DNA of 35,429 nucleotides from Candidatus Bathyarchaeota archaeon (GTDB taxonomy: Archaea > Thermoproteota > Bathyarchaeia > Bathyarchaeales > Bathycorpusculaceae), in NCBI GenBank assembly GCA_003165195.1, contig PLSP01000099.1:2369-37797 (forward strand), read 5' to 3'. Below, piece after piece: positions 1-35,429 of this stretch. The position numbers and the translations under genes are program-made. Position 1 is the first letter of the stretch, and each line of letters begins with the position of its first letter. The notes under the pieces are model-generated. The model was not told the DNA's origin and made no database searches. It saw only the letters and a list, made by a program, of their open reading frames with translations.

Positions 1-162
1 ACGGGGGTAACTAGTCAAGGGAAAACTTGTGATGAAGCTTTAAAGAGTTTCCAAGAGGTTTTTGGACTGTGGTTTGAATGTGCGGAAGGCTGGGAGAAGG
101 ACCGAGCGCTGAATGGTGAGCCCGTGGCTACCTCGGTTTTGGACAAAGTAATTAAGAACTAA
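1..162 (+). CDS. HicB-like antitoxin, C-terminal part
   Basis: An open frame runs from the first base of the window to a TAA at 160-162, giving 53 residues with no start in view. The beginning reads GVTSQGKTCDEALKSF, which matches the middle of HicB-family (UPF0150-type) antitoxins, where a G-x-T-x-G-x-T-x-x-E-A-x pattern precedes a long helix. HicB proteins neutralise a small HicA ribonuclease, and the partner should lie to the left of the window. The C-terminus carries no visible ribbon-helix-helix domain, so this may be a short HicB. The assignment rests on this one motif, and the gene is truncated only because the window starts inside it. Confidence 0.6.
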   Translation, partial: TGVTSQGKTCDEALKSFQEVFGLWFECAEGWEKDRALNGEPVATSVLDKVIKN

Positions 163-174
163 TTTTTGAAGGGT

Positions 175-318
175 TTAAACATACATTGAATGGTTAATAG
201 TGACTCTGAAGTTATGGTGGCAGTTTTTACAATTATAGGCTTGAATAGTAAAACTATAGTTTTTTAGTTCCCTTGAGGGTTTGTCAACTTCTTTACCGCA
301 GTTAGGGCAGTGAGCCAT
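175..318 (-). CDS. 47-aa zinc-ribbon protein
   Basis: A short minus-strand frame starts at ATG (318-316) and ends at TAA (177-175). The product has two CxxC knuckles, CPNCGKE at residues 4-10 and CKNCHH at 30-35, spaced as in a treble-clef or zinc-ribbon fold, with a basic, aromatic stretch between them. Small stand-alone zinc ribbons of this size are common in archaea and usually bind nucleic acid or act as protein adaptors; no specific role can be read here. A TATA-like GTTTATA lies about 40 bases upstream on the same strand. It is convergent with the HicB-like gene, the two stops being 12 bases apart. The four correctly spaced cysteines in such a short frame make it very likely real. Confidence 0.72.
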   Translation of the reverse strand: MAHCPNCGKEVDKPSRELKNYSFTIQAYNCKNCHHNFRVTINHSMYV

Positions 319-636
319 TTATTATCAAATTATCTTTTTGAATGCGCTAAGGCTATAAACTTTATGAATCCAGAATATGCTAAATACTCTTGTTGTTCTA
401 ATGAATCGGCAGAAAGTCGGGGGTTCAAATCCCATCGGGCCCGTCAAACCTTAAGAATTCATCAAACGATTATTCTACTGGTGAATTACCGCTTGGATCA
501 TCCTAATCGCGGTTTTACTTTTTTGCTAATTAGGATAATTTACTATTTTGCTTAGGAAGATCCTATTTCATTAAGAGTCAATTGCTTGGACATAATGTTT
601 TTACGATGCCTTGGTCGTATTACTTGCTGATTAACG
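319..636. other. Intergenic stretch with a tRNA 3' fragment
   Basis: This stretch holds the promoter side of the zinc-ribbon gene, the tRNA-like fragment at 411-443, and the upstream region of the first VapBC pair. The open frame at 310-555 runs straight through the tRNA fragment, has no family resemblance, and is not accepted as a gene. Confidence 0.5.
411..443 (+). repeat. tRNA 3'-end fragment, copy A (att-like)
   Basis: The bases read like the T-arm and 3' acceptor strand of a tRNA: loop TTCAAAT (424-430), CCCAT, then CGGGCCC and a G discriminator. No matching 5' half (GGGCCCG followed by a D-arm) is found upstream in the window, and the T-stem has mismatches, so this is not a working tRNA. 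A second copy lies exactly 1680 bp downstream (2091-2123), with 26 of 33 bases shared. Tyrosine integrases of archaeal elements use tRNA 3' ends as attachment sites, which makes att remnants the simplest reading. Confidence 0.6.
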
Positions 637-846
637 ATGGAGACAGTTACCGTTTCGAAAAAATACCAGATTGTTATACCTGAAAAACTTCGTAAGCAAT
701 CAGGAATCAAACCTGGTGACAAGATGGTTGCCATAGCAAAGCATGGAATTATTCAGTATATCCCTATACGACCCATAAAGGACACGGAAGGATTTATCCT
801 TGGACTTGACACCAAAAACCTTCGCGATGAGTCTGACAGAAATTGA
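637..846 (+). CDS. vapB: VapB-type antitoxin (AbrB/SpoVT fold)
   Basis: The 69-aa product begins METVTVSKKYQIVIPEKLRK, the classic swapped-hairpin AbrB/SpoVT DNA-binding domain (VTVSxKxQIxIPxxxR, then GIKPGDK). The remaining C-terminal 30 residues would wrap the toxin. VapB antitoxins block the PIN-domain ribonuclease encoded next to them and repress their own promoter as a complex. The stop codon overlaps the TTG start of the next gene (ATTGA at 842-846), so the pair is translationally coupled. The gene lies about 190 bp downstream of the tRNA fragment. Confidence 0.88.
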   Translation: METVTVSKKYQIVIPEKLRKQSGIKPGDKMVAIAKHGIIQYIPIRPIKDTEGFILGLDTKNLRDESDRN

Positions 847-1214
847 TCAGTATTGACAGCTCGGGTTGGATTGAACGGTTCACCAAAGGACCTAAAGCGT
901 CCCTATACAAACCTGTAATTGAGTCAACTCAGCCTAAGGAAATTCTCACTTCGGTTGTAGTACTTTATGAAGTTTACAAGAAGATAAAAAAGCTAAAGGG
1001 GGAAGAAGAAGCGCTACTTGCAGTTGCGGTTCTTAGCCAGACCACCATCGCGCCCATAGACCAAACAATTTCGCTTGAGGCTGCGGATTACAGCCTTGAA
1101 CATAATTTGCATTTCTCAGAGGCTCTTGTTTATGCTACCGCACGTCATTGGAAGGCTAAACTTTACACAAGTGATGAAGATTTGCGAGAATTACCAGACG
1201 TGTGCCTAATATAG
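843..1214 (+). CDS. vapC: VapC-type PIN-domain ribonuclease toxin
   Basis: The product is a 123-aa PIN domain. The first acidic residue is in ISIDSSGWIERF (D5), a conserved Glu follows in the LYEVYKKIKK helix, and the C-terminal acidic cluster lies in KLYTSDEDLRELPDV. A hydrophobic helix (LLAVAVLSQTTIAPID) sits in the usual place. PIN toxins cleave RNA, often tRNA or rRNA, with Mg2+. The only start that keeps the first strand and the catalytic Asp is TTG at 843, overlapping the antitoxin stop. A weak start on the toxin and an ATG on the antitoxin should favour antitoxin excess. All the expected acidic positions are present, so the toxin looks intact. Confidence 0.87.
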   Translation: MISIDSSGWIERFTKGPKASLYKPVIESTQPKEILTSVVVLYEVYKKIKKLKGEEEALLAVAVLSQTTIAPIDQTISLEAADYSLEHNLHFSEALVYATARHWKAKLYTSDEDLRELPDVCLI

Positions 1215-1457
1215 TCTATCACGTGGTAGTTTGGGTGAAGGCAAACGATATGGCGAGTCGGGCACAAATTTCTAAAATCTCTGAATCTATTTCTTAAGCA
1301 AATAACGCAATTACCCGATTTGCATTCACTAAACTAGAACTTTCTTAAATCAAGGTGAGTGTTCGCTTAAATAATTAATCGCATTCCATCAGACTGCTTC
1401 CGTCCTCAGGCATTTGTACTGTTATTGGCCTTCAAGGCAACGCTTTAATGCATATAG
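1215..1457. other. Intergenic region between two TA modules
   Basis: I see no gene on either strand here. Just after the first toxin stop there is a quasi-palindrome around CACGTG (1216-1229). The rest is AT-rich and leads into the promoter of the second module. Confidence 0.4.
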
Positions 1458-1471
1458 TTATACATGTATAA
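1458..1471. promoter_or_regulatory. Perfect 14-bp palindrome, probable vapB operator
   Basis: TTATACATGTATAA is a perfect inverted repeat ending 3 bases before the ATG of the second antitoxin, and an AT-rich CATATAG lies just upstream. AbrB/MazE-fold antitoxins are dimers that bind palindromes overlapping their own promoter, so this is the natural autoregulatory site. Its closeness to the ATG suggests a leaderless or nearly leaderless transcript. Confidence 0.6.
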
Positions 1472-1474
1472 TTT

Positions 1475-1681
1475 ATGAATGCTAAAGCCAAAGTTCGGTG
1501 CTGGGGAAATTCCTTAGGCATTGTTCTCCCAAAAGCTCTCGTTGACGAAGAAGAACTAAAAGAAGGCGAAGAAGTCGAGGTAACCATCCGAAAAGTATCT
1601 GATGTCCGTTCTCTTCGAGGGAAATACCCTTTCAAGAACCTGCAAAATGAAAAAGAAGAGATGAAACGCAGCTGGGAATAA
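1475..1681 (+). CDS. MazE/VapB-type antitoxin (AbrB fold)
   Basis: This 68-aa protein begins MNAKAKVRCWGNSLGIVLPK, a typical MazE-like swapped hairpin (WGNSLGIxLPK), followed by an acidic stretch (DEEELKEGEEVEVTI) and a basic C-terminus with YPFKNLQNEKEEMKRSWE, the kind of tail that occupies a PIN toxin active site. It belongs to a different antitoxin subfamily from the one at 637. The palindrome at 1458-1471 is its likely operator. The stop at 1679-1681 is directly followed by the TTG start of the toxin. Confidence 0.88.
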   Translation: MNAKAKVRCWGNSLGIVLPKALVDEEELKEGEEVEVTIRKVSDVRSLRGKYPFKNLQNEKEEMKRSWE

Positions 1682-1682
1682 A

Positions 1683-2063
1683 TTGGAAAAAACCAAGTTT
1701 TTCTACGATAGCTACGCGGTTATCGCTTATCTTAGCGACAATTCCAACTACAGGGATTATTTTGAAGGAAACGACGGCGTCTTAACCAAATTAAACCTAA
1801 TAGAAATTACCTATCGAACAATAGAACTCCACGGAGAAGAAGCGGCAGCCGAAGTAGTGAAACTCTTCGCTAAATACACTGTTGACTTTGGGCCAACTGA
1901 TATTGTGGAGTCAATGAAGCTCCGGTCAAAACTCAAGAAAGACGGTCGTAACATATCCTCCGCTGACGCCGTCGGATACTATCTTGCGCTAAAAAATAAG
2001 CTAAAATTCTTGACTGGTGACAAAGAATTCAAGGGACTAGACAACGTTGAATTTGTTAAGTGA
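1683..2063 (+). CDS. vapC: VapC-type PIN-domain ribonuclease toxin
   Basis: The 126-aa PIN protein begins with a first strand FFYDSYAVIAYL (Asp near residue 9). A conserved Glu sits in TKLNLIEITYRTIE, the third acidic residue in the helix beginning SSADAVGYYLALK, and a fourth in LTGDKEFKGLDNVEF. This is the full four-acid set for Mg2+-dependent RNA cleavage. The start is TTG at 1683, one base after the antitoxin stop, so again the toxin has the weaker start. It forms the second TA module of the strip. The two PIN proteins are clearly different in sequence, so the modules are not tandem duplicates. Confidence 0.87.
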   Translation: MEKTKFFYDSYAVIAYLSDNSNYRDYFEGNDGVLTKLNLIEITYRTIELHGEEAAAEVVKLFAKYTVDFGPTDIVESMKLRSKLKKDGRNISSADAVGYYLALKNKLKFLTGDKEFKGLDNVEFVK

Positions 2064-2085
2064 CTATTAAAAACGTTTCAGCAAT

Positions 2086-2229
2086 TTAACTGGAAGTCAT
2101 AGGTTCAAATCCCACCGAGCCCGCTATTGGTTCCGCCCTTGTTTGAATAGGGTAAAAAGAAAAAGCTAAAACCATTGTAACAATCAATAGGGCGGTAATT
2201 ATTAGAAGCAAGAATCGCTTTCTAATCAA
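2086..2229 (-). CDS. Possible 47-aa membrane-anchored peptide reading into a tRNA fragment
   Basis: A minus-strand frame from TTG (2229) to TAA (2086) encodes MIRKRFLLLIITALL followed by more hydrophobic residues, a strong signal-anchor with basic N-terminus, and then a short polar tail. The last residues (AGSVGFEPMTSS) are simply the antisense translation of the tRNA 3' fragment at 2091-2123. The best reading is a gene whose original 3' part was lost at the recombination point. It may equally be a chance frame: the N-terminal segment is convincing as a membrane helix but has no recognisable family. No clear ribosome site is seen. Confidence 0.3.
   Translation of the reverse strand: MIRKRFLLLIITALLIVTMVLAFSFYPIQTRAEPIAGSVGFEPMTSS
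2091..2123 (+). repeat. tRNA 3'-end fragment, copy B (att-like)
   Basis: This is the second copy of the tRNA T-loop and acceptor 3' strand: GGTTCAAATCCCA, then CCGAGCCCG. Like copy A it lacks a 5' half and has a broken T-stem, while the 3' side of the loop and the acceptor strand are best kept. Same orientation and a 1680-bp offset from copy A give a direct repeat bracketing both VapBC modules, as expected for attL/attR-type remnants or stacked integrations into one tRNA gene. Confidence 0.6.
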
Positions 2230-2408
2230 AGAGTCGCCCGCCCAATCCTTATATTGTTTTTCATGACTTATGGTGGCTAAACTTTTGACATAATCCTGGA
2301 TAACCTATGACTTAAAATAGGTTTTATGGTACGTTCCTTTACTAGTACATTTGCTTACAAATAATAATAAAAACTGGTAAGGACAAATACGTCTGAAGGG
2401 AACTGATA
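2230..2408. other. Intergenic region
   Basis: No gene is supported. The stretch is AT-rich and supplies the upstream region of the winged-helix protein; an AAGGGAAC purine stretch ending about 5 bases before its TTG can serve as ribosome site. Confidence 0.4.
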
Positions 2409-3077
2409 TTGAATCTGCAGAAAATATCGCTTGCCTTGATCTTATCGTTTGTAATTGTTGTCTCACTTGTAGCCGTAATTCAACTGGAGAAAAACAATTC
2501 ATTAAGCTGTTTCAGTCCAAATGCTCCTTTCAATTCTAATCTGGCAGGCCAAGGCGCTTTTGAAACAACTTTTATCGCGACTACCAATTATTTACCCAGT
2601 CAGGGCGCTCTTGAAGACAGCAATTCAACACGAGCTGCGATGTACAATTTCATTGAGGCAAATCCGGGCATTCAATTTAGAGGTATATGTGCTGGATTAG
2701 ATATTGCAATCGGAACTGCTGAGTTCCATTTAGGAGTCCTCAAGAAAGCTGGTCTAATCTCGTTCTTCCGTGATGGCAAATATAAACGGTTTTTCGTCAC
2801 GAAAAAATTCTCGTTGAGCGAAATGAAACTAATTTCGCTTCTAAGACATGAAACACTAAGAAAAATTCTCGAGAGAATAACCGACAAGACAACAGTTTCA
2901 CATCACGAATTAGCCTCTCAGCTGTCAATTACTTCGCAAGGACTGACTTGGCAGATGAATCGACTCCGAGCCGAAGGAATAGTTCAAGAAAACACGGATG
3001 GAATAAAAGTTACATATTCCTTAAACGAAGTTTACCTCAAAGTCTTGCCCGAACTCCTTTGCAAACTAGAAAAATGA
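2409..3077 (+). CDS. Tandem winged-helix protein with N-terminal membrane segment
   Basis: The 222-aa product starts at TTG 2409 behind an AAGGGAAC ribosome site. Residues 6-25 form a hydrophobic helix (LALILSFVIVVSLVAVIQL); a 40-residue polar linker with one Cys follows. Two winged-helix domains come next: the first around residues 75-130 (IQFRGICAGLDIAIGTAEFH as recognition region), the second around 140-215 (HHELASQLSITSQGLTWQMN). This layout, one anchor plus two MarR/ArsR-like wHTH, recurs in archaea; the function is unsettled. With few charges flanking the helix, topology cannot be decided from sequence: a cleaved signal would put DNA-binding domains outside, which makes a retained anchor with cytoplasmic domains more sensible. 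The target genes are unknown. Confidence 0.75.
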   Translation: MNLQKISLALILSFVIVVSLVAVIQLEKNNSLSCFSPNAPFNSNLAGQGAFETTFIATTNYLPSQGALEDSNSTRAAMYNFIEANPGIQFRGICAGLDIAIGTAEFHLGVLKKAGLISFFRDGKYKRFFVTKKFSLSEMKLISLLRHETLRKILERITDKTTVSHHELASQLSITSQGLTWQMNRLRAEGIVQENTDGIKVTYSLNEVYLKVLPELLCKLEK

Positions 3078-3401
3078 GGCAGCGGTAAAGTCTGTACTGT
3101 CGCATAACCCAGTTTTTAATAGTTCTTCAGCCATCAATCTGGTCTTCCGATTGATTTCAAGCTTCTTAAGGCTAATATTTCAACCGCGCCAAAGCAAGTG
3201 CACCGAAGGGTTCACCGAGAAAGATTTGGAGCATCCAGAGCTCGCAGACCACATGCGATTCTGCTCAAGTAATCAAGGTAACGTTCCGGTGGACTTGCGG
3301 TGGCAAGCGACCTCACGAGTGAAAATGCAGCCCAGTCTTAAGGATAAACTACATATGAATAAAGACAGGGAAAAATAAAAAATAGTTTCTGCTCTTACTA
3401 C
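3078..3401. other. Non-coding or remnant stretch of 324 bp
   Basis: An open frame of 75 codons (TTG 3151 to 3378) crosses this stretch, but it has no ribosome site, no recognisable fold and mixed residue composition. Its middle (CTEGFTEKDLEHPELADH) looks protein-like enough to suggest a decayed gene, yet I cannot support it as a working CDS. Nothing else is visible. Confidence 0.3.
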
Positions 3402-3659
3402 ATGTTGAAGGTACCGTCGTATACTTTGGCTTCATTTGAAAACAGGTTAAAGCAACTTTTCAAGATTCAAGAGCTCCCTACCGCGGCAATTATTATAGTT
3501 ATGGTAGGTTTCTTCTTATCATTTGGTTTAATCTCTAATTTATATAATGGCTATGGTTGGGAGTATAATCTGTTTCAAGGGATCTTTATTTCGCTATCCA
3601 CTGGCGGAGTTCTGTACACACCGGTGATTTTAATTCGGCATAGTAAACGCCGGCCCTAA
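3402..3659 (+). CDS. Small membrane protein with two helices, 85 aa
   Basis: The frame from ATG 3402 to TAA 3659 encodes a short N-terminal amphipathic region (NRLKQLFKIQELP), a first membrane helix at about residues 28-46 (AAIIIVMVGFFLSFGLI), a short loop (YNGYGWEYN), a second helix at about 57-77 (LFQGIFISLSTGGVLYTPVI) and a basic tail RHSKRRP. Both ends should face the cytoplasm. No family is recognised. It sits between two winged-helix proteins with membrane segments, but is not overlapped with either, so a shared function is only a guess. Confidence 0.55.
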   Translation: MLKVPSYTLASFENRLKQLFKIQELPTAAIIIVMVGFFLSFGLISNLYNGYGWEYNLFQGIFISLSTGGVLYTPVILIRHSKRRP

Positions 3660-3810
3660 AAAGAAGCAGTCCAGAACTTATCTACTCAATATAATTCCGC
3701 TACAAATCGCTGTTCTTCGAATATCGCGAATGTGAAATAGATTTTACTAAAACTTGTTTCACGTAGGTGTTTATATTTTCTTAAAGATCAAAGAATAATG
3801 AGGCGGCAAT

Positions 3811-4281
3811 ATGACCCAAGAGAATCGGGAAAGTAAGAGTCTTGAGGAAGAGACTTTTGAAGTGTTGGTTCACCAAAACAGGAGAGATATTCTCAGGGTT
3901 ATCGGAGAAAAGAAGAACACAACATTCACTGAAATTCTAAATTCGGTCAAGATTTCCGACAGTCCCACGCTTGCATATCACTTGAGAAGCCTGAGCCAGT
4001 TCATAAGGCAAGAAAAAGGAAAATACCAACTTACTCCTATTGGGAAAGATGCTTACAGCCTTTTGCTGAGGACAAGCGCGTACGACAAGATAGCGTTCTT
4101 AAAGAAAAGTACCCACAGGGTCACATTTGACAATGCTGTAATCTGGGCTGCAGTGATCGTAGCCGCGGCATATTTAGGGGTAAATCCAGTTCTATACACG
4201 GGAATAATTCCGTGCGCAGCTGCAATAAGCTTAGCTGCAACCTACAGGCTGGTTGACAACGCTGAAAATGGATGCGTGTAA
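3811..4281 (+). CDS. ArsR-like winged-helix protein with two C-terminal membrane helices
   Basis: This 156-aa protein starts at ATG 3811 behind GAGGCGG and a TATA-like TTTATAT near 3771. Residues 12-75 are a winged helix (FEVLVHQNRRDILRVIGEKK, then TLAYHLRSLSQFI as recognition helix and KYQLTPIGKDAYSLL as wing and dimer helix). After a basic linker (FLKKSTHR), residues 108-147 form two hydrophobic helices separated by NPVLYTG. The wHTH is therefore tethered to the membrane through its C-terminus with DNA-binding part inside. Such proteins are frequent in archaea and are thought to sense membrane or envelope state, but ligand and regulon are unknown. Confidence 0.75.
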   Translation: MTQENRESKSLEEETFEVLVHQNRRDILRVIGEKKNTTFTEILNSVKISDSPTLAYHLRSLSQFIRQEKGKYQLTPIGKDAYSLLLRTSAYDKIAFLKKSTHRVTFDNAVIWAAVIVAAAYLGVNPVLYTGIIPCAAAISLAATYRLVDNAENGCV

Positions 4282-4394
4282 GCCAAGAAGAATAAAATGT
4301 AGCTGGAAGTTGATTCTTCGTAAATTGCCGTTTTTTAGTCGATGACATCGCAAACTGCTTCTATTCTTCACCTGCACAGGCTGAAAAGCGGGGT

Positions 4395-4691
4395 TTACCT
4401 TATGCAGCTGCATCTTCCGCTACGGTGTGATGCTTCTCCATCCAATTGGTCAGCATAGTCTCTGAAGCCTGTGTGAAGCTTTGCTCTTATTTCAACGCGC
4501 ATTCTAGCCACGTTTTTGGCGTAGTTTTTCAGAGCCAGTAGTATTGTTTGGAAGTTTACTTGCCTCGCGACTGATAGAAACGTCAACATGGCAATTGAAG
4601 CCCACAAAACTGTTAGGGGACTTATGGTGGCCGCAAGCAACCCTACGGCTGCGAGCGCGGCAACAATAATTATGCTTCTTATTTTTCGCAT
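4395..4691 (-). CDS. Small membrane protein, 98 aa
   Basis: The minus-strand frame starts at ATG 4691 with a GGTGA ribosome site a few bases upstream. Residues 5-40 are two closely spaced hydrophobic helices (RSIIIVAALAAVGLLAATIS and LTVLWASIAMLTFLSV). The remaining 58 residues are basic and amphipathic (LKNYAKNVARMRVEIRAKLH) with an end that looks unordered. No family is recognised. The opposing plus-strand frame at 4588-4791 is its mirror and has no ribosome site. The gene is convergent with the winged-helix gene to the left. Confidence 0.55.
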   Translation of the reverse strand: MRKIRSIIIVAALAAVGLLAATISPLTVLWASIAMLTFLSVARQVNFQTILLALKNYAKNVARMRVEIRAKLHTGFRDYADQLDGEASHRSGRCSCIR

Positions 4692-4854
4692 TTATGTCAC
4701 CAAAGGTTTAGTTGATAGGTTGCTTAAAGGCTTTTTCGTAGCGCTATGTTTTGCACAATTGTTTGCTTATAACTTTAAGTTTAAATTCTGATCCACCATT
4801 AATTCTGCCCCTTCTTTAGGCTAAAATCCAATTAATGAGTTAGTCGTTTCGGCT

Positions 4855-7107
4855 CTAACCGCTTGCTTTAACTTTGAAGATGGCAACTTGAGTGTTGAAG
4901 TATGCAAGGGTGAAGGCTGGATCATTTGTGAATTTGGAGTTTACCTCAAAATCGAGATTAGCTATGTATGAAACTGAGTACTCCTGGAGGGTTGCTTGGT
5001 AGTTGAAAGTGGTTATAGGCCGACTGGCAACTGGTTTTTGCGGGTTTTGAGCATTTGTGAGTAATGTACTGTTAAGGTTTGATTGGTTTTCTATGTCGTT
5101 TTTCGATACCGGATAGATTTCCACTAAAACCTGTATTTCAGCTGAGGACTTACCCTGCAAGTTATAACATAGTTGAGTAATGCAGGGGTTTTGAGTGTTA
5201 ACGCAAGAGATTTCTGGTTGGTTCTGCACGAAAAATAGTTGACCCACCTCGTTCATGCCAGTATCCAGCATTGCAACTGTGTTTCCGCCTGGCTCAAGAA
5301 ATTTGCCATCCGAGTTCAAGGTGTAGTTAGCCCAGTCTAACAAGACGTTTTGGTTGATACTTTGAATTGTAATTGTCATATTTGCAAAAGCCACCCCGCT
5401 TGTAACTTTCAGAATTTCTGAGTAGTTGAAGTCGCTGTTTTCCCTGTTAACGATTATAGTGGGGCTATTGGTTTGTTCACCTACTATTTGCATGCTGGTT
5501 ACGGGGATCTGAGTTAAATCAGTGGTCTGCATGGACCCAGCGCTATTAGACAGCAAAGTAATTTCGCTATTGTTGAATTGGCAGAATGCATAGGGAAAGG
5601 GCGTACCGCTGAGGTCTGCCAAAAACTGGGGGTTATGCCGGCCAATGTAGCCGCCATCCTCTCTAACTTGAATGTAACCATTATCTATCATGTAGTCAGT
5701 ATCAAGCAGCAGCGAAGCGTTCTGTGCTGGATTAAGCTCGCGGGCAACCGTCAAAAACTGTGGCGACACGGCGCTTATTGTGGGTCGCTGAGCAAATCCA
5801 CCGAGCCACCACCCGTAAGTAGCGTCAGAAACGAACACAGAATTAGCAGGCGTGTTTTGCTTGCTCCACTGTATCGCTTGATAGCCTGCGTTATTCATAA
5901 TTTGGTAATAATTCTGATCGGAAATGCCCTGCCAAGGCGTCAAAAAAATAGGTAAGTCCAAGAAAATAGCAAATAAGCAAACGAATACAAAGATGGCATA
6001 GATTCTCTTGCGAGTCAAGGTTTTGGAGATTTTTGGCGCCCATTTGTTTGCCCAACTTTTGTTTTTTTGCATTTGGTTATTTATCGTATCTATTGTTCGC
6101 GCAAAATAAGCAGAGCCATAATCCACCATTACACCAAGGATTATGATGACTGGCAGCATAAGGAAGTACATGAATCGATTGTAGTCGATGTAGAGCCCAA
6201 ACATGTATCCTTGCGTTAACACTAAGGGAACAAAAAGCCACACTATCAAAAGAAATGTGGGAAGCGACAAAAAGTGGCCCTTGCATTTTTTTGAGAACAA
6301 AAAGTAGGGGACAAGGCACGCGGAGAACACCAGAAACGTTTCGAAGGTAACGATTCTTGTGGAAAGTATCGCTTGATTAATGACGCTTAACGCATTAATT
6401 GTCGTGTTAGCACTTAAATAGGCTGGTATTGCGCTTGCAAGATAAGGCGAAGCAAGAAAAGCTCCGATGATAATTGGCAGCAGCCAGTACAGCAGATTTG
6501 TCCGTGATGTACCGAACGTTTTAGGAGCAATCATCGCAATGAACACAGTTACGGTTGTGACGGCCAAAAAGACTGCGGTGCTTAAAGAATGAGTAAAGAA
6601 AATTGAGGCTGTCAGAAGAGAGGTTGGCACAAGAAACGGCGTTAATGAGAACCTTTCTCTTTGAAGGTACATGTAGAAGGTCAAAGGAATAAGAAGCAAC
6701 GCGATTGTGTTAGGATAGCCTCCCCACAGGAGCATTCCAATATCATACCCTGAGATAGCGACTAAAAATGCAACTATGAAAGCAGCTGATTCATTCCATA
6801 CACTTCTGGTTATCAAGAACGCCGCTAAAACTATAAGCGACGAAAATAATGCCACAATAATTGCTTGCGCCAGATAATCAGGTATCCCAGTCATAATAAT
6901 TATCATGGAAGCGAAGATGTGGTATCCTGGAAATTCCAGTTGCAAACCTCCGCCCATTTGGTAGAAATCCCACAGGAAATTTGTGTTACCTGACTGTGTA
7001 ATTGAGTTTATAACGCTAGCGTGAAAACCGATGTCAGCGCCTGGCGGAAATGTTTCTCGAAGCAAGAAAAATAGTCGATAGAAAAACGCGAAAATGAAGA
7101 TAAGCAA
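4855..7107 (-). CDS. Large GT-C-like membrane protein (PTPS-related/DUF6541 type)
   Basis: The 750-aa product has about 11-12 membrane helices over residues 1-390 and a soluble C-terminal half of about 360 residues rich in beta-type sequence. The first loop carries PPGADIGFHASVINSI, an acidic motif placed like the catalytic Asp of GT-C glycosyltransferases, followed by EFPGYH. The soluble part opens with AIQWSKQNTPANSVFVSDAT and WWLGGFAQRPTIS, typical of archaeal membrane proteins related to oligosaccharyl- and mannosyltransferases. A role in surface glycan or N-glycan assembly is inferred. The first standard start in frame is TTG 7107, but no ribosome site precedes it; an AGGAGA at 7149-7154 points to an in-frame ATA at 7140-7138, which would add 11 residues. 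It is divergent from the GT4 gene at 7435. Confidence 0.75.
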   Translation of the reverse strand: MLIFIFAFFYRLFFLLRETFPPGADIGFHASVINSITQSGNTNFLWDFYQMGGGLQLEFPGYHIFASMIIIMTGIPDYLAQAIIVALFSSLIVLAAFLITRSVWNESAAFIVAFLVAISGYDIGMLLWGGYPNTIALLLIPLTFYMYLQRERFSLTPFLVPTSLLTASIFFTHSLSTAVFLAVTTVTVFIAMIAPKTFGTSRTNLLYWLLPIIIGAFLASPYLASAIPAYLSANTTINALSVINQAILSTRIVTFETFLVFSACLVPYFLFSKKCKGHFLSLPTFLLIVWLFVPLVLTQGYMFGLYIDYNRFMYFLMLPVIIILGVMVDYGSAYFARTIDTINNQMQKNKSWANKWAPKISKTLTRKRIYAIFVFVCLFAIFLDLPIFLTPWQGISDQNYYQIMNNAGYQAIQWSKQNTPANSVFVSDATYGWWLGGFAQRPTISAVSPQFLTVARELNPAQNASLLLDTDYMIDNGYIQVREDGGYIGRHNPQFLADLSGTPFPYAFCQFNNSEITLLSNSAGSMQTTDLTQIPVTSMQIVGEQTNSPTIIVNRENSDFNYSEILKVTSGVAFANMTITIQSINQNVLLDWANYTLNSDGKFLEPGGNTVAMLDTGMNEVGQLFFVQNQPEISCVNTQNPCITQLCYNLQGKSSAEIQVLVEIYPVSKNDIENQSNLNSTLLTNAQNPQKPVASRPITTFNYQATLQEYSVSYIANLDFEVNSKFTNDPAFTLAYFNTQVAIFKVKASG

Positions 7108-7148
7108 TAGAGGGACGTAGTTTTTGGTTGCCTTGGGTATGTAAGTTG

Positions 7149-7154
7149 TCTCCT
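7149..7154 (-). promoter_or_regulatory. Strong ribosome site that disagrees with the TTG start
   Basis: AGGAGA on the minus strand sits 8 bases before an in-frame ATA (7140-7138) and about 41 bases before the TTG at 7107. An in-frame TAA at 7164-7162 closes the frame upstream, and no ATG, GTG or TTG occurs between it and 7107. Either the large membrane protein starts at ATA, or the site serves something else. Confidence 0.45.
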
Positions 7155-7161
7155 GTGCATT

Positions 7162-7290
7162 TTATGTTTTCGCGTATGACCTTTTGATAGTCAAACTTAA
7201 TTGGTTAGAGCCCTCAGGGTAAACAACAGGGAATGAGAAACCCGTAATCAAAACAAGAACTAATGTGGAAGCCTTGTCGATGCTGTTCAT
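7162..7290 (-). CDS. 42-aa membrane micro-ORF upstream of the GT-C-like gene
   Basis: An ATG at 7290 opens a 42-codon frame ending at TAA 7164-7162. The product has a hydrophobic segment at residues 8-24 (STLVLVLITGFSFPVVY) and a basic tail (TIKRSYAKT). It lies in the same frame as the downstream 750-aa protein and is separated from it by the single TAA plus an AGGAGA ribosome site. A TTATATC box centred about 28 bases before the ATG fits an archaeal leaderless start. It may be a real small membrane protein, a translated leader, or the N-terminal part of a once-longer protein. No family is recognised. Confidence 0.4.
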   Translation of the reverse strand: MNSIDKASTLVLVLITGFSFPVVYPEGSNQLSLTIKRSYAKT

Positions 7291-7314
7291 GCTTCTAACT
7301 GAGATTTTATAGTT

Positions 7315-7321
7315 GATATAA
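7315..7321 (-). promoter_or_regulatory. TATA-like box for the minus-strand micro-ORF/GT-C unit
   Basis: TTATATC on the minus strand spans 31 to 25 bases before the ATG at 7290, the spacing expected of a TATA box for a leaderless archaeal transcript. A second AT-rich site, TATAAAAT, lies closer to the ATG. Confidence 0.45.
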
Positions 7322-7336
7322 GGCTGCTCGTAAAAA

Positions 7337-7392
7337 TTTCTTGACTGCTTTTAGTCAAGAAATCTTGACTACGCCCGTCAAGAAAGCTTGAC
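7337..7392. repeat. Tandem CTTGAC/GTCAAG array between divergent glycosyltransferases
   Basis: Five half-sites alternate in direction: CTTGAC at 7340, GTCAAG at 7354, CTTGAC at 7364, GTCAAG at 7377, CTTGAC at 7387. The same-direction copies repeat every 23-24 bases. The first pair forms a perfect 10-bp inverted repeat (TTTCTTGACT / AGTCAAGAAA, 7337-7346 and 7353-7362). The array lies upstream of the AT-rich promoter elements of the GT4 gene at 7435 and just beyond the minus-strand TATA at 7315-7321, as expected for a multi-dimer operator. Confidence 0.7.
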
Positions 7393-7410
7393 GAATACCT
7401 TTTTAACGCC

Positions 7411-7418
7411 TATAATTG
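7411..7418 (+). promoter_or_regulatory. TATA-like element of the GT4 gene
   Basis: TATAATTG starts 24 bases before the GTG at 7435, with another AT-rich TTTTTAA at 7400-7406. Either could position a start site at or just before the coding region; both lie directly downstream of the CTTGAC array. Confidence 0.4.
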
Positions 7419-7434
7419 CCCAAATATCTTAAGA

Positions 7435-8547
7435 GTGGTAAAACCATTGAATGTTTTATGGATAAATCATCGTGACCCTAAACATCCTTTGGCGGGTGGG
7501 GCAGAGGTTCGTATCCATGAAATCGGCAAAAGACTTGTTGAAAACAATCATTCTGTTAAATTGGTTTGTGAACGCTGGCCTGGCTTAAAAAAAATTGATT
7601 ATTTAGATGGCATTGAGATAGAAAGAACTGCGAACAAGTATTTAATCCACATGAAAGTTCCAATACTATTAAACCGTCATAGTTACGACGTTGTTATCGA
7701 TGACACTGCGCATGCAATCCCGTGGGAATCCCAATTCTTTACCAATAAACGCGTAATCGCTCAAGTGAGCCATGTTCATCAGAAAGTACTGAAATTTGAA
7801 CTTAGTCCAATCTTAGCCAATATGATTGCAAAAAGTGAGCGGAGCCTTAAATATTATAAGGATATAATTGCCGTCTCCTGCTCTACAAAAAATGTCTTGA
7901 TTCAAGAGTTAGGAGTCCCTAAGAACAGAATAAAGATAATTAAAAACGGTGTAGATACAGCCCACTATAAGCCCTCCTCGAAGGCTTGCATGCCTACCAT
8001 ATTATGGGTAGGTCGCATAAAACGCTACAAGCGAATCGATCATGTTTTACTAGCTTTTGCCCTTGTTACCAAACAGATTCCCGACGCTAAACTGATTATC
8101 GTAGGCACGGGCGATTACCTAGAAACTGTAAAGAAAATTGCTGCAAATTTACATTTTTCTAACGTTTTTTTCACAGGAGCTATTGAGGAAAAAGAAAAAG
8201 TCGCCATGATGGCTTCTTCATGGGTTACTGTAAGTTCTTCCTTAACCGAGGGCTGGGGAATGACTATAACGGAGAGTGCAGCATGTGGCACTCCGGCCGT
8301 TGCATATGACGTCGCTGGTTTGAGAGATAGTATACGTAATGACGTGACGGGGTTGTTGGTTAGCGATGGAAATGTTGTGGCTTTATCTCAAGCATTAATC
8401 AGAGTTTTACAGGATGAGCAATTAAGAACAATGCTGAGCTGTAATGCGTTACACTGTGCTTCAAAAGAGTGTAGTTGGGATGAAGTGGCAAAGGAATTTA
8501 CTGACTACTTAGAGTCAACTAGTAAAGATGATAATCATTGCAACTAA
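7435..8547 (+). CDS. GT4-family glycosyltransferase
   Basis: The 370-aa protein has the two-Rossmann GT-B layout. The N-terminal domain opens with NVLWINHRDPKHPLAGGAEV, where the GG loop and the following RIHEIGKRL helix bind the acceptor side. The C-terminal domain begins at ILWVGRIKRYKRIDHV (about 189-204), and the EX7E motif EGWGMTITE (E272 and E280) contacts the nucleotide sugar. It should be a retaining cytoplasmic transferase; the sugar is not predictable. Start GTG 7435 is used, but TTG 7447 has a better-placed ribosome site (GAGTGGT). It ends 21 bases before the convergent end of aguA. Together with the divergent GT-C-like gene it suggests a surface-glycan locus controlled through the shared region. 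Confidence 0.88.
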   Translation: MVKPLNVLWINHRDPKHPLAGGAEVRIHEIGKRLVENNHSVKLVCERWPGLKKIDYLDGIEIERTANKYLIHMKVPILLNRHSYDVVIDDTAHAIPWESQFFTNKRVIAQVSHVHQKVLKFELSPILANMIAKSERSLKYYKDIIAVSCSTKNVLIQELGVPKNRIKIIKNGVDTAHYKPSSKACMPTILWVGRIKRYKRIDHVLLAFALVTKQIPDAKLIIVGTGDYLETVKKIAANLHFSNVFFTGAIEEKEKVAMMASSWVTVSSSLTEGWGMTITESAACGTPAVAYDVAGLRDSIRNDVTGLLVSDGNVVALSQALIRVLQDEQLRTMLSCNALHCASKECSWDEVAKEFTDYLESTSKDDNHCN

Positions 8548-8568
8548 CGGGAATAAAACCTTAATTCC

Positions 8569-9618
8569 CTATGCGGGCTGCTGTTGCGAGATGCAGTGGA
8601 TAGCACCAAACCCACATATTAAGTCGGCGCAATCTACGCCCACAACTTTTCTGGTTGGAAACTGCTCCTGCAAAATTGTCAGCGCCAGCTTGTCGTTTTC
8701 TGATTTGAATGTTGGAACAAGAACCGTGCGGTTTCCAATGTAGAAGTTGGTGTAACTGGCGGGAAGCCTTTTTCCGCTAAACTCCACGTTTCCCGGCATC
8801 GGCAGCTTTATGATTTTTATTTTTTTGCCTTCTTGGTCGGTGGATTGGCTTAATATTTCGTAGTTTTGACTGAGGGCTTTGCCATTTTCGTCATCGCTGT
8901 CTTCGTAGGCGCACACTACGGTTATTTCGTTCACGAAGCGGGCTAAGTCGTCTACGTGTCCGTCGGTGTCGTCTCCTGCGATGCCGCTTTTGAGCCAGAT
9001 GATGTGGTTGACGCCTAAGTAGTCGCTTAGGTATTTCTCGATGTTTTCTTTGGGTAAACATGCGTTCCTATTCTTGTTCAATAGGCACTGTTCTGTCGTT
9101 AGCAATGTGCCTTTGCCGTTGACATCTATTGAACCGCCTTCCAATACAATGCCTGGTTCAAAGCAGGTGAGGTGCATCTGCTGGTTTATCACATGTGGTA
9201 TCTGTGCGTCTTTGAGGAGCTCCTCATATTTTTGTCCCCATGAGTTAAACGTCCAGTGCACCATCGCTAACTGCTTATTGCCGTTCAACAAGAAAATTGG
9301 GCCGTAATCGCGGAACCAAACATCAGCGTAATCGAACTTAAAGTAACGAATTCTCTTCAAGTCGATTTTATTTTCTTCAAATAGCGCTTTTGTTTTTTTC
9401 TGCATCGCGTCGTCTTTAACAAAAAGATTGATGTACTCATCTCTGTGGAGAAGCTGGATTATTTGGAGATACGTTTCTTCAACTTTTTCGACGCCTGACG
9501 TGAAAGTTGTTGGGTCATGCGGCCAAGATAGCCAGATCGCCTCGTGTGGAGACCATTCTGCAGGCATACAGTAACCTAATTCCCGTGGAGTCTTGCCTAA
9601 AAGCCCATTTTCAACCAT
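8569..9618 (-). CDS. aguA: Agmatine deiminase
   Basis: The enzyme hydrolyses agmatine to N-carbamoylputrescine and ammonia. The 349-aa product has the guanidine-modifying beta/alpha propeller signatures: MPAEWSPHEAIWLSWPHDP near the start, WFRDYGPIF (D104), GGSIDVNGKGTLLTT (161-175), DGHVDDLARF with H221, and the nucleophile C342 in GFGAIHCISQQQPA at the very end. All catalytic positions are kept and the length matches the family. It lies 9 bases downstream of aguB on the same strand, forming an aguB-aguA operon. Peptidylarginine deiminase is the other family label, but the neighbour settles the agmatine role. It is convergent with the GT4 gene. Confidence 0.94.
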   Translation of the reverse strand: MVENGLLGKTPRELGYCMPAEWSPHEAIWLSWPHDPTTFTSGVEKVEETYLQIIQLLHRDEYINLFVKDDAMQKKTKALFEENKIDLKRIRYFKFDYADVWFRDYGPIFLLNGNKQLAMVHWTFNSWGQKYEELLKDAQIPHVINQQMHLTCFEPGIVLEGGSIDVNGKGTLLTTEQCLLNKNRNACLPKENIEKYLSDYLGVNHIIWLKSGIAGDDTDGHVDDLARFVNEITVVCAYEDSDDENGKALSQNYEILSQSTDQEGKKIKIIKLPMPGNVEFSGKRLPASYTNFYIGNRTVLVPTFKSENDKLALTILQEQFPTRKVVGVDCADLICGFGAIHCISQQQPA

Positions 9619-9627
9619 AACAAACCC

Positions 9628-10524
9628 TCATTTTTTTAGAAGTAACCCGTAAGTGTCTGGCTGCCGATTACTCAGAAAACCCCAGCCCTCCTGAATCTGC
9701 TTGTTCTTTTCTAGGTTAACATTAGCAATCAGCGTCTCCTCACTGTTGTCACTTGCCTCTTTGAGTATCATGCCAAAAGAGTCGCAGACAAATGAGCCTC
9801 CCCAAAACCTGAGCTCACCTTCTTCGCCTACCCGGTTTACCGCGGCAACATGAACGCCGTTTGCTATTGCGTGGCCACGCTGAATCGTTTTCCAAGCGTT
9901 ATGCCAATCTCCGTCAGTCGACTCGTAATCTTTGATGTAGCCGATGGCTGTGGGATAAAATATGATTTCTGCACCCAACAACGCGTTGATTCTTGCAGCC
10001 TCAGGGAACCACTGGTCATAACAGATAAGCACGCCAACAGTCGCATACCGTGTTTTGAGTACACAATATCCTCTGTCTCCTTTGGCGAAAAAGCTTTTCT
10101 CGTAGAAATACGGGTCTTGGGGAACATGAATTTTGCGATATACACCCAAAAGTTTGCCGTCAGCGTCAATTACAGCTGCTGAATTAAAGTACTTGCCGTT
10201 TGACACCTCAAACAAAGGTGCGATAATCACTATTTCAAGCTCTTTCGCCAGCTGCGAGAGCACTTCGGTAGATTCACCAGGAATGTTTTCAGCTAATTTG
10301 GAGGCGTCACGTTTTTCTTCCTGCGGAAAATAAGTTGTTCTGAACAATTCTTGGAGGCAGACGATTTGCGCTCCCTTGCCAGCGGCTTCTCGGATTTTCC
10401 TTACAGTTTTTTCCATGTTGCACGCAATATCGTTTGTAACAGAGGTTTGAATTAGCCCGATTGTTACTGTTTTTTCCTCTGTACTTGAAGTCTTGGCGTT
10501 TATGTCTTGAGTTTGCGTCACCAT
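9628..10524 (-). CDS. aguB: N-carbamoylputrescine amidase
   Basis: This nitrilase-superfamily enzyme converts N-carbamoylputrescine to putrescine, CO2 and ammonia. The Glu-Lys-Cys triad is visible: E59 in CLQELFRTTYFPQ, K131 in VYRKIHVPQDPYFYEK, and C168 in GVLICYDQWFPEAAR. The YFPQ and WFPEAAR contexts are those of the AguB subgroup rather than of general nitrilases. Length 298 aa is usual, with about 18 extra polar residues at the N-terminus before VTIGLIQTSV. It is the first gene of the aguBA unit; the promoter lies in 10525-10630. The product putrescine links this operon to deoxyhypusine synthase at 23305, which needs spermidine. Confidence 0.95.
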   Translation of the reverse strand: MVTQTQDINAKTSSTEEKTVTIGLIQTSVTNDIACNMEKTVRKIREAAGKGAQIVCLQELFRTTYFPQEEKRDASKLAENIPGESTEVLSQLAKELEIVIIAPLFEVSNGKYFNSAAVIDADGKLLGVYRKIHVPQDPYFYEKSFFAKGDRGYCVLKTRYATVGVLICYDQWFPEAARINALLGAEIIFYPTAIGYIKDYESTDGDWHNAWKTIQRGHAIANGVHVAAVNRVGEEGELRFWGGSFVCDSFGMILKEASDNSEETLIANVNLEKNKQIQEGWGFLSNRQPDTYGLLLKK

Positions 10525-10630
10525 TTTCTTAATCAGAAGTAGTGTGCAACTTTGCTGGTAATAACTTTTTTGAGCCTAAAAAGAAAGGTGGCACTTGTCA
10601 ATTGCGATAATCGTTTTGAAAATCATGGCA

Positions 10631-11998
10631 TCATAGATAAAAAGGGATTGGGTGTGTTTTTTTACGGCGTTTGTGACTAGCCATTTTAAGGAAAACAAAT
10701 GCAGTGACCGAAGCGAACAAAATAGCAATCACCGCTGTGTTTTGGAGTTCTGGGATAGATGGTGAAGGCGAATTGGTCGGTTTCGCAAACGCAGAGGGAG
10801 ATGGTGAAGAGGACGGCTTCGTGGAAGGGGTTGGGATAGGCGAAGATGTGGGTGGATTTGTCGGCGTTGGGGTTGGACTTGGAGTTGCAGTTGATGCGAA
10901 GGTTTGGTAAACGGCTGTTGAAGGTCTGGGTGTGCCGTCTTGGTTAAACAACCCGTCGTCTAAGGTGTAGAGCAGCACTCCGCTGTCGCTGAGGTATTCT
11001 GATGGACCTGCAAGTTTGAACCAGAAAATTGCTCGAGTAAATGGGTAGCTGGAGAGTAAGCTAAAGGTTTGGTTTAGGTAGTCCGCCTGTTTTTGCAGTG
11101 AGTTGCTGATGATTGGCGGTGTCGGATCGTTAGGTGGGCTGCTAATGGGTTCTCCTGTTTCGGTGAACCATATGGGTTTTCCAGTTAACTGTTCATACGC
11201 GTTTATGGAGCCATTCCACAGTTGTTGGATTGTGTATTTTGAGGTGACGCCGTTGTAGCTGGGCGTTTCGTTAAGTAGCCAGGCTGCGCCGGTGTTGTCT
11301 GCGTAAGCATGTAGCGAAATGGCGTCGCAGTAGTTGGCGGCTCCGTCAGCCCAAACTTGAGCTGCATTCTCGTACGCAGGATCGGCGAAGCTTCCTGTGT
11401 TGTAGAGTGATAGTTTTGTTGGGTCAAAAAAGTCGTTTCCGCCGAAGGCTAAAACGATGTCTGAGCTGTCATGTTGCTTCACAAGGTTGTACGTGTCTTT
11501 AAGCATGTTGAAGTAAGCCTGAGTGAGATTTCCGCTGGCAAGGTACCCGTTGTTGTACTTGGCTTGACCGCTTAACACCTCGTTCCCGACCTCCCAAACA
11601 TGAACATTTGGAAAATCGTTGAGCACGTCTGAAACATAACTGTCCCATTGCTGAAGTGTCCAACTCGACCCATAAAGCGCAGTGACGCCCTCAACGTCGA
11701 ACCTGAACTCCCAATTGTACCCAAACGGAGCATACTGATTGTAGAGTTCAGTTAAGTTGGGTCCATAACGTTGATCAACAAACGCTGCCTCTCTAAGCCA
11801 ACTTACACCGTACTGCTCAGGGATGCTGGCGTTGAATGCAAACGCAAAATCATAAATTGGAGGTCGCATCTGCGTCAAATTTGCTCCAAAAGCGATACCG
11901 CTGGAGCTTTGGGCAAAAGCCACAGGGCGAGAACTTAAGCTGCCCACAATAGACAATGATATTATCAGAAATATCAAAATAGGGATACTTGCGCGCAT
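10631..11998 (-). CDS. Surface-anchored glycoside hydrolase (clan GH-A-like TIM barrel)
   Basis: The 455-aa protein has a signal peptide (residues 1-30, ending VAFAQ), a TIM-barrel domain to about 367, a Pro/Ser/Thr linker (about 370-415), the motif SIPELQ, one membrane helix (421-439) and a basic tail SHKRRKK. The acid/base Glu is in HVWEVGNEVLSG (E140) and the nucleophile in KPIWFTETGEP (E280), the Asn-Glu plus Glu pair typical of clan A (GH5, GH39, GH53 and relatives). The exact family and substrate are not readable. The C-terminus resembles archaeal tripartite sorting signals (PEF-CTERM-like), so an archaeosortase may process it. Several N-x-S/T sequons suggest N-glycosylation. It acts outside the cell on polysaccharide or surface glycan. 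Confidence 0.8.
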   Translation of the reverse strand: MRASIPILIFLIISLSIVGSLSSRPVAFAQSSSGIAFGANLTQMRPPIYDFAFAFNASIPEQYGVSWLREAAFVDQRYGPNLTELYNQYAPFGYNWEFRFDVEGVTALYGSSWTLQQWDSYVSDVLNDFPNVHVWEVGNEVLSGQAKYNNGYLASGNLTQAYFNMLKDTYNLVKQHDSSDIVLAFGGNDFFDPTKLSLYNTGSFADPAYENAAQVWADGAANYCDAISLHAYADNTGAAWLLNETPSYNGVTSKYTIQQLWNGSINAYEQLTGKPIWFTETGEPISSPPNDPTPPIISNSLQKQADYLNQTFSLLSSYPFTRAIFWFKLAGPSEYLSDSGVLLYTLDDGLFNQDGTPRPSTAVYQTFASTATPSPTPTPTNPPTSSPIPTPSTKPSSSPSPSAFAKPTNSPSPSIPELQNTAVIAILFASVTAFVFLKMASHKRRKKTHPIPFYL

Positions 11999-12147
11999 TA
12001 CGATCGTAAAAATGAACAGTACCCAAAGCTTAAAAGCCTTAACAAAACCGAGAATGCGACGATGTCGTTTTACCTGTTTTTCTCTATAGATTTTATTGAG
12101 GAACCGTTTAATTTCCAGATTAGCGATTAAGTTAGTGGTACGTTTAT

Positions 12148-13440
12148 TTGGGTAAGTCTTCTCTCAAACCTCAGCTGAGCCTGTTTGACGCAGTCACCAC
12201 TGGGCTAGCAGCAATTCTAGGCGCAGGCATATTCTCCGTAATCGGTAAAGCCGCTGGCATAGCCGGTCCTGCACTGCTTATTTCTTTTGGCATAGCCTTT
12301 TTTGTAGCATTGTGCAACGCGCTTTCGTCGATCCAGTTGGCTGCGGTACTTCCCCGTTCAGGAGGCACATATGTTTTCGGGCGACAAATGCTCGGAGAAT
12401 GGTGGGGTTTTGGTGCAGGCTGGATGTTTCTTGTCGCAAATACGGTGGGTCCAGGAGTAAGTGCATTGGCGTTCGGATTCTACGTTAACGCTTTATGGCC
12501 AACTGCACCCGCCCATTTGGTCGCGGTCGCTGCTGCGGCAGTCATAATTCTGCTCAACGCAGCTGGTATTCGACGTTCCGTACGTGTTACCAGCGTTATC
12601 GTGATTTTATCAGTAATCTCTTTAGTAACGGCTGCCGCAATTGCTCTGCCATCTGCTCACCTGAGCAACTTTACACCGTTTGCGCCAGGCGGCGTAGTGG
12701 GCATTTTGCAAGCTACAGGTCTGCTTTTTTTTGCCTATACAGGTTACAGTAGAATCGCCACGCTTGTAGAGGAGGTTCACAACCCGAAACACACAATTCC
12801 CAGAGCCTCTATTATCGCGCTAGTTGGAGTTTTCGCTCTGTACCTCTTTGTGGCGGGAACAACAATTGCCGTGTTGGGGGCTCCGGGTATAGTTGGCTCC
12901 AAAAGCCCTTTTTCGCCTTTGGCAACGATGATGATGGTTGTCGGAAGCGGGGTAGGTGTGGCTTTGATTGTAGGTGGAGCTTTACTTACAACTTTCAACG
13001 AAGGGCTCTCTGACCAACTAGGCGTGTCACGTGTTGCTTTTGCAATGGGCAGGGAAAGTGATCTCCCAAGTGGGCTGGCTAAACTTGGTAAGGATCAGAA
13101 TCCTTGGCGAAGTGTGGTTTTTGTTGGCGCCATTTCGATGATTGTTGCGGCTTTTGCGCCTTTTGAGCAGGCGGTCGCAATTTCTAGCTTTGGGACCCTC
13201 CTCTATTATTCCGTAACTAACTCGTCGGTGTTGAAGCTGCCTAGTAGCCAAAGGCGTTTCCCTCGTGCGCTTGCAATAGCTGGTCTTGTAGGTTGCTTGG
13301 CATTGGCTTTCGCCCTACCAGTTACGGATGTTTTGATTGGAGTGGCGATTCTCTTGGTTGGTTTGGCTTATCGTACCGTTCGCCTGAGAATTCTGCGAAG
13401 GAATATTGAAGGGAAGAATTTTCGAGACAAAGTTTCTTAA
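12148..13440 (+). CDS. APC-superfamily amino acid permease
   Basis: The 430-aa product has about 12 membrane helices. The first carries SLFDAVTTGLAAILGAGIFS, the conserved unwound TM1 (GAGIF) of the amino acid-polyamine-organocation superfamily, followed by GPALLISFGIAFFVALCNAL. The TM6 region (LLFFAYTGYSRIATLVEEV) and LGVSRVAFAMGRESDLP after TM8 are also family hallmarks. It should import an amino acid or amine by proton symport; the substrate is not predictable. The start is TTG 12148 with only a weak ribosome site. An Lrp/AsnC regulator follows after 29 bases, making amino-acid-responsive control likely. The length is slightly short against 450-500 aa bacterial members. Confidence 0.88.
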   Translation: MGKSSLKPQLSLFDAVTTGLAAILGAGIFSVIGKAAGIAGPALLISFGIAFFVALCNALSSIQLAAVLPRSGGTYVFGRQMLGEWWGFGAGWMFLVANTVGPGVSALAFGFYVNALWPTAPAHLVAVAAAAVIILLNAAGIRRSVRVTSVIVILSVISLVTAAAIALPSAHLSNFTPFAPGGVVGILQATGLLFFAYTGYSRIATLVEEVHNPKHTIPRASIIALVGVFALYLFVAGTTIAVLGAPGIVGSKSPFSPLATMMMVVGSGVGVALIVGGALLTTFNEGLSDQLGVSRVAFAMGRESDLPSGLAKLGKDQNPWRSVVFVGAISMIVAAFAPFEQAVAISSFGTLLYYSVTNSSVLKLPSSQRRFPRALAIAGLVGCLALAFALPVTDVLIGVAILLVGLAYRTVRLRILRRNIEGKNFRDKVS

Positions 13441-13469
13441 GGCATCCCATCAATAGAGTTGAGTGGGGT

Positions 13470-13931
13470 TTGGGGTTGCTTCAGACAAGCTTAGATGAAC
13501 TGGATAAGCAGATTTTAAAGTTGGTGCAGTTTAATTGCAGGCTCTCGTTTGCTGAGCTTAGCCGTGAATTAGACGTTGCTGAAGCCACAGTTAGGTTTCG
13601 CGTTAATAGACTCGTTGAGGAAGGGGTTATCACGCGTTTTGCAGCGTTGCTTGATCCCGCCAAAGTCGGCATGAAGGTAAGCGGAGCGATATTGCTAAAG
13701 ATTGACCCTGCCTATTTGGATGAAGCATGCAGGAAACTGGTGGCTTTTAGTGAAACTCAGTACCTGTTCCAAAGCACCGGCGAGTACGATGTGGTTTCAG
13801 TGATTGTTGCCCGCGACATGAATCACTTAAACGAGTTAGTGAAGAATACTAAGCTAATTGCTGGCGTTAAGGATGCTCGGGTATCTGTTACTACTAGGTT
13901 TCTAAAATTTGACCCAAGTATCGTGCTTTAG
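13470..13931 (+). CDS. Lrp/AsnC-family transcriptional regulator
   Basis: The 153-aa protein has the standard layout: an N-terminal HTH (LDELDKQILKLVQFNCRLSF, then VAEATVRFRVNRLVEEGVIT as recognition region) and a C-terminal RAM/ligand domain from about residue 65 (VSGAILLKIDPAY, then YLFQSTGEYDVVSVIVARD). These proteins form octamers that respond to amino acids. The start is TTG 13470. Its position 29 bases after the permease points to control of that gene and itself. It differs from the two next genes, which share the fold but carry the AhbA/AhbB-specific sequence. Confidence 0.88.
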   Translation: MGLLQTSLDELDKQILKLVQFNCRLSFAELSRELDVAEATVRFRVNRLVEEGVITRFAALLDPAKVGMKVSGAILLKIDPAYLDEACRKLVAFSETQYLFQSTGEYDVVSVIVARDMNHLNELVKNTKLIAGVKDARVSVTTRFLKFDPSIVL

Positions 13932-14094
13932 CTAGATTTGCTCCACAGCATGTTGCTGGATTCGCAACAAATTAGTTTCGGGTAAGTGTTTTCCGCAAGA
14001 TTAATACGTGAAGCCATATCCAATAGCTCAGTTAAACAGCTAGAACCTGTGGTTAGCAATCGCTCATAGAAAGCTGTAATTTTAGGTGAGAAGA
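13932..14094. other. Leader region of the ahb operon
   Basis: No gene is seen. A small inverted repeat GTTGC/GCAAC lies near 13963-13979. The GGTGAG at 14085-14090 just before ATG 14095 is a good ribosome site, which argues that the ahbA start is 14095 and not the GTG at 14086 that forms part of it. Confidence 0.45.
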
Positions 14095-14607
14095 ATGGAG
14101 AAGGAAACCAGCGTTAGAGGCAACGGAAACCAAAATTGTCCCCTGAGTCTAGATGAAACTGACAAGCAAATACTTCAGATATTACAAGATGACTTCCCCA
14201 TCGTTGAAGAACCGTGGCTTGAAATAAGCAACCGCCTAAAAATCAACCAAGAAGAGGTCTTAAAGCGGGTAAAGCGCTTAACCGAGGCAGGCGCCATAAC
14301 TAAAATAGGCCCCATATTTGATTCTTCAAGAATCGGTTTAAAAGCCGCAACTCTGGTGGCGATGAGAGTGCCACAAACTCAAGTTCCCAAAGTCGCAGCC
14401 ACAATAAACCAATATGACAATGTTTCACACAACTACGAACGAGACCACGACTACAATGTTTGGTTTACGCTTGCCGCGGCTGACAGCGCCGAGTTAACCA
14501 AAACACTCGAAGACATCAAACAGAAAACAGGCGTAGAAGAAAATGACATTTTAAATTTGCCCACCGCCAACCGCTTCAAAATAAATGTACACTTCCAGTT
14601 AACCTAA
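14095..14607 (+). CDS. ahbA: Siroheme decarboxylase, AhbA-type subunit
   Basis: AhbA and AhbB together decarboxylate siroheme at C12 and C18 to 12,18-didecarboxysiroheme, the first step of the alternative heme pathway. The 170-aa product has an Lrp-like HTH fold (LDETDKQILQILQDDFPIVE, then LTEAGAITKIGPIFDSSRIG) and the family-specific HNYERDHDYNVWFTLAA, where His and Tyr/Arg residues act at the porphyrin. The start at ATG 14095 is chosen because the in-frame GTG 14086 lies in its ribosome site. It is the first gene of ahbABCD, and ahbB starts within 20 bases. It is not a transcription regulator despite the fold. Confidence 0.9.
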   Translation: MEKETSVRGNGNQNCPLSLDETDKQILQILQDDFPIVEEPWLEISNRLKINQEEVLKRVKRLTEAGAITKIGPIFDSSRIGLKAATLVAMRVPQTQVPKVAATINQYDNVSHNYERDHDYNVWFTLAAADSAELTKTLEDIKQKTGVEENDILNLPTANRFKINVHFQLT

Positions 14608-14625
14608 AAGTTGAGGGATTTTTGC

Positions 14626-15156
14626 TTGGACGAAACTAACCAAAAGATTTTAGAACATGTGGAAAAAGGCATAGCCTTAATAAATGAGCCTTTCAAAGAG
14701 ATTGCAGCCCAATTAGGGATTACGCAGCAAGAAGTTATCGCTCGACTGACAAAGCTCAGGCAAGAAGGCGCAATCAGGCGGTTTGGCGCCTCCATAAAAC
14801 CAAACAAAATAGGTTTTTCAGCAAATGCCCTCGTCGCTTGGAAAGTTCCCCAAAACCGTGTCCAAGAAGTCGGCTTTTACCTCTCAAGGTTTCCTGAAAT
14901 CTCCCATTGTTATGAGCGTAAGGTTGTGCCCCAACGATGGGAATACAATGTTTACACAGTTTTACATGCAAGGGAACGCGAAGGCATCGAGTCTATGGTT
15001 AATCGAATTTCAGTTGCGGCATCATTGGAGGAGTATAGAATTTTGTTCAGCAAAAGAGACCTCAAAAGAACATTCAGCCCTTTAACCAGCGGGGCTATTC
15101 AATCTACCTCATTTCCCAAAAAAACTGAAGTCGATGAGGCGGCAAGGCTTGAATAA
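14626..15156 (+). CDS. ahbB: Siroheme decarboxylase, AhbB-type subunit
   Basis: This partner of AhbA has the same HTH-plus-ferredoxin-like layout: DETNQKILEHVEKGIALINE, LRQEGAIRRFGASIKPNKIG, and the active-site region SHCYERKVVPQRWEYNVYTV with His, Tyr and Arg residues at the siroheme site. I place the start at TTG 14626, seven bases after GAGGGA; an in-frame TTG at 14611 would add five residues but has no ribosome site of its own. The product is then 176 aa. The 3' end overlaps ahbC by 23 bases, so translation is coupled. The neighbours ahbA, ahbC and ahbD confirm the role over a plain Lrp-family regulator. Confidence 0.92.
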   Translation: MDETNQKILEHVEKGIALINEPFKEIAAQLGITQQEVIARLTKLRQEGAIRRFGASIKPNKIGFSANALVAWKVPQNRVQEVGFYLSRFPEISHCYERKVVPQRWEYNVYTVLHAREREGIESMVNRISVAASLEEYRILFSKRDLKRTFSPLTSGAIQSTSFPKKTEVDEAARLE

Positions 15157-16297
15157 CATTTCTAAGCTTTGGTGTGGCGTGCCAGGCTCGATGGATGAGT
15201 TGCGGTACAGCAAAACAACCCATCAAAAACCCGTGGTAGTCTGGAACAGCACACAGCGATGTAACCTAAGTTGCGTTCATTGCTATTCAAGGTCAGAGAA
15301 CAAACTATACCCAAAGGAGTTAACCACATCAGAGGCAAAAGCGTTCGTTGACGACCTCTCGGATTTTGGCGTAAAGGTGCTCCTATTTTCAGGCGGAGAA
15401 CCCCTGCTTAGACTTGATCTCCTTGAAGTTGCCCGTTACGCATCAGATATGGGTTTACGGCCAGTGCTATCTACTAATGGCACACTTATAACCCAAGAGA
15501 AGGCAGCACAGCTCAAAGACGCAGGCTTCTCTTATGTGGGCGTCAGTTTAGACGGCATCGGGGAAATTAACAATCGGTTCAGAGGCAAACCTGACGCTTT
15601 CGAGTTAGCTGTTGCAGGCATCAAGAACTGCCTTAAAGCAGGAGTAAAAACAGGCTTACGTTTCACAGTCACCAAGTACAACCAAAAATGTGTCCCAGAA
15701 ATCTTCGACTTCATTGAAGCCCAAGGAATCCCCCGAGTCTGCTTCTATCATTTAGCCTACGTCGGAAGGGGAACCACCATTGCAAACGATGACCTCACTC
15801 ATGAAGAAACAAGAGCATTCATAGATTACGTTTTAGATAAAGCTGAAAGCTTCCATCTGAAAGGATTAAACACCGAAATCTTAACTGTTGACAACCATGC
15901 CGACGCAGCCTACCTCTACCTAAAATTAAAGCAGAAAGACCCCAAAAAAGCAGAACATGTGCTAGACCTCTTAAAGTTGAATGGGGGAAACAGCTCAGGC
16001 ACTGGCATAGCATGCGTTGACTTCACAGGCAACGTGCATCCAGACCAATTCTGGCAACACTACACTTTAGGAAACATCCGAGCACACAAATTCAGCCAAA
16101 TTTGGAGCAACAACAAGGAACCACTCCTTGAGGCACTCAGGAACCGAAAAATCCATTTAGAAGGCAAATGCTCTACTTGCGGTTTCCTTAACATTTGCAA
16201 TGGCAACCTCCGCGTTCGGGCGGAGGCTATTTACGGCGACATTTGGGCGCCTGACCCTGCCTGCTACTTGACATATGAGGAAACAAAATCTGATTAG
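15134..16297 (+). CDS. ahbC: Radical SAM Fe-coproporphyrin III synthase
   Basis: AhbC removes the two acetate side chains of didecarboxysiroheme to give Fe-coproporphyrin III. The 387-aa protein has the radical SAM cluster CNLSCVHC (C43, C47, C50), the SAM-binding FSGGEPLLR and VSLDG strands of the partial TIM barrel, and a C-terminal cysteine set (C346, C349, C355, C377, in KCSTCGFLNICNG and DPACYLTY) that holds an auxiliary cluster. The ATG at 15134 overlaps ahbB by 23 bases. The end overlaps ahbD by 23 bases too. Radical chemistry means an anaerobic cell. Family relatives with SPASM tails modify peptides, but the context makes AhbC the right name. Confidence 0.92.
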   Translation: MRRQGLNNISKLWCGVPGSMDELRYSKTTHQKPVVVWNSTQRCNLSCVHCYSRSENKLYPKELTTSEAKAFVDDLSDFGVKVLLFSGGEPLLRLDLLEVARYASDMGLRPVLSTNGTLITQEKAAQLKDAGFSYVGVSLDGIGEINNRFRGKPDAFELAVAGIKNCLKAGVKTGLRFTVTKYNQKCVPEIFDFIEAQGIPRVCFYHLAYVGRGTTIANDDLTHEETRAFIDYVLDKAESFHLKGLNTEILTVDNHADAAYLYLKLKQKDPKKAEHVLDLLKLNGGNSSGTGIACVDFTGNVHPDQFWQHYTLGNIRAHKFSQIWSNNKEPLLEALRNRKIHLEGKCSTCGFLNICNGNLRVRAEAIYGDIWAPDPACYLTYEETKSD

Positions 16298-17375
16298 GCA
16301 CGGAAAAATCGTGACTGCAACAGAAAAACCTCGTCATCCTGACACACAAGAGCTTGCGCCACGAGTTGTAGCCTGGGAATCCACTCGAGCATGCAATTTT
16401 GCTTGCGTCCACTGCCGAGCAAAAGCACAGAAAATCGCTGACCCAAACCAACTCACTACCCAAGAAGCCCTTCGGTTGGTGGATCAAATAGCTGAGTTAT
16501 GCAAACCCATCTTTATCATAAGCGGCGGTGACCCAATGCAGCGAAAAGATATTTTTGAAGTTGCCTCCTATGCTTCAAAGAAGGGTTTAAGAGTAGTTAT
16601 GTCGCCGAGCGGCAGTAACTTGAATGCGGAAACTTTTCAGCAGATGAAGGCTGCAGGTGTAAAGATGATTTCTCTTAGCCTTGACGGCTCCAGCCCAGAG
16701 GTACATGACACGTTTAGGCAGGTGCCTGGCGCTTTTAATTTGGCAATACGAAATATGATGTTGGCTCGTCAAAGTGGCTTCCCATTTCGCGTTAACACAA
16801 CCGTAACCCAGCATAACCTTAGCGACCTCTTTAACATTCAAAAAGTGGCGGCGGAAAACGGCGCGGCTGAATGGGATGTTTTTATGTTGGTTCCAACGGG
16901 GCGAGGTAAAGTGCAGATGGAAATAACTCCCGACCAGTATGAAGCAACCATTCAATCCATTTACTGTGCAAGCCTCACCTTGCCAATGCCAATCAAAATG
17001 ACCTGTGCACCCCAATATACCCGAGTCATCGCCCAATACCAAAAAACCGCTCAGCCCAGTCAACCCCACGGCAGACCCATAGGCGGCGGCAGAGGATGCA
17101 TGGCCGGCAACGGTTTTTGTTTTATCAGCCACATCGGAGAAGTCTACGGCTGTGGTTTTCTACCCGTAGCGGCAGGCGACATCCACAAACAAAGCTTCAA
17201 ACAAATCTACCAGCAATCGCCACTGTTCCTTCAGTTAAGGAATCACGTATTGCTCAAAGGCAAATGCGGCGATTGTGAGTACAAGGCGATGTGCGGCGGC
17301 TGCAGAGCACGAGCGCTTTCAGTTTATGAGGATTACTTGAAAGAGGAACCCTTCTGCGTCTACAAACCAAAATAG
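16275..17375 (+). CDS. ahbD: Radical SAM heme b synthase
   Basis: AhbD converts Fe-coproporphyrin III to heme b by oxidative decarboxylation of two propionates to vinyls, the last step of the pathway. The 366-aa protein has CNFACVHC (C40, C44, C47) for the radical SAM cluster, ISGGDPMQR, LSLDGSSPEVHD, and a C-terminal cysteine set (GKCGDCEYKAMCGGCRARA, C331, C334, C340, C343, and C361) for the auxiliary cluster. GGGRGCMAGNGFCFI and GEVYGCGFLPVAAG are characteristic of AhbD. The start at ATG 16275 lies inside the ahbC end. It closes the ahbABCD operon and meets the minus-strand gene at 17378 after two bases. Confidence 0.92.
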   Translation: MRKQNLIRHGKIVTATEKPRHPDTQELAPRVVAWESTRACNFACVHCRAKAQKIADPNQLTTQEALRLVDQIAELCKPIFIISGGDPMQRKDIFEVASYASKKGLRVVMSPSGSNLNAETFQQMKAAGVKMISLSLDGSSPEVHDTFRQVPGAFNLAIRNMMLARQSGFPFRVNTTVTQHNLSDLFNIQKVAAENGAAEWDVFMLVPTGRGKVQMEITPDQYEATIQSIYCASLTLPMPIKMTCAPQYTRVIAQYQKTAQPSQPHGRPIGGGRGCMAGNGFCFISHIGEVYGCGFLPVAAGDIHKQSFKQIYQQSPLFLQLRNHVLLKGKCGDCEYKAMCGGCRARALSVYEDYLKEEPFCVYKPK

Positions 17376-17377
17376 AG

Positions 17378-17671
17378 CTATTCTGCTTTTTTGGTGCTTT
17401 TTAACCCGTAATCAAAGAACTTCTCTGTTGTGCCTTCGCAGGTCCACTCAGCACGGAGCCTTGTTTTCTTCTCTGCCCTGCGCATTTCGGTAAGTAAAGA
17501 GCGATTTAAGTCTCGGGCGCTTTCCCCGCTCAACTCGGCGGTTACTTCGAATCCGTTGCCTGAAGTCTTCACGGAGCCGTTTTTACCGATTGCCTTCTCC
17601 AAAACGGGCTTCACTGCCTCTGGATTATCGCTGCTTACCTGGCATTTTAGCTTAAATTTTTTCTCTGTCAT
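17378..17671 (-). CDS. Conserved small archaeal protein, 97 aa
   Basis: The minus-strand product looks well folded: a first strand KKFKLKCQVSSD, a helix (AVKPVLEKAIGK), a strand VKTSGNGFEVTAELSG, a long basic helix (SARDLNRSLLTEMRRAEKKT) and a strand LRAEWTCEG before a basic end. The alternation resembles a small alpha/beta fold of the Pcc1 or ferredoxin-like type, but I do not recognise the family with confidence and give no function. It follows the tautomerase gene after 15 bases and is probably co-transcribed with it. Its end is 2 bases from the end of ahbD, so the two units converge tightly. Confidence 0.72.
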   Translation of the reverse strand: MTEKKFKLKCQVSSDNPEAVKPVLEKAIGKNGSVKTSGNGFEVTAELSGESARDLNRSLLTEMRRAEKKTRLRAEWTCEGTTEKFFDYGLKSTKKAE

Positions 17672-17686
17672 ACCACTTCTCTGCTT

Positions 17687-17881
17687 TTATCGGTTTGCAT
17701 GAATTTCGGAGTGCAGTTTGCCGCCTGATGCCCAATTGCTTTTCGGTGCCTCATAAATCACAATTGTCACAGCGTCTTTGGGTATTCCCATGTCTTCGAA
17801 GACCTTTGTTATTCCCTCAACGGTTTTCTTTTTGTTCTCTAAACTCATTCCTTCCCAAACAGAAACTTCAACCACTGGCAT
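17687..17881 (-). CDS. 4-oxalocrotonate tautomerase-family protein
   Basis: The 64-aa product begins MPVVEVSVWEGMSLENKKK. Removal of Met would expose Pro as the N-terminal catalytic base, the hallmark of the tautomerase superfamily. The beta-alpha-beta unit continues with VEGITKVFEDMGIPKDAV and VTIVIYEAPKSNWASGG, matching 4-OT subunits of 60-65 residues that assemble as hexamers. The natural substrate cannot be told; there is no aromatic degradation gene nearby. It is the first gene of a two-gene unit with the 97-aa protein. Confidence 0.85.
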   Translation of the reverse strand: MPVVEVSVWEGMSLENKKKTVEGITKVFEDMGIPKDAVTIVIYEAPKSNWASGGKLHSEIHANR

Positions 17882-18204
17882 ACAAATTTACCTCAAATAC
17901 CTTAGTCTGTTCTTTTAGTTATGTTTTTTCCAAAATTAACATGCGGGAAACCAGCGCTAACAGTTATTTTAGCTGAAACGGGGCGAAATTGCGGAAAGAT
18001 CCGTTCTGATTCTTTATGTTCGGTTTTTTAGATAAACATCTCTTAGTGAAGCTACAAGTTAGCGCTTTTTTCACTGAGTTCAGCTTATTTTTTATACTTG
18101 TTCAATAGCAGCTACTCCCCACTAGATTTATTAACTGTTTTAAACGTGAGCAGTTAGACGAAAGCAAAGTTAGCTCTCGTCAAAAATTAGGAGAAAAGAA
18201 AAGA
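17882..18204. other. Promoter and leader region of the large surface protein
   Basis: No gene is visible in these 323 bases. The left part is the promoter side of the minus-strand tautomerase unit. To the right, TTTATAC (18091-18097) is a likely TATA box giving a leader of roughly 85 bases, and AGGAGA (18189-18194) with a purine tail is a strong ribosome site for ATG 18205. Confidence 0.45.
18091..18097 (+). promoter_or_regulatory. TATA-like box of the surface-protein gene
   Basis: TTTATAC in a T-rich context lies about 110 bases before the ATG. A start site about 25 bases downstream would give a long leader, unlike the leaderless genes nearby, and would use the strong AGGAGA site. Confidence 0.4.
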
Positions 18205-21126
18205 ATGCACAACATAAAAGGTAAAACTTTTGCTATTTTGATTGCTTTGTTTCTAACAATATCTATGAGCGCTTCAGCGGTACTTCTACCGGCTGCTAGT
18301 GCACATTCACCACCATGGACAATCACCACTTATCCTTACCTAAGCGCTGTCCCCACAAACGTTGGCGTCGGGCAAAACATATTCATCGTAATGTGGTCTT
18401 ATCTTAAAATACCGAACTCTGCAATAACCAATAATCTGCGACTCCAGGACTACATGCTCAACATCACTGACCCTAACGGAAAAGTAACAACTCTTGGGCC
18501 TTTCACACCTGACCCCACAGAAACAACCTATTCCACATATACACCTGGAATAGTGGGCAATTACTCAATTGTCTTCTGGTATCCAAGCTACACCTACACT
18601 GCAACAGGAGGCGCAAACAACACCTGGACAGGAGATACTTGGCTTGGTGCAACAAGCAATGTAGAACATTTCTCTGCGCAAGCAAGCCCTGTTCCAGTAC
18701 AAGTTGCAAGCTATCCGCTTCCCACAAGTTACTGGACTTACCCAATAGAGGCGCAAAACTCATTTTGGTACACTGTTTCGTCTAACTGGCTTGGAACTGG
18801 TTCACCTCAGATTGGAACGGAACAATTCCAAACTGATGGTACAGCACCGACTAGTGCACATGTCATGTGGACAAAGCCACTCCAAGCGGGAGGAATTGTC
18901 GGCGGAACCAACGTTGGGATCGACGGCAACCAATTCTACACTGGACAATCATACAATCAAAGATTTCCCAACCCGATAATTCTAGAAGGCAACCTTTACT
19001 ATCGTGAACCAGCAGGAGAAAGCGGACAAGCCGGAGACACAGTATGCGTTAACATACGCACTGGCCAAGAGGTTTGGAGAAGAAGCGACCTACCAACACT
19101 GTCATTTGCTATGACCTATGACTTAGAAACCGTCAACCAACAAGGACTCCTAGACAACGGCATATTGTTCTCAGCCAATTTTGCTCAAGCCTTTGACCCC
19201 CGCAGCGGAAACTCACTTTTCAATGTCACCGGGGTTCCCTCAGGAACACAGGTTCTGGCGCCAGACGGATCAATTCTCAGATACGTTTTCGGCAACGGAG
19301 GCACCACTAGCAACCCAAGTTATTACCTAGCTGAATGGAACTCATCATTACTATGGAACAACGTTGGAACAACACCAACCATTGCATCGCCAGTAATCGC
19401 AAACGTACCCTTAACTCCAGGTATGCCCGCAGTTATAACGACAAACCCATACACTTGGAACGGAACCACATTTGTAAGCATGCCTGCCGCTAGCATTCCA
19501 AAGACAATCCCAGGAACAACATCCGCAGTTGCATATGCAGAGACTTGGAACGGCAACGCCTGGATAAACTATACAACATCAGCACCGTTAAACCAGGTGT
19601 ACCAATACGGCGGATGGGCAGCAAGTCCATCAACAACCTCGTCATTAACATTTGCAGGTCTAACGACGGCAACCACTTCAAGCTATGACTGGAACGTTAC
19701 AGTGGCTTCATGGTATCCAAATCCAAGCCTCCAAACCATAGTTGCTCTAAACGCAAACAACAACGTAACCTCACCCACCGTCGTCGGAACTGCAGCTGGA
19801 CCAGATGTTTTGCTTGGCATTAACGGCACGACTTCACTATCAGACGTTGGCTACACAATTTGGGGCGGATTAAACAACGGCACAGCAAACCCCTACACAA
19901 TGTGGGCTGTAAGTCTTGCTCCACAATCAGCAGGCAACCTACTCTGGATGAAAACCTACACAGCACCCTCAGGAGCAAATAACACAGGCGTCATTGTCTG
20001 GCCAGAAACAGTTGACTTCCCAACCGGAATCTTCACAATGTACGAAACTGACACACAAAACATATACGGCTACAACATTGCAACGGGCAACCAAGTGTGG
20101 GGACCAGTAACTGACCCATATCCCTTTGATGTATTCGTCGGCTCAGTAAACACTGAAAACACAGGGTCACACCATGTAGCTTATGGTAACCTCTACATAT
20201 CCGGCTACGGCGGAATCCTACAATGCTATAATGACTCAACCGGCGCACTAGAATGGACCTATGGAAACGGCGGAGAAGCAAACAGCACAGTTGCAGCGCT
20301 AGGAACGCCCTGGGGCAACCTGCCATTATTCATCGCTGGAATTGCAGACGGCAAAGTCTACTTATTCAACGACGAACACTCACCAAGCACGCCAGAATAC
20401 AAAGGAACCGAAGTAAGATGCGTTGACGCTTACAACGGAACAGAATACTGGACGCTTAACAGCTGGGGAGACGGAGGCGGATTCGTTGGTCAATGCGGAG
20501 CCATCGCTGACGGTCAATGGATTTACATGAACACATATGACATGCAAATATACTCTATCGGCCAAGGAACAAGCCAAACAACAGTACAGGCACCATTAAC
20601 CGACATCACACTTGGGCAAGGCTTAGTGATTAGAGGAACAGTAATCGACACTTCTGCAGGCACAAAACAACAGGAACAAGCAGCTGACTTTCCAAATGGC
20701 GTCCCAGCAGTTTCTGATGCAAGCCAAGCCTCATGGATGGAATACGTTTACCAGCAAAAACCAATGCCAACCAACGTCACCGGTGTACCAGTCACAATAT
20801 CAGTCACTGATTCAAACGGCAACACAAGACCTATTGGAACCGTCACAACTGACCCAGTAAGCGGAATGTTCAGCTTAACCTGGAAACCTGACATAGCAGG
20901 CAACTACACAGTCATAGCAACATTTGCCGGATCCAACTCATATTGGGGATCCAACGCGGAAACCAGCTTCTCAGTTGACGCCGCAACCCAACCTACAACT
21001 GCACCAACCTCAACACCACAGTCAGCAGCAGACATGTACTTCGTTCCAGCAATCGCCGGATTATTCGTTGCAATCATAATAGTGATAGTTCTGCTAGCAT
21101 TAGTGTTACTTAGAAAACACCCATAA
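18205..21126 (+). CDS. Secreted PQQ-propeller-like surface protein with C-terminal anchor
   Basis: The 973-aa product has a signal peptide (residues 1-33, ending AASAHS), an immunoglobulin-like N-terminal region (about 40-160), a large PQQ-type beta-propeller core, a further Ig-like domain (about 855-930), a short Thr/Pro linker and a C-terminal helix (about 943-966) with tail RKHP. Propeller blades are marked by repeats of the form D-x-x-T-G-x-x-x-W: VNIRTGQEVWR, YNIATGNQVWG, YNDSTGALEWTY, VDAYNGTEYWTL. No cofactor ligands for real PQQ chemistry are evident, so binding or structure is more likely than redox catalysis. Many N-x-S/T sequons suggest heavy glycosylation. A strong ribosome site and T-rich terminator point to high expression; an S-layer-associated role is possible. 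Confidence 0.82.
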   Translation: MHNIKGKTFAILIALFLTISMSASAVLLPAASAHSPPWTITTYPYLSAVPTNVGVGQNIFIVMWSYLKIPNSAITNNLRLQDYMLNITDPNGKVTTLGPFTPDPTETTYSTYTPGIVGNYSIVFWYPSYTYTATGGANNTWTGDTWLGATSNVEHFSAQASPVPVQVASYPLPTSYWTYPIEAQNSFWYTVSSNWLGTGSPQIGTEQFQTDGTAPTSAHVMWTKPLQAGGIVGGTNVGIDGNQFYTGQSYNQRFPNPIILEGNLYYREPAGESGQAGDTVCVNIRTGQEVWRRSDLPTLSFAMTYDLETVNQQGLLDNGILFSANFAQAFDPRSGNSLFNVTGVPSGTQVLAPDGSILRYVFGNGGTTSNPSYYLAEWNSSLLWNNVGTTPTIASPVIANVPLTPGMPAVITTNPYTWNGTTFVSMPAASIPKTIPGTTSAVAYAETWNGNAWINYTTSAPLNQVYQYGGWAASPSTTSSLTFAGLTTATTSSYDWNVTVASWYPNPSLQTIVALNANNNVTSPTVVGTAAGPDVLLGINGTTSLSDVGYTIWGGLNNGTANPYTMWAVSLAPQSAGNLLWMKTYTAPSGANNTGVIVWPETVDFPTGIFTMYETDTQNIYGYNIATGNQVWGPVTDPYPFDVFVGSVNTENTGSHHVAYGNLYISGYGGILQCYNDSTGALEWTYGNGGEANSTVAALGTPWGNLPLFIAGIADGKVYLFNDEHSPSTPEYKGTEVRCVDAYNGTEYWTLNSWGDGGGFVGQCGAIADGQWIYMNTYDMQIYSIGQGTSQTTVQAPLTDITLGQGLVIRGTVIDTSAGTKQQEQAADFPNGVPAVSDASQASWMEYVYQQKPMPTNVTGVPVTISVTDSNGNTRPIGTVTTDPVSGMFSLTWKPDIAGNYTVIATFAGSNSYWGSNAETSFSVDAATQPTTAPTSTPQSAADMYFVPAIAGLFVAIIIVIVLLALVLLRKHP

Positions 21127-21135
21127 AAAAAACTC

Positions 21136-21151
21136 TCTTTTTCTTTTTTTT
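21136..21151 (+). terminator. T-rich terminator after the surface-protein gene
   Basis: A C/T run with two T-tracts (CTCTTTTTCTTTTTTTT region) begins 10 bases after the stop. Archaeal RNA polymerase terminates at such oligo-T stretches without a hairpin. Confidence 0.65.
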
Positions 21152-21351
21152 GTGCACCACTAAATGTTATTTAACTTTTTGCCTCAGTCTACATTTACCT
21201 GAATTGTATCCTCTATTTTACGTGAGCTTCAAAACAATTCATGATTTAGCGTTCTTTAGGCTGTTTTTTGTTTCTGTGGATTTATCAATTTAGTGTAAGG
21301 TGAATAAGCCTTAAATTAGCGGTCCTTAAACAAATTTTAGGAGAAAATCTT
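21152..21351. other. Intergenic region before the small membrane protein
   Basis: No gene is visible. AGGAGA at 21339-21344 precedes the TTG at 21352 by 7 bases. The TTAGGAGAAAA context is the same as before the surface-protein gene at 18205. Confidence 0.4.
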
Positions 21352-21732
21352 TTGCAACAAAATGCACAGCAACCTAACTTAACGCCTAAACGGGCCATTT
21401 TCGGATTTGCTTTTTCCGTTGCAGGCGCCATTCTGATTTTATTGCGTGGATTAATACGAATCGTAGCTGGAGATATCATCAGTTTCTCAGGCTCCGATTT
21501 TGTTCGGCACCGATTCTTTGCTGGTCTAGCATGGAGCATTGACGGCGGAATCGCTGTGGTATTTGCAGTCTTAATTATTATCGGCGCTTACTTAATCTAT
21601 AGCAAAATGGAAACTACAGGTGGCATAGTCGTGTTAGTTTTTGCTTTGCTTAGCATCCTAGTCGGCAGCGGCTGGCTAATAGGGTTAATCTTAGCGGCTA
21701 TAGGCGGCATACTTGCCTTATTGAAAAAATAA
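21352..21732 (+). CDS. Small four-helix membrane protein, 126 aa
   Basis: Starting at TTG 21352 behind AGGAGA, the protein has a polar head (QQNAQQPNLTPKR) and four hydrophobic stretches: about residues 14-34 (AIFGFAFSVAGAILILLRGL), 58-83 (SIDGGIAVVFAVLIIIGAYL), 88-104 (TTGGIVVLVFALLSILV) and 106-124 (SGWLIGLILAAIGGILALL). The loop after the first helix carries SFSGSDFVRHRFF. It resembles small archaeal membrane proteins of the DUF4064 kind in layout, but I do not claim the family. It is followed after 15 bases by a small wHTH-like gene that may form an operon with it. It is not the ATPase proteolipid: it lacks an acidic residue inside a helix. Confidence 0.65.
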   Translation: MQQNAQQPNLTPKRAIFGFAFSVAGAILILLRGLIRIVAGDIISFSGSDFVRHRFFAGLAWSIDGGIAVVFAVLIIIGAYLIYSKMETTGGIVVLVFALLSILVGSGWLIGLILAAIGGILALLKK

Positions 21733-21747
21733 TGAATGGTGATTAGC

Positions 21748-21996
21748 ATGTTTAGGGGAAGAGAAGAAATCCGCAAGCGAATCACTGAGATAATAGCAAA
21801 ATTCAAGGACAAAGGTGCAATAAGCTCAGAGAAAGCCATGACTACTGAAGAACTTGGCCTTCCCCCTCGGTTCAAGGAGGCGATGCAGAGGCGGCTTGGA
21901 AGGACAGGCATCTTTGTTGAGGTAAACGGAAAATATTATCTTTCCGAAGAGGGCCTTAAGAAGTTTCAGGAACGGCTTCAATCAAAAGGATTTTGA
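21748..21996 (+). CDS. Small winged-helix-like protein, 82 aa
   Basis: I place the start at ATG 21748 because GGTGAT at 21738-21743 is a good ribosome site for it; the ATG at 21736 overlaps that site. The product is highly charged: MFRGREEIRKRITEIIAKFK, then ISSEKAMTTEELGLPPRF, EAMQRRLGRTGIFVEVNGKY and YLSEEGLKKFQERL. The helix-turn-helix plus GIFVEVNGKYYLSEEG wing pattern suggests a winged helix like those in archaeal small regulators. DNA or RNA binding is inferred only. It is 15 bases after the membrane-protein gene and likely shares its transcript. Confidence 0.62.
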   Translation: MFRGREEIRKRITEIIAKFKDKGAISSEKAMTTEELGLPPRFKEAMQRRLGRTGIFVEVNGKYYLSEEGLKKFQERLQSKGF

Positions 21997-22150
21997 AGCT
22001 GGTCCGACTAAGCCTCTCCATTTCTTTTGTATTTTTTACCAAATATTTTTAAGAAAACTCACTGCTATTTCTCATCTACGCGGATTGGGGTAAACAATAA
22101 TTCCAGACAGATCAACTTCAAGTAAAGGCTTTGGCAGTTTTCCTCTTCCA

Positions 22151-23227
22151 GTGGACCTCATTCGCACAGTTGCCATAATTATGGTTTTAATGTATCATGC
22201 GTTAACAGAACCCATTATTGAATCGCAGCTGACCCTTACTCAGTACTCAGTGGTTTGGTTGAGCCAAACAACCTACGAGTCAATTGTTATAATCGGTGTT
22301 CCCCTGTTTGTTATGCTAAGCGGCGCCTTGCTTTTGCAGCCAGCTAAAGTCACCGAGCCAATCAAAATCTTTTTCAAAAAGCGACTCGCCAGAATCGGTT
22401 TAGCCTTCGTTTTCTGGAGCGCCATCTACTTTGTCTGGAGCTACTTCGCTGACCATACCGCGGTTACATTAAACTATGTTATCAAGACGCTTCTGAACGG
22501 TGGCGCCTACTACCAGTTCTGGTTTATCTATCTGATAGTGGGTCTTTACTTAATCACCCCTGTTCTGCGTATCTTGGTCGCCTACGCAGACAAAAAAATT
22601 CTGCGTTACTTCATAGTGCTTTGGTTTATAGGTGTAGGTTTGCTTCCGCTTTTCCAATTAATTACAGGGTTTAGCCTGAACAGCAACGTATTTGTGCTCA
22701 GCGGGTATGTTGGCTACTTTATTTTAGGCGTTTACCTGATTGGCGGTCAAGTTAAAACCGGGACTTTGAAGTGGCTTTGGGCTGCAGCAATCGTCTGGAC
22801 CTTTATCGGCACTTGGCTCATGACTTTCCAGTTCCATGCCCTCAACCAATACTACTTCTTCTTCTACACAACATCAGCCAACGTCATAGTATCTACAGCG
22901 GTTGTGTTCATGCTGCTGAGCAAGGCTCCCCGTGATTGGCCCGGAAGTAGTCACCCCCGACTGAGCCGATTGGTACATACAATAAGCGTGAATACATTAC
23001 CGATCTTTTTCTTGCATGTCATCGTTTTAGAATCGATAAACAGAGGGTACTTTTACCTATTCAAGATAAGCCTAACAAACATCAGCTTTTTAGGGTTCAA
23101 CCTAACCCTGTCATTCTTAAACCCCATTTTTGAAATTCCATTAGCTACTGCTGTCACGTTGTTTATTTCTTTAGGGTTGGTTCTTTTAATGAAGAAAGTG
23201 CCTGTCCTAAACAAGCTAATTGGGTAG
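22151..23227 (+). CDS. Acyltransferase-3 family membrane protein
   Basis: The 358-aa product belongs to the membrane acyltransferase-3 family, which moves acyl groups such as acetyl or succinyl onto sugars or surface polymers. It has about 10 helices, and the first contains VDLIRTVAIIMVLMYHALTE, with the catalytic-type His of the first helix (MYHA). FKKRLARIGLAFVFWS after the second helix is the usual basic Arg motif. The first standard start is GTG 22151, which cuts just before the conserved helix; the family normally has about ten residues more. The in-frame upstream codons back to TAA 22091 contain only ATA (22097) and ATT (22100) as possible unusual starts, and would add SSKGFGSFPLP and more. 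The acceptor is unknown. Confidence 0.8.
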   Translation: MDLIRTVAIIMVLMYHALTEPIIESQLTLTQYSVVWLSQTTYESIVIIGVPLFVMLSGALLLQPAKVTEPIKIFFKKRLARIGLAFVFWSAIYFVWSYFADHTAVTLNYVIKTLLNGGAYYQFWFIYLIVGLYLITPVLRILVAYADKKILRYFIVLWFIGVGLLPLFQLITGFSLNSNVFVLSGYVGYFILGVYLIGGQVKTGTLKWLWAAAIVWTFIGTWLMTFQFHALNQYYFFFYTTSANVIVSTAVVFMLLSKAPRDWPGSSHPRLSRLVHTISVNTLPIFFLHVIVLESINRGYFYLFKISLTNISFLGFNLTLSFLNPIFEIPLATAVTLFISLGLVLLMKKVPVLNKLIG

Positions 23228-23304
23228 TGCGGTGTTTGCGCTGTTAAATATGAAAAGCCTTTTCTGTCTCGTTTGCAAACGAGTAGTTAAGGCGTCAATT
23301 AAGG

Positions 23305-24321
23305 ATGAACCGAAAAGATTACCTTAAGACCCCAGTTAAACACATTAAGGTAAGTCACGCGCTTACCGTGGACGAGTTGATGGGGCAATTCAAGAATTCG
23401 GGTTCTCTAGGCGCTGGACGTCTAGCAACCGCATGTGATGTTTACGAGAAAATGCTTAAAGACAAAGAATGCACCGTTTTTTTGGCGCTTTCAGGCGCAG
23501 TTGTTCCCGCCGGCATGCGCACATTAATCACAGACCTGATTAGGCGACATATGGTGGATGTGATCGTCAGCACAGGCGCCTGCATGGTCCACGACGCCAT
23601 CGAAGCAGTAGGCGGACACCACTACATCGCGACTCCAGCGGTTAACGACGGCGAACTTTACAAATATCATCTTTTTAGAATTTACGACATTTTGGTCCCT
23701 GAAGAAGATTACGTGCGATTGGACTTTAAACTCTCAGAAATGTACGATGACATCGCTGCTGAACGAAAGGGCGAGAGCTTATCGTCAAACGAGTTCACCT
23801 ACGAAATCGGCAAACGTTTAACCGATGAAAACTCGATTTTACGGGCGGCGTACGAAGAAAACGTGCCAATTTTCCTCCCAGCCGTTCGCGACTCAGAATT
23901 CGGCTTTATCCATTGGCTCCATGCCTCACAGGAGAAACCAAAACCTGTGATGCTGCTTGACGCCTTCAAAGATGTGCCTACAATCTGTGGTATCTGCTCT
24001 AAATCGCCCAAAAACGGCATGATAGTAATCGGCGGGGGAGTCCCACGTAATACTATCCAATCCTCTGCGTTGGCGTCTAAAAAAGGCTTGGATTATGGCA
24101 TAGTAATCACGCTTGATCGCCCCGAAACAGGAGGCTTGTCTGGATCAACGTTGGAGGAGACGGTAAGTTGGGGCAAAATGAAGGGGGCAGCAGATCACGT
24201 AATGGTTATCGGCGAGGCACTGATGGTTTTCCCATTCTTGGTGGCTTCGGTTACTGAGCGACTGGGCGAAGGTTTCAAGCGTACACCGTTTTTGCAGATG
24301 GAAAAAGGTGTGGGAAAATAA
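23305..24321 (+). CDS. dys: Deoxyhypusine synthase
   Basis: The enzyme transfers the aminobutyl group of spermidine to a lysine of translation factor aIF5A, using NAD. The 338-aa protein shows the family motifs in order: VFLALSGAVVPAGMR, DVIVSTGACMVHDAIEAVGG, the NAD-binding VIGGGVPRN, and ETGGLSGSTLEETVSWGKMK with the enzyme-intermediate lysine K291 in SWGK. VFPFLVASV closes the fold. All active-site positions seem kept, so a true synthase rather than a homospermidine synthase paralogue is favoured. The stop overlaps the ATG of the next Cys-rich gene by one base (TAATG). Spermidine supply ties it to aguBA at 8569-10524. Confidence 0.9.
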   Translation: MNRKDYLKTPVKHIKVSHALTVDELMGQFKNSGSLGAGRLATACDVYEKMLKDKECTVFLALSGAVVPAGMRTLITDLIRRHMVDVIVSTGACMVHDAIEAVGGHHYIATPAVNDGELYKYHLFRIYDILVPEEDYVRLDFKLSEMYDDIAAERKGESLSSNEFTYEIGKRLTDENSILRAAYEENVPIFLPAVRDSEFGFIHWLHASQEKPKPVMLLDAFKDVPTICGICSKSPKNGMIVIGGGVPRNTIQSSALASKKGLDYGIVITLDRPETGGLSGSTLEETVSWGKMKGAADHVMVIGEALMVFPFLVASVTERLGEGFKRTPFLQMEKGVGK

Positions 24322-24545
24322 TGAGCCAAAACAACGACGGGCAAGAGTGTTGTGGAAACTGTGACAGCCACAATTGTTATGATTACCCAACCAAAATCTT
24401 CTGTTCGACCCGACACTGGCACAACCAAAACCCAATCGTCGACGCTCTTTGGCGCTGCGACAGCTACAACAGAGTCAGCCAAGAATGCTATTGTGCAAGG
24501 GAAGCCTTGAAGAAGCAGAGTGAAGACCACCCATCGCAACATTAA
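24321..24545 (+). CDS. Cys-rich small protein coupled to deoxyhypusine synthase, 74 aa
   Basis: The ATG overlaps the stop of the preceding gene by one base, a hallmark of translational coupling, which makes this short frame very likely real. The product has nine Cys and several His: ECCGNCDSHNCYDY, KIFCSTRHWHNQN, WRCDSYNR, ECYCAREAL. This would fit one or two zinc or iron-sulfur sites. I do not recognise a family. Because of the coupling it may act in hypusine formation or metal handling connected with it, but that is inference only. The tRNA-Gln gene follows 36 bases downstream. Confidence 0.72.
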   Translation: MSQNNDGQECCGNCDSHNCYDYPTKIFCSTRHWHNQNPIVDALWRCDSYNRVSQECYCAREALKKQSEDHPSQH

Positions 24546-24581
24546 AGTTAATAAACAATAGGGTATTTTCTGTGTGTCTGC

Positions 24582-24657
24582 AGCCCGGTAGTGTAGTGGT
24601 CAAGCATAGGGGCCTCTGGAGCCCTTGACGAGAGTTCGAATCTCTCCCGGGCTACCA
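24582..24657 (+). tRNA. tRNA-Gln (anticodon CTG), CCA encoded
   Basis: A full cloverleaf is present: acceptor AGCCCGG with CCGGGCT, anticodon stem GGGGC/GCCCT around loop CTCTGGA (anticodon CTG), and a perfect T-arm GAGAG-TTCGAAT-CTCTC. The discriminator is A and CCA is encoded at 24655-24657. The D-arm GTAGTGTAGTGGTCAAGCAT is that of archaeal tRNA-Gln. No intron is seen. Confidence 0.95.
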
Positions 24658-24672
24658 CATTAAGGTGAAAGT

Positions 24673-24789
24673 ATGGCTGATTTGAAAGGTTGCCCTTATG
24701 GTCAAGAAATAAAAGACGATTGTAAAACCTGTGACTATGGAAAAACATACCATTTTGACCCTGCATCTGGACAATGCATTAAACGTTAA
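24673..24789 (+). CDS. Cys-containing micro-protein, 38 aa
   Basis: A 39-codon frame begins at ATG 24673 behind a good AAGGTGAAAG ribosome site, 15 bases after the tRNA CCA. The product MADLKGCPYGQEIKDDCKTC is followed by DYGKTYHFDPASGQCIKR, with four Cys placed C-x9-C-x2-C-x14-C, suggestive of a small zinc or disulfide knot. Such Cys micro-proteins are common but mostly unnamed in archaea. No function is assigned. It lies just upstream of the DUF4255 gene, 23 bases away, and may share its transcript. Confidence 0.62.
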   Translation: MADLKGCPYGQEIKDDCKTCDYGKTYHFDPASGQCIKR

Positions 24790-24812
24790 CTTTACCCAAA
24801 CACGCGATATTC

Positions 24813-25694
24813 ATGGATCAAAAAACGTTCATATCAGATGCCGACAAGGCGTTGGCAACCCTCATTTGGGCATGCTTGGAAAATGATTCAGAAGCCAAAA
24901 ATATAATTTCCAGCAAAGAAAATATTGCCTTTTCCTCTCCAAAAGCAGCTACGAATGGAACCAGGAAACTGTCGCTTTTTCTATACAATATAACTGAAGG
25001 AAAAACAACATCAAGTCCAGCTTTTGTTTTGCATTATCTTATTACCCCATCTACGGGAAACGATAAAGATGACCATGTATTACTTGAAAAAATAATCAAT
25101 GCGGTTTTAACCATACCGTTAGCCGTATCTTCATCTGATGAGCACAAAGTCGGACTTACAGTAAAGTTAGATTCCCTCACTTTAGAAGAGCTAACCAATC
25201 TGTGGATTTCATTGGACGTAACCCTGAGGCCCTCTGTAGGCTTAGCAGTCTCCGCTTCTGAGCCACAATATAACTCCCAAACGCAGGGAATAATAGCCAC
25301 CCAAGCACCTCAGGCGCCAACTGTCGATCCAGAAAAGGTCGCCCAACTCTACCAAGCAGTGCTCAAAACCTTCACAGAGCAATCCAACGGTTGGAAAAAC
25401 CGCAACATGGTCGTAAAACAATGGGTGTTTCAAGAATTCAAAAAGAGCACTGATATGTCTGTTGATGAAATGAATGCTGCACTAGACAGTTTAGGCAACA
25501 GACTAGAACAGCATGGCACAACAACCCAGTTTATAAAACCTTTAACCCAGTTAGCGTTATATTACCAGCATCAACTTGACCAGCTTAAGGGGATGCAAAA
25601 AGTTTCCCGCAACCAAGGAGAGAACCTTGAAACCCTTAACAAGTGGATCAAAGAGGTCATGGATTTGGCGGAAGCATTGAGCAGCAGACCCTAG
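24813..25694 (+). CDS. DUF4255/Pvc16-family protein (contractile injection system cap-like)
   Basis: The N-terminal 150 residues follow the DUF4255 (Pvc16 N-terminal) pattern: an opening helix (FISDADKALATLIWACLEN), RKLSLFLYNITEGKT, a FVLHYLITPSTGN strand, DDHVLLEKIINAVLTIPL, and the ending LTLEELTNLWISLDVTLRPS plus VGLAVSASE. In extracellular contractile injection systems and R-type pyocin-like particles, Pvc16/Afp16 homologues cap the tube or sheath at its end. Here no sheath, tube, baseplate, spike or AAA ATPase gene is near, so the protein is an orphan in this window. The C-terminal 140 residues (about 155-293) are helical (VAQLYQAVLKTFTEQSNG, LDSLGNRLEQHG, YYQHQLDQLKGMQKV) and are not recognised. 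The frame begins at ATG 24813. Confidence 0.72.
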   Translation: MDQKTFISDADKALATLIWACLENDSEAKNIISSKENIAFSSPKAATNGTRKLSLFLYNITEGKTTSSPAFVLHYLITPSTGNDKDDHVLLEKIINAVLTIPLAVSSSDEHKVGLTVKLDSLTLEELTNLWISLDVTLRPSVGLAVSASEPQYNSQTQGIIATQAPQAPTVDPEKVAQLYQAVLKTFTEQSNGWKNRNMVVKQWVFQEFKKSTDMSVDEMNAALDSLGNRLEQHGTTTQFIKPLTQLALYYQHQLDQLKGMQKVSRNQGENLETLNKWIKEVMDLAEALSSRP

Positions 25695-25722
25695 CAAAGC
25701 AATCCTCTTGTTTAGCTATTTG

Positions 25723-26652
25723 TCAGTTGGGCATGTGCTTGCGCAAAAAGCTAATCCTCGATGACAACAAGGGCAAAAGCTTCTCTACTACAAGAAATGC
25801 GGCTGTTGCATAAACTATTCCGCCTATAACGTCGGTGAAGTAGTGTTCGCCAAGGTAGACAGCGCTAAACCATGTGCCGACGGGAATGATGGCTACTGGA
25901 AGAGATTTCCACTTCCAGATTTTGAAGGCGAACAGGAAAACCAGCCAAGGCATAGCTGAATGCATGCTGGGGAAGGCAGCGTACAGGTTTGGGCTTAGGA
26001 AATCAAACAGGGTTTTGTAGACGGGTAAACCTAGGGCTGGGTCTACTGAACCAGTTAGGATTCTTATGACGCCTGGGGTTGCAATCCATGGCGGCGCAAC
26101 TGGGTAAAAAAGGAAAGTTATCAGGGCAGAGTATGTTAAAATACCGAAGGCGACGGTATATTTCCAGTAATTTTTGGGGCTTACTTTCCAAACGATAAAT
26201 GCGAAGACGGTTGGTACAAAGAAGTATATTCCGTAGAAGACTGCTCCCATGTAATCTAAAACGGGTAGCCTTATAGTCTGCTGAAGTATGAGGCTGGGGA
26301 CTCGGCCAAACAGCGCTATGTCTAAGGCTTGCGGTCCAGTATGCAGATTATACTGAGACATTGTGCCTACAACACTGTACATTATTTCATATGAGATAAA
26401 TACTGTGACAAACGGTAACCAATCTTTAAGGGCCTGCCAAGTGCGCTTGTTATAAGAGGCATAAAAGAGGATACCTAAAACAAGGAATTCGGGGCCAGGA
26501 ATAACCTTGTATTCTATACAGAACAAAGATATGGCGATTATATATACACCCATAAAGACAAGAGAGAAGAAGCGGGAAGAACGATAGTCAAAATTCAAAT
26601 TTGACTTATGCTTCTCTATATTTAGTTTATTCTCTTCTTTTTCATTATCCAT
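25723..26652 (-). CDS. PAP2/Aur1-like membrane phosphatase or phosphotransferase
   Basis: The 309-aa product has a charged N-terminal 25 residues and about 6-8 membrane helices. The phosphatase motifs of the PAP2/Aur1 group are present: AAFPSMHSAMPW (His of C2) and YLGEHYFTDVIGG (His-Asp of C3). The spacing and the AMPW context resemble inositol phosphorylceramide synthase (Aur1)-like proteins that transfer phospho-head groups between lipids. In archaea the likely substrate is an isoprenoid phosphate or phospholipid, but this is inference. It is convergent with the DUF4255 gene and divergent from the ATPase operon at 26897. Confidence 0.82.
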   Translation of the reverse strand: MDNEKEENKLNIEKHKSNLNFDYRSSRFFSLVFMGVYIIAISLFCIEYKVIPGPEFLVLGILFYASYNKRTWQALKDWLPFVTVFISYEIMYSVVGTMSQYNLHTGPQALDIALFGRVPSLILQQTIRLPVLDYMGAVFYGIYFFVPTVFAFIVWKVSPKNYWKYTVAFGILTYSALITFLFYPVAPPWIATPGVIRILTGSVDPALGLPVYKTLFDFLSPNLYAAFPSMHSAMPWLVFLFAFKIWKWKSLPVAIIPVGTWFSAVYLGEHYFTDVIGGIVYATAAFLVVEKLLPLLSSRISFLRKHMPN

Positions 26653-26896
26653 TTATTTGCCCGCGACCCACTTTTCCACTTAGGTACTAATATCCTTTTT
26701 TAAATGCCTTTTCCCAATTTACCCTTATAAAAATGGGAAACTTGAAGGCAGATAAAGCAGCCACCGAATTGTTAAGTGAAATCAAATATTGACTGCACTA
26801 ACTATTCAAAATAACTTTATTGAATTACGTGTTTTTCTTGAAGTTTTAACCAAAAAGCTTTAGAAACCACCTAAGCGTTAGTAAACCTGTGAAATC
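26653..26896. other. Promoter region between PAP2 gene and ATPase operon
   Basis: I see no convincing gene. A 19-codon frame from ATG 26733 is too short to judge. TTATAAAA near 26724-26731 and other AT-rich boxes can serve the plus strand; the right half leads to atpH. Confidence 0.4.
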
Positions 26897-27211
26897 ATGG
26901 AAAACGTTTGGGATGCGCTTAAGAAAATTGAGGCTGATGCAGAGCAAATTCGAATTGACGCTCAAACTGAAGCCAAAGCAATCATAACTCTTGGCAAGCA
27001 AGACGCAGATAAATTGGTTGCAAATGGCCAAACCTACGCTAACGAAGAAGCACAGCAACTTTACTCGGATGCAGTTGAGGAAGCAAACCGTAGCCGGGAT
27101 GAACACCTAAAGACAAACGAGGGAGCAGTAGAAAAGCTCAAAATCGCAGCGCAGAAACATATGGATTCTGCTGTCCTTGAAGCTGTGAAAGCCGTTCTCG
27201 AGGAAATGTAG
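26897..27211 (+). CDS. atpH: A/V-type ATP synthase subunit H (peripheral stalk)
   Basis: The 104-aa product is a near-continuous coiled coil: VWDALKKIEADAEQIRIDAQ, then KAIITLGKQDADKLVANGQ and AQQLYSDAVEEANRSRDEHL, with Ala-rich right-handed heptad/hendecad pattern typical of archaeal AhaH, the G/H-type peripheral stalk subunit that pairs with subunit E. It opens the ATPase locus and is followed after 2 bases by subunit C. A coiled coil alone is weak evidence, but the context leaves little doubt. Start ATG 26897. Confidence 0.85.
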   Translation: MENVWDALKKIEADAEQIRIDAQTEAKAIITLGKQDADKLVANGQTYANEEAQQLYSDAVEEANRSRDEHLKTNEGAVEKLKIAAQKHMDSAVLEAVKAVLEEM

Positions 27212-27213
27212 TT

Positions 27214-28278
27214 TTGAGTCAGATAATAAGTCAGCCCAAACTTTACGCGGGCGTTCTAGCCAAGATTGGCGCAGAAAGAAGCAAGCTCTTAAGCGAAACC
27301 AAATTCAAAACGCTTGCAGAAACCAAAGACCTCTCAGGATTTACGTCTCAGCTTCGAGACACAACCTATCAAGTCCAAATCGGTAAAGTGCCTTTGTCGC
27401 TGACCGGTCGTAAACTAGAAAGAGCCTTCAACGAAAACCTAATTGAATCCACTGAAAAAATAATTGCGAATTCACCAAGGCACGCCAAAAACTTTCTGAG
27501 CCTTCATATTTTGTGGTTAGAACTTGAAAATGTTAAGGCGCTTATTAAAGCAGCCAACGCAGAGCTTAGCCCCGAGCAAAGGCTGGCTAAAGTGTACTTT
27601 TCAGTTGAAGATTACCTTAAAAATCGTGCGGTCTTTGAGGATGCCGCTAAAGCTCCAGGTGTTAAGCAAGTTGTGAATGCTTTTAAGAACACGGCTTACA
27701 GGACGAGTTTGAATCTGGGGCTTGTTGGTTATGAAGAAACCGGATCAACAGCTCGAATAGACATATTTCTTGATAAGATGTTTTACGAAAAGCTTCAGGA
27801 TAGTTACCACCGTCTTAAAAAAGCTGAGAAGCCCCACGCTCTTTTATATGCCAGTATACAAAACGACGGCTTTACTTTGTTAACGCTGCTGAGAGGAAAA
27901 GCGCTCAACTATGATGCCAACTGGCTTAGATTAACAGTTCCAAAAAACAATTTTAACATATCAACGGAAACCGTTGAATCTCTCTTGTGTGCTCCAGACT
28001 TTGAATCAGCCCTCAAAATAGCGCTCGACAGCCGCTATGGAAAGTTTTTCCTTAAATCTGCAATCCCGGAGGAATCCTTGGGATTCGCTGAAAAAGCCTT
28101 CAAAAAAGCACGATTTGAGTATGCTAAATCAAGGAGAATTAGTGAAAACTTCAACATTGGTGCGCCGCTTGCTTTTCTAACGCAAAAAGAAGCTGAAGTT
28201 CATAATCTTATCGCTTTAAGTATAGGCATTGACTCAGCAGTGAATCCCGAGCGGATTCTAGCTCAACTGCTTCTCTAA
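27214..28278 (+). CDS. atpC: A/V-type ATP synthase subunit C (d)
   Basis: Subunit C is the wedge-shaped central rotor adaptor between the membrane ring and the D/F shaft. The 354-aa helical protein begins at TTG 27214 and includes YAGVLAKIGAERSKLLSETK, NFLSLHILWLELENVKALIK and the C-terminal AFLTQKEAEVHNLIALSIG, which closes with the NPERILAQLLL end expected of the family. It follows atpH closely. Downstream it converges with atpI: the stops lie 5 bases apart, with T-rich terminator sequence between and into the atpI end. In many archaea subunit E precedes C; here E is downstream of F. Confidence 0.9.
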   Translation: MSQIISQPKLYAGVLAKIGAERSKLLSETKFKTLAETKDLSGFTSQLRDTTYQVQIGKVPLSLTGRKLERAFNENLIESTEKIIANSPRHAKNFLSLHILWLELENVKALIKAANAELSPEQRLAKVYFSVEDYLKNRAVFEDAAKAPGVKQVVNAFKNTAYRTSLNLGLVGYEETGSTARIDIFLDKMFYEKLQDSYHRLKKAEKPHALLYASIQNDGFTLLTLLRGKALNYDANWLRLTVPKNNFNISTETVESLLCAPDFESALKIALDSRYGKFFLKSAIPEESLGFAEKAFKKARFEYAKSRRISENFNIGAPLAFLTQKEAEVHNLIALSIGIDSAVNPERILAQLLL

Positions 28279-28280
28279 AC

Positions 28281-28296
28281 TTTTTATCCTTTTTTT
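28281..28296 (+). terminator. T-rich terminator of atpH-atpC, overlapping the atpI 3' end
   Basis: TTTTTATCCTTTTTTT follows the atpC stop by two bases and runs into the last codons of the convergent atpI. It suggests that the H-C transcript ends here and that F-E-A-B-D are transcribed separately. Confidence 0.5.
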
Positions 28297-30302
28297 CCGT
28301 CAAGAACTACTTCAGTGAAGTTATTTTTCTGCTTGAATGGATTGAACTCTGTTCCCGTGCCACCATAGAACTTACTGAACCACTCGTAGAAGTGTAACCT
28401 TAGGGTGTGAATGAAAACGATTAGTCCTTCAAGTGCAATCACAAAGATGTTTCCGCTTACAATGATTATACCGCTTAAGATCAAAGTTACGATTGATGCT
28501 GTACCTACTAAGTTGGCGACTGTGTAGGTTACAAGCAGTAATGCCCAGTGAGCCATCAGCAACGCTAGGATACGACTGTAAGAGATGGTGTTGCTTAGTA
28601 AGCGAGTTATAGTGTCTCCACCTTCAAAGAGGCTTTGCCCAAAAGAACCCTCATGCGCCTCAGAAGCCAATTCCTTTTCCCCTCGAGTTTCAATGGATCG
28701 AAATGACAGATGCGAAAATGCTACATAGGCAGGTTTTGCTGCAACCATTAAAATAAATGGAATTATCAATAGAAGTACTGGGCCTGAAAACCATAAGGCG
28801 AGATTTAACTTGTAAACCACAATTAGATAAACTGAACATGAATAAAACGCTATTTTTGGAATCGACAGGAAAAACGAATCAGCGAAGTCACGTTTAATCG
28901 CAAAGTTCGCCATCTCCAGGACTAATCCGCTTAAGATTTGCGCTACGCCTATGCACAGGGCGAAGATTAGAAAGCTGAAAACATTATTGAATGGGTCGAA
29001 CCATAAAGCTTTAAACAGTGCCTTACCAAAAAACTCGCCGTACAGGGCGCCTGCAACAATGGCGGCTAAGCCGCACGTTGCCATAATCCAGCATACGTTT
29101 CTTATTGCCTGGTTTTTCTTAATCACAAAGAAAAGCGTCAATCCGCCGACCAAAAGAATTAGACCGTGACCCATGTCGCCGAACATTAACCCGAAGAGAA
29201 TAGGAAAAGTGATTGCCATGATTGGGGTGGGGTCTAACTCGTCGTAGTGGGGTAGGCCATAGAGTTTGGTAAGTTCTTCAAAAGGCTTAACAAATCTGTT
29301 GTTGTTGAGGCTTGTCGGTGGGTCAAGTTCTTTCTCTGGCTCTTTTTCGAGCACTATCGCTTTTTCGCCCAACATCTCGTGGACTTTTTGGGAGAGTTCG
29401 GGGAACTTTTTCTTTGGAACAAACCCCTGAATTGTCGCAAGACGACCTGACTGAAGTATTTTTTTTTCAGCGTTTAGTAATGCAAGAATGTTTTCAGTAG
29501 TTTCCTTCCATGAAAGGAGACTGCTCGTGTATTCCTTGCTTAACTTGTCCAAAGAATCAGAAAACGCTTTATCTTTTTCTTTATTCTCTTTTAACTTGTT
29601 GTTAACTTCTTTGAGTGCTTGATTTACATTATGCGGCAAATCCTTGGGGAAAACAAATATCTCAGCATTATGGAGCTTGAGAATTTTATCAACATCTAAA
29701 CCAATCTTGCTTGGTGCAGCCAAATAAACAAAATCGAATTCTTTAGGTAAGGGGCTGTAGTTTAGTACAACCGGTAAATCGCAAACAGATTTTTTTAAGC
29801 CCTCAAGTTTTCTATTAGGCAGCCTCGCGACAACTACATGTATAAGTTTCAAATCTTCCGTAACAGAAAGATCAACATTCATCGACTTAGTCAAGGTCAA
29901 CATTTCGTTGATGTGATCTAATTGAGCAACTTTTTCTCTTGCCTTAGCAACTGAATTGTTTATTTCCTCAACCTGTTTTTTCAAGGTTAAGATTTTCTCG
30001 CTTGTCGATTCTGTAAGGGCGTGCCAATTTTCGGCAGTTACTTGCGTCTTTGTTGGCTGCTGGTCTTTAAAAATGTCAAATAACCCTGTTTTTTCGCGGT
30101 TAAGCTCTTTTATCAGTTCGTTGACGTTAGCAAGTGATTCCTCAGCCTTTTGGATGCTTTCAACGTATTCTGCAATAGTTGTGTCTTCGGCTACTTGCTC
30201 TATGTGGAATTCTCCGAAGCTGCTGAGTGCTTGTAGGGTTGATTCAATGTCTTGTCGGATGCATATTATCGATGTTTTAGTCATCCTTTCTGGTCGAAAC
30301 AT
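28284..30302 (-). CDS. atpI: A/V-type ATP synthase subunit I (a), inverted in the operon
   Basis: Subunit I forms the proton or sodium half-channels and the membrane stator. The 672-aa product begins MFRPERMTKTSIICIRQD, the usual subunit I opening, so ATG 30302 is chosen over the TTG at 30317 and the ATG at 30284. Residues 1-340 are cytoplasmic with coiled coils (EEINNSVAKAREKVAQLD, NNKLKENKEKDKAFSDSL). About 7-8 helices follow from ITFPILFGLMFGDMGHGLIL. RLLSNTISYSRILALLMAHW carries the essential Arg of the channel, and HTLRLHFYEWFSKFYGGTG is the conserved end. It lies on the opposite strand from all other ATPase genes, between C and F, with only 57 bases to divergent atpF. Confidence 0.92.
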   Translation of the reverse strand: MFRPERMTKTSIICIRQDIESTLQALSSFGEFHIEQVAEDTTIAEYVESIQKAEESLANVNELIKELNREKTGLFDIFKDQQPTKTQVTAENWHALTESTSEKILTLKKQVEEINNSVAKAREKVAQLDHINEMLTLTKSMNVDLSVTEDLKLIHVVVARLPNRKLEGLKKSVCDLPVVLNYSPLPKEFDFVYLAAPSKIGLDVDKILKLHNAEIFVFPKDLPHNVNQALKEVNNKLKENKEKDKAFSDSLDKLSKEYTSSLLSWKETTENILALLNAEKKILQSGRLATIQGFVPKKKFPELSQKVHEMLGEKAIVLEKEPEKELDPPTSLNNNRFVKPFEELTKLYGLPHYDELDPTPIMAITFPILFGLMFGDMGHGLILLVGGLTLFFVIKKNQAIRNVCWIMATCGLAAIVAGALYGEFFGKALFKALWFDPFNNVFSFLIFALCIGVAQILSGLVLEMANFAIKRDFADSFFLSIPKIAFYSCSVYLIVVYKLNLALWFSGPVLLLIIPFILMVAAKPAYVAFSHLSFRSIETRGEKELASEAHEGSFGQSLFEGGDTITRLLSNTISYSRILALLMAHWALLLVTYTVANLVGTASIVTLILSGIIIVSGNIFVIALEGLIVFIHTLRLHFYEWFSKFYGGTGTEFNPFKQKNNFTEVVLDGKKG

Positions 30303-30359
30303 AGAGCATTCTGGCAAAATGTTGATTAACTACCACTTAAAGTTTTATTCGACAAAAGC
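30303..30359. promoter_or_regulatory. Divergent promoter region atpI / atpF
   Basis: Only 57 bases separate the two ATGs, and both transcripts must begin here. On the plus strand CTTAAAG lies about 25 bases before the atpF ATG, the place of a TATA box for a leaderless transcript. The minus-strand signals are not clear. Confidence 0.4.
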
Positions 30360-30668
30360 ATGATCGGTTATGTAATCGGTGATAATGACATGATTACTGG
30401 CTTCAGGCTGGTCGGGGTTCAGGGCGCGGAAGTAAATAATGTTGATGAGGCCTCAGAAGCTCTAAGCCAAGCGCTTTCCCGTAATGACTTAGGACTTATT
30501 ATTATAAGTGAAGAATTTTCTACTCAACCGCTAATGCAAGAAACAATTGATAGAATACGCCGCGAACGCAAGAACCTGTTGATTGTGGAAGTTCCAGGAA
30601 GCAAAGGAAAACCCAGCCAAATCAAGATGTCTGACCTGATTAGCAAAACATTAGGTGTTAAGATATAG
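30360..30668 (+). CDS. atpF: A/V-type ATP synthase subunit F
   Basis: The 102-aa product begins MIGYVIGDNDMITGFRLVGV, the flavodoxin-like Rossmann half typical of subunit F, a rotor shaft component that regulates the motor with subunit D. LGLIIISEEFSTQPLMQETI and LLIVEVPGSKGKPSQ match the middle and the GKP-containing end before the C-terminal helix. It starts a plus-strand unit F-E-A-B-D. The stop is 10 bases before ATG of subunit E. No oddity is seen. Confidence 0.92.
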   Translation: MIGYVIGDNDMITGFRLVGVQGAEVNNVDEASEALSQALSRNDLGLIIISEEFSTQPLMQETIDRIRRERKNLLIVEVPGSKGKPSQIKMSDLISKTLGVKI

Positions 30669-30678
30669 GGGTGCTAAA

Positions 30679-31299
30679 ATGGTGGTTAAAAACGGTGTTT
30701 CCGCTATTGCAAATGAAGTCGTGGATGATGTGCAAAAAGAAGCGGAGACAATAATTCTAAATGCTCAAAAGGAAGCTAAAGAATCTCTGAGAACTGCAAG
30801 GCAACAAGCAATACAAAACTACCAGGATATAATAAATCAGGCGAAGACCAAAGCAGAAGGCGAAAAACGGAAAATTGCTTCTGTAACTGACGTGGAATTA
30901 AGAAATATCCAGCTTCGAACAAAAGAAGGTCTGGTTGATGTTGCCTTCGAGAAAGTTCTTGAGAATCTTAGGGATTTTGTAGCAACTGACGAGTATCATA
31001 ATTATCTTTTTAAGCTTATAGCGGACGCCTCTGGTAGGCTTCAGCAAAAAAATCTTGTTATACATGTTAACGATAAAGATAAGAATTGGCTAACGCAAGA
31101 CATACTGAATCGGTTAGCAGAGCAAACCAGTTGCAACCTAACGGTTTCAGATGAAACCACGAATTTCATGGGTGGTTGCGTAATTCAAACTGGTGACGGT
31201 AAAGTAACCTACGATAGCACAATCGATAATCGGTTAAAAGAACTTAAGCCTAATTTACGTGTTGAAGTAGCGAAAATATTGTTTGAAAAGGAGAACTAA
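30679..31299 (+). CDS. atpE: A/V-type ATP synthase subunit E
   Basis: Subunit E is the second peripheral-stalk coiled coil that holds the catalytic head. I use ATG 30679, behind GGGGTG, rather than the GTG at 30655 within the atpF end; this gives 206 aa. The N-terminal half is coiled coil (VVDDVQKEAETIILNAQKEA, then KESLRTARQQAIQNYQDIIN). The C-terminal half has the globular head with DLRDF-type helix, YHNYLFKLIADASGRL and FMGGCVIQTGDGKVTYDST, a signature of E subunits. It ends 2 bases before subunit A. Confidence 0.92.
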   Translation: MVVKNGVSAIANEVVDDVQKEAETIILNAQKEAKESLRTARQQAIQNYQDIINQAKTKAEGEKRKIASVTDVELRNIQLRTKEGLVDVAFEKVLENLRDFVATDEYHNYLFKLIADASGRLQQKNLVIHVNDKDKNWLTQDILNRLAEQTSCNLTVSDETTNFMGGCVIQTGDGKVTYDSTIDNRLKELKPNLRVEVAKILFEKEN

Positions 31300-31301
31300 A
31301 A

Positions 31302-33071
31302 ATGGCAGCTGAAGGTAGTGTAATTCGAGTTGCAGGACCGGTTGTTGAAGCCAAGGGCATGTCGCAGGCCGTAATGTATGAACTGGTTGAAGTGGGAAAA
31401 GATCGTTTGATAGGCGAAATCATTCGTTTAGCAGGCGACAAAGCCACCATACAGGTTTACCAGAACACAACTGGACTCAAAGTTGGAGCGCCTGTCTTAG
31501 GCACTGGCAGCCCCCTTTCAGTAGAGTTAGCGCCAGGATTGGTTGGTCAAGTCTTCGACGGCATTCAAAGACCTCTTGAAGAGCTTAAAAGGCTCACCGG
31601 AGCATTTATCACAACTGCTACTAACGTAACGCCGCTTTCAAGAGATAAAAAATGGCATTTTGTGCCAACCGCTAAAGTAGGCTCCAAGCTCATCGGAGGC
31701 GACGTTCTTGGAACTGTTAAAGAGACTGATCTGGTTGAGCACCGCATACTTCTTTCACCACTCACAAAGGGTAACCTAGTCAGGCTCGCTCAAGAAGGCG
31801 AATACACAATCACCGCGGTTATAGCCACTCTTGAAGTAGACGGCGTAGAAACCGACCTGACCATGATGCAGAAGTGGCCAGTGAGAAAGCCAAGACCACA
31901 CAGTCGTAGGCTTCCCGCGTCTACTCCATTAATCACTGGACAACGAATAATCGACACTTTTTTTCCAATAGCTAAAGGCGGAAGTGCATCTATTCCAGGT
32001 CCATTCGGATCAGGAAAAACTGTAACTCAGCAACAACTTGCCAAATGGTCGGATGCAAACATCATCATTTACGTAGGTTGCGGGGAACGGGGCAACGAAA
32101 TGGTTGATGTACTCACGAGCTTTCCTGAATTGGTTGACCCGACAACTGGGCACCCGCTTATGGAGCGGACTATACTGGTAGCTAACACAAGCAACATGCC
32201 AGTTTCTGCACGAGAAGCCAGCATCTACACAGGTATTACAATAGCTGAGTACTATCGAGACATGGGTTACGCCGTAGCATTAATGGCTGACTCTACGAGC
32301 AGATGGGCTGAAGCGCTGCGTGAAGTTTCAGGGCGACTTGAAGAAATGCCAGCAGAGGAAGGGTTCCCAAGTTATTTGCCGTCGCGACTAGCGGAATTTT
32401 ACGAGCGTACTGGTGTTGTAGAGGCATTGGGCGCTGACAAGCGGATAGGCTCAATTTGCGCAATTGGAGCAGTTTCGCCTCCTGGCGGAGACTTCTCCGA
32501 ACCTGTTACGCAGCATACTAAACGTTTCACAAGGGTTTTCTGGGCTTTGGATGCTGAATTGGCAGATGCGAGACACTATCCTGCGATTAACTGGATGCAA
32601 AGCTACAGCGGTTATATTGGTGAACTTGAGGGCTGGTGGCATAAGCAAATTGATAAGAACTGGAATACTTACAGGGAAGAGGCAATGCGTATTTTGCAGG
32701 CTGAGGACGATTTGAAAAGTATCGTTAAACTTGTTGGACCTGAAGCTTTGCCTGATAAACAGCGTTTAATTTTGGAAAGCGCCAGGATAATCCGTATCGC
32801 AATCCTTCAGCAGAATGCGTTGGACCCAATTGATACTTACACTACTCCGCAGAAACAGTTTAAAATGCTGAAATTGGTTGTTGACTTCCACAGAATGGCA
32901 GATCGAATTGTGGGCATGGGAGCTCCGATATTTAAGGTAACTCAATTGCCTATCATGGATGAGATGTTGCGTATGAAAAATACTGTGGCGAACGATAAAG
33001 TTGACGTTTTAGATGACTTGCAAAGTCGTATGCAAAAATATTTCGAGCAGTTAGAGGCAACCTTGAGGTAA
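31302..33071 (+). CDS. atpA: A/V-type ATP synthase catalytic subunit A
   Basis: This is the nucleotide-hydrolysing subunit. The 589-aa product has the N-terminal beta barrel ([16 protein letters not shown]), the A-specific non-homologous insert around residues 115-190 ([19 protein letters not shown]), the P-loop GPFGSGKTV (about 233-241), the catalytic Glu in [35 protein letters not shown], and the helical C-terminus. No intein is present in the P-loop region, where some archaeal A subunits carry one. It is followed after 5 bases by subunit B. Length and motifs are normal. Confidence 0.97.
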
Positions 33072-33076
33072 GAGAT

Positions 33077-34474
33077 ATGTCGGGAACAGGATTAGAATAT
33101 AAAGGCGTAGCTTCAATTTCGGGCCCTATCATAGTAGTTGAGAACGTCCAGCAAGTTGGTTATGATGAGCTAGTATCTGTAAAAATGCAAACAGGCGAGA
33201 CACGCTTAGGCAAAGTAATTGAGGTAACTCAAAAAGCCGTTACGGTTCAAGTCTTCGAAGGCACCACAGGTTTATCACCTTCAGAAACACGCACTCGATT
33301 TCTAGGAAGACCCCTTGAAGTCCCAGTGTCAACCGAAATGCTGGGGCGAATAATGAACAGTTTCGGCGAACCAATTGACGGACACCCAAGATTTTTCACT
33401 GAGGAACGCCGGGATGTGAACGGTTTCCCACTTAACCCTACTGCGCGAGAGTATCCGCGTGACTTTATACAAACAGGCATATCGGCGATTGACGGCTTAG
33501 ACAGCCTTGTAAGAGGTCAAAAGTTGCCGATTTTCAGCGGTCCAGGATTATCACATAACGAACTCGCTGCACAAATCGTAAGGCAAGCGACCATTCGAGG
33601 TCAAGGCGAAGAATTCTACGTTGTTTTCATCGCAATGGGAATTGAACATGATGACGCAGCATTCTTCAGAAGAAGCTTCGAGGAAACAGGCGCAATAAAA
33701 AACGTTGCGATGTTCCTCAACTTAGCGGATGACCCGCCGGTTGAACGTATCATTACACCCAGAGCAGGCTTAACCTTGGCTGAGTATTTAGCGTTCGATC
33801 AAGATTCACATGTGCTTGTCGTCTTAACTGATATGACAAACTATTGTGAAGCTCTCCGTGAGGTCAGCGCTTCAATGGAGGAAGTTCCCAGCAGAAAAGG
33901 CTATCCAGGCTACATGTATAGTGACCTTGCAAGTATCTACGAACGAGCAGGTAGAATAAGCGGCAGAAAAGGCTCGATCACTCAGATGCCCATTTTAACA
34001 ATGCCAAACGACGATATTACTCACCCAATTCCAGATCTCACAGGCTATATCACGGAAGGACAGATCGTCTTGTCTCGCGCTCTGGAAAAGCAGGGGGTTT
34101 ACCCGCCGATCTACATTACCACCAGCCTCTCCAGGTTAATGAAAGACGGTATAGGCAAAGACCGCACGCGGGAAGATCATGCTAACGTTGCAAGCCAACT
34201 ATATTCGGCTTATGCTCAGTACAACGCTGTAAAATCACTAGCTACTATTATCGGTGAAGAAGGCCTTGGACAGCGAGACAAAGAATATTTGCGTTTCGGC
34301 GAGCGTTTCGAGCATAAATTGGTTTGTCAAGGCAAAAACGAAAACAGAACTATTGAACAGACGCTTTCAATCGCGTGGGATACACTTTCAGTTTTGCCCG
34401 ATGAGGAATTAACAAACATAAAGCCTGAGTTCATCAAGAAGTATTATCCCCAAATAGTCAAAGAAATAAAGTGA
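33077..34474 (+). CDS. atpB: A/V-type ATP synthase regulatory subunit B
   Basis: Subunit B alternates with A in the head and completes its nucleotide sites. The 465-aa product has the beta barrel ([20 protein letters not shown]), the degenerate P-loop region [20 protein letters not shown] in place of a true Walker [61 protein letters not shown] and the end EFIKKYYPQ. It is the non-catalytic paralogue of A. Subunit D follows after 7 bases. Length is typical of archaea. Confidence 0.97.
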
Positions 34475-34481
34475 GCTCTTA

Positions 34482-35132
34482 ATGTCGCTTGAAAATGTCA
34501 GCCCCACGAGAATCAACTTGATTAAAACAAAAAAAACCCTAAACCTAGCTGAGTCAGGACGGGCTGTGCTTGAACGTAAACGTGACATTCTGCTCAGAGA
34601 GCTAAGAGACAGCATTTATGAGTCCCAGAAAGCTCGAGACGCTTTACAAGAGCTGCTTTTGAAAGCATACCAAAGCCTAAAAGAAGCAAACATGACTAGT
34701 GGTTCAGAAACCAATGCGAACATTGCTTCGGGGACTTGTGCATCCTGTTTTGAAGCCGCTTTTCTTTTAGATTTTAGAAGCATAATGGGTGTTCCTGTTC
34801 CAGACGTAAAGTTCCAAAGCGCACCTGACACAAAGCCTGACTACGGTTTCGCTAATACCAGCGTAGAACTGGATCAAGCGTTCAAGCACTTCCATAAAGT
34901 GTTGGATTTACTAGCAGAGCTGGCTGCTGCAGAGGGCACAACATTTCAGATAGCGAATGATATTCGAAGAACTCAGAGGCGAGTAAATGCATTGAATCAC
35001 GTTCTTATCCCGATGTATCGGAATATGGTTAAGCAGATTGCGTTGGTCTTGGAAGAAAAGGACCGTGAAGAATTCGTTAGAACCAAACGGATTAAACATA
35101 TGATTAGAGGGAAAGCTGAAATTGAGTCTTGA
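34482..35132 (+). CDS. atpD: A/V-type ATP synthase subunit D
   Basis: Subunit D is the rotating central shaft, a long antiparallel coiled coil. The 216-aa product begins ENVSPTRINLIKTKKTLNLA, continues with GRAVLERKRDILLRELRDSI, and returns with ANDIRRTQRRVNALNHVLIP, a signature of D subunits, then EEKDREEFVRTKRIKHM. It closes the F-E-A-B-D unit. The last 11 bases overlap the TTG start of the universal stress protein gene, suggesting that the latter is translated from the same message. Confidence 0.95.
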   Translation: MSLENVSPTRINLIKTKKTLNLAESGRAVLERKRDILLRELRDSIYESQKARDALQELLLKAYQSLKEANMTSGSETNANIASGTCASCFEAAFLLDFRSIMGVPVPDVKFQSAPDTKPDYGFANTSVELDQAFKHFHKVLDLLAELAAAEGTTFQIANDIRRTQRRVNALNHVLIPMYRNMVKQIALVLEEKDREEFVRTKRIKHMIRGKAEIES

Positions 35133-35429
35133 ATTTAAAAATATTAAAAAAATATTGATTCCTACCGACGGATCAAACAACAGTATGCATGCTGCTGAAT
35201 ACGGCCTAGGAATTGCAAAGATGCTTAACGCAGAAATCATGGTTGTTTTTGTTATCGATGAAATTGTTCTTGAACAAGTTGCAAGATTAAGCCAACATGA
35301 CGTTTTTGAAGACGAGTTAAAAATGGACGGTCAACGATACATCAAGTACGTCGTTGAATCAGCGCAGAAAGCTGGCGTCAGGATCAGTTCTATGATTGCA
35401 GAAGGAAGACCTTTCGAGCAAATCGTGCA
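35122..35429 (+). CDS. Universal stress protein (UspA family), 5' part
   Basis: A frame beginning at TTG 35122 inside the end of atpD runs to the window edge. It reads EFKNIKKILIPTDGSNNSMH, the standard UspA opening with the DGS loop, then AAEYGLGIAKMLNAEIMVVF and, later, VRISSMIAEGRPFEQIV, the second strand and helix of the fold. The C-terminal ATP-binding G-x2-G-x9-G motif would be beyond the window. These small proteins bind nucleotides and act in stress survival; their link to ATPase genes is unexplained. The alternative reading of the frame as noise is ruled out by the clear motif. Confidence 0.88.
   Translation, partial: MSLEFKNIKKILIPTDGSNNSMHAAEYGLGIAKMLNAEIMVVFVIDEIVLEQVARLSQHDVFEDELKMDGQRYIKYVVESAQKAGVRISSMIAEGRPFEQIV

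Follow-up and report, generated by a model that had tools for sequence, protein, structure and literature searches.

The window, as the whole stretch of 35,429 nucleotides analysed here is called, belongs to a genome of Candidatus Bathyarchaeota and contains, near its left end, two small toxin-antitoxin (TA) modules placed between two fragments of tRNA genes. In the following, C plus a number designates contigs of the window's genome (C157 being the window's contig) and G plus a number its relatives. The features of the unit are:

411..443, + strand: fragment 1, left unit end; tRNA-Arg gene 3' portion with the T-arm and the 3' strand of the acceptor; 25-mer core at 419-443
637..846, + strand: vapB1, AbrB/MazE-type antitoxin, 69 aa (PF04014, E 2.7e-8; TIGR01439 AbrB, E 1.2e-9)
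843..1214, + strand: vapC1, PIN-domain toxin, 123 aa, TTG start, overlapping vapB1 (PF01850, E 2.6e-14)
1436..2063, + strand: segment 84% identical to a 700-bp cassette behind tRNA-Arg(CCG) in G037, contig C113 (blastn, 628 bp, 84.1%)
1475..1681, + strand: vapB2, MazE/AbrB-type antitoxin, 68 aa (PF04014, E 3.1e-9)
1683..2063, + strand: vapC2, PIN-domain toxin, 126 aa, TTG start (PF01850, E 6.6e-6)
2091..2123, + strand: fragment 2, right unit end; 3' part of a tRNA-Arg gene, core at 2099-2123, similarity back to about 2071

The sequence-only reading had proposed two different VapBC pairs and no integrase between the fragments, and the profiles PF01850 and PF04014 confirm it for both pairs. Each PIN gene directly follows its antitoxin gene, overlapping it or 1 bp apart, as in the VapBC gene order; vapB and vapC frames are the only ones recognised between the fragments, and no recombinase was found inside the unit. 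The acidic positions D9, E41, D95 and D113 of VapC2, which we take to be the catalytic residues of the PIN active site, are invariant in all five aligned homologues. DNA homologues of vapC1 (76-80% identity) are present in G018, G028, G023, G022 and on contig C114 of G037. Three or four relatives have VapBC1 homologues directly behind tRNA-Met, where no bracketing fragment was found (none in G018 and G023). In the window, no tRNA remnant rose above background in the stretch separating the two VapBC pairs: the best local score was 8.8, against a null median of 10.0 for other segments. The unit may therefore be composite. VapC2 was also considered as a cassette marker in wider archaea and was rejected: its homologues occupy 23 loci, and two of the 22 examined, the G037 locus itself and L346, have a tRNA end within 1 kb.

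The two bracketing fragments are direct copies of a tRNA 3' end, as had been proposed, lying on the same (+) strand at an offset of 1680 with 26 of 33 bases identical. When compared in a 25-mer register covering T-stem, T-loop, T-stem, acceptor and discriminator (starts at 419 and 2099), they match tRNA-Arg ends at 23/25 and 22/25 positions, respectively. The best longer alignments of both are with tRNA-Arg(TCT) and extend into the anticodon stem and loop (33/38 columns for fragment 1; 39/48 columns, tRNA positions 29-76, for fragment 2). The idea that the 5' side is decayed and the 3' side best kept has to be relaxed for fragment 2, the 5' side of which is still similar to tRNA-Arg(TCT) toward the anticodon loop (17/23); on its 3' side tRNA-Arg(TCG) fits slightly better (20/22 vs 18/22). 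When the window was randomised 60 times with a first-order Markov model, matches at >=20/25 occurred at 0.017 per window and none reached 21. A tRNA-Arg-end pattern with at most two mismatches gave 12 matches in the whole genome, several of them intact tRNAs, and none for the reversed pattern. Chance similarity is ruled out by the Markov control together with the control at ABC-transporter loci described below. Both fragments match tRNA-Arg genes of their own genome, so the attachment-site reading does not fall for want of a matching tRNA.

The surroundings of the unit provide neither a parent tRNA nor an integrase. A parent inside the window is rejected, since tRNA-Gln(CTG) at 24582 is the sole tRNA found there, in line with the earlier statement that no intact matching tRNA is present. 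The contig begins 2.8 kb left of fragment 1, and ARAGORN detected no tRNA in its first 12,000 bases, including the 2,368 that precede the window. The integrase profile PF00589 had 10 matches and PF16795 had 5 in the window's genome, none of them on C157; no integrase frame of the SSV type, overlapping the attachment site, was found at either fragment. A tblastn search with three integrases of relatives covered 20 loci: it gave nothing at the locus of the window unit, and its only matches were of 16 and 11 residues (in the tRNA-derived part of C160) and a short one at C42. Comparison of window positions 150-3100 with 90 genomes yielded pieces only, and among the matches listed no relative had the left and right flanks of the unit together at a single locus. 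Window positions 4855-7107, tried as a conserved neighbour gene that might lead to the empty site, found no relative in the genome contigs searched.

The proposal that the fragments are attachment sites of a cassette was borne out in part, most clearly by a homologue of the second VapBC pair. On contig CAIUPH010000113.1 of G037 (Candidatus Bathyarchaeota) an intact tRNA-Arg(CCG) immediately precedes this homologue, and a further tRNA 3' fragment follows it. Att-type direct repeats of a tRNA 3' end flank both the window unit and its G037 counterpart. In G016 and G019 this locus is empty; each differs from G037 by 700 bp there, and the alignments of the two flanks share 27 bp of tRNA 3' end in one comparison and 26 bp in the other. 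The insertion consists of vapBC alone between intact flanks, with 10 bp from the vapC stop to the aligned right-hand tRNA copy. This copy has the look of a chimera, with tRNA-Arg(TCT) the better fit for the 5' part (20/23 vs 13/23) and tRNA-Arg(CCG) for the 3' part (19/22 vs 17/22). This comparison of occupied and empty loci is the best support for the cassette reading, and it indicates that tiny recombinase-less gene packages of this kind have been inserted at tRNA genes.

Related to this, tRNA fragments recur next to toxin genes in the window's genome. Thirty of the 38 PIN matches (window included) were compared with 30 of the 61 ABC-transporter matches: orphan tRNA 3' fragments at >=19/25 were present at 10 of the PIN loci and at none of the ABC loci, and at >=20/25 at 8 and none, respectively. 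Nine pairs of same-strand, same-isotype tRNA ends less than 2 kb apart were counted, and six of them, on Arg, Gly and Ser tRNAs, contain toxin-antitoxin genes: PIN toxins at C84, C124, C157 and C160, ParE/RelE at C154, and UPF0175 with a DUF3368 match below the cut-off at C170. Inspection of PIN loci was decisive for C84 alone among these six, at least one end of each of the other five having come from other searches. C124, C160, C154 and C170 are tight (807-991 bp). No recognisable toxin-antitoxin gene is contained in the remaining three (C96, C116 and C139), on whose genes PADLOC and NCBIfam gave nothing useful. The second tRNA copy is nearly complete at C160 (69/73 columns) and C96 (80/94 columns), and C116 has two whole tRNA-Pro genes, both ARAGORN-positive; other fragments start in the T-arm or the anticodon loop, the shortest being of 21-27 bp, and they are degraded to differing degrees. 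Stacking of successive elements behind one tRNA, which had been suggested for the window, is seen at C170, where fragments at 6785 and 5794 and a weaker one at 1631 accompany an intact tRNA-Arg(TCT); at the window itself no parent tRNA was found. In longer intervals, HicA adjoins the C170 fragment at 6785 and a PIN gene adjoins a tRNA-Cys fragment on C168 at 59377. Orphan tRNA fragments also adjoin genes other than TA genes.

The library of tRNA ends was made from ARAGORN calls in the fetched loci and has a few doubtful entries (C42 and C163), which match themselves because the library was built from them. Genome-wide, the motif GGTTCRANYCC has 93 matches against 28 for the reversed pattern; 25 are in Rfam tRNAs, 25 score >=20/25, 14 score 18-19 and 29 lower, the >=20/25 class including an intron-bearing tRNA-Trp (C85), a scaffold-gapped tRNA-Arg(CCG) (C160), the doubtful C163 and C42 entries and three integrase-bearing elements. 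Among relatives, homologues of the VapBC pair in the C160 cassette have no tRNA nearby in five genomes, apart from one 19/25 fragment. The tRNA-Gly(tcc) hot spot of relatives was considered as a further source of TA cassettes and rejected, the cargo being other genes; in G030 a metallo-hydrolase-like frame lies there between weak fragments.

Three larger elements of the window's genome follow the same plan of a tRNA and a distant fragment, but carry an integrase: an archaeal integrase frame (PF16795) starts inside the far-end tRNA fragment at C145 (tRNA-Ser(TGA), 99 bits), C126 (tRNA-Gly(CCC), 30 bits) and C96 (tRNA-Val(TAC), 33 and 27 bits in two pieces). The overlap of integrase gene and attachment site typical of SSV-type elements is thus present at all three. 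Elements of this plan measure 4.5-6.2 kb in this genome, and an integrase-bearing element is also found in the relative G022 (E 1.3e-24).

On this evidence we lean, by a little over even chances, towards the window segment being one small non-autonomous integrative element, or a stack of two, with type II TA pairs as its only cargo, tRNA-Arg 3' attachment sites as its ends and a recombinase acting in trans. Such a cassette would leave and enter the chromosome in circular form, through site-specific recombination in the common tRNA 3' end, with the crossover in the T-loop/T-arm region or perhaps in the anticodon loop. Insertion would rebuild the target tRNA and leave a 3' fragment at the far end. 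The recombinase would be supplied by SSV-type tyrosine integrases of larger elements that use similar sites in the same genomes, whereas the toxin-antitoxin pair may maintain the cassette in the population by addiction. We infer that the window unit had an origin like that of the G037 cassette. Several observations weigh against this reading: no tRNA remnant between the two VapBC pairs, the C124 bracket at a place with no tRNA end in relatives, the three brackets with no recognisable TA gene, the nearly complete or whole second tRNA copies, the VapC2 homologues of other archaea, which mostly lie away from tRNA ends, and the VapBC1 homologues behind tRNA-Met with no bracketing fragment found. 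A wider reading, that Bathyarchaeia harbour a guild of such minimal cassettes (roughly 0.7-1.8 kb, with a single module or two, of differing families) using many tRNA isotypes and borrowed archaeal integrases, is put forward tentatively, at somewhat less than even odds.

The sequence-only reading had left the choice between a moving cassette and an island decayed down to its TA genes. According to the latter, larger elements with an integrase invaded tRNA-Arg genes and were then stripped down to their TA pairs, which resist deletion because their loss is toxic, and the fragments are old attR remnants. The 4.5-6.2 kb elements of the same genome, the variable degradation of the fragments and the TA genes beside fragments in the longer intervals (HicA, PIN) agree with it. 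However, the cassette is favoured because the whole G037 insertion is vapBC, ending 10 bp from the tRNA copy, with intact flanks; the several brackets of 807-991 bp could have been eroded independently to one size, but less simply, and the short integrase matches at C160 and C42 were the only ones in the 20 loci. Decay is regarded as unlikely, although the window unit may have arisen in this way.

It is quite improbable that homologous recombination between tRNA copies, by which the cell itself would duplicate or exchange TA-bearing segments beside a tRNA with no integrase involved, accounts for these structures. The nearly complete second copies at C160 and C96, the two tRNA-Pro at C116 and the VapBC1 homologues directly behind tRNA-Met in relatives would suit it, but the 21-27 bp of other fragments are short for such recombination and the three integrase-bearing elements show that such ends act as integrase sites. 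The C124 bracket, for its part, lies within about 2.5 kb of extra DNA where the five relatives examined all have a gap of 64-100 bp and no tRNA end, a placement that simple integration at tRNA genes leaves unexplained. The insertion is specific to the lineage, contains other genes and has a dispersed repeat on its right side. Together with the orphan fragments beside non-TA genes, it could point to a mere coincidence in variable regions that gather TA genes and tRNA fragments, no unit moving whole. This is very improbable, given that the difference at tRNA-Arg(CCG) is exactly 700 bp in both comparisons and that several brackets tightly enclose a single module.

The 700-bp unit, whose borders fall exactly at tRNA ends and which is present in one genome but missing from two relatives, offers a concrete and testable route by which toxin-antitoxin genes may spread with no transposase or integrase of their own. 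Orphan tRNA 3' fragments in archaeal genomes could then be explained as footprints of cassette traffic, and pairs of tRNA 3' ends separated by under 2 kb provide a search handle for other lineages. If the guild exists, it would be an archaeal equivalent of gene cassettes lacking a recombinase, with some of the smallest tRNA-targeting elements, and would account for the many dispersed toxin-antitoxin pairs in these genomes.

Among known systems, bacterial CIMEs and other non-autonomous elements are flanked by attL and attR, lack a recombinase and are thought to be mobilised in trans. CIMEs are described as derived from larger conjugative elements, whereas here several unrelated TA modules use the ends of several tRNA isotypes. 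The tycheposons of Prochlorococcus are mobile, tRNA-targeting cargo elements with some integrase-less members; they are bacterial, larger and carry other cargo, whereas the window unit is archaeal with TA cargo.

In SSV-type archaeal integrative elements, attP lies inside the integrase gene (Badel et al. 2021, PMC8371274; PMC4158269; PMC3293823), a plan which C145, C126 and C96 share; the window unit and the G037 cassette, on the other hand, have no integrase, are about 0.7-1.7 kb long and contain TA genes only. The cryptic integrated elements of Thaumarchaeota (PMC6563490) are likewise small archaeal tRNA-targeting elements with direct repeats and, in one case, VapBC cargo; the smallest size reported for them, however, is 2.6 kb, and the integrase is described as the best conserved of their proteins. 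Finally, many horizontally moved VapBC pairs and mobile elements at tRNA genes are known from Sulfolobus islandicus, where degenerate insertion sequences are said to flank most vapBC loci (PMC3718332), whereas here the flanks are tRNA 3' fragments.

The two tRNA 3' copies that delimit the 1680-bp unit lie on the same strand, with 26 of 33 bases identical, and match tRNA-Arg ends at 23/25 (fragment 1) and 22/25 (fragment 2) over the 25-mer running from T-stem to discriminator, while no score of at least 21/25 was found in 60 Markov copies of the window. The alignment and this control bear out the two same-direction fragments claimed in the sequence-only reading, and the gene content claimed between them, two toxin-antitoxin (TA) pairs of the VapBC type without an integrase gene, was also verified:

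411-443, tRNA 3' fragment 1
637-846, antitoxin of VapBC pair 1
843-1214, toxin of VapBC pair 1
1475-1681, antitoxin of VapBC pair 2
1683-2063, toxin of VapBC pair 2
2091-2123, tRNA 3' fragment 2, same strand as fragment 1

No tRNA fragment separating the two pairs was found. Outside the unit, the frame at 1-162 (C157:2345-2530, on the contig of the window) encodes a protein close by eye to the DUF7387 (HicB-like) protein at C170:7073-7309, whose gene adjoins a HicA gene and a tRNA-Arg fragment. The segment of about 200 bp at 185-386, which carries on its minus strand a small gene that is zinc-ribbon-like by eye, has 77-80% copies several times in G017 and also in G037, G018 and G029, all of them genomes of relatives.

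The window covers bases 2369-37797 of contig C157 in an assembly of 3.16 Mb and 171 contigs (completeness 95.3%, contamination 5.5%), which holds tRNA-Arg genes with the anticodons TCG (C27) and TCT (C170). At C160:63490 lies a third tRNA-Arg end, that of the tRNA-Arg(CCG) of relatives, its 5' half being lost in a scaffold gap (two N), and neither tRNA-Arg(GCG) nor tRNA-Arg(CCT) was recognised among the decoded matches of this genome. For both fragments the longest alignment is with tRNA-Arg(TCT) and runs from its anticodon stem or loop as far as the 3' end, so that each matches a tRNA of its own genome, as an attachment-site reading supposes. Fragment 2 is TCT-like on its 5' side (17/23, versus 10 for CCG and 12 for TCG) and TCG-like on its 3' side (20/22, versus 18 for TCT); such a mixture, in numbers that are small, would be expected if two isoacceptors had crossed over within the 3' part of the tRNA.

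When window positions 150-3100 were compared with 90 genomes of the family at the DNA level, the second VapBC pair was matched in G037 (Candidatus Bathyarchaeota archaeon AM-2014_bin-0583, contig CAIUPH010000113.1), at 84% over 628 bp. G037 belongs to the genus of the window's genome, which makes the host a Bathyarchaeia archaeon. In G037, an intact tRNA-Arg(CCG) ends 23 bp before the homologue begins, and 10 bp past the vapC stop comes a copy of the tRNA 3' end. The locus was searched in 32 genomes of the genus and empty sites were aligned for two of them, G016 and G019, which have the same neighbours and a single intact tRNA-Arg(CCG) and lack the insert. The offset between the flanking alignments is 700 bp against either genome, and at the empty site these alignments share 27 and 26 bp, corresponding to the T-arm to CCA of tRNA-Arg(CCG). 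The G037 insert is therefore a vapBC-only unit inserted exactly, together with a single copy of the tRNA 3' end, and it contains no integrase gene. The 12 bases after fragment 2 (window 2124-2135, ATTGGTTC) are also those behind the tRNA end that opens this cassette (L086:9018-9029); the agreement may be a remnant of a junction, tandem or circular, or may be due to chance.

Among 30 sampled loci of the 38 in the window's genome that encode a PIN (VapC-type toxin) domain, an orphan tRNA 3' fragment lies within about 1.5 kb in 10 at a score of at least 19/25, in 8 at 20 or above and in 7 at 21 or above; the reversed loci gave 3, 1 and 0, and the 30 ABC-transporter loci sampled out of 61 gave none. 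Brackets, defined as same-strand, same-isotype tRNA ends less than 2 kb apart with intact tRNAs allowed as partners, number nine with the window included; six contain TA genes, and none was recognised in the last three listed.

Brackets of tRNA ends (contig, isotype, distance, content)
C84, Gly, 1832 bp: PIN gene, MazE-type antitoxin and second, sub-cut-off PIN match
C124, Ser, 807 bp: RHH-type antitoxin and PIN
C154, Arg, 870 bp: ParE/RelE toxin and small upstream gene without family
C157 (window), Arg, 1680 bp: two VapBC pairs
C160, Gly, 814 bp: MazE and PIN
C170, Arg, 991 bp: UPF0175 and DUF3368 match under its cut-off
C96, Met, 582 bp: 131-aa frame, no family
C116, Pro, 1811 bp: 437-aa frame, ATPase-like by eye, no Pfam family
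C139, Pro, 1420 bp: 315-aa frame, no family

On C116 (954-2842; L129) the two ends, 1.8 kb from each other, are both tRNA-Pro(TGG) copies that ARAGORN recognises, with the ATPase-like frame between them. On C68 (13238-15063; L133:1239-3064) two weak (19/25) tRNA-Ser-like ends flank a chagasin-type inhibitor gene (PF09394) adjoining a papain-type protease gene (PF00112), which may be an inhibitor/protease pair carried as cargo.

Some loci fit this picture less well. The bracket of C124 lies within about 2.5 kb of DNA absent from all five relatives examined, where the two genes flanking the insertion are 64-100 bp apart with no tRNA end between them; therefore, it was not produced where it now lies by an element entering a tRNA gene, and either it was carried in with both ends or the ends arrived with an earlier insert. 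Because no tRNA is nearby, the window unit may resemble this case and may not have been formed by tRNA-gene insertion in place. Close to the right side of the C124 insertion there is a MITE-like repeat of about 70-140 bp (C124:12151-12292, L126), with 76-98% copies on C162, C29, C33, C96, C149, C86 and C16. In the C160 bracket the second copy is a nearly whole tRNA (69/73 columns), and the locus is about 0.9 kb longer than the empty G028 locus, cassette not counted. In G028 and G027 homologues of VapBC pair 1 follow a tRNA-Met; the G022 homologue follows a full-length tRNA-Met sequence not called by ARAGORN, and the one in G037 (C114) a tRNA-Met without its 5' part. A second, bracketing fragment was found at none of these four, and neither tRNA-Met nor a fragment was found at the homologues in G018 and G023; pair 1 may have long stood next to a tRNA without being a cassette.

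As for a possible source of a recombinase, the archaeal phage integrase family PF16795 has five matches in the window's genome, and in three elements the integrase frame starts within a far-end tRNA 3' fragment, a repeat of the end of an intact tRNA several kb away:

C145:8344-14625, intact tRNA-Ser(TGA) 6.2 kb from the fragment
C126:9617-14214, intact tRNA-Gly(CCC) 4.5 kb from the fragment
C96:51866-57402, intact tRNA-Val(TAC) 5.5 kb from the fragment

The C96 frame has two N close to its start and matches PF16795 in two pieces. The tRNA-Gly(tcc) locus of relatives carries elements of about 10.6 kb (G017), 6.3 kb (G037) and 3.3 kb (G022) with repeats of 46-52 bp; against PF16795 the G022 integrase reaches an E-value of 1.3e-24, and that of G017 matches only under the cut-off. 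Since integrase-bearing elements occur at tRNA ends both in this genome and in relatives, autonomous elements using tRNA 3' ends are present alongside the cassettes. At C65:1189-2787 (L325) there is a VapBC-like pair with an antitoxin frame that starts, by eye, in an apparent tRNA 3' end; an archaeal-integrase frame there is directed away from this pair.

The cassettes combine tRNA-end borders with a TA-only cargo, and exact presence and absence has been shown for the homologous one in G037. A tyrosine integrase provided in trans would excise and insert them as circles, crossing over in the T-loop or the anticodon loop, and addiction would retain them. Passages of Badel et al. (2021, PMC8371274) state that archaeal integrases favour the 3' ends of tRNAs, the 5' limit of the site being variable, and may cleave next to the anticodon loop or the T loop, in agreement with both classes of fragment found here; scattered tRNA fragments in Caldiarchaeum are attributed to a mobile element in a passage of PMC3293823. 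The open-access literature searched yielded no integrase-less TA cassette bracketed by tRNA 3' ends. The archaeal tRNA-targeting elements that it yielded carry integrases, whereas the window unit and the G037 cassette do not, and most vapBC loci of Sulfolobus are said to be flanked by insertion sequences instead of tRNA 3' ends. The cassettes would belong to the non-autonomous, att-flanked elements, a known kind.
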